Shown here piece by piece: positions 1-35,975 of a stretch of 35,975 nucleotides of DNA. The DNA is from an uncultured Pelagibacteraceae bacterium (GTDB lineage: Bacteria > Pseudomonadota > Alphaproteobacteria > Pelagibacterales > Pelagibacteraceae): the NCBI GenBank assembly GCA_902551455.1, contig CACDDC010000010.1, positions 1-35,975 on the forward strand, written 5' to 3'. The position numbers and the translations under genes are program-made. Below the pieces are notes generated by a model. It made no database searches. It saw only the letters and a program-made list of their open reading frames with translations, and was not told the origin of the DNA. Every line of letters starts with the position of its first letter. Position 1 is the stretch's first letter.

Positions 1-2805
<2,805 letters not shown>

Positions 2806-2806
2806 A

Positions 2807-4138
2807 TTATTTTATTGACCTTTTTACTATATTTATACATTTTGATAATAAAACTTTATTTTCTGATTCTCCCATAATCCTTATTTTGGGTTCTGTACCT
2901 GATCTACGTACCAGCATCCTGCCATTATTTCTTATTAAACTTGATGCATGCTTTATAGCTTGTTTACATTTTTTTGTCTTTATAATTGATTTATCCTTAA
3001 CATTTACGTTTACTAAAATTTGTGGCGTAGGTTTAAAATTATTAAATAGTTCACTGGCCTTTTTCCCTTTTCTCATTGAGAATAAAACTTCTAATGCTAC
3101 TAATAGACCATCTCCAGTAGTTGCAAATTTTCCAAGGATAATATGTCCTGACTGTTCACCTCCGAGATTAAAGTTATTTTTTTGCATTTGTTCTTTTACA
3201 TATCTATCTCCAACTTGAGATCTTATAAATTTAATTTCATTATTTTTAAAAAAATTTTCTAAACCATAATTAGACATTAAAGTTCCAATAACACCACCTT
3301 TAAGTATTTTTTTTCTTTTCCATCTATTTCCTAACATTGCGATAATTTGATCACCATCAATTATATCTCCTTTTTCATCACATAAGATAATTCTATCAGC
3401 ATCACCATCTAGAGATATTCCTAAATTTACTCTATGTTTTTTAACTAAATTCTTAATGTTGTCTGGAAATGTTGAGCCACATTTTTTATTTATATTTAAG
3501 CCATTTGGATAAATGCCAGTATTAAAAACTTTTGCGCCTAATGATTTTAAAAGTTTTGGGCCAGATTTATAACCCGCTCCATTAGCACAGTCTATTGCGA
3601 TTTTTATTCCATTTAATCTAAAATTGCTTGGAAAATTACTTTTTAAAATTTTTATATATCTTTCGGTAGCATCTTCTAATCTTTTTACTCTGCCTAGCAT
3701 TTCTGGTTTAGACAAATTATTTATAATTCTTGAGTCTATTAATTTTTCAATTTTTGACTCAATTTTATCAGATAGTTTAAGTCCATCTGGTCCAAACAAC
3801 TTTAAACCATTGTCGTAATATGGATTATGAGATGCTGTTATCATAATTCCAAGGTTTGCTTTCATTTTTTTTGTTAACATCGCCAAGCCATTAGTTGGCA
3901 ATGGTCCTAAAGTGTAAACATGCATTCCAGCAGAGGCAAGACCAGAAACTAAAGCTGGTTCTAGTGTGTAACCAGATAATCTAGTATCTTTTGCAATAAT
4001 CGCAGTTTGTTTATTTTTTTTTAAATTTTTGAAATATGTTCCTGCGGCTAAACCAAATTTAAAAAACATATCTCCATTTATATTTCCTTGGTTTACCCTT
4101 CCTCTAATTCCATCTGTCCCAAAATATTTTTTTGACAT
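2807..4138 (-). CDS. glmM: Phosphoglucosamine mutase
   Basis: This 443-residue alpha-D-phosphohexomutase converts glucosamine-6-P to glucosamine-1-P on the path to UDP-GlcNAc for peptidoglycan and LPS. The start MSKKYFGTDGIRG is typical of GlmM. The phosphoserine loop ITASHNP places the catalytic serine at residue 103. The metal-binding loop SLDGDADR lies near residue 245 and the sugar-phosphate site RRSGTEPKIRI near the C-terminus. It follows folP by 3 bp, reproducing the conserved ftsH-folP-glmM order of many proteobacteria. A phosphomannomutase role is unlikely given the GlmM-type N-terminus and context. Confidence 0.96.
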   Translation of the reverse strand: MSKKYFGTDGIRGRVNQGNINGDMFFKFGLAAGTYFKNLKKNKQTAIIAKDTRLSGYTLEPALVSGLASAGMHVYTLGPLPTNGLAMLTKKMKANLGIMITASHNPYYDNGLKLFGPDGLKLSDKIESKIEKLIDSRIINNLSKPEMLGRVKRLEDATERYIKILKSNFPSNFRLNGIKIAIDCANGAGYKSGPKLLKSLGAKVFNTGIYPNGLNINKKCGSTFPDNIKNLVKKHRVNLGISLDGDADRIILCDEKGDIIDGDQIIAMLGNRWKRKKILKGGVIGTLMSNYGLENFFKNNEIKFIRSQVGDRYVKEQMQKNNFNLGGEQSGHIILGKFATTGDGLLVALEVLFSMRKGKKASELFNNFKPTPQILVNVNVKDKSIIKTKKCKQAIKHASSLIRNNGRMLVRRSGTEPKIRIMGESENKVLLSKCINIVKRSIK

Positions 4139-4141
4139 TAT

Positions 4142-5191
4142 TTAAAGATTTAATGATTTATAAACTTTTATACTTTGATTTACTTCATTTATATCATGTA
4201 CTCTTAGTATTTGAACTCCTTGTGTCATTGCAAATAAATTAGATGATATAGTTCCTCCCAATCTTTCTTTACTATCATTTTTTCCAGATATATCTTTTAT
4301 AAATCTTTTTCTAGAAAGTCCTAGTAGTATAGGAAAACCTAGTGAGTGGAAAATAGAAATTTTACTAATTAAAGTAATATTATGTTTCAAGTTTTTACCA
4401 AATCCAATTCCTGGATCCAGGATGATATTATTATGTTTTATACCTTTTTTTCTAATTTGATTTATCTTTTTTTCAAAAAAGTCATAGATATCTAAAATAA
4501 CATTTTTATATTTTGGATTTTTTTGCATATTTTTTGGAGTACCTTTCATATGGTGTATTACAAAAGGTATTTTTGTTTTTTTTAGAATATTAATTGTATT
4601 TAAATCATAATTTAAGCCAGACACATCATTGATTAAGTTTGCTCCTTGATTTATTCCTTTCTCCATTATCCAACTTTTTCTGGTATCTATTGAAATAAAT
4701 GTATTTAATTTTTTTATTTTTTTAATTGTTTTTGAAATTCTTTTCCACTCTATTTCTTTTTTAATTTCTTTCGAACCTGGCCTGGTTGACTCTCCTCCAA
4801 TGTCTATAATTTTACTTCCTTTTTTTATAAAATTTTTTGCATGTTCATAAGCTTTATTAACATTATTATATTTTCCACCATCAGAAAAACTATCTGGGGT
4901 TAAATTTATTACTCCCATTAATAATGGAAAATAATTTAAATTAAGATTTTTTATTTTTTTTAAATTAGTTATTAATTTTAAATCTTTTTTGATTTTTTTT
5001 TTTAAATTTTTATTTTGAAAATTAATATCTTTTATATGAATTATTTTATTATATTTTCTTGTTATAACTTCTAAGTTATCAAAAGAAATGCTTTTATTTC
5101 CATGCAAGGGAATAGATAATTTATTTTTTACTTTTAATTTTGATTGCTTACCATAATAAAAATTACACGCTCTTGTGTAATATTTTTCCAT
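4142..5191 (-). CDS. folP: Dihydropteroate synthase with N-terminal extension
   Basis: This 349-residue protein condenses p-aminobenzoate with the pterin pyrophosphate to make dihydropteroate for folate. The DHPS barrel begins around residue 88 (LLMGVINLTPDSFSDGG). The GGESTRPGS loop is at 132-140, followed by SIDTRKSW, LINDVSG and, near residue 292, the LGLSRKRF segment. The first ~85 residues are a Lys/Asn-rich extension absent from the ~280-residue E. coli enzyme and not recognised as a domain here. The start codon sits 6 bp after ftsH ends, so the extension is not simply an over-called start unless translation begins internally. A homopolymer of 11 T (coding-strand A) lies in the extension at 4993-5003. 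Confidence 0.95.
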   Translation of the reverse strand: MEKYYTRACNFYYGKQSKLKVKNKLSIPLHGNKSISFDNLEVITRKYNKIIHIKDINFQNKNLKKKIKKDLKLITNLKKIKNLNLNYFPLLMGVINLTPDSFSDGGKYNNVNKAYEHAKNFIKKGSKIIDIGGESTRPGSKEIKKEIEWKRISKTIKKIKKLNTFISIDTRKSWIMEKGINQGANLINDVSGLNYDLNTINILKKTKIPFVIHHMKGTPKNMQKNPKYKNVILDIYDFFEKKINQIRKKGIKHNNIILDPGIGFGKNLKHNITLISKISIFHSLGFPILLGLSRKRFIKDISGKNDSKERLGGTISSNLFAMTQGVQILRVHDINEVNQSIKVYKSLNL

Positions 5192-5197
5192 TATAGC

Positions 5198-7090
5198 TTA
5201 ATGAATAATTTTAGGTTTTAATCCAATTGATCCTAGTGCTGAGTTTTGTTCGTCTTCCTCAACTTTTAAATCTTCTTTGTTTGCTGGATAAATATTCTTG
5301 TTAATTAATTCTTCAATTTCAGTACCAGTAAGAGTTTCATATGTTAATAGGGCTTTCGCTAATTTATGTAAATCATCAATTTTTTCATTTAAAATTTTCT
5401 TAGCTCTATCATAACCTTTTTCAACAAATTTCCTTATTTCTGCATCAACTTTTTTTGCTGTTTCCTCAGACATATTTTGCTGTCTAGCAACAGAACGACC
5501 TAAAAATACTTCTTCTTCGTTTTCTCCATATGCAACCGGACCTAATTCTTTGCTTAGACCAGCTCTCATAACCATAGCTCTTGCTCTTTTGGTTGCTTGT
5601 TCAATATCACTTGCTGCGCCAGTAGTAACTTTGTCTTCACCAAAAATTAATTCCTCAGCCACTCTTCCTCCCATAGCTATGGCCATTTGCGCATGTAATT
5701 GCTCTCTTGTTTGTGAAACTTCATCTTTTTCAGGTAATTGCATAACCATTCCTAAAGCTCTTCCTCTAGGAATTATCGTAGCTTTGTGAATTGGATAAGC
5801 AGCTTTTTCATTGATAGTTACAATTGCATGTCCAGCTTCATGATAGGCAGTTAATTTTTTCTCATCTTCTGTCATTACCATCGATCTTCTTTCGGCACCC
5901 ATCATAACTTTATCTTTTGCCTCTTCAAATTCCTGTGTTGTTACTAGTCTTTTGTTTTTTCTTGCAGCTAGCAATGCTGATTCATTTACCAAATTCGCAA
6001 GATCGGCTCCAGAAAATCCAGGCGTACCTCTAGCAATTGTTCTTAGATTAATGTCGGATGCCATTGAAATTTTCTTTGAATGAACTTTCAATATTTTTTC
6101 TCTTCCAATTATATCTGGAAGGGAAACCACTACCTGTCTATCAAATCTACCAGGTCTAAGTAATGCTGGATCTAATACATCAGGTCTATTAGTAGCTGCA
6201 ATAATTATAACGCCCTCATTTGTATCAAAACCATCCATCTCTACTAATAATTGATTGAGTGTCTGTTCTCTTTCATCATTTCCACCTCCAAGTCCTGCAC
6301 CTCTACTTCTTCCAACTGCATCAATTTCATCAATAAATATTATACATGGGGAATGTTTCTTTCCTTGTTCAAACATATCTCTTACTCTAGACGCACCTAC
6401 TCCAACAAACATTTCAACAAAATCTGAACCTGAAATTGTAAAAAATGGAACTCCAGCTTCTCCAGCTATTGCTCTAGCTAGTAAAGTTTTTCCTGTTCCT
6501 GGTGGTCCAACTAATAAACAGCCTCTAGGAATCTTGCCTCCTAATCTACTAAATTTTTTAGGGTCTCTTAAAAACTCTACTACTTCTTCAACTTCTTCTT
6601 TCGCTTCTTCGACTCCAGCCACATCATTGAATGTTACTTTACCTTTTAATTCATTCATCATCTTTGCTTTGGACCTTCCAAAACCCATGGCTCCGCCTTT
6701 TCCTCCTTGCATTTGTCTCATAAAAAATATCCAAACAGCAATTAATAATAGCATTGGGAACCAAGATAAAAGAACTCCTAGTAGTGATGGCATTTTTTCA
6801 TCAATTGGTGTTGCAGATATACTAACACCTTTTTCAGTTAATTTTTCGATTAGATTAGGATCGCTTGGAGAGTAAGTAGAAAATTTTTCTCCATTTGACA
6901 TGACTCCATTTATATTATTTCCCTGTATTTCAACTTTAACAACTCTTCCATTATCAACCTCGGAAATAAAATCAGAGAAAATTATATTATTTTTTTTACT
7001 TATTGAGCTCTGTGGTTGTTTAAACATATTATATAAACCAATAGTCAAAAAAACTATGATTGCCCACATTAGTAAATTTCTAAAATTCAT
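5198..7090 (-). CDS. ftsH: ATP-dependent zinc metalloprotease FtsH
   Basis: This 630-residue membrane AAA+ protease degrades misassembled membrane proteins and selected soluble regulators. Membrane segments lie at about residues 5-22 and 103-123 around a periplasmic domain. Walker A GPPGTGKT is at 195-202, Walker B IIFIDEID at 250-257, the second region of homology at about 300-317, and the zinc site HEAGH at 417-421. It sits between tilS and folP, the conserved alphaproteobacterial arrangement. The start [13 protein letters not shown] matches family N-termini. No Shine-Dalgarno precedes the ATG, and a possible heat-shock promoter lies immediately upstream (7097-7125), hinting at a very short or absent leader. 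Confidence 0.98.
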
Positions 7091-7096
7091 ACGTAT

Positions 7097-7140
7097 AAAT
7101 TAAGAATTATTCTGTATTAAACAAGTGTCAATTTGTGACA
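7097..7140 (-). promoter_or_regulatory. Possible sigma-32-type promoter and palindrome upstream of ftsH
   Basis: In the 53-bp gap before ftsH the minus strand reads CTTG (7125-7122), 17 nt, then CTTAATTT (7104-7097). This resembles the alphaproteobacterial RpoH pattern CTTG-N17/18-CYTATNT, with one mismatch in the core of the -10. The start point would fall at or beside the ftsH ATG. An interrupted palindrome, TGTCA-N5-TGACA, occupies 7126-7140 and contains a perfect TTGACA on the minus strand. No good vegetative -10 sits 16-18 nt from that TTGACA. In such A+T-rich DNA chance matches are common, so this is only a candidate. Confidence 0.3.
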
Positions 7141-7143
7141 TTT

Positions 7144-8217
7144 TTAAATTTTTTTGCTTTTTTCATCATAAATAATCCAAGAATTGTTGATTTTTTCAAT
7201 AATACATCCTGATAAAGTCATCTTATTGAACTTTTTTGATTTTATTCTTCTTAAAAGATTCATCATACTCTTGCCTCTTGCGGCATAATAGTTTCCACTA
7301 ATTTTTTGTAAAATTTCTCCCATTGACCTAAAAACTACTTCTTTAGGATTTTCAAAAAATTCCTTATTGATTATACATTTAAATTTATTATCTACTTTGG
7401 TAAAATTTGAGTTCAATTTAATATTTTTTTTTACATAGTAATCAATTGCTATACTTGATTGGGTTAAATTATTTATAGTTAATTTTAATTTTTTTTCATC
7501 TAGTCCTTCATTTTTTAGATTATTAAGCAAATTTCTAATTCTTGTTCTCTTAAAATCAAGATTATCATTTGAAGGATCATTTAAATAAAAATTAAAAACA
7601 AATTTTACAATATATAACAAACTTTTTTTGTCTTGATCTATTAACGGTCTTAAAATAGAGATATTCTTATTTGAATTAAGTTTTGCTTCTGAATTTACAC
7701 TACTGAATGATGTCAATCCTTTTAGTCCTGATCCTCTTAATAATCTTAAAAGAAAATTTTCGTAAAGATCATTAATGTGGTGTGCGATTAAAATGGTTTT
7801 TATTTTATCTTTAACGCATTGATTAATAAGTAAATTGTATCTATTTTTTCTTGCAATAGCTTGTACATTTGTTTTAGGTTTTTTTCCTTTCCATTTAAGA
7901 ATTTTACAATTTATATCGTATTTACTTAATTTTAATTTTAATGTTTTGGCTTCCTTTTCTGAATTAACTCTTAATCCATGATCTAAATGATAATAGTTTA
8001 TCTTAATATTATTTAAAGTTGAGTAGCATTTTGCTAAGAATGTTAATGCAAGACTATCTGGTCCTCCAGATACTGCTACAGCTAAATTACCTGATATTTT
8101 TTTATTTATTAATAGTTTTTCAAAATTTTTATAAATAACTTTTATTTTAGGATTACTTAAATGTTTTTGTAAATTTTTATGAATTGTCTTTTTTGCATTC
8201 AAACTTTTTTTCTTCAT
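7144..8217 (-). CDS. tilS: tRNA(Ile)-lysidine synthase
   Basis: This 357-residue N-type ATP pyrophosphatase modifies C34 of the CAU-anticodon tRNA-Ile to lysidine so that it reads AUA. The PP-loop AVSGGPDSLAL is at residues 48-58, followed by YYHLDHGLR and the IAHHINDLYENFLLRLLRGSGLKG region. The C-terminal part is short compared with the ~430-residue E. coli enzyme, as in other small TilS proteins. The start lies inside cpoB (41-bp overlap). It is the only ATG before the PP-loop; a TTG five codons further in is an alternative. Its position between cpoB and ftsH is the conserved alphaproteobacterial order. Confidence 0.93.
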   Translation of the reverse strand: MKKKSLNAKKTIHKNLQKHLSNPKIKVIYKNFEKLLINKKISGNLAVAVSGGPDSLALTFLAKCYSTLNNIKINYYHLDHGLRVNSEKEAKTLKLKLSKYDINCKILKWKGKKPKTNVQAIARKNRYNLLINQCVKDKIKTILIAHHINDLYENFLLRLLRGSGLKGLTSFSSVNSEAKLNSNKNISILRPLIDQDKKSLLYIVKFVFNFYLNDPSNDNLDFKRTRIRNLLNNLKNEGLDEKKLKLTINNLTQSSIAIDYYVKKNIKLNSNFTKVDNKFKCIINKEFFENPKEVVFRSMGEILQKISGNYYAARGKSMMNLLRRIKSKKFNKMTLSGCIIEKINNSWIIYDEKSKKI

Positions 8218-9169
8218 ATTTAGCTTTTTGAAGTACAGATTGATTTGCTTCAGGATATTCTTTGGTAACTCCTGTAATCATTAAACAACCTTGATCTTTC
8301 TCTCCAATCTGTACCAATGATACCCCAAGTTTTAATAAATTTATAGGAGCCTTTTTACTTTTTGGATATTTTTGATAACCTTCTAAATACGCTGAAGCAG
8401 CATCAGTATAAAGCTGCCTGATTCTAAAAGTTTCCGCATACCAATATTGGGCTGAACCCGCTAGTTCGTGTTCAGCATTTGTTATAACAAATTCTCTAAA
8501 GGCTCTCTCAGCAGTATTATAATCTCCTAATTTAAGAAAGCTAGTTGCAAACTCATATTGTTTTTCAGGGTTAGTATCAGGTAAAATTTTTTCTTCTGAT
8601 ATAAAATTTTCAGTAACGACCGTTGATGTTGCATCTATTGACTGTGTTTGTTGATTTTCTAAAGTTGTTTCTGTATCTTTATAAGATATTGAACCTAAAT
8701 CCTGGGGCTCAGATGAACCTGGAAGAGTTTTTTCGTTTTCATTATTGCTTAAAGATGAAAGCTGATTATTATTTGAATTAATTAGACTAGAATTACTTTC
8801 TATTTGTTGAAAACGTAATTGATTGTCAGCTTGTACTTTGGACAATCTTGAAGATAATTTATCTAATTTAAAATTTACCTCTTCAAATTTATTAGTGAGT
8901 TCTTGAAATTGTTTTTCAATTTCAGATAATTTTAATAAATGTCTTGTTAAAACATCTTCAGAATTTTTATCTAGACTAATGTTAGAGTTATTTTCATTTA
9001 CATTTAATGTAAAATTTTCTGAGTAAACAGCTTTTTCTAAAGTTTTAAGATCTTTTTGAATAATTTCTATTACTTTGCCAATTTCCATATTTTCTGAATA
9101 TGCGGCTGATGGAAATAGTAGGAGTGATAATATATATAAATTTATTATAATTCTTTTCAAATAAATCAT
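8177..9169 (-). CDS. cpoB: Tol-Pal system protein YbgF/CpoB, periplasmic coiled coil plus TPR
   Basis: This 330-residue exported protein coordinates Tol-Pal constriction with septal peptidoglycan synthesis. A signal peptide (MIYLKRIIINLYILSLLLFPSAAYS, residues 1-25) precedes a heptad-rich coiled coil (about residues 65-125). A low-complexity Ser/Thr/Gln/Asn linker follows, then a C-terminal tetratricopeptide domain of three repeats beginning near PEKQYEFATSFLKLGDYNTAE. It follows pal after a strong terminator hairpin (9204-9236), so it may be expressed partly independently of pal. The 3' end overlaps tilS by 41 bp in another frame. Confidence 0.92.
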   Translation of the reverse strand: MIYLKRIIINLYILSLLLFPSAAYSENMEIGKVIEIIQKDLKTLEKAVYSENFTLNVNENNSNISLDKNSEDVLTRHLLKLSEIEKQFQELTNKFEEVNFKLDKLSSRLSKVQADNQLRFQQIESNSSLINSNNNQLSSLSNNENEKTLPGSSEPQDLGSISYKDTETTLENQQTQSIDATSTVVTENFISEEKILPDTNPEKQYEFATSFLKLGDYNTAERAFREFVITNAEHELAGSAQYWYAETFRIRQLYTDAASAYLEGYQKYPKSKKAPINLLKLGVSLVQIGEKDQGCLMITGVTKEYPEANQSVLQKAKYEEKKFECKKDNS

Positions 9170-9203
9170 TTTTTCAATTTGTAATTATAATGATGGCAAA
9201 ATA

Positions 9204-9236
9204 AAGACCCTAATACTTTAAAAGTATTAGGGTCTT
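9204..9236 (-). terminator. Intrinsic terminator after pal
   Basis: A perfect inverted repeat has 16-nt arms (9204-9219 and 9221-9236) around a single central A, so in RNA it folds as a stem of about 14 bp with a small A/U loop. On the minus strand it lies 14 nt beyond the pal stop and is followed by TATTTTG, a modest U-tract. It sits just before cpoB and probably ends or attenuates the tol-pal transcript. It is the clearest terminator in the window. Confidence 0.85.
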
Positions 9237-9250
9237 CAATTTAAATGAAA

Positions 9251-9733
9251 TTAATTTGCTTTAACTGTTACTGATCTTCTATTTTTTGACCATGACAATG
9301 GATTTGAACCAGAGTCTACAGGTCTTTCTTTACCATAGCTTATAACAGAAATTCTGTTTGAAGATATTCCATATGTCATCAAGTAATCTTTCGCTGCATT
9401 AGCTCTTCTTTCTCCTAAAGCTAAATTGTATTCCCTTGTTCCTCTTTCGTCAGCGTGACCCTCAATAACTACATTTACATCAGAATTTTTTCTTAACCAA
9501 GCAGCTTGTTTTCTTAAAGTTTCTCTTGATCTAGTTGTTAAAATTGACTCATTAGTTGCAAAGAAAACTCTATCAGGAACTCCATCTGCTAAATATTTAA
9601 CTGTGTCTGTTCCAGTGTATACATCTCCTTGCAATTCAGGTCCTGCAACTTTCTTTTGAGTTGCACAGGCCGTTAAGATTAAACTTAACAACGTAACCAA
9701 AAATATGTTTTTATAAAGTTTGCTTAAAATCAT
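9251..9733 (-). CDS. pal: Peptidoglycan-associated lipoprotein Pal
   Basis: This 160-residue outer-membrane lipoprotein anchors the outer membrane to peptidoglycan and cycles with TolB. A lipoprotein signal ends in the lipobox LTAC with Cys23 as lipidation site. The OmpA-C-like domain contains the diaminopimelate-binding signature GHADERGTREYNLALGERRA and ends with SWSKNRRSVTV. A strong ribosome-binding site, AAGGAG at 9745-9740, precedes the ATG by 6 nt, one of the few clear Shine-Dalgarno sequences here. A 99-bp gap separates it from tolB, and the terminator at 9204-9236 follows. The strong RBS fits the high abundance of Pal. Confidence 0.97.
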   Translation of the reverse strand: MILSKLYKNIFLVTLLSLILTACATQKKVAGPELQGDVYTGTDTVKYLADGVPDRVFFATNESILTTRSRETLRKQAAWLRKNSDVNVVIEGHADERGTREYNLALGERRANAAKDYLMTYGISSNRISVISYGKERPVDSGSNPLSWSKNRRSVTVKAN

Positions 9734-9832
9734 TTACTGCTCCTTAAATCTTTTTATTGACTTTTTCACAACTACATAGATCTTTCAAGCTAAAAAATCA
9801 ACTCTATTTTTGTTAATTTACAGGCAATTATG

Positions 9833-11173
9833 TCAATTACTTAACAAAGACGACCAAGATGGGTCGGATGCATCTGTTTCGGTCTTTACCATTCTTTCAT
9901 TGTATCCAGTTAAATCAATTGACCATAATGTAGTTGAATGACCTTCTCCTTTATCATCTGATTTGGTTTCCCTATAAAATATTAAAACTCTTCCGTTAGG
10001 TGACCATGACGGAGCTTCTTGGTAATAATTTTCGGTTAATAATCTTTCACCTTTTCCATCAGTTCTCATGACTCCAATGTAGAACTTTCCTTTATGCAAT
10101 TTTGTAAAAGCAATTAAGTCTCCTCTTGGCGACCAAACTGGAGTTCCATATAAACCTTTGCCAAAAGATATTCTACGAACTTTAGATCCATCACTTTTCA
10201 TCACATAAATTTGTTGGTAACCACTTCTATCAGAATTAAAAGTTACAAATTTTCCGTCTGGGGAATATGAAGGAGATGTATCGATTGCTGGATGATTTGT
10301 AATTTTTTCTACAATTCTATTTTCTAAGTCCATAGTATAAATATCAGAATTACCGTCTTTAGCAAAACTCATAATTATTTTTTTTCCATTTGGTGAAAAT
10401 CTTGGGGCAAAAGTCATGCCTGGAAAATCTCCAACTACTTCTTGAATTCCTGTTTCAATATCTAAAAGATAAACTCTTGGTAGATTTTTAAAATAAGATA
10501 AATATGTTACCATTTGATTTGTTGGGTTAAATCTTGGAGTTAAAACAAGCTCGTTTCCTAAAGTTAAATATTTTGTGTTAAATCCATCTTGGTCCATGAT
10601 TGCTAATTTTTTAATTCTTTTGGTTTTTGGTCCTTCTTCTGCAACATAAATAATTCTTGTATCAAAATAACCTTTTTCCCCTGTAAGTCTCTCATAAACT
10701 TTATCTGTAATTATATGTCCAATTCTTCTCCAGTTTTTTGGTACTGTTGTAAATGCTAAAGCAAGAATTTCTTTGCCAGCCAATACATCCCACAATCTAA
10801 ACTCTACTCTTAATTTTGTTTCATTTAATTCGACTTTGCCTGTAATTAATGCTTGAGCTTTAATCAAAGACCAATCTTCAAATCTTGGCTTCACATGTGA
10901 AATATCTGGTTCTTGCAAAAAAGCGTCTTTATTCAAAGGATTAAATAATCCAGTAGCTTTAAGATTATTTTCTACTATTTTTGAAATCTCTGATCCAAGG
11001 TCTTTTATTTTTAGAACTTTTTCTAATTCAGAATTAGTTTTATCATTTGATGAGATTGGCGATACTGCAATTGGCAGTGGATTTAAATTTCCCCTTGTTA
11101 TATCGACGGTAATTAAAGCAAAAGAATTTGCTGGAATTATAAATAAAAAAATAAAAAATAATAACTTTCTCAT
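9833..11173 (-). CDS. tolB: Periplasmic Tol-Pal protein TolB
   Basis: This 446-residue protein has a signal peptide (residues 1-19, ending in NSFA), an N-terminal alpha/beta domain and a C-terminal six-bladed beta-propeller. The propeller shows repeated blades of the form PxFSPxGKxIxF-(S/N)-xxIYxMD, for example [29 protein letters not shown] and [19 protein letters not shown]. It binds Pal and TolA in the periplasm. It begins 6 bp after tolA and continues the canonical tolQRAB-pal order. No anomaly is seen. Confidence 0.96.
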
Positions 11174-11179
11174 AATTTG

Positions 11180-11989
11180 CTAACCTTCTAACATTTCCCT
11201 TGCATCAAAATTTAACTGTAAATCTTTCCATCTTTCATATCCAGTAGTGGGCACTCTCAACGGTTGGCATAACTGAATTGCTCTTAATGCACTTTCAGCT
11301 AATACTTTATAAAATCCCTGCCCAGGCTTATTCATTCTTACATGATCAAGAATTTCTGTTTTGATTACTGATCCATCAGGTTTTAATTTTAGTTTAATTC
11401 TCACAAGTAAATTCTCGTTATATGGTAAACCTAAAGGAATGCTCCAACAACCAAAAATTTGTGCTTTTAATGCATCCTCCTCACTCAATGTTAATCCTGA
11501 AATATCCATGTTTTTATCTTGAGATTGTGTTGTTTTGGTTGTTTTTATATTTGTTTCAGCCAGTTTTTCTTTTGATTTATCTATTAATGCAGCAATTTTA
11601 TTAGTATCAATAATTTCTTTTTTTTCAAATTCCGAAACTTGTTTAACCTCGTTATCAATTTTCTCCGGGTTCTGTTTTTTATCTTCTATCTTTTTAACTA
11701 ATTCTGGTTTTTCATCAGGCAATGGAACTGCATCTGGTTTTTCTTTTTTTACTTTTTTTGGTGGTGCTTGCTCTGATACCAGCTTCTCTTTTTCTTTTTT
11801 TACTTTTTCAAGAATTTTTTTTGCTTTTGGTGCAAAAGGTATATTTGTTTTATCTGTAATTTGTATCAATTCAACTGAAATAATAGGTGGAAGATCTATA
11901 GGTTTTTTTGCTAAAAAAGGTAAACTTAAAGTTGCGATTATAATTACTGTAAAATGCAAAAAAGAAGAAAATATAATATTTTTATACAC
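11180..11989 (-). CDS. tolA: Tol-Pal envelope-spanning protein TolA
   Basis: This 269-residue protein has one N-terminal membrane helix (about residues 7-27). A Lys/Glu/Pro-rich periplasmic spacer (about 50-165) contains PxP stretches such as KPDAVPLPDEKPE. A compact C-terminal TolA/TonB-like domain (about 170-269) includes FGCWSIPLGLPYNENLLVRIKLKL. It couples the TolQR motor to TolB-Pal in the outer membrane. It is shorter than the 421-residue E. coli TolA because of the short spacer, in line with genome streamlining. Spacing to tolR is 6 bp. The spacer composition makes it hard to recognise by similarity, but order and topology are decisive. Confidence 0.92.
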   Translation of the reverse strand: MYKNIIFSSFLHFTVIIIATLSLPFLAKKPIDLPPIISVELIQITDKTNIPFAPKAKKILEKVKKEKEKLVSEQAPPKKVKKEKPDAVPLPDEKPELVKKIEDKKQNPEKIDNEVKQVSEFEKKEIIDTNKIAALIDKSKEKLAETNIKTTKTTQSQDKNMDISGLTLSEEDALKAQIFGCWSIPLGLPYNENLLVRIKLKLKPDGSVIKTEILDHVRMNKPGQGFYKVLAESALRAIQLCQPLRVPTTGYERWKDLQLNFDAREMLEG

Positions 11990-11995
11990 CTTATT

Positions 11996-12415
11996 TTATC
12001 TCTCTTTATAAGGTTCCGAGATAAGTGCAACTTTTGTAAATCCTGAGCCTGATAACATTCCCATTATTTCAAGAACTCTTCCATAATTAATGGTCTTATC
12101 TCCTCTAACATATATTCTTGTATCAGTTCTATTTTTTGATACAGCTAAAATTTTTGCTATTATTTTGTCATATTCAACTTTTGTTTCTTGAATATATATT
12201 TCTCCTTTAGAATTTATTGTTAAAGTAAGAGGTTCCTGTTCCTCTGGTAAAGAATCTGCTGAGCTTTCGGGCAAATCAACTTGAACTCCTACGGTCAAAA
12301 GAGGTGCAGTAACCATAAAGATAATTAATAAAACTAACATTACATCGACAAATGGAGTTACATTTATCTCGCTCATTGGTTCCCTGTTACTGCTACGCTT
12401 TAAATTAAATGCCAT
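11996..12415 (-). CDS. tolR: Tol-Pal motor protein TolR
   Basis: This 139-residue ExbD/TolR-family protein has a short cytoplasmic N-terminus, one membrane helix at about residues 20-40, and a periplasmic domain. The helix carries the proton-path aspartate in INVTPFVDVMLVLLIIFMV (Asp24). The periplasmic part ends KVALISEP. With TolQ it forms the proton-driven motor that energises TolA. It is 1 bp from tolQ and 6 bp from tolA. ExbD is the alternative name in the same family, but the tolB-pal neighbours settle the assignment. Confidence 0.96.
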   Translation of the reverse strand: MAFNLKRSSNREPMSEINVTPFVDVMLVLLIIFMVTAPLLTVGVQVDLPESSADSLPEEQEPLTLTINSKGEIYIQETKVEYDKIIAKILAVSKNRTDTRIYVRGDKTINYGRVLEIMGMLSGSGFTKVALISEPYKER

Positions 12416-12416
12416 T

Positions 12417-13091
12417 TCAAATTATAGATATAAATCTTTTAGAAAAATTTTCTAATCTTTGAGAATATTTTTTAGAGTCACTACTAAATTTATTATAAGC
12501 AACTACAGCAGGTATTGCTGCAAGAAGACCAAGCGCAGTTGCAAATAAAGCTTCGGCTATACCTGGTGCTACAATAGCTAAACTTGTATTTCTTGAAATA
12601 GCTATGGATTGAAAAGAGTTCATTATTCCCCAAACTGTTCCGAACAGTCCTATAAAAGGAGCAGTAGAACCTACTGTTGCTAAAAATGTATAATTTTTTT
12701 CAATAATATTCATTTGTTTTTCTATATTAACTTCCAAAACACTCTGCAATTTTTCAGTTAGATTAGATTTAGATCTTGTTTTCATGACAACTTGCATCGA
12801 GCCTTTAAATACATTTGCCATCGGGTCCTCTATTTCTGATGGAAGATTATTGTAAAATGATTCTGCTGATCTTGATTTCCAGAATTTTTCTTCAAATTCT
12901 TCTGATGTTAAATTTATTTTTTTAAATAATCTTATTTTTTCAATAATAATTGCCCATGAATAAATTGATGCAGCAATAAGAATAATGATTACGGATTTAA
13001 CTATAATATCTGCCCTTAAAAATAAGTTTATAATTGAAAAGTCGGCACTACTTGCAAGTCCAACTGCTTGAGATGTGATATCTGCTTCCAT
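12417..13091 (-). CDS. tolQ: Tol-Pal motor protein TolQ
   Basis: This 224-residue MotA/TolQ/ExbB-family inner-membrane protein has three predicted membrane segments at about residues 27-48, 133-155 and 172-195. The family signature FLATVGSTAPFIGLFGTVWGIMNSF leads into the second helix, and IAEALFATALGLLAAIPAVVAYN covers the third. It forms the stator with TolR. It heads the tolQRAB-pal set and begins 53 bp after the ruvC-type gene. In many alphaproteobacteria ruvA, ruvB and ybgC lie in that interval; none is present here. Confidence 0.96.
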   Translation of the reverse strand: MEADITSQAVGLASSADFSIINLFLRADIIVKSVIIILIAASIYSWAIIIEKIRLFKKINLTSEEFEEKFWKSRSAESFYNNLPSEIEDPMANVFKGSMQVVMKTRSKSNLTEKLQSVLEVNIEKQMNIIEKNYTFLATVGSTAPFIGLFGTVWGIMNSFQSIAISRNTSLAIVAPGIAEALFATALGLLAAIPAVVAYNKFSSDSKKYSQRLENFSKRFISII

Positions 13092-13144
13092 ATTAGTTTA
13101 TTCACACTAAAATGTGTCATCAATTTGACTTAAAATTACTCAGT

Positions 13145-13639
13145 TTAATCAATTTTCTGGTAGGTATTGTAAAAAAAACTCGCTATTAAAATAGCATCAG
13201 CTTTATTCGAATCTTTTTTTTTTGATAATTTAGAAGATATATAAGGAAAAATTTCAATTACTTTTGTCCGGCTAGCATCTTTCTCGGTTTTAATTAAATT
13301 AAAATACTTTTTCCATTTTGCAGGTCTTACTAAATACATAGGTAATTGCATAGCAGAACATATGCCCTTTAAAACACCAAATGATTGTCCAAAATTAAAC
13401 ATACTGGTCACTCCTTGTCCAGGCATTGCAGAAACTTGTTCAATAACTACAGCTACATTTTTTTTTGATAATCCTTCAGTTCTATTAGAAATTTCGTTAT
13501 AAATTTGTGGTCCATTTATCTGTCTTTTATTTTTTTTACCATCAGCCATATTTGGCATTTCAATAACATCTTTTATTTCACCATCTTCGAAAAAGCAAAG
13601 TGCTCCTGTTATTCCTGGGTCTATACCTATTATAAGCAT
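13145..13639 (-). CDS. RuvC-like Holliday junction resolvase of phage type
   Basis: This 164-residue RNase-H-fold nuclease keeps acidic catalytic residues in the expected places: Asp7 in IIGIDPGITGAL, Glu67 in VVIEQVSAMPGQG, and Asp148 in NKADAILIA. The central MPGQGVTSMFNFGQSFGVLKG and RPAKWKKYF blocks resemble phage-encoded RuvC-like resolvases rather than E. coli-type RuvC. The gene occupies the exact ruvC position downstream of yebC (1 bp) and upstream of tolQ. It may therefore carry out chromosomal Holliday junction resolution. No ruvA or ruvB is adjacent. The fold is confident; functional equivalence to RuvC is inferred from position. Confidence 0.8.
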   Translation of the reverse strand: MLIIGIDPGITGALCFFEDGEIKDVIEMPNMADGKKNKRQINGPQIYNEISNRTEGLSKKNVAVVIEQVSAMPGQGVTSMFNFGQSFGVLKGICSAMQLPMYLVRPAKWKKYFNLIKTEKDASRTKVIEIFPYISSKLSKKKDSNKADAILIASFFYNTYQKID

Positions 13640-13640
13640 A

Positions 13641-14363
13641 TTATTTAATATTTATAATGTTATTATAAACATTTTGTACGTCATCATCTTCTTCTAATGT
13701 TTCCAAAAATTTTATAATATCCTGTTTATATTCATTTGGTATTATTACATTATTTATAGAAATCCATTCAATTTCTGTAGAAATAAAATTTTTTACATTT
13801 TTCTCTAATAAATTTTTTACATTGTAAATTTCATCTTTTTTACAATATATTATATGTTTATCATCTTTTGAAAAACATTCTTCCGCCCCAGCTTCTGCAG
13901 ATAGTTCAAATATTTTTTCATCTGAAATATCAGTTCTATCTATTTTAATTACACCTCTTTGCTCAAAATTATGAGAGGCTGATCCCTGGGTTCCCAAATT
14001 TCCTCCGTTTTTTTGAAATATTTTTCTAATATTTGATGCAGTCCTATTTTTATTATTAGTTAAAGTTTCAATAATTATTGCAGATTTATTTGGACCAAAA
14101 CCTTCATATCTAATACTTTCAAAATTTGAGTCTGTAATGGCCTCTGATTTATCAATAGCTCTCTCGATATTATCTTTTGGCATATTTGCTGATCTCGCTG
14201 CTTGAATAGCTGATCTAAGCCTAGGATTCGTTGTGGGATCTTTTTCACCTAATTTAGCAGCTACTGTTATTTCCCGTGACAACTTCGAAAAAAGATTGGA
14301 GCGTAATTTATCTGCTCTTCCTTTTTTATGTTTGATGCCTGCCCAGTGCGAATGTCCTGCCAT
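13641..14363 (-). CDS. yebC: YebC/PmpR-family protein
   Basis: This 240-residue protein has the highly conserved start MAGHSHWAGIKHKKGRADKLRSN, then ARSANMPKDNIERAI and the central RYEGFGPNKSAIIIETLTNNKNRT block. Family members act as transcriptional regulators or, in more recent work, as factors that relieve ribosome stalling. Which role applies cannot be read from sequence. It lies between the YmdB-like gene (2 bp) and the ruvC-type gene (1 bp), the conserved yebC-ruvC pairing. Confidence 0.95.
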   Translation of the reverse strand: MAGHSHWAGIKHKKGRADKLRSNLFSKLSREITVAAKLGEKDPTTNPRLRSAIQAARSANMPKDNIERAIDKSEAITDSNFESIRYEGFGPNKSAIIIETLTNNKNRTASNIRKIFQKNGGNLGTQGSASHNFEQRGVIKIDRTDISDEKIFELSAEAGAEECFSKDDKHIIYCKKDEIYNVKNLLEKNVKNFISTEIEWISINNVIIPNEYKQDIIKFLETLEEDDDVQNVYNNIINIK

Positions 14364-14365
14364 AA

Positions 14366-15172
14366 TTAATTAGTATTTTTTAAATATCCTCCATAAATAA
14401 AATGTTCAACTTTACTTGCAAGGCCATTTTCGTTAATTGCATCGACTATTACCCCACACAATGATGCTTCTCCTTCAGAAGGAAAATGTTTTTTAGACTC
14501 TTTTTTCATAAAACGATTAATTGAATTATTTTTATCCATACCAATAACTGAATTATAGTCGCCACACATTCCTGCGTCAGTTTGATATGCGGTTCCACTA
14601 TTTAAAATTCTTGCATCGTGAGTTGGTACATGTGTGTGAGTACCAACAACTAAAGTTGCCTTTCCATCAAAAAAATGACCTATTGCCATTTTTTCACTAG
14701 TAATCTCACCATGAAAATCAACAATTAAAAAATCATAATCTTTTTTTAAAATATTTGTTTCTAAAAATTTTTGTGCACATGAGAATACATCTTCACATTT
14801 TTTCATAAAAATATTTCCCATAAGATTTAGTACACCAATTTTCATTCCATTTTTTAGATTATAAATACCAAAGCCTTTACCTGGAGAAGGGTGATATAAA
14901 TTTTCAGGTCTTAAAAGCTTTTCTTCTTTTTCAATATGATTTAGTGTTTCTTTTTGATCCCAAACATGATTGCCTGTAGTGATTACATTTACTCCACTAT
15001 TAAATAGATCATTTGTAATTTTTTCTGTTATACCAACTCCCTCATTAGCTGCATTTTCACCGTTAACAACTACAAAATCAATTTTTTGATGTTTAATTAT
15101 ATTTGGTAAATTTTTTGTTACCGCAGCACAACCAGACCTCCCAACAATATCTCCTAAAAAAAAAATTCTCAT
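14366..15172 (-). CDS. YmdB-family metallophosphoesterase
   Basis: This 268-residue protein belongs to the TIGR00282/YmdB calcineurin-like phosphoesterases, some of which hydrolyse 2',3'-cyclic AMP. Metal-ligand motifs appear in order: FLGDIVGRSG (Asp8), VVNGENAANEGVGI, TTGNHVWDQKE, VDFHGEITSEK and GTHTHVPTHDA. It overlaps the 5-formyl-THF cyclo-ligase gene by 4 bp and precedes yebC by 2 bp, an arrangement common in alphaproteobacteria. The physiological substrate in this organism is unknown. Confidence 0.9.
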   Translation of the reverse strand: MRIFFLGDIVGRSGCAAVTKNLPNIIKHQKIDFVVVNGENAANEGVGITEKITNDLFNSGVNVITTGNHVWDQKETLNHIEKEEKLLRPENLYHPSPGKGFGIYNLKNGMKIGVLNLMGNIFMKKCEDVFSCAQKFLETNILKKDYDFLIVDFHGEITSEKMAIGHFFDGKATLVVGTHTHVPTHDARILNSGTAYQTDAGMCGDYNSVIGMDKNNSINRFMKKESKKHFPSEGEASLCGVIVDAINENGLASKVEHFIYGGYLKNTN

Positions 15173-15714
15173 TTTAAAATGCCTTTTTCTGTTAAAATTA
15201 CATTTAATCTCTTATCATATTTATTAACTGGAACTTTATCAATTTTTTGAAAAGAAAAAGCCAACCCAACAGAGAATAGTTTATTTTTTTTTTGTATTTT
15301 TGAAATATATCTATCATAAAAACCACCTCCGTAACCTAATCTAAAGAGCTTTTTATCGTAAGCGACTATAGGTACCAACAAAGTATCTGGTATAACAATT
15401 TTTTTTTTTAGTGGTTCAGGAATTCCATAATTATTTAAAATTAATGGTTCGTGGAAAGACCAACTATAAAAATTCATATCTTTATTTTTTTCAATAACAG
15501 GTAGTGAGATTCTTATGTTATTTTTAATTAATTTTTGTAAAACTTCCAGGTCATCAATTTCATAGTTAACTGGAAAATAGCCACCAACAATAAAATTTTT
15601 TTTATTATTTTTTTTTAAAATAGACATTAATGAAGAAAAATTAATTTTATTATTTATTAATTTTTTTGTTTTTCTTAATTTAAGAATTTTATTTCTTATC
15701 TTTTTTTTATTCAC
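15169..15714 (-). CDS. fau: 5-formyltetrahydrofolate cyclo-ligase
   Basis: This 181-residue enzyme recycles 5-formyl-THF to 5,10-methenyl-THF using ATP. The C-terminal nucleotide-binding signature RLGYGGGFYDRYI and preceding LLVPIVAYDKKLFRLG are diagnostic. The substrate-site GGYFPVNYEID is near residue 45. It follows zapA by 3 bp. In many proteobacteria 6S RNA lies between zapA and this gene, but no space exists for it here. A run of 11 T at 15399-15409 lies inside the gene and encodes the LKKKI segment. Confidence 0.93.
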   Translation of the reverse strand: MNKKKIRNKILKLRKTKKLINNKINFSSLMSILKKNNKKNFIVGGYFPVNYEIDDLEVLQKLIKNNIRISLPVIEKNKDMNFYSWSFHEPLILNNYGIPEPLKKKIVIPDTLLVPIVAYDKKLFRLGYGGGFYDRYISKIQKKNKLFSVGLAFSFQKIDKVPVNKYDKRLNVILTEKGILK

Positions 15715-15717
15715 AGT

Positions 15718-16164
15718 TTATTGAATTGGGCTTTCAGACTCAGCTTTTTTTAAAAAACTTTCAATTTTATCAGTGGCATTATCAATAATCTTTTCATAAT
15801 TTTCTTTGCTCTGGTCTATATCTTTTTTAATTTGTATTAATTCATTATTAAGCTTTTTAATTTCATTTTCTTTTTCTTCTTTATAATCATAAATTAAATT
15901 TTTAAGTTCTTTAAACCTTTCTGTCAAAATTTTAAGTTCTTTTAATTTTTCGTCTATTTTTTTTTTAGTTTCAAAATATTCATCCATTACTGTGATTGAT
16001 GTAATTAACAAAAGTTTACTTTCTCCGATATTTCCAAGAGTACTTTTTAAACTGTCAAATTTTTGATTTAAATGTGAAGCTAATTCTTCAAGATGCTCTT
16101 CTTGTCCATCCTCGCATGACAAAACAAACTCTTTTCCATTAAAATTTATATTTACATTTGCCAT
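15718..16164 (-). CDS. zapA: Z-ring-associated protein ZapA
   Basis: This 148-residue protein has the ZapA globular domain at residues 1-70: NINFNGKEFVLSCEDGQEEHLEELASHLNQK, then LLLITSITVMDEYFE. A long Lys/Glu-rich coiled coil to the C-terminus follows. ZapA bundles FtsZ filaments at the division site. It overlaps the upstream coiled-coil gene by 13 bp, and together they match the zapA gene pair of other alphaproteobacteria. The coiled coil is longer than in the ~109-residue E. coli protein. Confidence 0.9.
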   Translation of the reverse strand: MANVNINFNGKEFVLSCEDGQEEHLEELASHLNQKFDSLKSTLGNIGESKLLLITSITVMDEYFETKKKIDEKLKELKILTERFKELKNLIYDYKEEKENEIKKLNNELIQIKKDIDQSKENYEKIIDNATDKIESFLKKAESESPIQ

Positions 16165-16475
16165 TTATCAATTTCTTCTAATAAGATATCTGTTTCCTGA
16201 TTTAATTCATCTATTTTTTCAGTGAACTCTAATTCTCTTTTATTTTCTTTTTCTTTGTTTAAGTTATATTTGTCTAGTTTTAGCTTAAGGTCATTATATT
16301 CATCTTTTAAAGCATTATATTTTTCCTCTAAATCTTTTTTTTCAATTTCTAATTGATTCTTTTCATCATCAAGATTACTTATTGTTTCTCTTAAACTAGA
16401 ATTATCAGGACTTAAATTATTTAACTTTTTTAGGACATCATTTAATTTTTTTTCTTTTTCAAAAAGAGTTTTCAT
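16152..16475 (-). CDS. Coiled-coil protein upstream of ZapA (ZauP-like)
   Basis: This 107-residue protein is almost entirely charged heptad coiled coil (about residues 5-105), with no signal peptide or membrane segment. It has no enzymatic motif. It sits immediately upstream of zapA and overlaps it by 13 bp. In Caulobacter a coiled-coil protein encoded upstream of zapA, ZauP, partners ZapA to focus the Z-ring. Position, size and predicted structure fit that role, but coiled coils diverge quickly and sequence similarity alone cannot prove it. It is the first gene of the minus-strand run. Confidence 0.7.
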   Translation of the reverse strand: MKTLFEKEKKLNDVLKKLNNLSPDNSSLRETISNLDDEKNQLEIEKKDLEEKYNALKDEYNDLKLKLDKYNLNKEKENKRELEFTEKIDELNQETDILLEEIDKWQM

Positions 16476-16529
16476 ATATATATAATTATAATATTAAATT
16501 GAGTCATCTAAGTCTAGATAGGATAATTT
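16476..16529. promoter_or_regulatory. Divergent promoter region between the ZauP-like gene and tkt
   Basis: These 54 bp must hold signals for both divergent operons. TATAAT occurs on the plus strand at 16481-16486 and 16487-16492, and on the minus strand at 16490-16485, so the two -10 candidates overlap. No convincing -35 accompanies any of them. For tkt an AGGA at 16520-16523 lies 6 nt before the TTG start. Confidence 0.4.
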
Positions 16530-18461
16530 TTGAATAAACTTAATACAGATTTATCAAACGCAATAAGATTTTTATCAATTGACGCTGTTGAAAAGGCCAA
16601 TTCTGGACACCCTGGACTACCAATGGGCATGGCTGATGTAGCAACGATTCTCTTTAAAAATTTTTTAAAATTCAATCCAAGAAATCCAAGTTGGATAAAT
16701 AGAGATAGATTTGTTTTGTCTGCGGGTCATGGATCAATGTTATTATATTCTTTATTGTATCTAACAGGATACAAAAGTATTTCATTAAACGATATTAAAA
16801 ATTTTAGACAATTAAATTCAATTTGTGCAGGACATCCTGAATATGTTCCAAACTCAGGTATTGAAACAACTACTGGACCTCTTGGCCAAGGAATAGCTAA
16901 TGCTGTAGGTTTTGCTATTGCTGAAGAAATATTAAAAAAGCAACTTGGCAAAAAAAATATAAATCACAAAACATATGTTTTGGCAGGCGATGGATGTTTG
17001 ATGGAAGGAATAAGTCATGAAGCTCTAAGTTTAGCTGGTCACCTAAAATTAAAAAACTTAATCTTGTTATTTGATAACAATTCAATATCTATAGATGGAC
17101 CTACTAATCTTGCTGTATCTGATAACTTTAAAAAAAGATTTAATAGTTATGGATGGAATTACATTGAAATAGATGGACATAATGAAAAACAAATATTCAA
17201 TGCTTTAAAAAAGGTACAAAACTCAAAAATTCCCTCAGCAATTTCATGTAAAACAATAATAGGCTATGGGTCCCCAAATAAATCTGGGAAAGAGTTAGCG
17301 CATGGGAGTCCTTTAGGAAAAGATGAGGTTTCCTTAGTAAGAAAAAAATTAAAATGGAATCATAAACCTTTTGAAATTCCACAGAATATAATGGACGAAT
17401 GGAGAAAAATTGGAAAGAAAGGATTTCACAAATCAAAAAATAAGAAAATTCAAAAAAATATTAATGAAATATTTTCTAAAATAATTAAAGAAGAAAAAAG
17501 AAATTATATTGAATCAATTGAAGCTATGGCTACAAGAAAATCTTCACAAAAAATATTAAATAGATTAACAAAAAAAATACCTACGCTTATTGGAGGATCA
17601 GCAGATCTTTCTGGGTCTAATAATACAAAGACTAATAGTCATAAAATAATTAAACCTGGAAATTTCAATGGAAACTATATTCATTATGGAGTTAGAGAAC
17701 ATGCAATGTGTGGAATTATGAATGGTATAGCACTTCATAGTAATTTAATTCCATACGGTGGAACTTTTCTTATTTTTAGTGATTACTGCAAACCCTCTAT
17801 AAGATTGTCAGCTTTAATGAAACAGAGAGTAATTTATGTTATGTCGCACGACTCTATTGGTTTAGGTGAAGATGGACCAACTCATCAACCAATTGAACAA
17901 CTTTCAAACTTAAGATCTATACCAAACTTAAATGTTTTTAGACCAGCTGATACTATAGAAACTTTTGAATGCTGGGAACTTGCTTTGAGTTTAGATACTT
18001 CGCCAAGTATTATTGCTCTATCAAGACAAAAAATCAATCCAATAAGAAAAACGTATGAGTCTGAAAATAAATGTGCTTCAGGCGCCTACGAAATATTAAG
18101 AACTAACAAAAACATAGAATTAACTATCCTTGCCACTGGATCTGAAGTTAACTTAGCTATTGAAGTTAGTCATAAATTAGCCATACAAAATATCTATTCA
18201 AAAGTTATATCTGTGCCTTCATTAGAAATATTTAATCTTCAATCAGAAGAATATAAAAGTGAAATAATGAATGAAACTAAACATAAAATTTCTATTGAAG
18301 CAGGCTTAACTGAACCTTGGAAAAAATATGTAGGTGAAAATGGAATTTCCTTTGGGGTTAATGAATTTGGTAAAAGTGCACCTGGAAAAGATGTTTTTGA
18401 GTCATTTTACCTCTACAGTGATTATATAGTTAAGCAAATAAAAGTAATGTTGGACAAATAG
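16530..18461 (+). CDS. tkt: Transketolase
   Basis: This 643-residue thiamine-diphosphate enzyme transfers two-carbon units between sugar phosphates in the non-oxidative pentose phosphate pathway. Seen motifs: NSGHPGLPMG near residue 25, GHGSMLLY, TTGPLGQG, and the ThDP-binding block AGDGCLMEGISHEALSLAG through DNNSIS. The pyrimidine-domain HDSIGLGEDGPTHQP and a C-terminal domain near ELTILATGSEV also occur. The start is TTG at 16530, supported by an AGGA 6 nt upstream and by alignment of the N-terminus to family starts. gap follows after 1 bp. Confidence 0.97.
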   Translation: MNKLNTDLSNAIRFLSIDAVEKANSGHPGLPMGMADVATILFKNFLKFNPRNPSWINRDRFVLSAGHGSMLLYSLLYLTGYKSISLNDIKNFRQLNSICAGHPEYVPNSGIETTTGPLGQGIANAVGFAIAEEILKKQLGKKNINHKTYVLAGDGCLMEGISHEALSLAGHLKLKNLILLFDNNSISIDGPTNLAVSDNFKKRFNSYGWNYIEIDGHNEKQIFNALKKVQNSKIPSAISCKTIIGYGSPNKSGKELAHGSPLGKDEVSLVRKKLKWNHKPFEIPQNIMDEWRKIGKKGFHKSKNKKIQKNINEIFSKIIKEEKRNYIESIEAMATRKSSQKILNRLTKKIPTLIGGSADLSGSNNTKTNSHKIIKPGNFNGNYIHYGVREHAMCGIMNGIALHSNLIPYGGTFLIFSDYCKPSIRLSALMKQRVIYVMSHDSIGLGEDGPTHQPIEQLSNLRSIPNLNVFRPADTIETFECWELALSLDTSPSIIALSRQKINPIRKTYESENKCASGAYEILRTNKNIELTILATGSEVNLAIEVSHKLAIQNIYSKVISVPSLEIFNLQSEEYKSEIMNETKHKISIEAGLTEPWKKYVGENGISFGVNEFGKSAPGKDVFESFYLYSDYIVKQIKVMLDK

Positions 18462-18462
18462 T

Positions 18463-19470
18463 ATGGCAATAAAAATAGGCATTAATGGTTTAGGAAGAAT
18501 TGGAAGAATGGTCATAAGATCGTTATATGAAAAAAATTATAAAAATATTGAAATCAAACATATTAATAATCGTTCAAATCCAGAAACTGCATCACAATTA
18601 TTAAAATATGACTCAATTCATGGAAAATTTAATTGTGAAATTAATAGTAATAATAATTGTTTGATAATAAAAAATAAAAAAATTACTTATACTCAACATA
18701 CAAAAATAGAGGATATTAATTGGAAAAAATATGGTGTAGATTTTGTTTTGGAATGTACTGGCAAATTTAATTCTAAAGAAAAATTAATTCCTCATATTAC
18801 AAATGGTGCAAAAAAAGTTATAGTTTCGGCCCCATGTAAGAAAACAGATAAAACCGTAGTTTTTGGAGTAAACGAAAATGTGATTCAAAAAGCAGATAAA
18901 ATTATTTCTGCTGCATCATGTACAACTAATTGTCTCGCTCCAGTGGCAAGTGTAATAAACAATAATTTTATTATAGAAAAAGGATTTATGACTACAATTC
19001 ATTCTTTTACAACTGACCAGAGATTACTTGATAACTCCCATAAAGACCCTCGAAGAGCTAGATCTGCAGTACAATCTATAGTGCCAACATCAACTGGAGC
19101 ATCAAAATCTATTGGAGAAATTATTCCAGATTTAAAAGGTAAGCTCGAGGGAGTAGCTATGAGGGTTCCAACTCCAAATGTTTCATTAATAGAACTCGTA
19201 TTTTGTACTAAAAAAAACCTAACAGTTAATAAAATTAATAATAGCTTAATTGAATCATCAAAAAAAACATTGAAAGGAATACTAGAAGTTACAAAAGAAA
19301 AACTTGTTTCCACTGACTTTAATCATAATCCAAATTCTGCAATTGTAGACTCATCATTAACAAATGTTGTAGGGCAAAACATGGGCAAAATTTCTGCATG
19401 GTATGATAACGAATGGGGTTTTGCTAATAGAATGTGTGATTTAGTTGAATTCATATCTAAAAAAATTTAA
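18463..19470 (+). CDS. gap: Glyceraldehyde-3-phosphate dehydrogenase, type I
   Basis: This 335-residue enzyme interconverts glyceraldehyde-3-P and 1,3-bisphosphoglycerate. The Rossmann motif INGLGRIGR is at residues 7-15 and the active-site ASCTTNCLAP puts the nucleophile at Cys153. WYDNEWGFANR is near the C-terminus. The position of the Asp that selects NAD in most enzymes (IND) is here I-N-N-R (residues 34-37), so Asp is replaced by Asn36 followed by Arg. That suggests relaxed or NADP-preferring cofactor use, as in anabolic GAPDHs, but is not proof. The stop overlaps the pgk start by 1 bp (TAATG). Confidence 0.96.
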   Translation: MAIKIGINGLGRIGRMVIRSLYEKNYKNIEIKHINNRSNPETASQLLKYDSIHGKFNCEINSNNNCLIIKNKKITYTQHTKIEDINWKKYGVDFVLECTGKFNSKEKLIPHITNGAKKVIVSAPCKKTDKTVVFGVNENVIQKADKIISAASCTTNCLAPVASVINNNFIIEKGFMTTIHSFTTDQRLLDNSHKDPRRARSAVQSIVPTSTGASKSIGEIIPDLKGKLEGVAMRVPTPNVSLIELVFCTKKNLTVNKINNSLIESSKKTLKGILEVTKEKLVSTDFNHNPNSAIVDSSLTNVVGQNMGKISAWYDNEWGFANRMCDLVEFISKKI

Positions 19471-20651
19471 TGAAATCAATAATAGAAGTTGGAAAAAACT
19501 TAGCAAATAAAATTGTTTTGGTTAGACTAGATTTAAATGTTCCTATTGAAAATGGAAAAATTACAGATACAAATAGGATAGATAAAATAGTTCCAACTCT
19601 TGATTATTTAATAAAAAAAAATACCAAATTGATTCTAATATCTCATATTGGAAGACCAAAAGGTAAGGTAGATGAAAATTTTTCCCTAAAACCTGTTGGT
19701 GATAATCTTTCTAAAAAGCTTAACAGAAAAATTAAACTAATAAATAAAAATATTTATCAATTAAATAAAAGCAATTTATTTGAAGCCAAAGATTATAAAA
19801 TTATCTTATTAGAAAATATTAGATTTTATGCTGAAGAGGAAAAAAATGATGAAAAGTTTGGAAAACATTTAGCTTCTCTAGGAGATTTATATGTAAATGA
19901 AGCATTTTCTTGCTCACATAGACCTCACTCATCTATAAGCAAAATTTCTAAATATATAGATGTATATGCTGGTCTACTTTTTACTTCTGAAGTTCAAGCT
20001 TTAAACAAAGTGACTAAAGACATTGCAAAGCCTATCTCTTGTATTATTGGAGGCTCAAAAATTTCAACAAAAATTAAAATAATTGAAAACTTGGTCTCTA
20101 AATTTGACAATATTATTATCGTAGGAGGTATGGCAAATAGTTTTCTTAAATACTTTGGTCAGAATATTGGTAAATCAATTTATGAAGAAAATTCTGTTGA
20201 AATTATAAAAAAAATCATTGAAACTGCAAAACTTAAAAACTGTAATTTAATTTTTCCTGAAGATTACTCTGTTGGAAAAAATTTAAATGATGCTGCTACT
20301 AATAAAACAAAAGAAGAGATACAAGATTTAGATATGATCTTAGATATAGGGCCTGCTACAATTAAAAAAATTATAAAATTAATAAATTGCTCAAAAACTA
20401 TTTTATGGAATGGACCAGCAGGTTATTTTGAAAATGAAAACTTCGCAAAAGGAAGTTTTGAAATTACAAAGGCAATATCTAAAAATACAAAAGAAGGGAA
20501 ACTTTATTCAGTTGTTGGTGGCGGAGATACAGTTGCTGTAATAAATAAATTAAATCTTTTTAATGATTTTAATTTTGTTTCAACTGCTGGTGGAGCATTT
20601 TTGGAATTTCTTGAAGGAAAAGAATTACCTGGTATAACAGCACTAAAATAA
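19470..20651 (+). CDS. pgk: Phosphoglycerate kinase
   Basis: This 393-residue two-domain kinase interconverts 1,3-bisphosphoglycerate and 3-phosphoglycerate with ADP/ATP. The N-terminal VLVRLDLNVP signature is near residue 17, ISHIGRPKG near 59, the hinge region IGGSKISTKI near 197, and the C-terminal nucleotide sites NGPAGYFE and GGGDTVAVINK. It is translationally coupled to gap through TAATG and abuts fba with no gap. Length is normal for bacteria. Confidence 0.97.
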   Translation: MKSIIEVGKNLANKIVLVRLDLNVPIENGKITDTNRIDKIVPTLDYLIKKNTKLILISHIGRPKGKVDENFSLKPVGDNLSKKLNRKIKLINKNIYQLNKSNLFEAKDYKIILLENIRFYAEEEKNDEKFGKHLASLGDLYVNEAFSCSHRPHSSISKISKYIDVYAGLLFTSEVQALNKVTKDIAKPISCIIGGSKISTKIKIIENLVSKFDNIIIVGGMANSFLKYFGQNIGKSIYEENSVEIIKKIIETAKLKNCNLIFPEDYSVGKNLNDAATNKTKEEIQDLDMILDIGPATIKKIIKLINCSKTILWNGPAGYFENENFAKGSFEITKAISKNTKEGKLYSVVGGGDTVAVINKLNLFNDFNFVSTAGGAFLEFLEGKELPGITALK

Positions 20652-21659
20652 ATGTCTGAATTAAATAACATAGCATTAAAAATAATATCATTGGGCAAAG
20701 GCATTTTAGCTGCTGATGAAAGCACGGGTACGATGAAAAAAAGATTAGATAGTGTTAATGTAGTATCTACTGAAGAAAATAGATTAAAATTTAGAAATAC
20801 CTTATTTTCATCTGAAAGTATGAAATCATGTATTGGGGGAGTAATCTTATACGATGAAACAATTAAACAAAATTTTAATAACACAAGTATACCAAAAATA
20901 ATTTTGGAAAAAGGCTCTGTGCCAGGAATTAAAGTAGATACAGGAGCAAAAATTTTAGCAAATTCTAAAGATGAAAAAATAACTGAGGGATTAGATGGTT
21001 TAAGAGAAAGGCTAAAAATATATTACAGTCTCGGTGCAAGATTTGCTAAATGGAGAGGCGTCTATGTAATTTCTGATAGTTTTCCAAGTAAAATTGCAAT
21101 TTCGACCAATGCACATGCTTTAGCAAGATATTCTGCTTTAGTCCAAGAGTCTGGAATGGTGCCAATTGTTGAGCCTGAAGTGCTGATGGACGGGACTCAT
21201 TCTGCTGAAACTTGCTTAAAGAAAACTTCAGAGGTAATAAAAAAATGTTATGAGGAATTGATTTTACATAAAGTAGAATTAACTGGAACAATATTAAAAC
21301 CTAATATGATTTTACCCGGGTCAAGCAGTAATAAAAAAATTTCAGCCGAAGAAATTGCAGATTTAACCCTCAAGTGTCTAACTGAAAGCGTTCCATCTGA
21401 AGTTCCTGGGATAGCATTTTTATCAGGTGGACAAACAGAAATAGAAGCTACAAAAAATTTAAATGCTATAAATAAAAAAAATAAATCAAATTTTATAATG
21501 ACTTACTCATATGGTAGAGCATTACAACAAAGCGCCCTTAAACATTGGTCAAAAAATCTTGATGATATTGAAGGTACTCAAAAAGTTTTTAACCACAGAG
21601 CAAATATGTGTAGCCTAGCTGCAAAAGGTAAATGGTCTGAACAGATTGAAAAAAATTAG
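20652..21659 (+). CDS. fba: Fructose-bisphosphate aldolase, class I
   Basis: This 335-residue Schiff-base aldolase is of the type best known from animals and plants. Motifs: GILAADESTGTMKKRL near residue 17, KWRGVY, IVEPEVLMDG, the lysine-forming GTILKPNMILPG, and FLSGGQTE. It cleaves or makes fructose-1,6-bisphosphate. It begins directly after the pgk stop. Its 3' end overlaps thiE by 14 bp in another frame. With gap and pgk it forms the trunk of gluconeogenesis/lower glycolysis; no phosphofructokinase or FBPase is visible in this window. Confidence 0.96.
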   Translation: MSELNNIALKIISLGKGILAADESTGTMKKRLDSVNVVSTEENRLKFRNTLFSSESMKSCIGGVILYDETIKQNFNNTSIPKIILEKGSVPGIKVDTGAKILANSKDEKITEGLDGLRERLKIYYSLGARFAKWRGVYVISDSFPSKIAISTNAHALARYSALVQESGMVPIVEPEVLMDGTHSAETCLKKTSEVIKKCYEELILHKVELTGTILKPNMILPGSSSNKKISAEEIADLTLKCLTESVPSEVPGIAFLSGGQTEIEATKNLNAINKKNKSNFIMTYSYGRALQQSALKHWSKNLDDIEGTQKVFNHRANMCSLAAKGKWSEQIEKN

Positions 21660-22260
21660 TAAATTCATTTATATTATTTCACCAGACAGGATTAAAAACC
21701 AAATTTTCTATGACAATTTGGTTAAAATATTCAAATTAGGACAGATATCATTTTTCCAACTTAGGTTAAAAAAAGAAGATAATAGAAATATCATTTCAAT
21801 TGGAAAAAAAATTAAAAAATTGTGTAAAAAATATAATGTAAAATTAATTATTAATGATAACCCTGTAATAGCAAAAAAGTTAAATGCAGATGGATGTCAT
21901 TTAGGACAATCAGATCCTTCGGTTTCTCGTGCGAGAAAAATTTTAAAAAAAAAAATTATAGGTGTTACTTGTCATAACTCAATCAAATTAATTAAAAAAG
22001 CTATAAAAAACAAAGCAGATTACATAGCTCTAGGAGCTTTTTATTCAACAAAAACTAAAAAAGTAAAACATAGGGCTAATATTAAAATTTTAAAAAAAGC
22101 TAAAAAAATGACAAATATCCCTTTAGTTGCTATAGGAGGAATAAATTTTAAGAATTATAAAAATCTTTTGTTGAATAAAGCAAACTTTTTGGCTATTTCA
22201 AGCTACGTTTGGAAAAATAAAAAACTAAAGCCCTATGAGGCTGTAAAAAAATTAAAATGA
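21646..22260 (+). CDS. thiE: Thiamine-phosphate synthase
   Basis: This 204-residue TIM-barrel enzyme joins HMP-PP and thiazole phosphate to make thiamine phosphate. Motifs: FFQLRLKK near residue 37, LIINDNPVIAKKLNADGCHLGQSD (residues ~66-89), GVTCHN, DYIALGAFYSTKTK, and VAIGGINFKN. The start is TTG at 21646 inside the end of fba, which suggests coupling. It overlaps efp by 4 bp. It would act after ThiD (1993-2805). Its place behind glycolytic genes is unusual outside close relatives; transketolase, the first gene of the run, uses the product cofactor. Confidence 0.92.
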   Translation: MKKISKFIYIISPDRIKNQIFYDNLVKIFKLGQISFFQLRLKKEDNRNIISIGKKIKKLCKKYNVKLIINDNPVIAKKLNADGCHLGQSDPSVSRARKILKKKIIGVTCHNSIKLIKKAIKNKADYIALGAFYSTKTKKVKHRANIKILKKAKKMTNIPLVAIGGINFKNYKNLLLNKANFLAISSYVWKNKKLKPYEAVKKLK

Positions 22261-22817
22261 AAATATCTGGTAATGAAATTAAACCTGGAATGTTAATCGA
22301 ACATAAAGATGATTTATGGGAAGTTATAAAAACACAACATGTAAAACCAGGAAAAGGTGGGGCATTTAATCAAGTGGAAATGAAAAGTATAAATAAAAAT
22401 ACTAAATTGAATGAAAGGTTTAGGTCGAGCGACAGCGTAGAAAGAGCTTCCGTCGAAGAAATAAAATATTCATATTTATATAAAGACGAAACTAATTTTT
22501 ATTTTATGGAACCTAAAACTTTTGAACAAATTGATGTTAAGAAAGGACTTTTGGGGGAGAAGGGTAATTTTTTATATGAAAATATAGAAGTAATTATAAG
22601 TTTTTATAATGAAAACCCAATTTCAGTAGATCTGCCCAAACAAATAAATTGTAAGATTGATTCTACTGATGCTGCAATCAAGGGACAAACTGTATCTTCT
22701 TCGTACAAACCTGCCACTTTAGAAAATGGAATAAAAATACAAGTGCCTCCATTTATAGAAAGTGGAGATGAAGTAGTTATTGATACAAGAACTATAGAAT
22801 ATGTTAAAAAGGTATAA
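22257..22817 (+). CDS. efp: Translation elongation factor P
   Basis: This 186-residue, three-domain EF-P relieves ribosome stalling at polyproline. The N-terminal loop HVKPGKGGAF places the tip lysine at residue 33, equivalent to the modified Lys34 of E. coli. The C-terminal signature ATLENGIKIQVPPFIESGDEVVIDTRT is present. No modification genes (epmA, epmB) occur here. It overlaps thiE by 4 bp and precedes the SuhB-like gene by 3 bp. Confidence 0.96.
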   Translation: MKISGNEIKPGMLIEHKDDLWEVIKTQHVKPGKGGAFNQVEMKSINKNTKLNERFRSSDSVERASVEEIKYSYLYKDETNFYFMEPKTFEQIDVKKGLLGEKGNFLYENIEVIISFYNENPISVDLPKQINCKIDSTDAAIKGQTVSSSYKPATLENGIKIQVPPFIESGDEVVIDTRTIEYVKKV

Positions 22818-22820
22818 TCT

Positions 22821-23561
22821 ATGAATAGTATATCACCAAATTTAAATATAATGATAAAGGCCTCAGAAAAAGCATCGAAAGTTTTAATTAGAGATTTTGG
22901 AGAAATAGAAAATTTACAAGTTTCAAAGAAAGGTCCTAACGACTTTGTAACTAACTCAGATAAAAAAGTTGAAAAAATATTAATAGAAGAACTTTTAAAA
23001 GCGAAAAAAAATTTTTCAGTATTAAGTGAGGAAGCTGGTTATATAGAAAATTCTGATAAAAATAATACATGGATAATTGATCCAATTGATGGAACTATTA
23101 ATTTTCTTCATGGATTTCCACACTTTGCAATTTCAATCGCTTTAAAATCAGAAAATAAAATAATATCTGGTTTAATTTTTGACCCAATAAAAAATGAATT
23201 ATTTTTTGCAGAAAAAAATAGTGGTGCCTTTTTTAATAACCACAGAATAAGAGTATCAAAAAAAAATGATTTAAATGAATGTTTGTTTGGAACAAACTTA
23301 AAAGGAGCTATAAAATCAGATTTAAATACTAGAGTAACAGGATGTGCTGCACTAGATTTGGCTTATACAGGTGCTGGAAGATTTGATGGATTTTATCAAA
23401 ACGGTATTAATCTATGGGATATTGCTGCGGGAGTTATAATTGTAGAGGAAGCTGGTGGTACAATTAATGACCTGGATAAATATAAATCAGATAATATAAA
23501 TATTAGAGCTTCCAGTAACAATATTCATAAAAAAATGCTTGAAAAACTAAGCAACTTTTAA
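22821..23561 (+). CDS. suhB: Inositol monophosphatase family protein (SuhB-like)
   Basis: This 246-residue Mg-dependent phosphatase-family protein has the metal ligands in LSEEAG (Glu70/Glu71) and [19 protein letters not shown] (Asp87, Asp90), plus a second signature [17 protein letters not shown]. Family members hydrolyse inositol-1-P or related phosphates; E. coli SuhB also joins rRNA antitermination complexes. Which role holds here is not readable from sequence. It closes the tightly packed tkt-to-suhB run; 35 bp separate it from rpmE. Confidence 0.9.
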
Positions 23562-23580
23562 TTGTTTTTAATAATTCTTT

Positions 23581-23589
23581 TGTTATAAA
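23581..23589 (+). promoter_or_regulatory. Extended -10 promoter for rpmE
   Basis: The sequence TGTTATAAA matches the extended -10 pattern TGnTATAAT at all but the last base; the hexamer is 23584-23589. A weak TTGTTT lies 16 nt upstream. With standard spacing transcription would begin at 23596, one base before the rpmE ATG at 23597, giving an essentially leaderless message. Confidence 0.5.
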
Positions 23590-23596
23590 ACCCGCT

Positions 23597-23827
23597 ATGA
23601 AAAAGAAAATACATCCTAAGTATCATAAAATAAAAGTTGAAATGACTGATGGAAGTCAGTTTGAAACTATGTCAACTTGGGGTTCAGAAGGAGAAGTTTT
23701 AAAATTAGAGATAGATCCCAAATCACACTCTGCGTGGACTGGTGGTAAACAAAAAATTATGGACAAGGGAAGAGTAAGTAAGTTTAACAAAAAATTTCAA
23801 AATTTTAGGTCAGAAAAGAAAGTTTAA
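23597..23827 (+). CDS. rpmE: 50S ribosomal protein L31
   Basis: This 76-residue protein starts [19 protein letters not shown] and carries the L31 block [28 protein letters not shown]. It contains no cysteine, so it is the zinc-independent form common in alphaproteobacteria. It binds at the bridge between ribosomal subunits. No Shine-Dalgarno is seen before its ATG. Its stop overlaps the next start by 1 bp (TAATG). Confidence 0.95.
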
Positions 23828-24396
23828 TGTCAAACACACCTTTAATGCCAATGGCAACAGCTGTTTGGTTAGTTGAAAATACTACTTTAACATTCAAACA
23901 AATTGCAGATTTCTGCAATCTTCATGAAGTAGAAATTCAAGGTATAGCCGACGGTGAAGTTGCTAAAGGAATAGTTGGATATAACCCAATAATATCAGGA
24001 CAATTAACAAGAGAGGAAATTGAATTATCATCAAAAGATGATAATAGACCTTTAAACATAAAAACTTACGACGTTGAAATCAACGCTTCAGAAAAAAAAA
24101 TAAAACGTTATGTACCATTATCAAAGAAACAAGATAAGCCTGACTCAGCTTTATGGTTAATAAGACATCATACTATACTTAAAGATTCACAGATTGCCAA
24201 ACTAGTGGGTATTACAAAAAACTCAGTAGTAGCTATAAGAAATAAAAGTTATTGGAATTATAACAACCTTAATCCTAAGGATCCGGTAGCAATGGGTTTA
24301 TTTTCTCAAAAAGATCTCATTGAAGCAACAGAAAAGGCTGAAAGAAGAATTAAAAGAGAAAAAAGAGAGAAAGAAAAGGCAAAACAAGTAGGTTAG
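23827..24396 (+). CDS. DUF1013 protein, TrcR-like cell-cycle transcriptional regulator
   Basis: This 189-residue protein matches the alphaproteobacterial DUF1013 family, whose Caulobacter member TrcR is described as a cell-cycle transcriptional regulator. The strongly conserved start MPMATAVWLVENTTLTFKQIADFC and the second helix-turn-helix-like part (SALWLIRHHTILKDSQIAKLVGITKNSV) suggest two similar DNA-binding units. A basic Lys/Arg/Glu tail follows. It is coupled to rpmE (1-bp overlap). The DNA target in this organism is unknown. Confidence 0.85.
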   Translation: MSNTPLMPMATAVWLVENTTLTFKQIADFCNLHEVEIQGIADGEVAKGIVGYNPIISGQLTREEIELSSKDDNRPLNIKTYDVEINASEKKIKRYVPLSKKQDKPDSALWLIRHHTILKDSQIAKLVGITKNSVVAIRNKSYWNYNNLNPKDPVAMGLFSQKDLIEATEKAERRIKREKREKEKAKQVG

Positions 24397-24411
24397 ATTA
24401 TGAATTATAAT

Positions 24412-24451
24412 AGACAATTAATTTTTAAAATGATAATTAGTCTCGTTTTTT
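24412..24451 (+). terminator. Possible terminator or attenuator between the DUF1013 gene and rpsU
   Basis: The arm AGACAATTA (24412-24420) can pair with TAATTAGTCT (24434-24443) with one bulged base, followed by CG and six T (24446-24451). The GGAGG Shine-Dalgarno of rpsU begins on the next base. A perfect TATAAT occurs at 24406-24411, whose start point (~24418) would cut into the left arm. The hairpin is A/T-rich and weak, so it could be a terminator for the upstream gene, an attenuator, or chance. Confidence 0.4.
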
Positions 24452-24461
24452 GGAGGTTGTT

Positions 24462-24656
24462 ATTAAAATAGAAGTAAAAGATAATAATGTAGAACAAGCA
24501 TTGAGAGTTTTAAAAAGAAAACTCCAAAGAGATGGTTTTTTTAAAATAATTAAATTAAAAAATACTTACGAAAAACCATCAGAAAAAAAGAAAAGAATAC
24601 TTCAAGAAAACATTAAAAGAGTAAAAAAGTTAAATAAATTAAGGAACAGATTTTAA
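24462..24656 (+). CDS. rpsU: 30S ribosomal protein S21, probable ATT start
   Basis: This 64-residue S21 has the family blocks VKDNNVEQALRVLKRKLQRDG and YEKPSEKKKRI. No ATG exists. A TTG at 24450 opens the frame, but the perfect Shine-Dalgarno GGAGG (24452-24456) lies inside that extension. Alphaproteobacterial S21 begins M-x-V-x-V-R-D-N-N, which aligns exactly with I-K-I-E-V-K-D-N-N from the ATT at 24462, 5 nt after the Shine-Dalgarno. I therefore place the start at ATT; the TTG alternative adds four residues. Its stop is 3 bp before tRNA-fMet. A hairpin plus T-run precedes it. Confidence 0.9.
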   Translation: MKIEVKDNNVEQALRVLKRKLQRDGFFKIIKLKNTYEKPSEKKKRILQENIKRVKKLNKLRNRF

Positions 24657-24659
24657 TAT

Positions 24660-24736
24660 CGCGGGGTGGAGCAGCCTGGTAGCTCGCAAGGCTCATAACC
24701 TTGAGGTCGGCGGTTCAAATCCGTCCCCCGCAACCA
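24660..24736 (+). tRNA. Initiator tRNA-fMet (CAU), CCA encoded
   Basis: This 77-nt gene has initiator hallmarks: a C1:A72 mismatch at the acceptor end (CGCGGGG against CCCCGCA), anticodon loop CTCATAA, T-loop GGTTCAAATCC, discriminator A and encoded CCA. The D-arm GAGCAGCCTGGTAGCTC is as in E. coli. The anticodon stem is CAAGG/CCTTG, so one of the three usual G:C pairs (29:41) is A:U. It lies 3 nt after rpsU and 3 nt before the epimerase ATG. Confidence 0.97.
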
Positions 24737-24739
24737 ATT

Positions 24740-25741
24740 ATGAAACAAAAGATCTTAATTGCTGGAGCAGGAGGTTTCATTGGTGGCCACCTTGTAAAAT
24801 ATTTTAGGGATAAAGGTAAGTACGATATAGTATGTGCAGATATAAAACCTTTAGAGTACTGGTTTCAATTATTTGATAACAATAAAAATTTTTCATTAGA
24901 TTTAAAAGATTATGAAAATTGCCTAAAAGTTTCTAAAGATATAGATTATATCTTTAACATGGCCTGCAACATGGGCGGGATGGGTTTTATAGAAAATAAT
25001 AAAGCTGAATGCATGATGTCTGTCCTTATAAATGCCAATTTGCTTAGAGCTTCAATTAAAAATAAAGTTAAAAAATACTTATTCTCATCAAGCGCTTGTG
25101 TTTACAATTCTCAAAAACAGTTAAAAACTTTTGTTCCAGGATTAAAAGAAACTGATGCTTATCCAGCCGATCCTGAAGATGGCTATGGATGGGAAAAACT
25201 TTTCAGTGAAAGGATGTGTAGACATTTTTATGAAGATTTTGGATTAGAAACTAGGGTTATTAGATATCATAATGTCTATGGTCCTATGGGAACATTTGAT
25301 GGAGGCAGAGAAAAAGCTCCAGCAGCACTATGCAGAAAAATTATAGAAGCAGTAAATAAAGATAAAAAAAAAATAGATGTATGGGGTGATGGCAAGCAAA
25401 CTAGAAGTTTTTTGTATATTGATGATTGTATAGAGGGAACTTTAAAAGTTTTTAATAGTAAATTTTATGAAGTATTTAATGTAGGTAGTGAAGAACAAGT
25501 TTCAATAAATCAAATGATAGAAATGATAGAAGAAATAGCTAACCAAAAATTTGAAAAGAATTATCAATTAGACAAACCAAAAGGAGTAAGGGGTAGATGT
25601 AGTGACAATTCTTTAATTAGAAGTAAATTAGGATGGGATAACAAAACTACTTTAAAAGAAGGTTTGCAAAAAACTTACAAATGGATAGATGAACAAATTA
25701 AGAGTGGTTCAAATATAGATAAATTTACTAAATCTCATTGA
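24740..25741 (+). CDS. GDP-mannose 3,5-epimerase-like NAD-dependent epimerase
   Basis: This 333-residue extended SDR protein has ILIAGAGGFIGGHL at the N-terminus, a catalytic serine in FSSSACVY, and YGWEK as the Tyr-Lys pair. It carries the specific blocks MACNMGGMGFI, YHNVYGPMGTFDGGREKAPAA, WGDGKQTRSFLYIDD and GVRGRCSDN. These match plant GDP-mannose 3,5-epimerase strikingly well, which makes GDP-L-galactose and GDP-L-gulose. I start it at the ATG at 24740, because an upstream in-frame TTG lies inside the tRNA. Only 3 nt separate it from the tRNA, leaving no ribosome-binding site. It is convergent with a fucosyltransferase-like gene. Confidence 0.88.
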   Translation: MKQKILIAGAGGFIGGHLVKYFRDKGKYDIVCADIKPLEYWFQLFDNNKNFSLDLKDYENCLKVSKDIDYIFNMACNMGGMGFIENNKAECMMSVLINANLLRASIKNKVKKYLFSSSACVYNSQKQLKTFVPGLKETDAYPADPEDGYGWEKLFSERMCRHFYEDFGLETRVIRYHNVYGPMGTFDGGREKAPAALCRKIIEAVNKDKKKIDVWGDGKQTRSFLYIDDCIEGTLKVFNSKFYEVFNVGSEEQVSINQMIEMIEEIANQKFEKNYQLDKPKGVRGRCSDNSLIRSKLGWDNKTTLKEGLQKTYKWIDEQIKSGSNIDKFTKSH

Positions 25742-25764
25742 TATTATAAGTGTTGATTTTTTCA

Positions 25765-26880
25765 CTAAACATTAAAGCTTCTAAACTCTTTTTTGAAGCC
25801 GCCTAAAAAATAAGGTAATCTTTTTCTTAAATACCAACTAAATTGAGAAATAAAAATATTTCCTTTCATTCCATTATCTATTATTGAATGAGGAAGTTTT
25901 TTTTTTGAGTAAAATATTGCTGCATGAGGAATATTGCTATTTGCAAAAAGAATATGATTAGTTTTAGACAAAATTAGCATATCATTTAAATTTCCTTTTC
26001 CAATTTTATATCTGTGCTTGATATCTTGAGAGTCAAATAGATCAATTTTGTCAGTCGTTCTTACTGAATTTGAATATAAAACTTTGTTACCATAATTTTT
26101 TTTATAAAAATTTAAATAATCAATATCTTCAGTACATATATAAATTTTATCAAATTTATATTTTTTTATTAAAGAATCTGTTGCAAATAACATTTGTTCT
26201 TCAGTTGGTGTATATGGTGCATATCCAGACTTTTTTTGATCTGATCCTCTAAAGCATATTCCCAAAACTTTTTTATTTGTAAATTTTTTATTTACAAAAT
26301 TATTTGAAAAATTTAAAAATTCTTTTTTTATTTTTATATATTTTTTAAATATTTTTTTATGTCTACTATCTAAATATTGAAATCCATAAAAATATTTAAA
26401 TATTGAATCTTTTTTTACTTCTGGAAACCCTTTAATAGAAGTTCTATTATCACATAATATTACATTTTTACTTTTATATACTTCTTCAAGGGAATAGTTT
26501 GACGTTTTATTAAAAAAATAATCCCAAGAGTTTCTAGAGTTACCTATTTTTATTTTACAATTATATAATGTCGGATAATTTTCCATATCTATTACAGGTA
26601 TCATTTTTAATTGATCACATATGAGTAAATTTTGAATTACAAAGTTAAGATTTGAAAAAAAACCTGCTCCAGGTGTTCTTCTGATTACATAAAAAAACTT
26701 ATTCTTATTTTTTTTTCCATATGTTAGGTGTTGTAAATTAAGCTCTCTTATTTCCTTTTTCTTAATTTTTGCAATATATTTTTTAGGTAAGCAAATTGGT
26801 TTTATTTTTTTTCTATAAACATTAATAGGTTTTGCTTTATGTTGATTTTCTAATATTTTTTTTCTTATATAATTTAACAT
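25765..26880 (-). CDS. Fucosyltransferase-like glycosyltransferase
   Basis: This 371-residue cytoplasmic protein without signal or membrane segments resembles the NodZ/O-fucosyltransferase fold. PGAGFFSNLNFVIQNLL near residue 70 resembles the family's acceptor/GDP-site N-terminal motif. GICFRGSDQKKSGYAPYTPTEEQM near residue 207 resembles the GDP-fucose-binding Arg motif. KIYICTEDIDYL and ILSKTNHILFANSN follow. Neighbouring epimerase, gmd and fcl genes supply GDP-L-sugars, which fits a donor role. The acceptor is unknown. It is convergent with the epimerase (23-bp gap) and lies 29 bp after the transaldolase-like gene. Confidence 0.65.
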   Translation of the reverse strand: MLNYIRKKILENQHKAKPINVYRKKIKPICLPKKYIAKIKKKEIRELNLQHLTYGKKNKNKFFYVIRRTPGAGFFSNLNFVIQNLLICDQLKMIPVIDMENYPTLYNCKIKIGNSRNSWDYFFNKTSNYSLEEVYKSKNVILCDNRTSIKGFPEVKKDSIFKYFYGFQYLDSRHKKIFKKYIKIKKEFLNFSNNFVNKKFTNKKVLGICFRGSDQKKSGYAPYTPTEEQMLFATDSLIKKYKFDKIYICTEDIDYLNFYKKNYGNKVLYSNSVRTTDKIDLFDSQDIKHRYKIGKGNLNDMLILSKTNHILFANSNIPHAAIFYSKKKLPHSIIDNGMKGNIFISQFSWYLRKRLPYFLGGFKKEFRSFNV

Positions 26881-26909
26881 GAACTTTAATTATTAAGAAT
26901 ATATAGCTA

Positions 26910-27605
26910 CTAATCAATTCTAAATTTTGATTTTTTGCTATCAATCAAAAAAGTTTTTACAGTATCTATTGTTAATTTTTTAAACGATTTTCCAAAATTT
27001 TCAATTTTTTCAATTATTTGAGGAGGTGTAGTTATTATATGACATTTAAGATTTTTAGCCTGAATATAATTATATGGTTCTCTTACACTTGCCCATAAAA
27101 TTTCAACATTTTTATAGTTTTTTGCAAGTTTAATACTTTTTTTAAATTCTGGTATAGGATCTTTACCTTTATCAGCCATTCTTCCAGCAAATATTGATAT
27201 GATCACTTTAGTTTTTTTATTAACCTTTTTTAAAATTTTTGATGTTTGATTTGCTGTGTAAACAGCCGTAATATTTAATTTAATATTTTTATTATTTAAA
27301 AATTTGATCACCTCTCCCAAAAAAACACCCTTGGAATTCGTTACAGGAATTTTTACATATACTTTTTTTCCCCAATCTTTGATTTTAAGAGCTTGTTTAA
27401 TAATATTTTTTTTATCATCTGCAAATACTTCAAATGAAATTGGTTTGTTTGTTAATTTTAATATTTTTTTACAATAGTCTTTATAATTCTTTGCTCCAGC
27501 TTTCCTAATTAAACTTGGATTGGTTGTAAAGCCTTTGACTATTTTTTTTTTAGTAAATTTCTTAATTTGTTTCAGATCGGCTATATCACAAAATATTTTA
27601 GTCAT
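26910..27605 (-). CDS. Transaldolase / fructose-6-phosphate aldolase family protein
   Basis: This 231-residue protein is of the small transaldolase/FSA subfamily. It has KGFTTNPSLIRKAG near residue 24, FEVFAD near 58, and the Schiff-base lysine at residue 85 in VYVKIPVTN, matching Lys85 of E. coli FSA. ITAVYTANQT and FAGRMADKGKDP follow. It could supply transaldolase activity complementing tkt, or act as a fructose-6-P aldolase; short homologues cannot be split reliably by eye. It follows pntB by 2 bp, so it is likely on the pnt transcript. Confidence 0.85.
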   Translation of the reverse strand: MTKIFCDIADLKQIKKFTKKKIVKGFTTNPSLIRKAGAKNYKDYCKKILKLTNKPISFEVFADDKKNIIKQALKIKDWGKKVYVKIPVTNSKGVFLGEVIKFLNNKNIKLNITAVYTANQTSKILKKVNKKTKVIISIFAGRMADKGKDPIPEFKKSIKLAKNYKNVEILWASVREPYNYIQAKNLKCHIITTPPQIIEKIENFGKSFKKLTIDTVKTFLIDSKKSKFRID

Positions 27606-27607
27606 TA

Positions 27608-29005
27608 TTAAAGACTTTTGATTATATCTTCTGTCATTTTTTTTGCATCCGCAAAAAGCATGAGTGTATTATCTCTGTAAAATAAATCATTATCAATTCC
27701 AGCATAACCAGGAGACAAGCTTCTTTTAACAAATAAAACTGATTTTGATTTTTCTACATCTAAAATGGGCATTCCATATATTGGGCTTTGTGGGTCAGTT
27801 TTAGCTATAGGATTTGTAACATCATTTGCACCAATGACATATGCAACATCACAATTTGCAAAATCATTATTGATTTCATCTAATTCAAAAACCTCATCGT
27901 AAGGCACATTTGCTTCAGCTAATAATACGTTCATATGTCCCGGCATTCTACCTGCCACTGGATGGATTGCATAAGATACTTTTACACCATTTTTTTTTAA
28001 AACATCTACCATTTCTCTAAGTGCATGTTGAGCTTGTGCTACAGCCATACCATAACCAGGTACAATTATAACTGACGAAGCATTTTTCATTAAAAAAGCT
28101 GCATCATCAGCATTTCCACTTTTTACAGGTTTTTGCTCTTTTGATTTTCCAGAAGAAGATTGTTCGGTTGCTCCCCACCCTCCTAAGATAACATTAAAGA
28201 ACGAACGGTTCATTCCTTTGCACATTATATAAGATAATATTGCGCCAGATGAACCTACTAACGCACCTGTAATTATCAAAGCGGTATTTTCTAAAGTAAA
28301 ACCAATACCTGCTGCTGCCCATCCTGAATAAGAATTTAGCATCGAGATCACAACTGGCATATCAGCTCCACCTATTGGGATGATCAACAAAATTCCTAAT
28401 AAAAATGAAATTAATATTATTGTCCAAAAAAAAGTATCAACTTGAGTTTTACATAAATAAAAAATTAGACCTGCTAAAAATAAACCTAGTGTCAAATTTA
28501 AATAATGTTGACCAAAAAAAGTTATAGGGGAACCGGACATTATTCCTCTTAATTTTAAAAAAGCTATAATAGATCCTGTAAAAGTTATAGCTCCTATTGC
28601 AGCTCCCAAAGACATCTCGATTAAACTTGCAATTTTAATATTTCTTGGTGTACCTAAATTAAATACCTCTGGATTAAGAAAAGCAGAAACAGCTACAAAA
28701 ACAGCTGCTAGTCCAACTAAACTATGAAAACCTGCAACAAGTTCCGGCATTGCTGTCATTGGTATTTTAAATGCAATAAACGCACCTATTGAACCACCAA
28801 TCAACAATAAAATTATCAAATATAAAAAACCTGTGGAAAAGTTACCAGCTGAAACAATTGTGACACCTATAGCTAATGCCATTCCAATTATTCCAAATAA
28901 ATTTCCTTGTCTTGAAGTTTCAGGTGATGAAAGACCTCTGAGAGCTAAAATAAATAGTACTCCTGAAATAAGATAAAAAACTGCTAATACATTTGCTGAA
29001 ATCAT
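27608..29005 (-). CDS. pntB: NAD(P) transhydrogenase subunit beta
   Basis: This 465-residue inner-membrane protein has about eight or nine membrane segments over residues 1-265 and a C-terminal NADP(H)-binding domain. Its nucleotide signature is IIVPGYGMAVAQAQHALREM, followed by YAIHPVAGRMPGHMNVLLAEANVPYD and GANDVTNPIAK. It couples proton entry to hydride transfer from NADH to NADP+. The start overlaps the pntAB stop by 4 bp. It is part of the three-subunit Rhodospirillum-type enzyme. Confidence 0.97.
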   Translation of the reverse strand: MISANVLAVFYLISGVLFILALRGLSSPETSRQGNLFGIIGMALAIGVTIVSAGNFSTGFLYLIILLLIGGSIGAFIAFKIPMTAMPELVAGFHSLVGLAAVFVAVSAFLNPEVFNLGTPRNIKIASLIEMSLGAAIGAITFTGSIIAFLKLRGIMSGSPITFFGQHYLNLTLGLFLAGLIFYLCKTQVDTFFWTIILISFLLGILLIIPIGGADMPVVISMLNSYSGWAAAGIGFTLENTALIITGALVGSSGAILSYIMCKGMNRSFFNVILGGWGATEQSSSGKSKEQKPVKSGNADDAAFLMKNASSVIIVPGYGMAVAQAQHALREMVDVLKKNGVKVSYAIHPVAGRMPGHMNVLLAEANVPYDEVFELDEINNDFANCDVAYVIGANDVTNPIAKTDPQSPIYGMPILDVEKSKSVLFVKRSLSPGYAGIDNDLFYRDNTLMLFADAKKMTEDIIKSL

Positions 29006-29313
29006 TTTTTATCTTTCTTTTTTTTTTTGTACATAGCTAGCATTCTTTGAGTAACTAAAAAGCCTCCAAATATGTTTACCGCTGCTAAAATAATAGCTAA
29101 AAATCCAAAAATATTTGCAGTGCTGAATATGTTTCTAGTTTCTCCAGCTAAAGCTGCAATTATAGCTCCAACTATAATTACTGACGAAATAGCATTTGTT
29201 ACAGACATCAATGGAGTATGTAAAGATGGAGTAACACTCCAAACTACGTAATATCCTATAAAAATTGAAAGAATAAAAATGCTAAGTCTAAATATAAATG
29301 GGTCTATTTCCAT
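29002..29313 (-). CDS. pntAB: NAD(P) transhydrogenase subunit alpha, membrane part
   Basis: This 103-residue protein has three membrane helices (about residues 7-27, 38-58 and 64-90). It carries the conserved TPLMSVTNAISSVIIVGAI block and ends in a Lys-rich cytoplasmic tail. In E. coli it is fused to the NAD-binding domain; here it is separate, as in Rhodospirillum rubrum. Spacing to pntAA is 4 bp and it overlaps pntB by 4 bp. A run of 11 T at 29018-29028 encodes the lysine tail. Confidence 0.95.
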   Translation of the reverse strand: MEIDPFIFRLSIFILSIFIGYYVVWSVTPSLHTPLMSVTNAISSVIIVGAIIAALAGETRNIFSTANIFGFLAIILAAVNIFGGFLVTQRMLAMYKKKKKDKK

Positions 29314-29317
29314 AGGT

Positions 29318-30403
29318 TTATTTAATTATTGTATTGGTAATAATTTCATCTTCTAAATTAATATTTATTTTTTTTTTTTCTTTATCATATAAATTTGAGA
29401 CAAAATTAAATACATTCTTTGCATAAAGGTTCGAAGAGGAAGTTGGTAATCTATTTAAAATATTTCTTTCACCCATTATTTTTACGCCATTTTTTTCAAT
29501 AATTTTATCAACTTCTGTAAAAGCAGTATTTCCACCTTGCACAGCAGCTAAATCATAAATTATTGATCCTTTTTGCATATTATTTAGCATATTCTCTTTA
29601 ATTATTAGTGGGGCTTTTTTTCCTGGTATTAAAGCTGTACAAATAACAATATCTATTTTTTTTAAAGTTTGACCCAATAATTCCTCTTGTTTTTTTTTAA
29701 AATCATCAGATGCTTCTTTAGCGTATCCATCTTTTGTTTCTAAATTTTCTGAACCCTGAACAGTTAAAAATTTGCCACCTAAACTTTCTACCTGTTCTTT
29801 GGAAGCGGTCCTTACGTCTGTAGCATAAACAATTGCGCCCATTCTTTTAGCAGTAGCAATAGCTTGTAAACCTGCAACTCCGGCACCAACTACTAAAACT
29901 TTAGCGGCAGGTACAGTTCCTGCTGCTGTCATCATCATCGGTATTGCTTTTTCGAAATTAGAAAAAGAATCTACTACTGCTTTGTAACCAGCTAAATTAG
30001 CTTGAGATGAAAGTATATCCATTGACTGAGCTCTTGTAATTCTTGGTAATAATTCTAAAGAAAAAATATTAATCTTCTTAAGTGATAAATTTTTAAGTTT
30101 TTCTTCATTCTCATAAACATTAAAAACACCTATTAAAGTTTGATTTTGCTTTAATTTTTTTAAAGCCTCATCATCTAATAGATTGAGCTGTAATATTATA
30201 TCTGATTTATCAATTACTTCTGCTCTATCAACAAGTTCACATCCTTCTTTTTTATAATCTTGATCTTCAAAACCTAAATGATTTCCATAATTTTTTTCTA
30301 GAATTACTTTAAATCCAATATTTGTATATTTTTTTAATGAGTCGGGAGTGATAGCAATTCTTTTTTCTATTTCTTTATTTTCTGATACTGATCCAATTAT
30401 CAT
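29318..30403 (-). CDS. pntAA: NAD(P) transhydrogenase subunit alpha, soluble NAD-binding part
   Basis: This 361-residue soluble protein is related to alanine dehydrogenase. It has EKRIAITPDSLKKY at the N-terminus and LLPRITRAQSMDILSSQANLAGYKAV (RAQ-SQA region) mid-way. The NAD Rossmann motif VLVVGAGVAGLQAIATAKRMGA runs from about residue 170, and PGKKAPLI is also present. It binds NAD(H). The gene starts 12 bp after rpmJ with an all-A/T spacer and no Shine-Dalgarno. A run of 12 T at 29368-29379 sits near its C-terminus. Confidence 0.96.
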   Translation of the reverse strand: MIIGSVSENKEIEKRIAITPDSLKKYTNIGFKVILEKNYGNHLGFEDQDYKKEGCELVDRAEVIDKSDIILQLNLLDDEALKKLKQNQTLIGVFNVYENEEKLKNLSLKKINIFSLELLPRITRAQSMDILSSQANLAGYKAVVDSFSNFEKAIPMMMTAAGTVPAAKVLVVGAGVAGLQAIATAKRMGAIVYATDVRTASKEQVESLGGKFLTVQGSENLETKDGYAKEASDDFKKKQEELLGQTLKKIDIVICTALIPGKKAPLIIKENMLNNMQKGSIIYDLAAVQGGNTAFTEVDKIIEKNGVKIMGERNILNRLPTSSSNLYAKNVFNFVSNLYDKEKKKININLEDEIITNTIIK

Positions 30404-30415
30404 AAAATAAAAAAA

Positions 30416-30541
30416 CTACTTTTGTCTTGCTTTGAACTTAGGATTTTTTTTATTAATTATATACACTCTGCCCCTTCGTCTTACTAACTTTGAGTTCAGG
30501 TCTCTTTTTTTTAGAGATTTAAGTGAGCTTGCAATTTTCAT
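30416..30541 (-). CDS. rpmJ: 50S ribosomal protein L36
   Basis: This short 41-residue gene reads [18 protein letters not shown] then [23 protein letters not shown]. The block [20 protein letters not shown] is diagnostic of the Cys-free L36 form found in alphaproteobacteria. Its ATG is only 9 nt downstream of the 5S rRNA 3' end on the same strand, with just A/T bases between and no Shine-Dalgarno. pntAA follows after 12 nt. It therefore sits between an rRNA and an energy-metabolism operon, and no terminator is visible on either side. Confidence 0.95.
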
Positions 30542-30550
30542 AATTTTTAA

Positions 30551-30666
30551 GCCTGGCAATGACCTACTCTCCCATATCTTAAGACAAAGTACCATCGGCG
30601 CAGAAAGGCTTGACTTCCGAGTTCGGAATGGGATCGGGTATTACACTTTCGCAATAATCACCAGGC
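30551..30666 (-). rRNA. rrf: 5S ribosomal RNA, free-standing
   Basis: This 116-nt gene is read on the minus strand. Its 5' end GCCTGGTGATTATTGCG pairs with the 3' end CAATGCCAGGC (helix I). The conserved interior CCCGATCCCATTCCGAACTC (loop B/helix III) and GGGAGAGTAGGTC (near the 3' end) are present. No 16S, 23S or spacer tRNA is adjacent. gmd-fcl lies upstream on the same strand and rpmJ 9 nt downstream. It carries its own promoter (30673-30701). Confidence 0.97.
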
Positions 30667-30672
30667 GAAAGC

Positions 30673-30701
30673 GTTATACTTAATATAAATATATTTGTAA
30701 A
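30673..30701 (-). promoter_or_regulatory. Vegetative promoter of the 5S rRNA
   Basis: On the minus strand, -35 TTTACA (30701-30696, 5 of 6 to TTGACA), a 17-nt spacer, and -10 TATAAC (30678-30673, 5 of 6 to TATAAT). Standard spacing puts +1 at 30666, exactly the mature 5' end of 5S. The -35 lies only 9 bp from the end of fcl. It is the best sigma-70 match in the window. Confidence 0.8.
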
Positions 30702-30709
30702 GATTTAAA

Positions 30710-31657
30710 CTAGTTAGAATTTACCTTTATATACTTAAAGTCTTTATATGTATATTTTATTGCTTTTTTAATATCATTCTTAGCTGACCAACCATATCTT
30801 TTAGCTAATGAAACATCCAATATTTTTCTTTTAATTCCATTAGGTTTATTTTTATCAAATTTAATTTTTATATCTCTGGATGGTAACAAAGTTTTCAAAA
30901 AAAGTTTTGTAATACCTCTGATAGTATCTTCTTTTCCTGTGCCTATATTGATCAAGGAATGTGAGGTTTTTTTATTCATAAAATAAATACAAGCATCTGC
31001 TATATCATCAACATATATTATTTCTCTTTTAGGTTTTCCATCTCCCCATAAAGTAATGGTATTTTTATTATTTTTTTCTATTTTATAAATTTTCTTAATA
31101 AGAGAAGGTATAAAATGTGAATTTAAAGAATTATATTTATCATTAGGACCAAAGGTATTTGTGGGCATTAGACATTTATAATTTGTTCCGTATTGATGAT
31201 TGTAACTTTCACACATTTTTATTCCTGCAATTTTAGCTATTGCATAGGGTTCATTAGTTTTTTCTAAAGGTCCACATAAAATATCTTTTTCTTTCATAGG
31301 CTGTTTAGCATTTAAAGAATAAATACAGCTTGATCCCAAAAAAATTAAATTTTTTATACCTGCTAAATATGCTGAATGAATAAGATTATTTTGTATGTTT
31401 AAATTCTCATAAATAAATTCAGCTTTATAAGTATTATTTGCATATACACCACCAACTTTCGCAGCTGCAATAAAAATAAATTTTGGTTTTATTTTTTTTA
31501 AAAAATTTAGAACCTTTGTTTGATTATTTAAATCTAGATCTGTGCGTTTTTTAACAAATATATTCTTATAACCTTTAGATATCAATTTACGATAAATAGC
31601 ACTTCCTACTAAACCTGTATGTCCCGCAATATAAATTTTAGAATTATAGTTGATCAT
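30710..31657 (-). CDS. fcl: GDP-L-fucose synthase
   Basis: This 315-residue SDR epimerase-reductase turns GDP-4-keto-6-deoxy-mannose into GDP-L-fucose. The N-terminal [18 protein letters not shown] binds [26 protein letters not shown], the serine in FLGSSCIYS, and [16 protein letters not shown] (Tyr-Lys pair) are typical of WcaG/Fcl, as is [12 protein letters not shown]. It overlaps gmd by 14 bp, the usual gmd-fcl pair. Transcription heads into the 5S gene 43 bp on, with no terminator between. Confidence 0.95.
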
Positions 31658-32690
31658 TCGAAATTTTTCTCATTTCAGAAGTAATCATATCTTTAACAAG
31701 TGTTTTAATATCTATCTTGCTTTTCCATTTTAATTCTTTTTTAGCTTTTCTTGGATCTCCCAATAAAGTATCTACTTCAAGTGGTCGGTAGTAAGATTTA
31801 TCACATTCAACAATTATATTGCCGTTTGAGTCTATACACTTTGTATTTTTTCCTTTTCCTTTCCATTTAAATTGTATTTTTAATTCATTTAAAACCATTT
31901 CCACGAATTGTTTGACTGAATGTTGTTTACCTGTCGCTATAACATAATCTTGAGGTTTTTTTTGTTGTAACATTTTCCACATAGCTTCTACATAATCACT
32001 TGCATGACCCCAGTCTCTTTTCGCATCAAGATTTCCTAAAAAAATTTTTTTTTGCATTCCAAATTTTACTCTGCAAAGTCCCATTACAATTTTTCTTGTA
32101 ACAAATGTCTCGCCTCTTACTGGACTCTCGTGATTAAACAAAATACCGTTACAAGCAAATATTTTATAAGCCTCTCGATAATTTACAGTTATCCAATGAG
32201 CATAGACTTTTGCAACTCCATAGGGACTTCTTGGATAAAATCCAGTTTTTTCATTTTGCGGAACTTGACGAACTTTTCCATACATTTCAGAAGTTCCCGC
32301 TTGATAAAACTTAGTTTTTTTTTCTAATCTATGAAATTTAATTGCTTCAAGTATTCTCAGCGCACCAATTGCATCTGCATTTGCAGTATATTCGGGTACT
32401 TCAAAAGATACGGCAACATGAGATTGAGCTGCAAGATTATATATTTCGTCTGGTTTAACTTTTTGAATTATACTTGATACTGATATTGAGTCTGTAACAT
32501 CTCCATAATGTAAAATAAAATTTCTTTTTTTTTGGTGAGGGTCCTGATAAATATGATCTATTCTTCCTGTGTTTAGTGATGAAGATCTTCTCTTAACTCC
32601 ATGAACTATATATTTTTTTTTTAATAAAAATTCTGATAGATATGATCCATCTTGCCCCGTTACACCAAATATTAAAGCAACTTTTTTCAT
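31644..32690 (-). CDS. gmd: GDP-mannose 4,6-dehydratase
   Basis: This 348-residue SDR dehydratase makes GDP-4-keto-6-deoxy-D-mannose. Diagnostic blocks: [17 protein letters not shown] at the N-terminus, [50 protein letters not shown], the catalytic Tyr-Lys in [12 protein letters not shown], and [18 protein letters not shown]. It is followed by fcl with a 14-bp overlap, giving the two-step GDP-L-fucose route. A 68-bp A/T-rich gap separates it from the upstream membrane-protein gene; TATACT at 32721-32716 is a weak -10 candidate. Confidence 0.97.
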
Positions 32691-32758
32691 CAGTATTACT
32701 ACTTACTTCTAATATAGTATAAATAATTAGTAAACAAATTTAATTAATGTATTAAAAT

Positions 32759-34393
32759 TTATCTATAAAAAATATTTCTATTAAATATTTTTTTAACGTT
32801 AATGGAATTTTTAACGCAATCTGATTTACAATTTATTAGTTCCTTGATTTGATGGTAAATCTTTATATTTTGAAAGTTTCTGTTGTACGAAGGTTGGGTT
32901 AAAAAATCATAATTATAAACTGCTCTTTCTTTTGCTATTCTTCCAACATTTCTAGATAATGAAATTAATAGAATTATTGAAATCAATACAAATAATTTCT
33001 TGTTAAAGGCTTCTTTTTTAAAGTAATTATTTTGTAAATAAATAAATAAAGGAATAAATATAATCAGTGCAATTAAATGGTACCCGCCATATCTTAGAGC
33101 GGGATGATTGTAAAACCACTCAAAAAACAAAAGTATAATAAATAAATAAAATATTTTAAATTTTATTTTTTTTATTTTTTGTTTTTTTTTATTATAAAAG
33201 TAAAAAAATAAAATCAATGCAATTAAAAACATACTTAATAAGTAATCTGAGACTTTATTAAAAAAATAAAAATTCATCCAATTAGAAAACCAATTGAAAC
33301 CTTCAATATATTCCTCTGGATTTGATACTCTAAAATTTGGAGTTGCTCCAGCTTTTGACCAAAGTTGATAATATTGATTCCAATCAAGTACTTCATTAAT
33401 TGGTATGGACCATAAAACATTCACACAACTTAAACTTAGAGGATATATAAAACACCCAGAATTTATGAAATATGTAAATATTACTAATATAAAAAATAAA
33501 AATGCAAAGTATGTTATTCTTAAAAGAAAAATATTTTTTAATAAAATAAATTTTTCTTTTTGATAAATAAGAATTGGAATTATTAAAGATATGTAAATTA
33601 AATAAAAAGCTTTTAAGGAAATTATTAAAGATATTAAAATTACTATTATAGAAAGTATATATTTTTTATTTTCTTTATAATTTACTAAGAAAAAAACCTC
33701 TATAAAAAGTAAAATAACTAATATTTGCGCAGATCTATCTGTTCCATGTTCGCCCAATCTATAGAAAAATATATTAGAAATAATTAAACCTAGTAAGCAT
33801 AAGTAAATTAAAAATCTATAGTTAATATTATTTTTAAAATTTAATATTTTAATTAATAAAATTAAATTAATAAATAAAGTAAAATATATAGAACCCAGAT
33901 GAACTATATCGTGTTTTAGATGGGGCAAATATAGTAAAGATGAAAAATAAAATATTGAAGAAGGAACTCTAAAACCATTATTAAAATTTCCTATACCAAT
34001 TTGTGTAACCTCATTATTTATTAAATAAATATATGCGAAATGATAATACTCAAAATCATCATGTGTCTTAGCTGTAAAAATAAAAAATAAAGAAAATACT
34101 AAAAGAAAAATTAACAGTTTAAATTGAGTTTTTTTTATTTCAAAATTTTTTTTTAAATAAAATAAAAAAAAAATTATTCCAAAAAAATGGATAATTAAAT
34201 TAAAAAATGTCGTTATTGGAATTATTATATTTGATAGATAAGCTAATGAAGTTAATATAAAAATACCCAATAATCCTAGGTAACCTAAATCAAAATTTTT
34301 TATTTTTAATATATAGTTATCAAAAATATATCCATAACCAATAATTGAAAATGAAATTAATAAAAATGCTAAAGTATATATTGTAATACTCAT
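32759..34393 (-). CDS. Polytopic membrane protein of a surface-polysaccharide locus, function unknown
   Basis: This 544-residue protein has roughly 12-14 hydrophobic segments rich in Ile, Phe, Leu and Tyr. A larger extracytoplasmic loop around residues 300-370 contains GCFIYPLSLSC and WSKAGATPNFRVSNPEEYIEGFNWFSNW. A soluble C-terminal tail ends with a CKSDC pair. The two Cys pairs could form disulphides outside the cytoplasm. Topology suggests a polysaccharide polymerase, flippase-like or GT-C glycosyltransferase, but I recognise no catalytic motif. The GT2 gene starts the pair 6 bp upstream. Composition is even more A/T-rich than the core genes. Confidence 0.75.
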   Translation of the reverse strand: MSITIYTLAFLLISFSIIGYGYIFDNYILKIKNFDLGYLGLLGIFILTSLAYLSNIIIPITTFFNLIIHFFGIIFFLFYLKKNFEIKKTQFKLLIFLLVFSLFFIFTAKTHDDFEYYHFAYIYLINNEVTQIGIGNFNNGFRVPSSIFYFSSLLYLPHLKHDIVHLGSIYFTLFINLILLIKILNFKNNINYRFLIYLCLLGLIISNIFFYRLGEHGTDRSAQILVILLFIEVFFLVNYKENKKYILSIIVILISLIISLKAFYLIYISLIIPILIYQKEKFILLKNIFLLRITYFAFLFFILVIFTYFINSGCFIYPLSLSCVNVLWSIPINEVLDWNQYYQLWSKAGATPNFRVSNPEEYIEGFNWFSNWMNFYFFNKVSDYLLSMFLIALILFFYFYNKKKQKIKKIKFKIFYLFIILLFFEWFYNHPALRYGGYHLIALIIFIPLFIYLQNNYFKKEAFNKKLFVLISIILLISLSRNVGRIAKERAVYNYDFLTQPSYNRNFQNIKIYHQIKELINCKSDCVKNSINVKKIFNRNIFYR

Positions 34394-34399
34394 TAATAT

Positions 34400-35173
34400 T
34401 TAATTATAAAATTTTGTAATCAAGCCAGTTATTTTAGAGTCAACAAAATTTGAATAAACTTTATTATTTAATTTATATATCATTTTCATATAATCGTGGG
34501 CTTGCTTTCTTCTAAGCCACCAATTTTTCGAGAATTTTCTAGCGTTTGACATTATTGAATTTGGTACAACTCTATAAACTGAAAGTGGCTCATTGAAAAT
34601 GACAAAATTATTATCTATACATCTTGAAATAGCATTTAATCTAAAATCAATTTCAAGTAGATTATAATTTTCAAATAGTTTTGATTCTATACAGCTTTTT
34701 AAATAACTTTTTTTTAAAGATATCGCGCTTGTATTAATTATAGTAGGCCAGATATTTGATTGTATTTTATTTTTTAATTTTAACTTATTATATTTTTCAT
34801 TAAATTTTATAAATGGAATATCAAAAACTACTTCTACACTATTGTTTTTATATATTTCATTTAATCTGTAAATTTTTTCTGGTAAAAAATAATCGTCGGC
34901 ATCAAGTAAACAAATAATATCTCCAGAGCATGAATGCATACCTTCTTTAACCAAATCAATCTGATTTAAAGGAGAAAATTTACTTATTTTTTTTTTATAA
35001 ATTATTTTTATTTTATTCTTATATTTATCAAGGATTTCTTTTGTGCCATCATTAGAATAGTTATCTAATAAAACTATTTCCACCAATTCAAACGTTTGAC
35101 TCAAGCAAGAAACTATGCATTCCTCTAAATACCTAGACTTGTTATAAGATGAGATTAAAACTGAAAACTTCAT
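34400..35173 (-). CDS. GT2-family glycosyltransferase
   Basis: This 257-residue GT-A protein starts MKFSVLISSYNKSRYLEECI with LLDNYSNDGTKEIL (nucleotide-binding Asp). GDIICLLDADDYFLPEKI holds the DxD metal motif near residue 92. The C-terminal NARKFSKNWWLRRKQAHDYM is basic. It lacks a membrane anchor. Donor and acceptor are unknown; the locus implies a role in surface glycan assembly. It is co-oriented with the membrane protein (6-bp gap) and divergent from the next gene, separated by 69 A/T-rich bases without a clear promoter. Confidence 0.9.
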   Translation of the reverse strand: MKFSVLISSYNKSRYLEECIVSCLSQTFELVEIVLLDNYSNDGTKEILDKYKNKIKIIYKKKISKFSPLNQIDLVKEGMHSCSGDIICLLDADDYFLPEKIYRLNEIYKNNSVEVVFDIPFIKFNEKYNKLKLKNKIQSNIWPTIINTSAISLKKSYLKSCIESKLFENYNLLEIDFRLNAISRCIDNNFVIFNEPLSVYRVVPNSIMSNARKFSKNWWLRRKQAHDYMKMIYKLNNKVYSNFVDSKITGLITKFYN

Positions 35174-35242
35174 TGTAATAATATATTTTTTATTTAAAGT
35201 AATTTTTGTTAAATTATATTTTGTATTGTAGAAAGTAAATAA

Positions 35243-35975
35243 ATGCCCTTAAAGAAAAAACAAAATATTTTATACTTCATATTTTTCCTAAGTCTATTGG
35301 TTTCCTTATATTTTAAGGAGAATTCCAGTGGTGGATCTAAATTAGATAGTATATTGACCAATCATTTTATTGAATACTTTCAAATTGGACTTCTAGAAGG
35401 TATTAATTATTTTATCGAATCTGCTCAAGTACATTCACCGATTTTTTATATAATTATTGCAAAGATAAAATCATTATTTGGGAATCAAATTAGTGCTGTG
35501 ATTTATATCATTATTTCTTCAACTCTTCCTTTTTTATTTTATGATTTATTAAAAAAAAAATTTATTAATGCTGATAAAAATTATTTATTTTTTTTATCGT
35601 TATTAATTTTTTTATCTCCTTACTTTAGATCATCTGCAAGCTGGCTGACAAATGATAACTTTGCAATGATATTTTTTTGTTTATCATTAAAATATTTTTT
35701 AGATATCAAAAATAAAAAAGACTCTATTGCAAAAAATTATTATTTAAGTTTTATATTTTTATCTCTTTCAGCTTATATAAAACAGTATTTTGGTATTTTT
35801 ATAATTATTTATATTTATGAATTAATAAAAGAGAAAAATTTAAGTTTATTTGTAAATTGTATATTTTTAAATTTAATATTGGCTTTGCCTTTTTTTATTT
35901 ATTCCTACAATTTATATCTTGAACATAATTTAATATTTAAATCACATAATTCGTACAATGTAAGTATGATTGATA
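35243..35975 (+). CDS. Polytopic membrane protein, probable GT-C glycosyltransferase, 5' part
   Basis: The frame from ATG at 35243 (MPLKKKQNILYFIFFLSLLV) stays open for 244 codons to the window end, so the gene is truncated by the window. The first membrane helix is at about residues 8-24. An extracytoplasmic loop with SILTNHFIEYFQ and SAQVHSPIFYIIIAK follows, then several hydrophobic segments and SPYFRSSASWLTNDNFAM. The pattern of an early acidic loop residue, an H-S/P-P-like motif and later W-x-x-x-N resembles dolichyl-phosphate-mannose/ArnT-like GT-C enzymes. It could instead be another polytopic protein. It is divergent from the GT2 gene. Confidence 0.6.
   Translation, partial: MPLKKKQNILYFIFFLSLLVSLYFKENSSGGSKLDSILTNHFIEYFQIGLLEGINYFIESAQVHSPIFYIIIAKIKSLFGNQISAVIYIIISSTLPFLFYDLLKKKFINADKNYLFFLSLLIFLSPYFRSSASWLTNDNFAMIFFCLSLKYFLDIKNKKDSIAKNYYLSFIFLSLSAYIKQYFGIFIIIYIYELIKEKNLSLFVNCIFLNLILALPFFIYSYNLYLEHNLIFKSHNSYNVSMID

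Follow-up and report, generated by a model that had tools for sequence, protein, structure and literature searches.

A conserved candidate promoter at the 5′ end of the unlinked 5S rRNA gene of Pelagibacteraceae

Comparative sequence analysis indicates that the 5S rRNA gene of Pelagibacteraceae, which lies apart from 16S and 23S, probably heads a sigma-70 transcription unit of its own, in which transcription would begin within about one base of helix I, leave no 5′ leader and read on into rpmJ or an epimerase-like gene; we hold this reading with considerable confidence. Independent transcription of 5S from its 5′ end is well supported by the conservation of the predicted promoter among relatives. 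That the rRNA operon is split is already known; the placement of the start and the fusion of 5S to an mRNA are the new and testable part.

SAR11 is among the most abundant groups of bacteria in the ocean. If its 5S does have its own start, lacks a leader and forms the leading part of an mRNA for a ribosomal protein, then a shared transcript is not needed for equal rRNA dosage and the 5′ processing of an rRNA is dispensable. Such an arrangement would also offer a clean natural system for studying how the amounts of 5S and 23S are kept in step, and would suggest that a promoter forms the right-hand border of the exchangeable surface island.

The 5S gene and its candidate promoter

The window (the whole 35,975-nt stretch of DNA that was analysed) carries on its minus strand, at 30665–30551, a match to the Rfam 5S_rRNA family (RF00001) that spans the full model (positions 1–120) and scores 96.3 bits against a gathering score of 38. 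Together with the G at 30666, this defines the 5S gene as 30551..30666, the single 5S found in its own assembly (983,926 b, 38 contigs, 79% complete). Immediately upstream on the same strand lie a −35 hexamer TTTACA (30696..30701), a 17-nt spacer (30679..30695), a −10 hexamer TATAAC (30673..30678) and, as read from the sequence, a 6-nt discriminator GCTTTC (30667..30672) that places a C at −1. The predicted +1 is the G at 30666, the first base of helix I, which pairs with C30551 in the predicted fold. The original prediction had placed TTTACA-17-TATAAC upstream of 5S at these coordinates and was correct to do so: TATAAC ends 6 nt upstream of G30666, and both the near-consensus hexamers and their spacing (within the 16–18 nt range) are those of a sigma-70 promoter and recur in relatives.

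These elements sit in a 43-nt gap between 5S and the stop codon, at 30710, of a gene for an fcl-like NAD-dependent epimerase (30710..31657, minus strand), so that the place which 23S would occupy in a linked rRNA operon is taken by an epimerase gene; the genes upstream of 5S in the window include fcl-like, gmd and glycosyltransferase genes. When 5S and the linker that follows it are folded together, helix I forms and the energy is no better than that of shuffled sequences (z −0.59).

Taken in isolation, the window motif is not significant, the pattern TTTACA-N15..18-TATAA matching once in the whole window against 0.72 matches expected by chance. A general promoter scan of 26800–31700 returned 21 sites, fewer than in shuffled sequence (29.1), and the 5S promoter is missing from these because the scan requires a T at the sixth base of the −10 hexamer. 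With the motif near chance level in the window, it is conservation across relatives that decides whether it is real.

Separation from 23S

The original prediction also held that 5S does not lie beside 16S or 23S, and this is borne out in the window's own genome, where an epimerase gene is upstream of 5S, 16S is on contig C1 and 5S on contig C10; the end of C1 at which 23S would be expected reads N, so the 5S–23S distance is not measurable there. In the window's family (f1), 5S is INDEPENDENCE from the island as well as from 23S. For comparison, in a second, sister family of the same order (f2), in which 5S is linked to 23S, the coordinates of the two genes are 84–97 apart in 27/27 cases.

The 23S comparison within f1 covered 21 genomes with a 23S match. 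Eight of these (G003, G024, G123, G125, in which the 23S match is partial, G129, G135, G140 and G188) have 5S and 23S on one contig and the same strand at a distance of 35–62 kb, so that distance and strand together document a split rRNA operon in eight related genomes. Twelve others have the two genes on different contigs, and since those 23S stretches examined that had no match consist of N, missing 23S matches are not evidence of absence. In G165 (L096, L186), 5S lies ~437 kb from the rRNA operon and on the other strand, with TTTACA..TATAAC and rpmJ kept; this looks like a natural translocation that left the 5S unit whole.

The nearest long open reading frame upstream of 5S is on the opposite strand at 23 of 93 loci and on the same strand at 69, the window included; none was found at one. 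The opposite-strand cases imply that read-through from upstream genes is not a general source of 5S, while it could add to 5S in the window. The earlier claim that 5S is made independently is supported by comparison insofar as the gene has its own conserved predicted promoter, and is weakened by the same-strand gene upstream here, from which some read-through is possible.

The left border of the island shows a pattern similar to that upstream of 5S. The 13 nt after 23S (tgcactgaaaaaa) are identical in 17/17 loci (L218–L234) and divergence sets in directly afterwards, which places this border at near base resolution. In f2 (27 loci among L049–L082), several loci have genes resembling nucleotide-sugar dehydrogenases or epimerases after 5S, judged by N-terminal sequence only, as if the surface island of that family might lie on the other side of 5S.

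Conservation of the promoter

A first search of 121 genomes found 5S in 82, comprising 55 in genus g1 of family f1 and 27 in f2, and a second search of 398 f1 genomes found it in 323. To the first 55 loci we added 41 of our own selection from these 323 genomes, which is not a random draw. The resulting set holds 96 records representing 12 genera. Upstream sequence is available for 95 of them, covering 11 genera; the exception is L134, and genus g15 is therefore absent from the promoter counts. Three loci were excluded: L110 lies at the same place as L055, and L115 and L116 are second or partial copies.

A strict motif (TT[TG]ACA-15..18-TATAA, ending 4–8 nt before the G) is present at 50 of the 95 f1 loci; 200 dinucleotide shuffles gave 0.035 such loci on average and never more than 1, and the motif stands at 0 of 27 loci upstream of the linked 5S of f2. 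By genus, it occurs in g1 (43/67), g6 (3/3) and g8 (4/6), that is, in only 3 of the 11 genera. A looser motif, with at least 5 of 6 matches at −35 and at least 4 of 6 at −10, is found at 82 of 95 loci and in all 11 genera, a count that has no shuffle control of its own. On average 10.26 of the 12 hexamer positions match, as compared with 7.47 in shuffles (95th and 99th percentiles 9 and 10). At four of the 95 loci only 8 of the 12 positions match, close to the shuffle average of 7.5, and these low scores, together with the restriction of the strict motif to three genera, mean that not every member of the family has a clear promoter. Conservation of the hexamers between strains, which the original prediction had proposed as a check, is nevertheless what both the strict and the looser counts show.

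A further set of 80 named loci, drawn from at least 120 stretches, was picked by the presence of rpmJ after 5S; two (L287 and L310) were unusable. Among the matches listed, the strict motif is present at 60 of the 78 usable loci, in a set that partly overlaps the first, and at 52 of the 68 that have a 60-nt upstream absent from the first set.

An information profile was computed from 79 non-redundant upstream sequences (<70% identity over −60..−1; loci with <60 nt upstream left out). It peaks at −34..−29 and −13..−7, the positions of the two hexamers, and there is in addition a pyrimidine bias at −5..−1; beyond −36 no column exceeds 0.18 bits. The base at −1 is T or C in 91% of these sequences (background 51%). 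Between pairs of loci, identity is 0.83 in the −35 and 0.78 in the −10 hexamer, with 0.38 for the upstream region and 0.43 for the spacer, whose sequence is not conserved among loci; when the best hexamers are picked in shuffled upstream sequences, identity is 0.47 (−35) and 0.42 (−10). The G itself served as the alignment anchor and is partly required by the pattern used to locate it, and neither its invariance nor its pairing at 93/93 loci is counted as evidence, as distinct from the base at −1 and its lack of pairing, which are.

Predicted start and 5′ end

Sigma-70 RNA polymerase prefers to start ~7 bp after the −10 element, at a purine that follows a pyrimidine, and G30666 stands at this preferred distance. 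A strong promoter call is obtained at 76 of 94 loci, and at 73 of these the −10 hexamer ends 5–7 nt before the G (mostly 5 or 6, sometimes 7). The same procedure applied to 46 tRNA genes, from the window's own genome and its relative G135, gave 13 strong calls at distances scattered from 2 to 39 nt, so that a fixed start spacing is not general in the lineage; the tRNA promoters are also less clear than those of 5S.

The base at −1 pairs with its opposite at 26 of 93 loci, against 27.1 expected, and since this is not above chance helix I ends at the G of the predicted start. No flanking duplex suited to processing is found in f1 (−2.3 kcal/mol over 93 loci, shuffled −2.6), whereas the flanks of the linked 5S in f2 form a strong one (mean −14.5 kcal/mol, 27 loci). 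Together these comparisons support a promoter placed so that transcription would begin at the first base of helix I, which leaves no room for a leader.

The original prediction put +1 exactly on the mature 5′ nucleotide. Homology and the pairing of helix I speak for this placement on the first base of 5S, which would hold to within the one base by which the mature end could differ; E. coli 5S has one additional base before this G at its 5′ end. It had been suggested further that 5S might need no 5′ processing, and the lack of both leader room and a processing stem fits that idea. However, an RNase E/G gene is present in 13/13 genomes and an RNase J-like match in 12/13, nine of them over the curated cut-off (none was found in the window's own, incomplete assembly), and with these enzymes in the family 5′ trimming could occur.

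We also considered whether the promoter tracks the helix in 5S genes of the GCCTGG and GCCGG types. This argument was dropped: the difference between the two types is the loss of a helix pair, and a constant distance to the G is therefore not independent evidence.

Genes downstream of 5S

The original prediction had described 5S as solitary. That description has to be abandoned, as 5S heads a run of protein genes and a coding sequence starts 9 nt after it. The gap is an AT-rich linker (30542..30550) in which, from its sequence, the cleavage that generates the 3′ end would probably take place. It is followed by rpmJ (30416..30541; PF00444, 2e-16), encoding the 41-aa ribosomal protein bL36, and, after 12 nt, by pntAA (29318..30403), encoding the alpha subunit of NAD(P) transhydrogenase. 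The next two genes are pntAB (29002..29313), for the 4TM part of the transhydrogenase, and pntB (27608..29005), for its beta subunit; 2 nt further on is a gene of the transaldolase/fructose-6-phosphate aldolase family (26910..27605), the possible end of the unit. All five are on the minus strand with tiny gaps. Transcription of the NAD(P) transhydrogenase genes may likewise start from the 5S promoter (window 26910–30666).

This arrangement is widespread. A coding sequence begins within 38 nt of 5S at 91 of 96 loci (60 nt examined), the first gene being rpmJ at 62 of them, 6–28 nt away, and epimerase-like at 29. The epimerase-like class consists of 27 genes, at 8–38 nt, called by N-terminal motif rather than by profile, and two (L102 and L132) added from the class ‘other’. 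Within the first 55 loci, rpmJ follows the epimerase in 15 of 16 cases, and the sixteenth has no match within its available sequence. The five loci at which no coding start was found are L114, which ends inside 5S, L028, L032, L033 and L046.

The linker has a median length of 11 nt and is 90% AT. It is shorter than 24 nt at 80 of 96 loci, into which a hairpin terminator with its T tract hardly fits, and an adjoining same-strand coding gene with no terminator between would, at 91/96 loci, make 5S part of an apparent 5S–protein operon. With a coding gene right after 5S, the primary transcript probably extends beyond 5S and 3′ processing is to be expected. All 80 of the named matches listed for the 5S–rpmJ junction pattern, from at least 120 stretches, belong to Pelagibacterales, and there were 0 matches in viral contigs. 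Three loci (L028, L032 and L033) have an AT-rich hairpin or T tract after 5S and no adjoining coding gene, with rpmJ 862 nt further on.

Proposed mechanism and alternatives

We envisage that a surface-polysaccharide island parted 5S from 16S–23S in Pelagibacteraceae, and that 5S would now stand at the head of a separate sigma-70 transcription unit. RNA polymerase would start at, or ~1 base from, the first nucleotide of helix I (G30666), giving no 5′ leader, and would continue into rpmJ (in most genomes, the window included) or into an epimerase-like gene and then rpmJ; here pntAA–pntAB–pntB would come next. The 5S sequence would fold co-transcriptionally, an endonuclease, most likely RNase E, would cut the AU-rich, single-stranded ~10-nt linker, and a 3′ exonuclease would trim and finish the 5S end exposed by this cut. 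The remainder would serve as mRNA, beginning a few bases ahead of its start codon. The actual start site, the 5′-triphosphate end, the cutting enzyme and co-transcription are what we infer here.

A more speculative extension, to which we attach only limited credence, is that 5S doubles as a structured 5′ leader for the bL36 mRNA. The triphosphate would be kept, and one cut would both complete 5S and free or limit rpmJ translation, so that 5S supply would be tied to a protein of the large subunit, a substitute for the operon link with 23S that was lost.

Other readings of the same data differ in how much of this scheme they would leave intact. The promoter may be real and yet the start lie 1–3 nt off, or the 5′ end be trimmed by RNase E or RNase J, in which case mature 5S would be monophosphorylated at its 5′ end and nothing would follow from the start coinciding with that end. 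We regard this as possible, if somewhat doubtful: the distribution of RNase E/G and RNase J-like genes described above (13/13 and 12/13 genomes), the variation of the −10 to G distance between 5 and 7 nt and the one-base-longer 5S of E. coli would all accommodate it, but the G has a pyrimidine beside it at −1, and ahead of it there is only the pyrimidine bias at −5..−1, with pairing not above chance and hence no sign of a processing site. Very improbable, by comparison, is that 5S comes mainly from read-through of island genes (fcl/gmd here) and is excised in the manner of a linked 5S, the hexamers being chance products of AT-rich sequence. A same-strand upstream gene at 69/93 loci, the window among them, and the expectation of 0.72 motifs in the window alone are what such a reading could draw on, yet the motif is conserved far above shuffles, the upstream gene is on the opposite strand at 23/93 loci and the processing stem is absent.

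A further alternative concerns the 3′ side. There, 5S and rpmJ might be adjacent and separately transcribed, with 5S ending by factor-dependent termination or by 3′ processing and decay, and rpmJ starting from within 5S. That 5S can be expressed without an adjoining rpmJ is suggested by the hairpins or T tracts of L028, L032 and L033. The linker, however, leaves little room for a terminator at 80/96 loci, and a promoter for rpmJ would need to be located within the 5S sequence; we consider separate transcription unlikely.

Comparison with known systems

The split rRNA operon of SAR11 and the hypervariable region HVR2 have been known since 2007 (Wilhelm 2007, PMC2217521), and the available portions of later papers agree (PMC4053759, PMC3815206, PMC12421898, PMC11898729, PMC7318151). 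According to the portion available of one of these, the split arrangement holds for all bona fide Pelagibacterales (PMC7318151), and translocations of 5S or of the island have already been published (PMC12421898, PMC11898729, both in the portions available). The locus studied here resembles HVR2 as so described, with 5S as the right border of a cell-surface island (an O-chain cluster in the portion available of PMC11898729) and 16S–23S as the left. The HVR2 papers differ in that, in their available portions, they describe position and not transcription; the word ‘promoter’ has 0 occurrences in the main text of PMC11898729. Our literature search, which left subscription journals mostly outside its reach, found no report of a SAR11 5S promoter, mapped start or mature 5′ end, and none of SAR11 5S–rpmJ co-transcription.

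In the crenarchaea and Thermoplasma, as in Pelagibacteraceae, 5S is unlinked from 23S, and it is transcribed independently, as stated for many archaea in the available part of PMC8339473; these organisms differ from SAR11 in using the archaeal transcription machinery. Among bacteria, Leptospira likewise has a 5S far from 16S and 23S, with which it is most probably not expressed together (PMC3037291, in the portion available). The linked 16S–23S–5S operon of f2 contains 5S of the same family (RF00001) but differs from f1 in the short 23S–5S interval (84–97), its long flanking duplex and the lack of a promoter.

A different RNA has been described close to the same genes, namely the pntA RNA motif, for which the available portion of the source reports an rpmJ–pntA arrangement in HTCC1062 and names 5S and rmlB as the genes most often found 5′ of the motif (Meyer 2009, PMC2704228). 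Co-transcription of 5S and rpmJ is not discussed in that portion, and the text of the paper contains neither ‘promoter’ nor ‘transcription start’. The window differs in having no room for the motif, as only 12 nt separate rpmJ from pntAA.

Comparison with the 16S promoter

The 16S genes of the same genus have a recognisable promoter of another sequence. TTGATT-16-TATAAG is present at 15 of the 20 loci for which 300 nt of upstream sequence are available (L153–L175), the exceptions being L153, L154, L155, L164 and L173. It lies 187–214 nt before a conserved AGAGTTTGAT near the start of 16S, from which it is separated by a long conserved leader. The exact promoter pattern gave one stray match upstream of 16S in 23 loci, as is explained by its demand for a T at the last base of the −10 hexamer. 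The idea that 16S and 5S share one promoter type does not hold in general, given the TTGATT-16-TATAAG of 16S. At L028, L032 and L033, the −35 hexamer of 5S reads TTGATT, like that of the 16S promoter.
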